From a virus, in the IMG/VR virus record IMGVR_UViG_3300005919_000019, positions 1-20,430 of that record: a stretch of DNA of 20,430 bases. The stretch is one strand, 5' to 3'. Made by a program: the position numbers and the translations under genes. Below are positions 1-20,430 of this stretch, one piece after another. Numbering within the stretch: position 1 is the first letter of the stretch; each line of letters opens with the position of its first letter. The notes beneath the pieces are model-generated. The model had not been told where the DNA came from. It saw only the letters and a list, made by a program, of their open reading frames with translations, and made no database searches.

Positions 1-964
1 TTGCGGTGTCAGCATCCCCGCCCGTCTTGCCTACCGTGATCGCTGTGGTCACATCCATCTCGATCCATGAAGCTCCGTCCGCAATGACCGCACACCCAAC
101 CGCAACGAGCATCGACAAAGGAGCGGACTGAGTGAGACTCGCTTGAGCATACGCAGCGATCTTGACACCACCGGCTGACTGGGTTCCCAGAAGATCGACA
201 GTCGTTGTCGTGCCTACAGCACCGCCGTAGGCAATCGCCACGCAGTTGATTACACGATAGGACAATCCGGTGACCGCAGCCAGGATTTCATGACCTGCAT
301 TGATCTCCGCAACTGTTACACGATGACGGTGGCTTAGGACCACTGAGTTGTTCCCCGAGGCGAGAGCCACCTGAGCAGTTGCGCTCGGAGTGATCGTCGC
401 GTAGGTATCAAGATCCGCGTCATAAGCCTGCGCGTCAACACCAATTTCGACTGACAGATCTTGCGTCATCGTCAGGAAAGTAGTCGATTCAACAAGCGTC
501 TGCGCGTTAGCTGTTGGTGTGAGTGTTGCCCAGGTATCAAGGTCTGCATCCCAAGCCTGGGTATCGGTTCCAATCGTTAGCGTCAACGCCGTGACCATTG
601 CCGCGTAGTCAGCTACAGCAAGGAAGGTCTGCATATTCGCAGCGGGTGTGATCCCTGCGAAGGTGTCGAGGTCCGCGTCCCATGCCTGCGTGTTAGTCCC
701 GATCGTCAGGCTTAGAGCTACATTGACCGCTGCGAAGTCTGCTGCATTGAGAATCGTCTTGACGTTCGCTGTCGGTGTGAAGGTAGCCAGGTAGTCGAGA
801 TCGGCATCCCACGCTTGAACATCTGCACCAATTACCAAACCGGCAACCGTCCCTGTGAGTGTGCCTACCTGCAAGGTTTCGATGTACTGAGGTGCTGCGT
901 AAGCGCCAAACGAAAAGGCAACAAGCGTAAGCATCGTCGCCAAGATGAATAATTTTCTCTTCAT
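1..964 (-). CDS. Exported/virion protein with 43-residue WDADLD repeats (C-terminus beyond window)
   Basis: An open frame of 321 codons runs from ATG at 964 off the left edge, so the 3' end is missing. A ribosome binding site AAGGAGG lies about 6 bases upstream. Residues 1-23 look like a Sec signal peptide: basic MKRK, a hydrophobic core, then AYA before APQ. Four copies of a repeat follow, with the core QAWDADLD (last copy QAYDADLD) at residues 50-57, 93-100, 136-143 and 179-186, an exact 43-residue period. Similar Ala-rich QAYDADL repeats are common in phage tail-fibre and other virion proteins. After residue 200 the sequence is non-repetitive. Its place just after the capsid gene suggests a virion-associated or surface protein. 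The signal peptide is unusual for a structural phage protein. The exact role is not known. Confidence 0.8.
   Translation of the reverse strand, partial: MKRKLFILATMLTLVAFSFGAYAAPQYIETLQVGTLTGTVAGLVIGADVQAWDADLDYLATFTPTANVKTILNAADFAAVNVALSLTIGTNTQAWDADLDTFAGITPAANMQTFLAVADYAAMVTALTLTIGTDTQAWDADLDTWATLTPTANAQTLVESTTFLTMTQDLSVEIGVDAQAYDADLDTYATITPSATAQVALASGNNSVVLSHRHRVTVAEINAGHEILAAVTGLSYRVINCVAIAYGGAVGTTTTVDLLGTQSAGGVKIAAYAQASLTQSAPLSMLVAVGCAVIADGASWIEMDVTTAITVGKTGGDADTA
365..847 (-). repeat. Four tandem 129-bp repeats inside the left-edge gene
   Basis: The region encodes four diverged tandem units of 43 codons. Each has the pattern [IGxxxQAWDADLD-hydrophobic-A-x-x-TPxA]. The spacing between WDADLD cores is exactly 129 bp for all three intervals. 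The units differ at many codon positions, so this is an old protein-level repeat rather than a recent DNA duplication. Confidence 0.85.
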
Positions 965-1004
965 TCGGTCCTCCTTGTACTGACCGATTGTTTCAACTCC
1001 CAGA

Positions 1005-2258
1005 CTACGGGAGATCCATGATGCGGAGAGCGTCAGCGATCTTGATCTCGCCACCTGTTCGGCGGGTAGCCAAGAATCCGATCAGGCCAGCCAGCCGGCG
1101 AAGCTCCGAGAACTTCGTCAGGGTTGTGCCCAGTCGATCGAGGATCCGATAGCCGCGCTTGAAGTCGCCAAAGATTGCGACGTCATTCCCGCTCGAACCA
1201 TCCCACTCATCGAGGTCATCCTGCGTAAACTGGGGATAGCCTCTGAGCCTGTTCGGTACACCTGCTTGAACGGAAGGTTGCCACATGAATGAGCCTGTAC
1301 CTGCACCACCACCACCATCGCCACGAAGAAGCATAACTGCAAGCTCTGTCGCTGACGTGATGACAAGTTGCCCGTTTTTCCGGTACTGCTTGGGCACCTG
1401 ATAGAACAGCCGTAGGAAGTCTTCGATGGTCACCGTACCTGCTGCTGCTGCGTGATGCCGAGTGATGGTAGTTCCTCTACTCAAGCCACCGAACTCTTTG
1501 AGTGCATGGCCTGTCCCTGCCCATACTTGCGTATCCTCAAGCTCGGCAAATCCGAACGTATAGTCTTCGCTCATGGCCGAAATGAGGTTTGTGTCCGAGT
1601 CCATCAGTTCGTCGACACCGAACTCGGAGTATCCATTCATGTCCTCGACGTACTGCCATTCCTCGGTCAGAACCATGTCGCTGGCGTTGGGGGCGTCACC
1701 CAGTTCGAGATTCCCCATACCGACAGTGACTCGCGTTCTGCTTCGCTTGCGCATCCGGTTCGATTTCGTTTTCTTGACATCTACCAACGAGCGGAAGAGG
1801 GTCAAGCCGTTGATCGCAACCAGCCATTCTTTGTCGAGCTCTTCGGGCACAGCGATCTCGCCTACAGAATCTTCAACGAGGGCACGCTGTTCCTTGGGGA
1901 TCGAGGCAAGCACTTCTGCGTTCCCACTGTGAACGCGCAGCGTGTTCGCGAAGAGTGATTGCTTGGCTCGTTGTTCGTCCGTGATTTCCCCAGTAGGGAT
2001 TGGAGGACGATTCAGCCGTAAGAGAAGCTCTTGCTGTTCCTCACGGACCTTCTTGATTTCCTCAGCAAGCCCGGTCGTTCGTGCTTCGATGATCGTTGAA
2101 GCCTGCGCCTCAACCTTGTCACCTAGCGTAGAGTCGAAGTCGTCGAGCTTTGTTCTCATCAGAGTAACAAGCCCGGTCAGTTCCTTGGTCGCTTCTGCAT
2201 GTTCCTTCTGCATCTGCGCTACGGAAGTTTGCTCATTTCCTTCATTATCATTTGCCAC
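1005..2258 (-). CDS. Major capsid protein, HK97 family
   Basis: This 417-residue protein forms the icosahedral shell. Its layout fits HK97-type capsid precursors. Residues about 15-85 are a charged, helix-forming coiled coil (delta/scaffold domain), then comes a Pro-rich linker (RPPIPTGE), then a capsid domain with regions such as LVDVKKTKSNRMRKRSR and a C-terminal GGEIKIADALRIMDLP. The start is GTG at 2258, with GGAGG about 8 bases upstream; no ATG is better placed. It lies 12 bp after the protease gene, in the standard portal-protease-capsid order, so the protease probably removes the coiled coil during maturation. The stop is TAG. The fold assignment rests on layout, size and context. Confidence 0.88.
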   Translation of the reverse strand: MANDNEGNEQTSVAQMQKEHAEATKELTGLVTLMRTKLDDFDSTLGDKVEAQASTIIEARTTGLAEEIKKVREEQQELLLRLNRPPIPTGEITDEQRAKQSLFANTLRVHSGNAEVLASIPKEQRALVEDSVGEIAVPEELDKEWLVAINGLTLFRSLVDVKKTKSNRMRKRSRTRVTVGMGNLELGDAPNASDMVLTEEWQYVEDMNGYSEFGVDELMDSDTNLISAMSEDYTFGFAELEDTQVWAGTGHALKEFGGLSRGTTITRHHAAAAGTVTIEDFLRLFYQVPKQYRKNGQLVITSATELAVMLLRGDGGGGAGTGSFMWQPSVQAGVPNRLRGYPQFTQDDLDEWDGSSGNDVAIFGDFKRGYRILDRLGTTLTKFSELRRLAGLIGFLATRRTGGEIKIADALRIMDLP

Positions 2259-2270
2259 TTGGAATACCTC

Positions 2271-3065
2271 CTATGTCTTATTGAGTATCGAGCGTAGCTC
2301 TGCAGTCACCTTCGAGTGCGTTTGCGGATCGAAGATGCGTCTTAATTGCGAGTCTCCTAGCAGAGTGGACGGGTCCGGGTCTGCGTCGAAGAGTGCAGTG
2401 AACGTGTTGAGCCTTTTGATTAAGTTGCGTACTTGTTCTGAGCTTTTGATGACGAGGATCCCGAGGTCGTTGGCCTCTTCCTGTTCTCCATCGAGCGCCG
2501 ATCGCGTTGTTTCAATCATCTTCCTGATATCTGAAGCAGAGCCACCACGAAGCGCCATCTGAAGAACGCCGATCTGTGACCGGACATCATCGATGTTCGC
2601 CTCGGGATTGGCTGCGAAGTTCCGCATCAGGATAGCTACCTCGTAAGACTTGATTTCGGTATAGTGCCAGATCCCATCAGAGTCTTTCTTCTGTTGGATG
2701 ACGTCGAAGCCGTGCGACATCTGGGAGTAATACCCCGCCGCTAGATTCTCTCCAGAAGGATCGGGCAACCCTGCATAAACCTCGGCTGCGTCCTTCGAGT
2801 ACTCAATGTTCAGAGATCCATGAACAAGCAAACCAGTATTGTCTTCCGCGCACCGTGCGAGCCCGATACCCATCCACGGCATGTGGAAGAACGTGATGGG
2901 GAGCTCACCTTTCTGAGCCTTGAGCGTCCTCTTGAATGCGCCTTCGTCGATGATCGTATTGTACGAATCCTTATTCCCGAAGACGGAAGCATGACCAGTG
3001 AAGTCTCCTTCTCTGCCTTCGGCTCTTAACTCGCGAACCTCTAGAGGCACTGCGAGATACTTCAT
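2271..3065 (-). CDS. Prohead maturation protease, HK97 (U35/S78) family
   Basis: A 264-residue serine protease that cleaves the capsid precursor inside the immature head. The family signature is clear: FTGHASVFGNKD and IDEGAF near residues 22-44, the probable catalytic His61 in FFHMPW, the probable catalytic Ser117 in QMSHGF, and YEVAIL followed by NPEA around 141-155. The C-terminal 100 residues are a predicted helical tail, as is common in this family, and may act as a scaffold. The ATG at 3065 overlaps the stop of the portal-MuF gene (ATGA, 3062-3065), suggesting translational coupling. The stop is TAG. The capsid gene follows after 12 bp. Confidence 0.92.
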   Translation of the reverse strand: MKYLAVPLEVRELRAEGREGDFTGHASVFGNKDSYNTIIDEGAFKRTLKAQKGELPITFFHMPWMGIGLARCAEDNTGLLVHGSLNIEYSKDAAEVYAGLPDPSGENLAAGYYSQMSHGFDVIQQKKDSDGIWHYTEIKSYEVAILMRNFAANPEANIDDVRSQIGVLQMALRGGSASDIRKMIETTRSALDGEQEEANDLGILVIKSSEQVRNLIKRLNTFTALFDADPDPSTLLGDSQLRRIFDPQTHSKVTAELRSILNKT

Positions 3066-5140
3066 AAGCCACCTCCGTTAAGTTGTTCTGCATCAGGCCC
3101 CGTTTCGTAGAGTTCCTGACAGTTACAATTCACCGTCTCTTCTGCCGAACCGCTGGGATCGCCCGGATACATGAGCCCGTTCGGGTACGTTGCATTAATT
3201 GCGTAGATCGTCCCATCATCTAGTGCCGCGTGTGAGTCGCGCATATCTCCTGACCGCGCAGAGATCCATCGCTTACCCGTCACTACACCTGTTTGAATCG
3301 CGGCCTCATGAGAAGCGAATCCACTTGCTCCATGAATCTCTGTCCTTGCGATCGTCATCGAGCGGCTCTTGTCGAATGGGAGCTCAGGATCCTTTCCACC
3401 GAATCTCTCGTAGAGCCCTTGGAGTTGACGCGCTGTATCTACCGCGCTTGCACCTTCGAGAGCTGCCTTGTCCACTACACGCTTCACTCGAGAGATCGTC
3501 TTTGCTTGGATCTTGTCAACCTGTTCCGCTACCTGGCCTTCGACAAAGGAAGTGATCGCGCCGGTATAGGCGTCGAATCTAAGACTAGCTCTCTCGGTAT
3601 TTCCGAGGATCTCTGCTTCTACGTCTTTCCCTATCCGATCGATGGTTACTCGCCAGGAAGCTGTGAGAACGATTCTCCATGCCTCTGCTTCACCACGGAT
3701 AAGCGCCTCGTAGTTGGTGTTGCCTGCCTTCCAGTGGTTTTCTATCAGCTTCCCTTCTTCGAGGAAGCGTTTGGATACGTTCTTGCCCATCGCTCCTGCG
3801 TAGGCTTGCTGCACACGATCGCGCAGAATCCACCGGGCGTCGATTGAGCTTTCGTCGGCGTTGATAGCTCTGCTCTGGATTGACCTGCCTTGAGATGTGT
3901 TATTCAAAGGCAGCATTCCCGCTTGCATGAATCCGGTATCAGGGCATGCCCATGACGGCAACCCAAGGTCAAGGGCGACGTTGATCGCCCGAATGTTGAT
4001 TCCCATTTCCAGATAATACTTTGCGATTCGAGCATTCTGCCGACGCATCTCTACCACTGGGGGGGATTGAGAAAGGTCGTGTACGAAAACAACGTCATCG
4101 CCAAAGAGAGGAGCGAGCTGTAGGTTGATAGCCGCAAGCGCCGACTTAGCATTTGGGAGCGTCTCATTAGTCCACAAGAACACTTCGGCCATCTGCTGGT
4201 TTTCAAAGGTAGCATCAGCCACTCCGAGCAGAACAGGGTGAACGCCAAGCCCAAGGGCAAGCTTTCTATCTGTCAGCTTGATCGATTCAGTGAAGTCCAT
4301 CTCTGCAGGTGTGCCCATGAGCGACTGGAAGTAGACACGGGTGCGCGCCAGTAGCATCTTTCTGAAGTTCTTCGGCCCTCTCTTCGTCTTCACAATCTGA
4401 GTCTTGATTTCCTCAGATTGCTTCGGTGAGAGATCGCCCGAGATGATCCCCGAAGGTAAGACAGCATTATCGAATGAGAACTTCTGTGCATCCTGAATCG
4501 AGTCAGCTACATCTGCTCTCCTCTGCGTTGGCTGTAGTGTGGCTATCCCCGTGTGTTCGTTGATGGGATCGTACTGGACGATATGGACAATCTCCTCAGA
4601 TTTATATACTTGCGCATCCATACCGAAGCCAGGTTTGTAGACGTACTCAAGCTCAGTCTCATTGACAGGCCGAGGTCTTACAAGATCGGGACGAAGCGGC
4701 CAGATTTCAATCAGCCCGGCTTTCGCGTTGACGTTGTTGATCTTCCAGATGATTGCGCCTTTGAGGTCACGAGCGAATGACAGCCGGTACATGATGTCTC
4801 GCCAGCTTAGGCGGGGGTTCGGCTTTCGAGCGAACTTCACAGCACCATGCGTTGCAGGCAAATCTGTGAGTGTCCCATCAGGGAGAAGTCTTTTCGCTTG
4901 AATGGGGATTGAGGATTCTGCGTTCGCCCGGATTCGCAGACAGCGAGCAATGAGTTCGTTCTTTCTGAAATACTTGCGGACTGCTTTCTCATAGTCCCAG
5001 TCCGACCAGAGCGATTGACCGATAGCAGTCTGACCCCAGAACGGAGGGACATCACCAGTCAGCCTTTTCGCTATTGCAGTCCAGATAGTGTCTCGAAGCC
5101 CACTGCGTACACTGTCTCCCAGGAAGTCTCTAAAGCCCAT
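3062..5140 (-). CDS. Portal protein fused to a MuF-type head morphogenesis domain
   Basis: This 692-residue protein joins two head proteins that are usually separate. Residues about 1-430 read as an HK97-type phage portal, the ring at the head vertex through which DNA passes (for example AIIWKINN, the WPLRPDLVRP strand, SEEIVHIVQYDP, and KLTDRKLALGLGVHPVLLG). After a helical linker, residues about 480-680 match the MuF (Mu gpF / SPP1 gp7) minor head protein: RSMTIARTEIHGASGF near 593, DMRDSH at 632-637, YPGDPSG, and the terminal NCNC at 671-674. The start ATG at 5140 has GGGAGA about 8 bases upstream and is the first gene after the promoter at 5180-5209. The stop TGA overlaps the protease start. 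No frameshift or internal stop is seen, so the fusion appears genuine. No extra toxin domain follows the MuF part. Confidence 0.9.
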   Translation of the reverse strand: MGFRDFLGDSVRSGLRDTIWTAIAKRLTGDVPPFWGQTAIGQSLWSDWDYEKAVRKYFRKNELIARCLRIRANAESSIPIQAKRLLPDGTLTDLPATHGAVKFARKPNPRLSWRDIMYRLSFARDLKGAIIWKINNVNAKAGLIEIWPLRPDLVRPRPVNETELEYVYKPGFGMDAQVYKSEEIVHIVQYDPINEHTGIATLQPTQRRADVADSIQDAQKFSFDNAVLPSGIISGDLSPKQSEEIKTQIVKTKRGPKNFRKMLLARTRVYFQSLMGTPAEMDFTESIKLTDRKLALGLGVHPVLLGVADATFENQQMAEVFLWTNETLPNAKSALAAINLQLAPLFGDDVVFVHDLSQSPPVVEMRRQNARIAKYYLEMGINIRAINVALDLGLPSWACPDTGFMQAGMLPLNNTSQGRSIQSRAINADESSIDARWILRDRVQQAYAGAMGKNVSKRFLEEGKLIENHWKAGNTNYEALIRGEAEAWRIVLTASWRVTIDRIGKDVEAEILGNTERASLRFDAYTGAITSFVEGQVAEQVDKIQAKTISRVKRVVDKAALEGASAVDTARQLQGLYERFGGKDPELPFDKSRSMTIARTEIHGASGFASHEAAIQTGVVTGKRWISARSGDMRDSHAALDDGTIYAINATYPNGLMYPGDPSGSAEETVNCNCQELYETGPDAEQLNGGGL

Positions 5141-5179
5141 ACGTCAATTCTCCCTAGTCGATCCTCGGAGCCAAAGAGG

Positions 5180-5209
5180 ACTATACACGGGGGAGGATAG
5201 AACAGTCAA
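5180..5209 (-). promoter_or_regulatory. Sigma70-type promoter for the portal-protease-capsid operon
   Basis: On the minus strand the -35 is TTGACT (5204-5209) and the -10 is TATAGT (5180-5185), with an 18-bp spacer. It lies about 40 bp upstream of the portal start and directly behind a terminator hairpin, so the head genes would have their own transcript. The call is from sequence match and position only. Confidence 0.7.
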
Positions 5210-5238
5210 GAGAAAGAGGGCTGATTGGGACAGCCCTC
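5210..5238 (-). terminator. Rho-independent terminator after the small RHH gene
   Basis: On the minus strand GAGGGCTG (5231-5238) pairs perfectly with CAGCCCTC (5216-5223) around a 7-base loop, followed by TTTCTC. The short T-rich tail runs straight into the -35 of the next promoter. It would end the transcript carrying the 70-aa gene, the HNH remnant and the RHH gene. Confidence 0.7.
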
Positions 5239-5278
5239 GATCTCAGGTTCTCACAGAAAAACTGGACGAGCTAGTCTA

Positions 5279-5479
5279 CTACTTCTTGCCTGACGATTGC
5301 AACAGCTCTGGATCTATCCCTGTCCCACTGTGGATTTCGTGGTAGTGGAGCAGGCGTCTGATAATCTCGTCATAGCTCGGTTTGTGGTAATCGGAGAACT
5401 GTTCACCGACCACCCTGAGCCTTACTGCGGTAGATTTGGAAACCCAGATTGTTGTCTTGCCTTCTCCTGTTCTTGCCAT
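5279..5479 (-). CDS. Small ribbon-helix-helix-like DNA-binding protein
   Basis: A 66-residue protein with the shape of a ribbon-helix-helix regulator: a strand TTIWVSKSTAVRLR near residues 9-22, then a helix containing YDEIIRRLLHYHE. Such proteins usually bind DNA as dimers and act as local repressors or antitoxin-like factors; no toxin partner is seen here. I place the start at ATG 5479 rather than the upstream in-frame ATG at 5497, because GGAGGAAC (5484-5491) sits at ideal distance from 5479. The gene overlaps the 3' end of the HNH reading frame by 58 bp in a different frame and is followed by a terminator. It could regulate the nearby promoters, which is inference. Confidence 0.65.
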   Translation of the reverse strand: MARTGEGKTTIWVSKSTAVRLRVVGEQFSDYHKPSYDEIIRRLLHYHEIHSGTGIDPELLQSSGKK

Positions 5480-5832
5480 TCTAGTTCCTCCCGCCATCTG
5501 GCGATGTTGCTTATCCTCGCGTGTGCACTAGTAGTCAAAGATTGAAGATGCTCAGGGTTAATACAGAGCGAGTACCCGCACTTGTGATGAACGTCTCTTT
5601 TCTTGATGTCTTGGTAGTCCAATCCGTTAGCCAGGCAAAAGGCTACCCGGTGTGCGTAGAGGTGTGAGCGTCCGCTACCTCCCCGAATAGCCCAGCGAAC
5701 ACACCCGTATGGATTGCCCCGTACTCCTGGACTCGTCGCGCCTGTCCAGATTCAACAGCCATTCGCCTGCTTCTCAATTCGCCCCCAGAAAGCTATGAGA
5801 ATTTCCGGTGCGATGAGGTCGATTAGAGGCAT
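5422..5832 (-). pseudogene. HNH endonuclease with an in-frame TGA at codon 27
   Basis: Reading from ATG 5832 (preceded by GGGAGG) gives 136 sense positions interrupted once, by TGA at 5752-5754. Before it: FWGRIEKQANGC; after it, in the same frame: IWTGATSPG, YAHRVAF, DVHHKCGYSLCINPEHL and a charged tail to a normal stop at 5422. This is the layout of phage HNH endonucleases that read F-W-x-x-V/I-x-K-...-GC-W-x-W-T/x-G-A, with the HH and N-P-x-H-L catalytic part at the end. The TGA replaces the conserved Trp after GC, one base from TGG. No ATG or GTG restarts the frame; the first candidate is TTG at 5622, which would lack the N-terminal half. HNH proteins beside terminase genes often assist cos cleavage and packaging. 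It may be a recent pseudogene, a sequencing error, or a gene read through at UGA. Confidence 0.8.
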
Positions 5833-5862
5833 TTCCTCCCGTCCTTTGGTTCTGTGACAACC

Positions 5863-6075
5863 TCATGGCATTCGCGTATAAAAACTTTTCCCGCGAGCGA
5901 CAATAACCCGATCTGTGATTCCTCTTATAACAGGGCAATCAGCCAGATTAATCTGCCCGCCGTCACGGATGATGCTGCGCTCATCGCGAGTAAGCCCGAA
6001 TACTCGTCGCGCCCCCAATTTACTGCCCCAGACATTGCAATATCCGGTTGATGTGTACCGTTTGTTGGCGTTCAT
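5863..6075 (-). CDS. Hypothetical 70-aa protein
   Basis: I do not recognise this small basic protein. It is the first gene after the strong promoter at 6103-6131, and its ATG at 6075 has a perfect AAGGAGG eight bases upstream, so translation is very likely. No CxxC motif, signal peptide or membrane segment is visible. The C-terminal half (DRVIVARGKSFYTRMP) looks like a short beta-rich unit. The HNH reading frame starts 30 bp downstream, and the two probably share a transcript that ends at the terminator at 5216-5238. The stop is TGA. Confidence 0.7.
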   Translation of the reverse strand: MNANKRYTSTGYCNVWGSKLGARRVFGLTRDERSIIRDGGQINLADCPVIRGITDRVIVARGKSFYTRMP

Positions 6076-6102
6076 TTGTCTTGCCTCCTTGGCTACACGA
6101 CC

Positions 6103-6131
6103 AGTATACTATAGTTCCTCTATAGAGTCAA
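6103..6131 (-). promoter_or_regulatory. Near-consensus sigma70 promoter upstream of the 70-aa gene
   Basis: The minus strand has TTGACT (6126-6131) and TATACT (6103-6108) with the optimal 17-bp spacer. The spacer is CTATAGAGGAACTATAG, two copies of the palindrome CTATAG around AGGAA, and the decamer CTCTATAGAG (6118-6127) covers the edge of the -35. This arrangement suggests a strong promoter with a built-in operator. It drives the 70-aa gene 28 bp downstream of the -10. Confidence 0.82.
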
Positions 6132-6174
6132 GCCAGAGAAAAAGGAGACGCTTCCCAGGCATCTCCTTTTCTCT
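6132..6174 (-). terminator. Rho-independent terminator after the large terminase gene
   Basis: The minus-strand transcript would form a 13-bp stem between 6162-6174 (AGAGAAAAGGAGA) and 6135-6148, with one bulged base and a 13-base loop. The descending arm ends TTTTTCTCT. It is 82 bp past the terL stop, and the -35 of the next promoter starts only three bases after the stem. Confidence 0.78.
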
Positions 6175-6255
6175 CCGAGATCGCGCCGTACTTCAAGGAG
6201 GTTGTACACGTGTTGGGTCCGAGAGGAGTCGACACGTAGAACTACCATAGCATTT

Positions 6256-7761
6256 TTAATCGTCCAGGTCAATCCAATCCACGCCACCGCCTGCGCTATC
6301 AATCAGCAAGTCAGTTAATCCCCATACTACGCTGTCGATCCTATTGGGGCTCCATTTGCTACGTCGAGGGCCTCTCCCGATCCACTGGCACTGCTCATCT
6401 TCGAGGTCGTCAAGGTCGGCGTGTAGGTCGTGATGCACCAAGCCTTGCTTGTACTTGTTCGCAACAGGGTCAGCACGTTGGAACTTGCCACGAGAGGCGT
6501 GTACCAGGCACACCTCAACGTCGTCTCCGTCGAGCTTCTGGCCTTCCCACTCTGCCGAGGATACTTGAATGTTTCGCTTGACAAGCATGTACCCGAAGTT
6601 CTGTTCTGCAACGATTCTGCGGGTATTGAATTCCAGGCACAGTTCAAGCGCGCGTGTACCCCATTCATCCGGCTCATAGTGATCTGAGGAATCATTGAGA
6701 ACAACACCGTGACCGTCTACGCGCCTGCCTTGCACAGTGATCCCCGTGAGATCGCTTGATGCTTGGCCACTGCCTGCGGGATCGATTGCGACATTGATGT
6801 CTTCGAGTTCGGGGATGATGACAGCTTCGCGGAAAGGATCGATCATCGTCTCGGCAGTCCAGAGCGCGCCCTCGATATCGGCAGTAGGATCTTGCTGATA
6901 GAGCGCCCCCCAGAGACGACCGCCTAGCCCTCGTTTGAGTGAAGCGAGAGCCTTCTCATTGAAGCGCCAGGGCCAAAGCGCCTCACCCTTCTTGCGGCCG
7001 AGAGGATCGTCCTCTAAGGCCAGCGCAGGCAGGCTTACGACTTTCCACTGTTCACCACCCTTGTCCATCTCTCGAATGAGCCTTCCTGCGAGGTCACCTG
7101 AGTGCCAGCGTGTCATTAAAAGAACTATCGCACCACCAGGAGCAAGACGAGTACGAACGGTCGAGCGATACCAGTCCCAGACACGACGCTGGACGATGAG
7201 GCTTTCGCCGTCGTCGATGTTCTTTACCGGGTCGTCGATAACGATAAAGTTCCCCCCGCGCCCAGTGAGAGGACCACCGACACCGGCAGCTTGGAGCTTT
7301 CCACTCTTGCCGTGTAGATGCCAACGAGCGACGGCGGAAGAATCGCGTGAGATGTCAGGCCATCCGTAGACCTCAGCAGCCCGTAGGTAGTTCGTGCGAG
7401 CATCCCTGCTCATGTCGAGAGCAAGGTCCGCACCATAGGAGGCGATGATTGCCTCCATGTCCTGATTGCGACCGAGAAACCACGGAGGAAAGAGACGGCT
7501 GATTAATTCTGATTTCCCATGCCTGGGAGGGAAACTTACGATCAAAAGGTACGGCTCATCCTGTTCGCCGGAAGCAACGTGAGCCTCGGCCTCCATCAGT
7601 AGAGAGCAAAGCATCTGGAGATGAGCGGCCGTCTGCCATCGCCCTTCTGAGATAGTAATGCAGAATTGTTCTAGATCACGCCTAGCTAATTCAGCTTCAA
7701 TCCTCTGAGCTTCCTGGGAGACTTGGGACATCATCATCACCGCCTTCAATGTCGATGACAT
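6256..7761 (-). CDS. terL: Terminase large subunit
   Basis: This 501-residue protein is the DNA-packaging motor, with an N-terminal ATPase and a C-terminal RNase H-like nuclease. Visible motifs are a terminase-type Walker A PPRHGKS (78-84), Walker B FIVIDD (172-177), the coupling motif LLMTRWH (214-220), and the nuclease aspartate in NVAIDPAG (323-330); further acidic residues follow near VVWGLTDLLID. The reading frame opens at ATG 7761, but GGAGG touches that codon, leaving no spacing. Translation may instead begin at one of three successive ATGs at 7737, 7734 and 7731, behind AAGGCGG. The 5' end overlaps the small terminase gene by 41-65 bp. The stop is TAA, followed by a terminator. Confidence 0.93.
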   Translation of the reverse strand: MSSTLKAVMMMSQVSQEAQRIEAELARRDLEQFCITISEGRWQTAAHLQMLCSLLMEAEAHVASGEQDEPYLLIVSFPPRHGKSELISRLFPPWFLGRNQDMEAIIASYGADLALDMSRDARTNYLRAAEVYGWPDISRDSSAVARWHLHGKSGKLQAAGVGGPLTGRGGNFIVIDDPVKNIDDGESLIVQRRVWDWYRSTVRTRLAPGGAIVLLMTRWHSGDLAGRLIREMDKGGEQWKVVSLPALALEDDPLGRKKGEALWPWRFNEKALASLKRGLGGRLWGALYQQDPTADIEGALWTAETMIDPFREAVIIPELEDINVAIDPAGSGQASSDLTGITVQGRRVDGHGVVLNDSSDHYEPDEWGTRALELCLEFNTRRIVAEQNFGYMLVKRNIQVSSAEWEGQKLDGDDVEVCLVHASRGKFQRADPVANKYKQGLVHHDLHADLDDLEDEQCQWIGRGPRRSKWSPNRIDSVVWGLTDLLIDSAGGGVDWIDLDD

Positions 7762-8161
7762 CCTCCAGGGCTCTCATCTCACGCAGGACGGCAATACGTT
7801 CTTGCAGCTCTTCCGTGCTCAGTGAGGAGAGGGCATCCTGGCTATCTGCGTTCGCATGGATATGAAGCGATCGCGTGTCTTTCTTATCTGCCTGATCCAG
7901 TTCGTTCTTTCCAAGAAAAATCAACATCGTAACGTTGCCTTTCATGGCGATTTCGTACTGTTTTGAGCGTAGGGATCTACGCATCCGAGCCAGCCCTTTT
8001 TGATAGGCGTGGTCAATTCCTGGATTTACAGCGCGGTATCTGCGCAAAGTACGAGCAGAGATATCTAGTTCTGCCGCGATATCAGGCCAGCGAAAGCCTG
8101 TATGAGCCCAGTCAGAAATCTTGTCCGCAGAAACTTCGATCGGCTTAGGCCCTGGTTTCAT
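7697..8161 (-). CDS. terS: Terminase small subunit (putative)
   Basis: A 154-residue protein directly upstream of and overlapping terL, the usual place for the DNA-recognition subunit of the packaging motor. Residues about 12-50 form a helix-turn-helix unit: WPDIAAELDISARTLRRYRAVNPGIDHAY, with the recognition helix around SARTLRRYR. A basic helical segment follows (RMRRSLRSKQYEIAMKGN), then VTMLIFLGKNEL, a stretch often seen in terminase small subunits before the oligomerisation region. The C-terminus is acidic (DIEGGDDDVP). The ATG at 8161 has AGGGGCTGAGGG immediately upstream. The stop is TGA. Confidence 0.8.
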   Translation of the reverse strand: MKPGPKPIEVSADKISDWAHTGFRWPDIAAELDISARTLRRYRAVNPGIDHAYQKGLARMRRSLRSKQYEIAMKGNVTMLIFLGKNELDQADKKDTRSLHIHANADSQDALSSLSTEELQERIAVLREMRALEDVIDIEGGDDDVPSLPGSSED

Positions 8162-8426
8162 CCCTCAGCCCCTCCATGAACTTCGCACCGAGCATGCCTT
8201 CAACCACAGACGAATCTACCGGCAACTTCTCAAGATCCCTCTCAAGAGCTTCACCCTCCCCGATCTCCATATTCAGAGACACCACCAAGCCCTGACCACC
8301 TGCAAAATCCGGCATAGGCCCACGACCCTCCATGTGTACCCTCCCGTCTGCATCAAGGATCTTCCAGAGCATTGTGAGTCCACCATCTGGGGACGATATG
8401 AAGATGCGGAATGGTCCGTTAGTCAT
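8145..8426 (-). CDS. Hypothetical 93-aa protein
   Basis: I do not recognise this protein. It contains FRIFISSPDGGLTMLWKILDADGRVHMEG, which looks like a small beta-sheet unit, then an acidic helical part (EGEALERDLEKL). I start at ATG 8426 (MTNGPF) because the preceding gene stops at 8434 and AGGGGG lies just before this codon. The longer frame from 8462 has no ribosome binding site and would overlap the previous gene. It overlaps the terS start by 17 bp, so it belongs to the same transcript as the packaging genes. Confidence 0.65.
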   Translation of the reverse strand: MTNGPFRIFISSPDGGLTMLWKILDADGRVHMEGRGPMPDFAGGQGLVVSLNMEIGEGEALERDLEKLPVDSSVVEGMLGAKFMEGLRDETRA

Positions 8427-8433
8427 GAACCCC

Positions 8434-8664
8434 CTACCGATCGAGCCCGAGCAACGTAGCAAGCTGCTTGTTCACTTCGATGAATACCCCGCTATGTGTC
8501 TCACCCGGCACGAACGTTCCTTCGTAGTACAGCCCGTCTTCCTTTGAAACAAACCCGGTAGGTAGCTTCTTATCGGCAAAGGAAGACGGATCGTAGGAAT
8601 GTAGGTTAGCATCAGGGACCCCATACTGGAGAACCAGGATGCTGTACTCGCGCTCTTCTGCCAT
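8434..8664 (-). CDS. Hypothetical 76-aa protein
   Basis: Function unknown. The start is ATG 8664, which overlaps the stop of the preceding gene as TAATG and has GAAGGTG eight bases upstream; the longer frame from GTG 8709 lies inside the upstream gene. The protein begins MAEEREYSILVLQYG and contains GFVSKEDGLYYEGTFVPGETHSGVFIEV, a short beta-rich stretch. No cysteine motif or membrane segment is seen. The next gene starts 8 bp after its TAG stop, indicating a tightly coupled cluster. Confidence 0.65.
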   Translation of the reverse strand: MAEEREYSILVLQYGVPDANLHSYDPSSFADKKLPTGFVSKEDGLYYEGTFVPGETHSGVFIEVNKQLATLLGLDR

Positions 8665-8942
8665 TAGCCTGACACCTTCAGGAGGATCTGCTTCCCAGAG
8701 ATAGGACACGTCGCCGCGTAGGGATACTCACCTCTCGATGATTCCTTCCTGAGAATAAACAACACGTTCTTGTGATCATTCCCACAAGCCGAACACCCTG
8801 TTACGTTCCGACGTAGATGCTTCGAAAGGGCTGCCTTCTGTGCTACTGGAGGGGCTTCTTTCGGCTCTGCCTTGGACACGCTCGCCCCAGCAGATACACC
8901 CGTACGAAAATTACTCTTCTGTTTCGTTTCCTTGTTCGTCAT
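8664..8942 (-). CDS. Hypothetical 92-aa protein with a CxxC motif
   Basis: The start ATG at 8942 has AGGAGG eight bases upstream; the GTG at 8951 would sit right on that site and is rejected. Residues 1-45 are Lys/Ala/Pro-rich and probably unstructured. The C-terminal half has GCSACGNDHKN and later YAATCPISGKQ, so a CxxC, a nearby His and a third Cys could hold one zinc ion. The protein overlaps its upstream neighbour by 32 bp and shares TAATG with its downstream neighbour. It may bind nucleic acid or protein, but nothing more specific can be said. Confidence 0.65.
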   Translation of the reverse strand: MTNKETKQKSNFRTGVSAGASVSKAEPKEAPPVAQKAALSKHLRRNVTGCSACGNDHKNVLFILRKESSRGEYPYAATCPISGKQILLKVSG

Positions 8943-9156
8943 TTTGTTCACCTCCTGCCGGCACTGGTAGCCGGTTACGTATAAACTTCAGCTCTTGCGC
9001 GATCGCCGCAAGAAACTTCACCTGACGGCTCTTGATCGATAGCTCTACCCGCTCCTTTGGCCTCAACGAATCACAGTCCTTACACCGATCCGTATGCTCC
9101 GCTAACGCCGCCGAGAGTTCTGTCCCGCAGACCGAACACGCTTTCTTGCTTCCCAT
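8911..9156 (-). CDS. Small zinc-ribbon-like protein, 81 aa
   Basis: The N-terminus holds two cysteine pairs, CSVCG at residues 7-11 and CKDC at about 25-28, with a His between, which fits a single treble-clef or zinc-ribbon site. A long helix follows (VELSIKSRQVKFLAAIAQELKFIRNRL) and the tail is Glu/Asn-rich. The ATG at 9156 has AGGAGAGG six bases upstream. The 37-bp repeat R2 with its TATAAT hexamer lies just upstream, so this gene may also have its own promoter. The specific function is unknown. Confidence 0.7.
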   Translation of the reverse strand: MGSKKACSVCGTELSAALAEHTDRCKDCDSLRPKERVELSIKSRQVKFLAAIAQELKFIRNRLPVPAGGEQNDEQGNETEE

Positions 9157-9208
9157 GTCTATCCTCTCCTCTTTCGATCAGCATCTTACTACCTATTCCC
9201 CTTCGAGG

Positions 9209-9245
9209 TCTATAGAGCCTTGATTTTTATGGGGATTATAGGAAG
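9209..9245. repeat. 37-bp direct repeat, copy R2
   Basis: Matches the copy at 9569-9605 at 33 of 37 positions with no gaps; all four mismatches sit in the centre. On the minus strand it contains TATAAT (9235-9240) and CTCTATAGAC. It encodes the last codons and stop of the 116-aa gene and precedes the 81-aa zinc-ribbon gene. Confidence 0.9.
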
Positions 9246-9560
9246 TGGAGATGTCCGCGTAATCACTAACGGAGTTCTGTTTCGATGAGAAACCTCTGTG
9301 TCTAACCTCAATCGCTCAATCATTTCCTGGCATTCCTCGTCGGTCTCTGCTCCCATTCCAAAGACAAGATTCTCTGTGCCTCGCACGCCTTCTTGTAGAT
9401 CAATCACCGTGTACAGAACCGTGTGGCTCAGATTGAATGGCTTCGTACAAACAAGATACCTGTCATCCATTGCACGGACTCTGTACGGCTTCTTCTCTTC
9501 TTCAAACCATATGCGAGTCCCTACCTCGATCTCTTCTTCAAAGCCTTTCAGCTTTAGCAT
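9210..9560 (-). CDS. Hypothetical phage protein, 116 aa
   Basis: The sequence has the look of a conserved phage protein of unknown function: IWFEEEKKPYRVRAMDDRYLVCTKPF, then VLYTVIDLQEGVRGTENLVFG, then DTEVSHRNRTPLVI. I recall related hypothetical proteins in actinobacterial and other phages ending near the SHRN-R-x-PL motif; here about 16 more residues follow, and the last 12 (from LPIIPIKIKAL) are encoded by the 37-bp repeat R2, including the TAG stop. The ATG at 9560 has GGAGG just upstream, partly inside repeat R1's palindrome. The gene is thus bracketed by the two repeat copies. Confidence 0.75.
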   Translation of the reverse strand: MLKLKGFEEEIEVGTRIWFEEEKKPYRVRAMDDRYLVCTKPFNLSHTVLYTVIDLQEGVRGTENLVFGMGAETDEECQEMIERLRLDTEVSHRNRTPLVITRTSPLPIIPIKIKAL

Positions 9561-9568
9561 GTTCCTCC

Positions 9569-9605
9569 TCTATAGAGCCTTGATTTTAGTATGGATTATA
9601 GGAAG
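9569..9605. repeat. 37-bp direct repeat, copy R1
   Basis: Second copy, exactly 360 bp from R2. On the minus strand it carries TATAAT (9595-9600) and the palindrome CTCTATAGAG that leads straight into the GGAGG of the 116-aa gene. No good -35 lies at the right distance from either TATAAT, so promoter activity is uncertain. Read in the frame used by R2 it would encode LPIIHTKIKAL and a stop. Confidence 0.9.
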
Positions 9606-9660
9606 GTAGGCCCTTTCTTATAGTCATTTCCGTAGCCAATGAAGCTTCTACCCCCCCTAC

Positions 9661-9876
9661 CTACCCATCCTCATCGTCGTCTCCGAATGAGATAGTGACA
9701 TCACCCGCATCAAAGACGGGACCTTTACGCAAACCCTCCTCTTTCATTCCTTGAATAACGATATCATCCATATATACCGCGCCACAAAAACGACAAACCC
9801 ATGCGAGACAAGAGCTGTCTGAAGGATCTCGCTTCATCGGCATGCCGCATTGCGGGCATTTGCGTACACCCTGCAT
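9661..9876 (-). CDS. Small zinc-ribbon protein, 71 aa
   Basis: Two cysteine pairs, CPQCG near residue 7 and CRFCG near residue 28, separated by about 20 residues with a Trp just before the second, make a classic four-Cys zinc ribbon. The C-terminal 15 residues are acidic (ISFGDDDEDG). I start at ATG 9876 (MQGVRKCPQCG), which follows AAGGAGGGG and the upstream stop at 9878; a longer frame reaching 10020 lies inside the upstream gene and has a low-complexity N-terminus. Such small ribbons often contact nucleic acid or transcription proteins, but the target is unknown. Confidence 0.75.
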   Translation of the reverse strand: MQGVRKCPQCGMPMKRDPSDSSCLAWVCRFCGAVYMDDIVIQGMKEEGLRKGPVFDAGDVTISFGDDDEDG

Positions 9877-9877
9877 G

Positions 9878-10492
9878 CTACCCCTCCTTCTTCGTCTGAT
9901 GTTGTCTGACGATCGTGTACTTGTGGGTCTTGTAGTAGCCAGGCTTGACGGTATCAGCGTCACCCCAGACACCACCGGGGGCCCAGTCGACGACGGCGTA
10001 GTGCTGCCCTCGGGCTGCATGCTCTGTCGACGTGGAGAAGTGGATCGCTACAGCGTTGAGCTTCTTCCCTTTCGCAAGCTGAACATCGGCTACAGCGTCT
10101 TGAGCCATACCAAGGAGTGCTCCGGTGTCTGTGATGAGCCGAGGTGTGATCCTGTGAATCACATAGCGGAAGCATAGGCCGAAGGATACGTCCTGGATCT
10201 CCCTGAAGGGGTCGCCAGCCCCTCTTGATGCCTTTGCAGTGCTAGAACCGTAGTGACCCCACAAAGACGCCTTACGATCGATCGGCTTCACGTCTGTACG
10301 CCACATGTGAGGAGGAGGTACGTCTGGGCGACGTGAGTAGCAACGACCGCATACGAGGTACGCGGGTAGCCTACCGCCGAACATCTCAAGGAGCTTGGGT
10401 GTACTGAAGTCTTCTAGAGTACGCTTCACCGTCTGCTTGCACCTCGGGCACGTGTAGATAGCCTCGTCGAGCTGCTGTAGTCTAGGCATCAT
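9878..10492 (-). CDS. Hypothetical 204-aa protein with N-terminal zinc-binding motif
   Basis: Function unknown. Residues about 15-52 contain CPRC and CGRC pairs, probably one zinc site. The rest has no motif I recognise; LCFRYVIHRITPRLITDTGALLGMAQDAVADVQLAKGKKLNAVAIHFSTSTEH reads as a mixed alpha/beta domain. The ATG at 10492 overlaps the stop of the preceding gene (ATGA, 10489-10492), so the two are translationally coupled. The stop TAG at 9878 sits inside the ribosome-binding region of the 71-aa zinc-ribbon gene. Confidence 0.7.
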   Translation of the reverse strand: MMPRLQQLDEAIYTCPRCKQTVKRTLEDFSTPKLLEMFGGRLPAYLVCGRCYSRRPDVPPPHMWRTDVKPIDRKASLWGHYGSSTAKASRGAGDPFREIQDVSFGLCFRYVIHRITPRLITDTGALLGMAQDAVADVQLAKGKKLNAVAIHFSTSTEHAARGQHYAVVDWAPGGVWGDADTVKPGYYKTHKYTIVRQHQTKKEG

Positions 10493-11283
10493 TCACCCCA
10501 ATCCCTGCGCACAGGGTCCTTGATCCATTTCGTACCGTCATGCTCGTAGCTTGCGTCTCTGGTGACAAACCTATCTCCCATCACGCTTGCCCAAGAGTGC
10601 CCACTCTGGTGCTTTGATAGCTGCTCGTCGTCCTCCTTGTACGGCTTCTGATGGTAGAGCATCCGGAAGATAGGGGGCTTTAATGGCTGCTCGTTGCCCT
10701 TCGCTTGGTCCCCTGTATCTCTCATCGAGGGGTGTAGCCCTTTTTGTTTCTCGAGGGGTCGAGGTAGGGTGCCCTCTACACTCCCCTCTATAGAGCCAGT
10801 ATCCTTCCTTATGCCACCCTTGCAGTTGAATGAGAAGTGAGTAGGTTCCCCCATACGTTGTGGAAAAGGTTGTGTCTTCCCGCTTCTCATACTACGAAAG
10901 AGTATCTCCGTCACCTTTTCTGCGTCAGAGATCTCAGGGTGAGGGCAGTAGTTACCGACGGAGTAGACGTAGGTTCTCTGTCTGGAGTCTACGGCCCAAG
11001 GAGGGGGGCCAGGGTCTCTCTTCCTCGTGTAGTTGTAAACACGTCTGGGAGTCCTGTAGATCGCCCCTACAGTTCTACCGGGAGGGATGTTGATACCGCA
11101 GTCGATTCTGAATAGACCTCCTAGGTTGAGAAAGACGCCGGTGACCTTACCCCAGTCCTTACCCTTCGGGGGAGGGAACTTCACTTTCTTACGTATAGGG
11201 AGAATGAAGCCGAAGAGGGCTATAGCCACGAGTGCACCACCAACGATGAGGGTCCAACCGATCCAAGCTCCGTCGTCAAACAT
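10489..11283 (-). CDS. Hypothetical 264-aa protein with one N-terminal membrane segment
   Basis: After a short acidic N-terminus (MFDDGAW), residues about 8-31 form one hydrophobic segment (WTLIVGGALVAIALFGF) followed by basic IRKKVKFPPPKGK. By the positive-inside rule this predicts an outside N-terminus and a cytoplasmic body of about 230 residues. The body is Pro/Arg-rich, with no motif I recognise. The start is ATG 11283, preceded by AAGGGTAAGC; a longer frame reaches only a TTG at 11319. It overlaps the 54-aa membrane protein upstream by 8 bp. A membrane anchor for a phage-encoded complex is possible, but this is a guess. Confidence 0.7.
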   Translation of the reverse strand: MFDDGAWIGWTLIVGGALVAIALFGFILPIRKKVKFPPPKGKDWGKVTGVFLNLGGLFRIDCGINIPPGRTVGAIYRTPRRVYNYTRKRDPGPPPWAVDSRQRTYVYSVGNYCPHPEISDAEKVTEILFRSMRSGKTQPFPQRMGEPTHFSFNCKGGIRKDTGSIEGSVEGTLPRPLEKQKGLHPSMRDTGDQAKGNEQPLKPPIFRMLYHQKPYKEDDEQLSKHQSGHSWASVMGDRFVTRDASYEHDGTKWIKDPVRRDWGE

Positions 11284-11440
11284 GCTTACCCTTGTGCTTG
11301 ATGATGTAACGGGCCACAACTACCACAAATCCGATGATAGCGCCCACATAGACGCAGTAGAGCAGCTCTGTCCCAAACCCGCTGTACGCCTCGCTGACAC
11401 CTTCACACGCTGCCTGTACGTCTTCCCATGCCTCATTCAT
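11276..11440 (-). CDS. Small single-pass membrane protein, 54 aa
   Basis: A short gene with ATG at 11440 and AAGGAGG six bases upstream, ending TGA at 11276. Residues 1-25 are acidic (MNEAWEDVQAACEGVSEAY), residues about 28-47 are hydrophobic (CVYVGAIIGFVVVVARYI), and the tail is basic (KHKGKHV). This predicts one membrane helix with its N-terminus outside. Size and topology resemble small holins or other phage membrane peptides, but it is in the middle of unknown accessory genes rather than a lysis cassette. It overlaps neighbours on both sides by 8 bp, so it is translated as part of the cluster. Confidence 0.7.
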   Translation of the reverse strand: MNEAWEDVQAACEGVSEAYSGFGTELLYCVYVGAIIGFVVVVARYIIKHKGKHV

Positions 11441-11636
11441 GTCTTGCCTCCTTGACCTTCTTCGCCAGGTAGTCGTCTTCGGATAAGACTCTGATGGAGA
11501 TGAGCTGACCGTGATCGTTGAACCAAGGGACGAAGACGAGGTCTTTGTGTTTCTTGAGGTAGACGACGCCGTGAGTACCTACTTGGAAGTGACCGAGGTG
11601 AGATGAGTCTTCTCGGTGAACTGGGACTATCTGCAT
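11433..11636 (-). CDS. Hypothetical 67-aa protein
   Basis: Unknown small protein: MQIVPVHREDSSHLGHF, then VYLKKHKDLVFVPWF and ISIRVLSEDDYLAKK, reading as a small beta-sheet domain with a helical end. ATG 11636 lies 11 bases after a GGAGG; an in-frame TTG at 11642 is closer to it and cannot be excluded. The gene starts just inside the end of its upstream neighbour and its TGA stop overlaps the start region of the 54-aa membrane protein. Confidence 0.65.
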   Translation of the reverse strand: MQIVPVHREDSSHLGHFQVGTHGVVYLKKHKDLVFVPWFNDHGQLISIRVLSEDDYLAKKVKEARHE

Positions 11637-11638
11637 GC

Positions 11639-11899
11639 TCAAGATACCCTCCAGACGCGTATACCACCATCAACCTTGCGGGTAGTGGTCTTGAAACCAT
11701 GCCGTCGAGCTTGTCCACGGCACGCTATTCTCACACCATCAGACCCAGTTGACGGCATTTGTTCTTCTGGGATAAAGAACGATTGACCAACAGCTAGATC
11801 CATCACGGGGTATTTCCTGTTTTTGTCATAATTGCCATTCTTCAGGACATCGGGGATTGAGATTCCATTTTCGATTTCTGGCAATGTCTTATTCTTCAC
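11639..11899 (-). CDS. Hypothetical 86-aa protein of a recurring phage type
   Basis: The sequence has a pattern seen in many small phage proteins: KYPVMDLAVGQSFFIP, then an Arg/Ala-rich helix (ACRGQARRHGFK), then TTRKVDGGIRVWRV at the C-terminus. The family is uncharacterised as far as I know. GTG at 11899 is the likely start, because GAGAGGTG lies just upstream; the frame stays open to 11953, where another GTG has no good site. It is the second gene after the repeat-rich region. The stop TGA leads directly into the next start. Confidence 0.65.
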   Translation of the reverse strand: MKNKTLPEIENGISIPDVLKNGNYDKNRKYPVMDLAVGQSFFIPEEQMPSTGSDGVRIACRGQARRHGFKTTTRKVDGGIRVWRVS

Positions 11900-11939
11900 A
11901 TCGATCACCTCTCTATACCGTAGCACGCTTAGGTCTATA

Positions 11940-12080
11940 TTACAAGTATCCACTAGGTGTATATAGCGAAGCCTTAAAAGCGTAGCGGATACACCCCCCT
12001 TTAGGTCTTAAACCCTTAGCCAAGGAAAGAGCAAGGTCTTGAACTTCGATGGCTGTCTTCGTTTTCGTTTTGATCTTCAT
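11940..12080 (-). CDS. Possible 46-aa basic peptide
   Basis: An ATG at 12080 opens a 46-codon frame ending TAA at 11940. It starts MKIKTKTKTAIEVQDLAL and contains KGLRPKGGCIRYAFKASLY, so it is strongly basic. AGAAGG lies about 10 bases upstream, a weak but usable site. The frame overlaps two copies of the TAGGTCT motif, which could mean either that the region is coding or that the open frame is chance. It has no clear relatives that I can recall. Confidence 0.4.
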   Translation of the reverse strand: MKIKTKTKTAIEVQDLALSLAKGLRPKGGCIRYAFKASLYTPSGYL

Positions 12081-12598
12081 CGCGACAAAACCTTCTTAGG
12101 TCTTAAAGCTTGCCATAGAATCACACAGGGCTGGGTTTTGATTAGCCTGTGACCTTGGCAGTTAATGGATGACAACGATGATCTTGGCTCTGTAGGTCTA
12201 TCCCTTAAGGGAACTGGGGTGTTATGTTATGCTCTTTTTCCGGCTTGTTACGCGACACCCGCCTAGACTGTTACAAACCCCATAAACACCGGTTTTCCTC
12301 TTTCGCCTTCTCTCGCCGTATAACACCTAAAACAGCCCCTTGTTACGGTGCGGAAAAGAGGGGGTGTGTCGCTTTTCTGAAACCGTCACCTTCTGCCCTC
12401 CCTGTCTACCATTCCGCGATTGTCGCCTTATCCCCGTTTTTGGCCTTTTTGGGGGGTGTGTCGCGTTTTTCATCCCCTCTTTTCCTTGAACCCCATCCCC
12501 ACGGGTGTTTGAAGGTGTTACGCCCCTGTGTCGCTTTGTCGCGGTTTTTGGCCTCCAAACACCACCAATCCTCATAGCCGGTCACTAAACAGCCGCTT
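12081..12598. other. Repeat-rich stretch without a convincing gene; candidate origin or control region
   Basis: No frame here has a good ribosome binding site and protein-like composition. The plus strand holds three TGTGTCGC boxes (12365-12372, 12457-12464, 12527-12534), two of them preceded by GGGGG and followed by T-runs, and one inverted copy, GCGACACC (12251-12258). It also has several GTTAC/GTTAT boxes (12219, 12245, 12269, 12341, 12514, and inverted at 12318). A perfect 12-bp palindrome TCCCTTAAGGGA is at 12201-12212. C-runs and T-runs make strand composition strongly skewed. It separates the replication genes from the small accessory genes. Confidence 0.6.
12201..12212. repeat. Perfect 12-bp palindrome TCCCTTAAGGGA
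   Basis: A self-complementary 12-mer just beside one of the TAGGTCT boxes (12193-12199). It could be a protein-binding site in the non-coding region; no -35/-10 pair is obvious next to it. Confidence 0.7.
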
Positions 12599-12799
12599 TC
12601 ACTCAATTCTTGCCTTCTCAAACAGATACGTGAGGATCTCCGTCAGGCTGTACCCGTATCCAGTACCCTTCATTGAGACGATCGCGATGTCTTGCGCGTT
12701 CCCTTCGATCTCGTCAACGCTCTTCTGCATCGGCTGCTGTAAAACAGGGTCAAAAGAGCTGATGAGCACTTGCACTAGCTTTGCACTCTCAATGATCAT
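12599..12799 (-). CDS. Hypothetical 66-aa protein
   Basis: Last gene of the early cluster before the repeat-rich region. It starts at ATG 12799 with AGGAGAAGAGGAA upstream. The sequence reads as mostly helical (SAKLVQVLISSFDPVLQQPMQKSVDEI), then DIAIVSMKGTGYGYSLTEILTYLFEKARIE. No motif I recognise. It begins 12 bp after the MazG-like gene and ends with TGA. Confidence 0.65.
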   Translation of the reverse strand: MIIESAKLVQVLISSFDPVLQQPMQKSVDEIEGNAQDIAIVSMKGTGYGYSLTEILTYLFEKARIE

Positions 12800-12811
12800 T
12801 TCCTCTTCTCC

Positions 12812-13051
12812 TTATAGCTTCTCTACTGCCCGGTCGAACGCCTCGGCTGCTGCAATCGCACTCGCCGCTACGTGAATTAGCTCCTCTCGGTATTGGACGA
12901 TTTGGACCTTGTTCATGGCTTCGCACAGCTCCCCGAACTCTTCACCAATAATCGGAATCCAGGTCTTCGGGCCATGTCCCTGGATACCCCATTTCGCGTC
13001 CTGCCTCTCACGCTCTGTTTCTACCTCTCTGAGGATTACTGCATTAATCAT
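12812..13051 (-). CDS. MazG-like nucleotide pyrophosphohydrolase
   Basis: A 79-residue protein that fits the short all-alpha NTP pyrophosphohydrolase family found in many phages. It has the lead-in EVETERERQDAKWG (residues about 9-22), the metal-binding GEEFGELCEA (about 36-45) and REELIHVAASAIAAAEAF (about 55-72). Such enzymes hydrolyse NTPs or dNTPs to monophosphates and may adjust nucleotide pools or alarmone signals during infection. I start at ATG 13051, which overlaps the upstream stop as ATGA (13048-13051) and follows GAGG; a longer frame to 13081 lies within the upstream gene. Confidence 0.7.
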   Translation of the reverse strand: MINAVILREVETERERQDAKWGIQGHGPKTWIPIIGEEFGELCEAMNKVQIVQYREELIHVAASAIAAAEAFDRAVEKL

Positions 13052-13296
13052 TCCCTCGTCACCTCCAGCAGCGTGATCCACGGTAGACGTAGCAAGTCAC
13101 CTATTTCTAAGGTCGTATCGCTCTTATTGACAATATCTCCTTTGAGGTTTCGGTACGTGAGCTTGCAGTCTGCTCTACCGTTCTCCCCTCCCGTGATGCT
13201 GACAACCTCAAGCTCGATAGTCCCTCCTGGCGTCAGTGATGGGTGATGCCTTGAGATCTTTCTGATTAGCCGCTTCCAGATACGCCAGTTACTCAT
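13048..13296 (-). CDS. Hypothetical 82-aa protein
   Basis: Unknown. A basic N-terminus (WRIWKRLIRKISRHH) is followed by a beta-rich middle (TIELEVVSITGG, CKLTYRNLKGDIV) and IGDLLRLPWITLLEV. The ATG at 13296 overlaps the stop of the preceding gene (ATGA, 13293-13296) and its TGA overlaps the MazG-like start in the same way, so three genes in a row are translationally coupled. GGAGGG lies about 9 bases upstream. Confidence 0.65.
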   Translation of the reverse strand: MSNWRIWKRLIRKISRHHPSLTPGGTIELEVVSITGGENGRADCKLTYRNLKGDIVNKSDTTLEIGDLLRLPWITLLEVTRE

Positions 13297-13481
13297 TTCG
13301 CCGTTCCCTCCTCTTGATACCCGATCGACTCTACGTACTTCGCTTGGATCCGGTAGATGATCTCGTCTGCTTTGAGGGTGATCCCTCTGACTCGGCCTAT
13401 CCCTGCACGACCGCGAACACGTAAAGTCCTACCGTTACCAGTTATTTTGACCCCACACCTTTCACAGAATTCTATTTTCAT
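13293..13481 (-). CDS. Hypothetical 62-aa protein with CxxC
   Basis: Starts at ATG 13481 with GGAGGAA seven bases upstream. It begins MKIEFCERCGVKI, a single CxxC knuckle, and then becomes basic (TLRVRGRAGIGRVRG). Only one cysteine pair is present, so a full zinc site would need dimerisation or a partner. No function can be given. It is coupled to the next gene by ATGA. Confidence 0.6.
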   Translation of the reverse strand: MKIEFCERCGVKITGNGRTLRVRGRAGIGRVRGITLKADEIIYRIQAKYVESIGYQEEGTAK

Positions 13482-13515
13482 CGTATTCCTCCTCTCGTGT
13501 TGAACCTCTGCGGCT

Positions 13516-13536
13516 GTCGGGAATCTCTTACCCGAC
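13516..13536. other. Hairpin in the spacer between two early genes
   Basis: The 139-bp spacer 13482-13620 has a 6-bp perfect stem (GTCGGG 13516-13521 with CCCGAC 13531-13536, loop of 9) and a wider inverted repeat, AGCGGCT 13541-13547 with AGCCGCT 13600-13606. There is no T-tract for a terminator. It may be a processed or structured RNA segment within the operon. Confidence 0.4.
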
Positions 13537-13620
13537 GATCAGCGGCTACCTCGGGTTGTCCATCCACTACAAGCTAGTAGCCCTGCTCGCGCCATTCGCA
13601 GCCGCTTTCGGTTCTTCACT

Positions 13621-13794
13621 CTACTCCTTTGCTTCTTCCCTATCGAGATACTCGATGATCGCTTCGACCACTAGGTAGTTGCAGCTCCGATCTCGTTTCT
13701 TGCCTAACGCAATGAGCCGCTTTATCGGCTCTGCTTCGAGCTTCTGCTGAGGGATGTAGATTCTCATCTTGTCTAGCAGTTCTTTCTGTGCCAC
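13621..13794 (-). CDS. Ribbon-helix-helix (CopG/Arc-like) protein
   Basis: A 57-residue protein with a strand (MRIYIPQQ), a first helix (EPIKRLIALGKKRD), and a second helix (NYLVVEAIIEYLDREEA), the usual order of ribbon-helix-helix repressors. The start is GTG 13794 (VAQKELLDK, read as Met), seven bases after GAGGAGG; the frame extends to 13827 but without a site. It lies in the middle of the early operon, followed by the 139-bp structured spacer, where it might bind. That is inference. A second small protein of this type is at 5279-5479. Confidence 0.7.
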   Translation of the reverse strand: MAQKELLDKMRIYIPQQKLEAEPIKRLIALGKKRDRSCNYLVVEAIIEYLDREEAKE

Positions 13795-13816
13795 GGTAAA
13801 ACCTCCTCTCAGGTTT

Positions 13817-14002
13817 TTAGTTCTCAAACAGCGGCGATTTCGGTTCGGCTAGTATCTTCAGCCGGTCTCGGTAGCGCAGAGTGAGGATGCGATTTTCATC
13901 CTCGTCAATGGTGAATTTCTTCTTCGATAGCAGCTCGATCGTGGTTGTCAACTCCCACCATGTCAGGCTATCTCTGTACTCCTGTGCTTCTGATCCAGGC
14001 AC
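13817..14002 (-). CDS. Hypothetical 61-aa protein
   Basis: Starts with GTG 14002, six bases behind AGGAGG, 11 bp after the primase-helicase stop. The sequence MPGSEAQEYRDSLTWWELTTTIELLSKKKFTIDEDENRILTLRYRDRLKIL is mainly helical and charged. No known motif. The only feature of note is its constant position behind the replication gene, so it may be a small accessory factor. Confidence 0.6.
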   Translation of the reverse strand: MPGSEAQEYRDSLTWWELTTTIELLSKKKFTIDEDENRILTLRYRDRLKILAEPKSPLFEN

Positions 14003-14013
14003 GATACCTCCTC

Positions 14014-16131
14014 TTAGAACGGTACTAGGTCCGCGTCATCGGCTATCTTCACCCATGACCCCGATTCCAACTTATCCACAAGCCCAGCAACCCTCATCCT
14101 GTTCAACGTCGTTCGGATCGTTGCCGGTGCCTCATCAAGATCCCCCGCGATTCGCTGCGTCGCTGCGCTCGGTAGGTCACCGAGAAGCTGCAAGATCTTC
14201 TCACGGATCGTCATCATTCCTGCTGCTGCTGCTACCTCCTCTGCTTTGGCTTCAACTATCGTTGTACTCCCATGCTCAAATATGTACTGCATGGCTATTG
14301 GTTGCTCGCAGGGTCCGCCGTTCATCTTCGTGTGTGTCAACACAAGCTTGACAGAGCCATCTTCTGACTCTGCGTTGATTTCCCATATCGACCTCGCTGC
14401 ATTCTCAAAGAACACAGACCCGAAAACCGATCGATGTGATTTGCCCGATTGCCCTTTCGCTGTATGTGCAATGACGAGACTCGATACGTTTAAAGATCGT
14501 AGAGCTCCGAAGAAGTCGAGAGCCGGTTGAGGTGCATTGAGATCACCTCCGCAGGCTGGCCCAAGTGAGTCGACGATCACAAAGTCATACCCACCGGATA
14601 GTATCACAGTGCGTACCTGCTCCGTGTCACTCGCTAACGTTCGGCTGCATCGCCTGTACGCTATCTGCGCGCTCGGTAGCCCTGTGCCCTTGCTCAGACA
14701 CCTGAATCGCCACCTGAGCGTCGCAGGTGTGTCTTCCCAATCCAGGTACAAGGGCTTCGTAGCTACCCTCTCAGGTTGAAAGTCGAGCAGTCGGCCCATC
14801 TTCCCGAGAGCCAGCAGATAAGCGAATGTCTGCGCTGTATAGCTCTTCGTGCTGCCTCGATCGCCAAAGATTACCACCGGCTGCTTGTAGAGTAGGATCG
14901 GGCGTAACACGTAGCTAGGTGGCTCTACTTCGTCTGAGGTCGTAATCACTTGCACCGGCTCGCCTTGCTGCACTACCTTCGTAACCGCGTCGCAGAGTTG
15001 CTCGAGTACTTCAAACCAATCTGTGATGGGTGCGCGCCCCTCAAGTACCTTCTTCCATTCCGATCGCGTTCGCGTCGAGGTAAAATTAAAGATGGCTGAG
15101 TGCAGCTTCTTCGCTTGCCCTGATAGCGTTGAGATGATCGAGAGAAATCCGTTAATCCTCCCGTCGCTGTGCTCTTTCAATCCGCGGACTTGCGCCTCAA
15201 TCCCGATCGCACTCCATAGAATCTGAGCGTTCGTGCCTTGTGCTTCAACGGTAGGTAGTGCGATGGTCTCCCCGGCTAATACCTTCGCTTTCTCGCTGGG
15301 GTACTCCCATGCTTGCTCGACCTTCCTCAGCGCATCCTTCTCGGGGAAAGGAGGATCGCACGATGCCGCTGCTTTGACGATAAGGGTGTCAGCTTGCGCT
15401 CGTGTGATCTTGTCACGCCTCAGCAGACAGGCGTAGCGGAATAAGGTGACGTCTCTGTTGCCTTCGTCTACCCCCGTTAGGATCGCGTCAGGGTCGCGCA
15501 GAGGGTCTATGGGTGTAGTAGCCCCTTTTTGTGGGTTGGCGCTATCACCGCCTCCGTGGATAGCTCTGAGTAGCCAATCAGGGGGGAGGGTGTAGCCAGT
15601 ACTAAGCTCGCTCGATGCTTCCCATTCGTATGTACGCCCGGAGACGTGCCGACTGGGAGGTGCTACAACATAGCCACCATCGAACCGTAGATCTAGCCCT
15701 CTACCTATCCCAACAGCGTTCTTGACACCCTCACGCTTGTCAGGTGGGAGATAGAAATAGTAGTGACGGCCCCCGCCCCCTGTCAGGACCATCGCCGTGT
15801 CAGGCATCGGCCCTTCCGTCTCTTCCATCTGCTCAATCGTCTTAAGCCCTTCGTGTTTCGTGTCAACATCAAGGACTAATAGACCATTCCCTGTCGCTAT
15901 ACCCACATTCGCATCAGGCCATTTCGCCCACCATGCCGCTATCTGTTCAGCGTCGGTCGTTGCGTCCTTGACTCCGTTCTTCGTCCTTGGATGTTTCCCC
16001 GGACTGCCGCACTCGGCATGCCCACAAGTGCATGCACCTGCTTCGTCGATCGAGTGAAGAGGGAAGACTCTCAGATCCTTTCGAGCGTATTCAATCGCTG
16101 TGTCGCATGTTGCGTTGACCGCAGTAGTCAC
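14014..16131 (-). CDS. Primase-polymerase / RepA-like helicase replication protein
   Basis: This 705-residue protein combines priming and helicase activities. Residues 1-190 are an archaeo-eukaryotic-type prim-pol domain: the CTCGHAECGSPGKHP segment (34-48), the catalytic DVD (88-90), the GGRHYYF histidine motif (120-126) and LRFDGGYVVAPPSRH (148-162). Residues about 210-280 fit a primase C-terminal helical domain. Residues about 405-640 are a RepA/RecA-like ATPase with Walker A GDRGSTKS (423-430), LDWED (463-467), Walker B FVIVDS (517-522) and AHTAKG (555-560). A winged helix ends the protein (about 635-700). The start is GTG 16131 behind GAGGGG. It should prime and unwind phage DNA at the origin, perhaps the repeat region at 12.1-12.6 kb. 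The stop is TAA. Confidence 0.88.
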   Translation of the reverse strand: MTTAVNATCDTAIEYARKDLRVFPLHSIDEAGACTCGHAECGSPGKHPRTKNGVKDATTDAEQIAAWWAKWPDANVGIATGNGLLVLDVDTKHEGLKTIEQMEETEGPMPDTAMVLTGGGGRHYYFYLPPDKREGVKNAVGIGRGLDLRFDGGYVVAPPSRHVSGRTYEWEASSELSTGYTLPPDWLLRAIHGGGDSANPQKGATTPIDPLRDPDAILTGVDEGNRDVTLFRYACLLRRDKITRAQADTLIVKAAASCDPPFPEKDALRKVEQAWEYPSEKAKVLAGETIALPTVEAQGTNAQILWSAIGIEAQVRGLKEHSDGRINGFLSIISTLSGQAKKLHSAIFNFTSTRTRSEWKKVLEGRAPITDWFEVLEQLCDAVTKVVQQGEPVQVITTSDEVEPPSYVLRPILLYKQPVVIFGDRGSTKSYTAQTFAYLLALGKMGRLLDFQPERVATKPLYLDWEDTPATLRWRFRCLSKGTGLPSAQIAYRRCSRTLASDTEQVRTVILSGGYDFVIVDSLGPACGGDLNAPQPALDFFGALRSLNVSSLVIAHTAKGQSGKSHRSVFGSVFFENAARSIWEINAESEDGSVKLVLTHTKMNGGPCEQPIAMQYIFEHGSTTIVEAKAEEVAAAAGMMTIREKILQLLGDLPSAATQRIAGDLDEAPATIRTTLNRMRVAGLVDKLESGSWVKIADDADLVPF

Positions 16132-16147
16132 GTTGAGCCCCTCGTGT

Positions 16148-16324
16148 TCAGTCTTCCTTCAGTGCGTTCTCAGCTTCTAGTGTGGAAATCCGCTCTCCTT
16201 GTGTTTTAATCGTGATTGCCGCAGCAGCTACCTCTGATTCAGCTAGCTCGGGCAGATTGCCGGTCTCGCCGCTTGGCAATGCTTTGGCGTAGCGTATCAA
16301 CTCCATTAGCGCGTCAGTCTTCAT
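16148..16324 (-). CDS. Hypothetical 58-aa helical protein
   Basis: A short gene that starts at ATG 16324, overlapping the upstream stop as ATGA (16321-16324), and ends TGA at 16148, 16 bp before the primase-helicase start. The sequence is helical throughout, with MELIRYAKALPSGETG, an Ala/Glu stretch, and a possible C-terminal coiled coil (TIKTQGERISTLEAENALKED). No function can be assigned. Coupled translation and lack of any other feature in this gap support it as real. Confidence 0.65.
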   Translation of the reverse strand: MKTDALMELIRYAKALPSGETGNLPELAESEVAAAAITIKTQGERISTLEAENALKED

Positions 16325-16713
16325 AGCTCACCGACCACGCGAGAGATCCCCAGCCGCCCCATCGCTGCATCCGCTCGGTCCTTCGGGAGCGACACGAAAA
16401 TCTTCTTGCTCACTACCTCTTGCGCGAAAAACGTTGCCTGGTTGAAGGCGACTTCTTTTGTCGGATCCTCTCCAAGATCGCACACGTACACCTCTCCGAC
16501 GCCGTTCCAACCCGCTCGCATGAAGTATTTCTTGATGTGCGATTTCGTCGCGAGGAGGTACTGCTGCAGTGATCCATCATGGCAGTCTTTGATGAGCGCC
16601 GTCATGGGTAGACCGCTCGGGAAGCGAACCTCTGTCTCCCCCCGGATGATTACGTGATCTTTGTAATCCCCGCGTATCCCTCCCTCCGTCACTTTCTTGC
16701 GTTGGTATCTCAT
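16321..16713 (-). CDS. Hypothetical 130-aa protein
   Basis: Unknown function. The N-terminus is basic (MRYQRKKVTEGG), the middle is mixed alpha/beta with VIIRGETEVRFPSG, GVGEVYVCDLGEDP, and the C-terminus carries SKKIFVSLPKDRADAAMGRLGISRVVGEL. The ATG at 16713 has GGAGGG eight bases upstream. A hairpin separates it from the RecT gene. Position between RecT and the primase suggests a role in DNA replication or recombination, such as binding single-stranded DNA, but there is no motif to support this. Confidence 0.65.
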   Translation of the reverse strand: MRYQRKKVTEGGIRGDYKDHVIIRGETEVRFPSGLPMTALIKDCHDGSLQQYLLATKSHIKKYFMRAGWNGVGEVYVCDLGEDPTKEVAFNQATFFAQEVVSKKIFVSLPKDRADAAMGRLGISRVVGEL

Positions 16714-16735
16714 GCTGTAAACCCTCCTATGGGGG

Positions 16736-16764
16736 AAGAGGGGTAGGACAACCCCACCCCTCTT
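16736..16764 (-). other. Intergenic hairpin after the RecT-like gene
   Basis: On the minus strand AAGAGGGGT (16756-16764) pairs perfectly with ACCCCTCTT (16736-16744) around an 11-base loop. It is followed by CCCCCATAGG rather than a T-tract, so it is not a standard terminator. It could stall or process the transcript, or lower expression of the genes downstream of the RecT homologue. Confidence 0.5.
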
Positions 16765-16770
16765 GTGCGA

Positions 16771-17667
16771 CTACGCTTCAGTGGGCTCTAAGGGGCTCTC
16801 GTTTCCCTCCGCACCATCTGAAGGCGTCGCTGGCTGCGTTCCTTTTATCGGATGAGCGCCGTCCTTCACCGGTTCGCCATCGATGTCGATGAAATTCTTC
16901 AGGCCCATCTTCTCGTCTTCGTTCTTGACAGTACGCGCGATGCTCTGACGGTCCTCTTCACTGAGAGGCATGATCGCGATAGCGGCTCGGACGACACCCT
17001 TCACTAGCATGTCTTCGGTGTAATTCCGATACGCGGGAGAGAGAGGTGCTTTGCTTCCTAGCCTGAGCTTCTCAAGCTCCTCAGCCCACTTGAACTTGAA
17101 GGATCGCACACCGCCTACTGTCCAGGTGACATACGCGCCAATAAGAGAGCCAGCAAGCGCGCCGTCTTTCCCGTTTGATCCCCCGGTAGCTATCCAACAC
17201 TTGCGGTCAGGTGTTGGCCGTGCTGGGGTGTGTTTCAAGATTGGGCTATCGCCCAACTGGTACTCGAAAATGTCTTGCTCGTAGACCGCTGCCGGCATGA
17301 TCGATTCAACACGCCCTGAACGATAAACGAGCTGTACGAGTCCCTTCCAGCCAGCGATGAATACAGCTTCCATCACCTTCTGCTTGTGATCGAAGAATGG
17401 GACGATCCACGCCATCCCGAGCGTCCCTGAAGGATCAAGGGCTAGCTCTGCCGAGGCGGTAAGCGCGAGAATCATCGACTGCTTCGTACACTGCAGCAGC
17501 TTCGGCTCTTTCGATGTAGCTAGACACGCAAGCTTGAGTAGTCGCCCTGCGTCTAGCTGGTTTGGGAGGATGTTGTCGAGCCCTTCTTGTAGCGCAACGG
17601 CCAGTGACTTCATCCCTGCCTGCGACCCAACTACGGGTAGCTGGTCGCTCTTAGTTGCTTGCACCAT
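16771..17667 (-). CDS. recT: RecT-family single-strand annealing protein
   Basis: A 298-residue recombinase that coats single-stranded DNA and anneals complementary strands. Family features are visible in order: LLKLACLATSKEPKLLQCTKQSMI (about 44-67), LALDPSGTLGMAWIVPF (about 75-91), FIAGWKGLVQLVYRSG (about 103-118), and a C-terminal WAEELEKL plus AYRNYTEDMLVKGVVRAAI segment. The last 50 residues are Pro/Gly-rich and probably disordered. The ATG at 17667 overlaps the ATPase stop by 17 bp and has GAGGAG about 10 bases upstream. Together with the nuclease and ATPase upstream it forms a recombination module. The stop is TAG. Confidence 0.9.
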   Translation of the reverse strand: MVQATKSDQLPVVGSQAGMKSLAVALQEGLDNILPNQLDAGRLLKLACLATSKEPKLLQCTKQSMILALTASAELALDPSGTLGMAWIVPFFDHKQKVMEAVFIAGWKGLVQLVYRSGRVESIMPAAVYEQDIFEYQLGDSPILKHTPARPTPDRKCWIATGGSNGKDGALAGSLIGAYVTWTVGGVRSFKFKWAEELEKLRLGSKAPLSPAYRNYTEDMLVKGVVRAAIAIMPLSEEDRQSIARTVKNEDEKMGLKNFIDIDGEPVKDGAHPIKGTQPATPSDGAEGNESPLEPTEA

Positions 17668-19003
17668 CGGCTACCATCTCCTCAAGGTTGATCCCCACGC
17701 CGTCACGCATGAAGACGGCGATCCCTTCTGCCTTCGCTTCTTCCTCAGTGTCGATGACACGCTCGAAGAAGACGTAAACGCCGTGCTTCTTGGCTACCTT
17801 GTCGAGCTTCCCACGGTGAACCCTGTCGTACAGGGAGCCTTGGTTGACCAGGATAATCGGTACGTCTGGATTCTGCGCAATCGAGATAGCGATGTCTGCG
17901 TCCATCTGTTCGACCTGGCTCGCTTGCTCCAGTGGTTTGTTCTTCAAGCGCACGACACCGTCTTCCCAGGATAAGCCTCCAGGGATCTTGGCCTCTGCTA
18001 GCAGCTTCTTCTTCTCATCGTCGATCTCGCGTAGCTGGCCCGTGAGCCCCGTGCTTTCATCTTTGTATGCCGTGTACTCAGCCGCTGCCTTAACCCGGTC
18101 AGCGTTCGACCGGATCTGGTTGTTGACCTCTTCGGCCCCTGCGATCTGGATGTTGATAGGACCGAGGTCGAAGTCCTTCAGCTTGGCTACTGATACTTGC
18201 ATGGCTTTGTACTTCTTGTCTGCTGCTGCGTACTCATTCTTCGATGAAACCCAACGCGCCTGCGCGTCTTCAGCCTGAGACTGCAAGCTATCACGGTATT
18301 TCTTGGTGTCCTCAAGCTCGAGGCGTTTGTCCTCAAGCTCACGTCGAGAGGCTCGGTTCTCAGCGTTGCCCGCGTTCTGCTTATTCAGCTCAGCCATGAG
18401 ATCGGTCACGGACACCATCAACGTCGGGGCGTCCGGATAGCTCGGCATTGCATCAACCCGATTCTTGAGAGCGTCAGTCGCGTGGTTGACTTGCGTGCGC
18501 CGTGTATAGATCTCTTCACGGTTTGCGTCAAGCGCGGTGAAGTCCAGCCCTGCGCACCGCTGCAAGAGAGCTATCCGATCCGCGTTGGCCATCCCTATCA
18601 GAGGCTTCAAGACCATGCTGTGCGCGCCGATGAGCTTGTCCATCAGCTCCTTCGGTCGAGGTAGTGCGCTGCCGGCCGCTACGCCTTCAAGGGGTGTAAC
18701 TATGAATTCTTCCTTGAGGCTACCGTCCTCCTGTAGTACCCCTGTTCGCGCTAGACCTAACCCCAGTTCGTTCAACTTCATACTTAGCGCGTAGCCTGGA
18801 GCCCCTTCATGAACCGGCTCTGAAGGCGTGAGCTTCTTCCCTCCGAAGAGGTTCGATACAGCGTTAAGACCGCTTGACTTTCCAGCCTCGTTCGGCCCTC
18901 CAATTTCGGTACATCCTGGCACGAGGATTACGTGAAGGTGTTTGATCCTCTTGTAGTTCTCGACCAGGAGATCTATCGTGCCGCCCTGCTTCTTCGTTGC
19001 CAT
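17651..19003 (-). CDS. Rad50/SbcC-like coiled-coil ATPase
   Basis: A 450-residue P-loop ATPase. The Walker A is GPNEAGKSS (36-44), typical of RecF/SMC/Rad50 proteins. Residues about 200-345 are heptad-rich coiled coil (RRELEDKRLELEDTKKYRD and similar). The C-terminal ATPase half has a signature-like ASQVEQMDADIAIS (361-374), then PIILVNQGSLYD (382-393) in the Walker B position and VYVFFERV. The Walker B site lacks the usual Asp-Glu pair, as I recall also being degenerate in relatives found in phages. It is far shorter than Rad50 or SbcC, and no Mre11/SbcD-type phosphoesterase is present; the adjacent PD-(D/E)XK nuclease may be its partner. ATG 19003 has GGAGC upstream, 27 bp after the nuclease stop. 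Confidence 0.8.
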   Translation of the reverse strand: MATKKQGGTIDLLVENYKRIKHLHVILVPGCTEIGGPNEAGKSSGLNAVSNLFGGKKLTPSEPVHEGAPGYALSMKLNELGLGLARTGVLQEDGSLKEEFIVTPLEGVAAGSALPRPKELMDKLIGAHSMVLKPLIGMANADRIALLQRCAGLDFTALDANREEIYTRRTQVNHATDALKNRVDAMPSYPDAPTLMVSVTDLMAELNKQNAGNAENRASRRELEDKRLELEDTKKYRDSLQSQAEDAQARWVSSKNEYAAADKKYKAMQVSVAKLKDFDLGPINIQIAGAEEVNNQIRSNADRVKAAAEYTAYKDESTGLTGQLREIDDEKKKLLAEAKIPGGLSWEDGVVRLKNKPLEQASQVEQMDADIAISIAQNPDVPIILVNQGSLYDRVHRGKLDKVAKKHGVYVFFERVIDTEEEAKAEGIAVFMRDGVGINLEEMVADGASN

Positions 19004-19030
19004 GCTTGCTCCTCTCTTTCCAGGCTCAGC

Positions 19031-20323
19031 CTAGATGTCGATCGCTGGCTGCTGCCGTGGATCTTTGACCATGCCGAAGCGTTGATAGCCCGGCTTGTAG
19101 ATGACGGCGTTTACTTCCTCAAGGTCTGCGATGAGGCTGTCTACCGCAGGCTGCTTCTCTCCTCGGTCGGTCCGGTCCTTGATTGCCTTCTTCAGTGTCG
19201 AAGATGAGATCTCGAGCAGCTTCTTGAGGTCGGTTTCGCTGCCTCCGAGGTGGTGAACCATATCGGGCCAGCCGTTGAGTACGTCGATGACTGTCTTCCC
19301 CGTCACGTTGATCAGGCCGATGGCCTTCCCTTCACCGTCTGGGATAGGACCGTTCGCCTCTACCTCCTGCTTGAGGTTCGCTTTGAAGATCTTGATGTGA
19401 GATTCCAAGACCGAGCATTGAGCGTAGGCTTTCGATAGCCGTTGCTCGATGGCTCTACGCTTCGAATCGTCAAGAGCGAGGCCGCTTCGTCCCTTCGTAG
19501 GAGGTGGATAGCTGTCAAATACCTTGATTGCCACGCCCATATACTTCTCACGACCCGGACATCCGATCGCGTTGCGACACCATTTGCATGGCGTACCCGG
19601 AGCGAACGTCTTGCCGTCCCATGAGCGGATCTTGTATTGAAGCGTACTCCACCATTGGTCGATCTCTTCGCGGGTATAGGTCGCAGTGATGTAGTACCGC
19701 TCAGAGAGCCATCCAATGTGCAGCTTGACTAGGCTCCTGTCCGGATGCTCCTCAAGGGCATGCTTTGCGTAGCACTTGAGTTGGTGGACAGAGCCTGACT
19801 TCTCCATGAGGGATTGGATCTCCTCACCGTCTTCGTCTTCCGTGTCGACAAGCTCGAAGTCGGGGAGACCTGATTTCCAGTCGACGATTCCGATGGATAC
19901 ACCGTCAAGCAGTAAGCCTACCACGTCGGTATATCCTGACAGCGTGAGGATTGGGCCTTCGCCTCCTTCTTCGTCACTCCACCTGCTGTACTTCTCGACC
20001 TCGACTGTCTCAAGATCGAACTCACCTCGGATCTCTTGCCACATCTGAGCTGCATAGATCCCTTTGATCGTGATGTCCTTCAGCTTGTCGAGCACGTCAT
20101 GATCCAGCGCGTACCCGGTAGCGTCGGGACAGTTGCTCAGATTCTCTCGCACGATCTGACCTGCAAGAGCATGGATGGCTTGCCCTTCACGTGCGGGCGC
20201 GCCTGATGGTTGAACGATGATCACCTTGTCAGTCAGCGGATAGGCCGACCCTGCGCAGTCGTTGATTCTAGGGGCTGAACTTGGCCATACTCTCAGTACA
20301 TCACGTTCTTTTGTCGTTTGCAT
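19031..20323 (-). CDS. Cas4/RecB-like PD-(D/E)XK nuclease
   Basis: A 430-residue nuclease of the type found with phage RecT homologues (DUF2800-like). Catalytic elements in order: His51 in GQAIHAL, Asp133 in GYTDVV, Asp148 and Lys150 in IVDWKSG, and Gln181/Tyr185 in HQLKCYAKHAL. Cys23 near the N-terminus plus Cys246, Cys249 and Cys255 (CKWCRNAIGCP) would form a Cas4/AddB-type iron-sulphur cluster. The C-terminal 170 residues are helical and charged. It probably resects double-stranded ends to feed the RecT homologue. The ATG at 20323 has GGAGG six bases upstream and overlaps the preceding gene by 23 bp. The stop is TAG. Confidence 0.85.
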   Translation of the reverse strand: MQTTKERDVLRVWPSSAPRINDCAGSAYPLTDKVIIVQPSGAPAREGQAIHALAGQIVRENLSNCPDATGYALDHDVLDKLKDITIKGIYAAQMWQEIRGEFDLETVEVEKYSRWSDEEGGEGPILTLSGYTDVVGLLLDGVSIGIVDWKSGLPDFELVDTEDEDGEEIQSLMEKSGSVHQLKCYAKHALEEHPDRSLVKLHIGWLSERYYITATYTREEIDQWWSTLQYKIRSWDGKTFAPGTPCKWCRNAIGCPGREKYMGVAIKVFDSYPPPTKGRSGLALDDSKRRAIEQRLSKAYAQCSVLESHIKIFKANLKQEVEANGPIPDGEGKAIGLINVTGKTVIDVLNGWPDMVHHLGGSETDLKKLLEISSSTLKKAIKDRTDRGEKQPAVDSLIADLEEVNAVIYKPGYQRFGMVKDPRQQPAIDI

Positions 20324-20430
20324 CAGATGCCTCCAAATATCCAGCTTCTTCGAGATCTCCCTCTATTAAGCGGTTGAAGTTCTTCCTCTGTTCGTCCCTG
20401 GCAGCGTCCCTGGCAGCGGCCCAGGCAGCG
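20301..20430 (-). CDS. C-terminus of an Ala/Arg/Trp repeat protein (5' end beyond window)
   Basis: The frame open at the right edge reads AAWAAARDAARDEQRKNF, then NRLIEGDLEEAGYLEA, and ends with TGA at 20301, inside the nuclease gene in another frame. Low-complexity AW-AAARDAA repeats ending in a short hydrophilic tail occur at the C-termini of various phage and bacterial proteins and probably form a long amphipathic helix. Only 42 codons are visible, so the main domain is unknown. The 23-bp overlap with the nuclease gene places it in the same operon. Confidence 0.65.
   Translation of the reverse strand, partial: AAWAAARDAARDEQRKNFNRLIEGDLEEAGYLEASDANDKRT

Follow-up and report, generated by a model that had tools for sequence, protein, structure and literature searches.

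Results and discussion

Gene arrangement at the locus

The window analysed here, i.e. the whole 20,430-nucleotide stretch of the IMG/VR virus record IMGVR_UViG_3300005919_000019, carries on its minus strand an HNH_3/His-Me-finger endonuclease frame (5422–5832) that is interrupted once. Read directly from the sequence, the frame extends from the ATG at 5832 to 5422 and comprises 136 codons followed by TAA, with one internal stop only, a TGA at 5752–5754 on the minus strand. This TGA is codon 27; it is flanked by the residues NGC and IWTGA and adjoins the invariant Cys26, while the HNH_3 core is intact and lies 3' of it (5515–5658, minus strand). Normal translation up to the TGA would give a product of 26 residues that ends before the catalytic core.

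The frame lies within a hypervariable accessory slot (approximately 5463–6095, as defined by BLASTN breakpoints) that has no homology to the 84%-identical relatives described below. Upstream of the slot is the gene of the terminase large subunit (6256–7761, minus strand), identified by profile matches, and the slot's upstream edge is marked by a predicted sigma-70-like promoter, TTGACT-17-TATACT (6103–6131, minus strand). A similar promoter sequence is found at this edge in relatives with a filled slot. The promoter contains the element CTATAG-N5-CTATAG, and similar CTATAG repeats recur there in the relatives; as judged from sequence, they could possibly represent an operator for the RHH-like protein encoded downstream.

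The first gene of the accessory cassette is a 70-aa ORF (ORF70; 5863–6075, minus strand) which ends in TGA and to which no function is assigned. By chance it shares its frame with the HNH gene, resulting in one frame with two TGAs. A fused ORF70-HNH protein was considered and rejected, as ORF70 has no homologue outside the identical contigs (see below) and the N-terminus of the HNH product from ATG 5832 already matches the family.

3' of the HNH gene follows a small gene (5279–5479, minus strand) which is kept in relatives and which was termed RHH-like by eye, profile searches with its product having given no significant family match. Its start is overprinted on the 3' end of the HNH gene, so that the last 19 or so HNH codons (5479–5422) overlap with it in another frame. 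It is followed by a terminator-like hairpin (5216–5238, minus strand), one such hairpin having been found against 0.8 expected by chance, and by the portal protein gene (3062–5140, minus strand; profile matches), which is also kept in relatives and whose TGA stop is part of an ATGA overlap.

Apart from codon 27 no second lesion is present in the HNH frame and the HNH core is kept. The original prediction that there is no frame damage elsewhere therefore holds for the core and for the number of stops, but the C-terminal tail provides no independent evidence of an intact frame because of the overlap with the RHH-like gene. Codon usage of the frame is slightly above that of shuffled sequence, its length being too short for this value to be informative.

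Identity of the interrupted gene

When codon 27 is read as Trp, the product matches the Pfam family HNH_3 (PF13392) with 29.1 bits, above the cut-off of 24.8 bits, as well as PHROG 1872 (3.3e-18) and PHROG 826 (6e-17), which bears out the assignment as an HNH endonuclease. The profile matches begin at residues 12–15 and extend beyond residue 100. They thus span the TGA, showing that both sides of it belong to one protein, and confirm the originally predicted HNH-like frame with its single TGA. A working HNH_3/PHROG 1872 enzyme is expected to have an uninterrupted frame, and the gene studied here departs from this by its TGA.

The AlphaFold2 model of the product (TGA read as Trp) is fairly confident (mean pLDDT 85.8), and codon 27 forms part of a strand in it. 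The solved folds that match it best include those of I-PpoI, I-HmuI and NFI DNA-binding domains, none of these matches being significant, and a sequence search of the PDB with the HNH product gave no match. The product and its homologues share an invariant Cys26, His83, Cys85, Cys90 and His95, a set of residues which we take to resemble the zinc/catalytic pattern of I-PpoI.

The stop might be bypassed by an internal start, e.g. the TTG at 5622, which would give a shorter protein consisting of the HNH core without the first half. A 66-aa ORF (5622–5422) that keeps residues 71–136 does exist. However, its product would be devoid of Cys26, the first strands and the helix 60–69 of the predicted fold, the TTG has no clear ribosome-binding site, and homology to the family already begins at residue 12, upstream of this TTG. 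We therefore consider such a protein quite improbable.

Further copies of the TGA

Two further contigs contain the same gene. IMGVR 3300022858_000320 (31,653 bp) matches the window with 100% identity along 13,919 bp and IMGVR 3300023246_000301 (15,386 bp) along 10,795 bp, the TGA being included in both cases (this pair is L002/L003 in our numbering). All IMG/VR contigs were also scanned with a pattern in which codon 27 could be any YGN; only these two contigs were retrieved, both with TGA. The three copies are clonal and each contains one nonsense codon as its sole lesion.

The same TGA in two further contigs rules out an error confined to one assembly, and the sequencing error that had been offered as one explanation is disfavoured. 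A minority allele, also proposed originally, is disfavoured at the level of contigs, where the scan returned TGA copies only. Given the agreement of three contigs, it is very improbable that the TGA arose in sequencing or assembly or that a sense codon prevails in a mixed population.

Tandem-like internal repeats (L038:5396–6351) were observed in an ORF of 1303 aa on the 31.6-kb contig, which perhaps encodes a tail protein.

TGA as a stop codon

If UGA were read as Trp by the phage or its host, a lone TGA at a position that is usually Trp would be accounted for. The use of TGA elsewhere, however, is that of a normal stop. In the window, TGA terminates 11 of the 29 listed frames. Four of these TGAs are contained in an ATGA overlap, the ATG being the start codon of the following gene (at 3062, 10489, 13293 and 16321), and one in a TTGA overlap (at 11639). 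TGA is likewise the stop of portal in each of the nine relatives, and of terS in each of the six, that could be read there, and the stop of the RHH-like gene interchanges between TAG and TGA among the relatives (rows L041–L043 of this comparison are repeat contigs of L017, L030 and L032). These observations agree with the original statement that TGA is a normal stop and that wholesale recoding is unlikely; UGA recoding was accordingly rejected and we regard a change of the genetic code as extremely improbable.

Specific aids for decoding were not found either. ARAGORN detected no tRNA, and hence no suppressor tRNA, on the window, the 31.6-kb contig or close relatives, so that suppression by a phage-encoded tRNA was dismissed. 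A CTGGAC...GTCCAG stem begins shortly 3' of the TGA, but folding of this region is no better than that of shuffled sequences (z -0.06 to 0.48), and a selenocysteine or readthrough hairpin was rejected on these grounds.

The residue at codon 27

The TGA had been described as lying exactly at a conserved tryptophan. Among 22 homologues readable at this position Trp is indeed the majority residue (16/22); it is not invariant, however, the others being His, Tyr, Arg, Ile and twice Leu. In the nearest homologue (L004) the residue is Arg, encoded by CGC. Judging from these sequences, the ancestral codon may have specified Trp (TGG) or else Arg (e.g. CGA), and each of these codons is one transition away from TGA. 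None of the HNH homologues examined has an internal stop within the matched core or a stop at the position of codon 27. One apparent second case of an interrupted homologue (L071) was discarded, since the TGA counted there is the ordinary end of the gene.

The coincidence of the stop with a Trp codon is only weakly informative. With codon 27 taken as TGG, nonsense changes make up 4.8% of the single substitutions possible in the HNH frame, and Trp codons account for 12 of the 21 nonsense transitions, which means that a stop at a Trp codon is often expected from simple decay. A lone stop at such a codon should therefore be viewed with caution, as it does not need a recoding story.

The accessory slot in related phages

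Relatives were gathered by portal and terminase searches, and most of them are 92–93% identical in protein and approximately 84% in DNA; a search around the ATPase (17654–19003) found no additional ones. Nine records cover the site wholly or partly, namely L016, L017, L018, L019, L022, L028 and L029 (92–93%), L032 (86%) and L021 (71%), where percentages refer to the protein identity of portal or terminase. None of the nine has the HNH gene in the slot, many of these records being fragments, and when eleven whole records were searched with the HNH protein, only the two identical contigs gave a match.

The slot is occupied by a 103-aa protein of PHROG 503 in L017, a 116-aa DUF7694 protein in L016, L022 and L028, a 71-aa protein of PHROG 926 in L018 and a 75-aa protein in L032. 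It is empty in L019 and L029, and the more distant L021 has unrelated genes there. The gene thus occurs patchily among close relatives, its fixed site being empty or taken by other genes where it is absent, as is characteristic of homing genes. Retention together with the terminase in close relatives, as for HK97-type nucleases, is not seen at the slot. The original suggestion of a packaging nuclease between terminase and portal is not supported by these data, as a slot without the HNH gene in nine relatives argues against an essential packaging nuclease.

Two other insertions were noted among the relatives. In L029 (3560–4570), and also in L031 and L018, an intein-like insert with an HNH_3 ORF splits the terminase large subunit gene; the insert of L029 has an Intein_splicing match, and the terminase of the window has no such insert. 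A second insertion follows the RHH-like gene in L016 (665–1570) and L022 (2718–3623) and encodes a 301-aa protein with a SocA/Panacea antitoxin-like domain.

Origin and fate of the gene

Taken together, the gene is very probably an inactivated accessory gene of the homing type that leaks at most traces of full-length protein, in keeping with the pseudogene named as one option at the outset: a single TGA precedes the core, and relatives lack the gene at the slot. Phage homing endonuclease genes are known to cluster near terminase and capsid genes and to replace one another, and one such gene is thought to have been inactivated by a frameshift (PMC10448857). In the classical homing cycle activity is lost after fixation, once the homing gene no longer spreads (PMC1654191).

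A homing-type HNH/His-Me-finger gene, carried with ORF70 in a variable cassette between the terminase and the RHH-like gene, would have arrived in the slot. A single nonsense substitution in codon 27, until then TGG or possibly CGA or another Arg codon, would later have introduced the stop before the catalytic core, leaving the 26-residue peptide as the normal product and the gene effectively null, with rare near-cognate reading of UGA giving at most traces of the full-length enzyme. The phage would tolerate this loss because the gene is dispensable, as relatives without it at the slot suggest. We infer the origin as a homing-type passenger, the inactivity and the restriction of readthrough to traces from the observations above.

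The HNH frame is otherwise clean, which points either to a recent change or to selection for some residual function. Given one lesion and 4.8% nonsense substitutions, decay could be very fresh or the gene up to a few percent diverged.

Of the bacterial stop codons UGA is the most prone to leakage, and in E. coli and Salmonella its readthrough amounts to at least 1e-3 to 1e-2 (PMC4989110). Accidental leakage at the level of these enteric bacteria could possibly yield traces of the full-length HNH protein without any selection. The same leakage would also permit a functional low-level expression, in which tRNA-Trp reads the UGA and a small, selected amount of endonuclease is made; that Trp is the family's usual residue at codon 27 and that the remainder of the frame is clean would fit with this. 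The stem after the TGA is however no more stable than shuffled sequence, no homologue has a stop at this position, relatives do not have the gene in their slot and a suppressor tRNA was not detected in the sequences searched. The deliberate UGA readthrough raised in the original prediction is disfavoured by these findings and we regard it as unlikely. In a related proposal, to which we attach little probability, the gene would be kept behind a leaky UGA at a Trp position as a built-in throttle, rare misreading by tRNA-Trp supplying trace amounts of a costly or self-cutting endonuclease. If selected readthrough were true, it would represent an unusual dosage control for a selfish nuclease.

On our preferred explanation, inactivation of a homing-type gene, the TGA appears to reflect the ordinary decay of a passenger that the phage can dispense with, and not special decoding. 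The locus neatly illustrates, on a small scale, the gain and loss of passenger nuclease genes next to the packaging genes of phages.

Comparison with known systems

Like the HK97-type packaging HNH nuclease (PMC10448857), the gene adjoins the terminase gene. It differs, however, in being located on the portal side of the terminase and in being missing from the slot in phages whose terminase and portal are 92–93% identical, and it is therefore no fixed component of packaging. With the free-standing phage HNH-3 homing endonuclease genes (PMC10448857) it has in common the HNH_3 domain, the place beside the terminase, the absence at the slot in close relatives and the variable occupants of this slot. 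It differs from these in its nonsense codon and in that no C-terminal DNA-binding domain was found in its product, and its homing origin is a presumed one.

The homing endonucleases I-PpoI (His-Cys box) and I-HmuI (HNH) are weak, non-significant fold matches (E 0.07 and 0.28, respectively), from which the phage gene is further set apart in that it is not intron-encoded. Escherichia phage N4 gp22 endonuclease and Mycobacterium phage Peterson gp6 are likewise of the PHROG 1872 type and have a similar core, with approximately 32–33% identity to the HNH product, although their frames are uninterrupted. The gene of Peterson gp6 is located near the terminase small subunit gene, and N4 gp22 has His instead of Trp at the position of the TGA.
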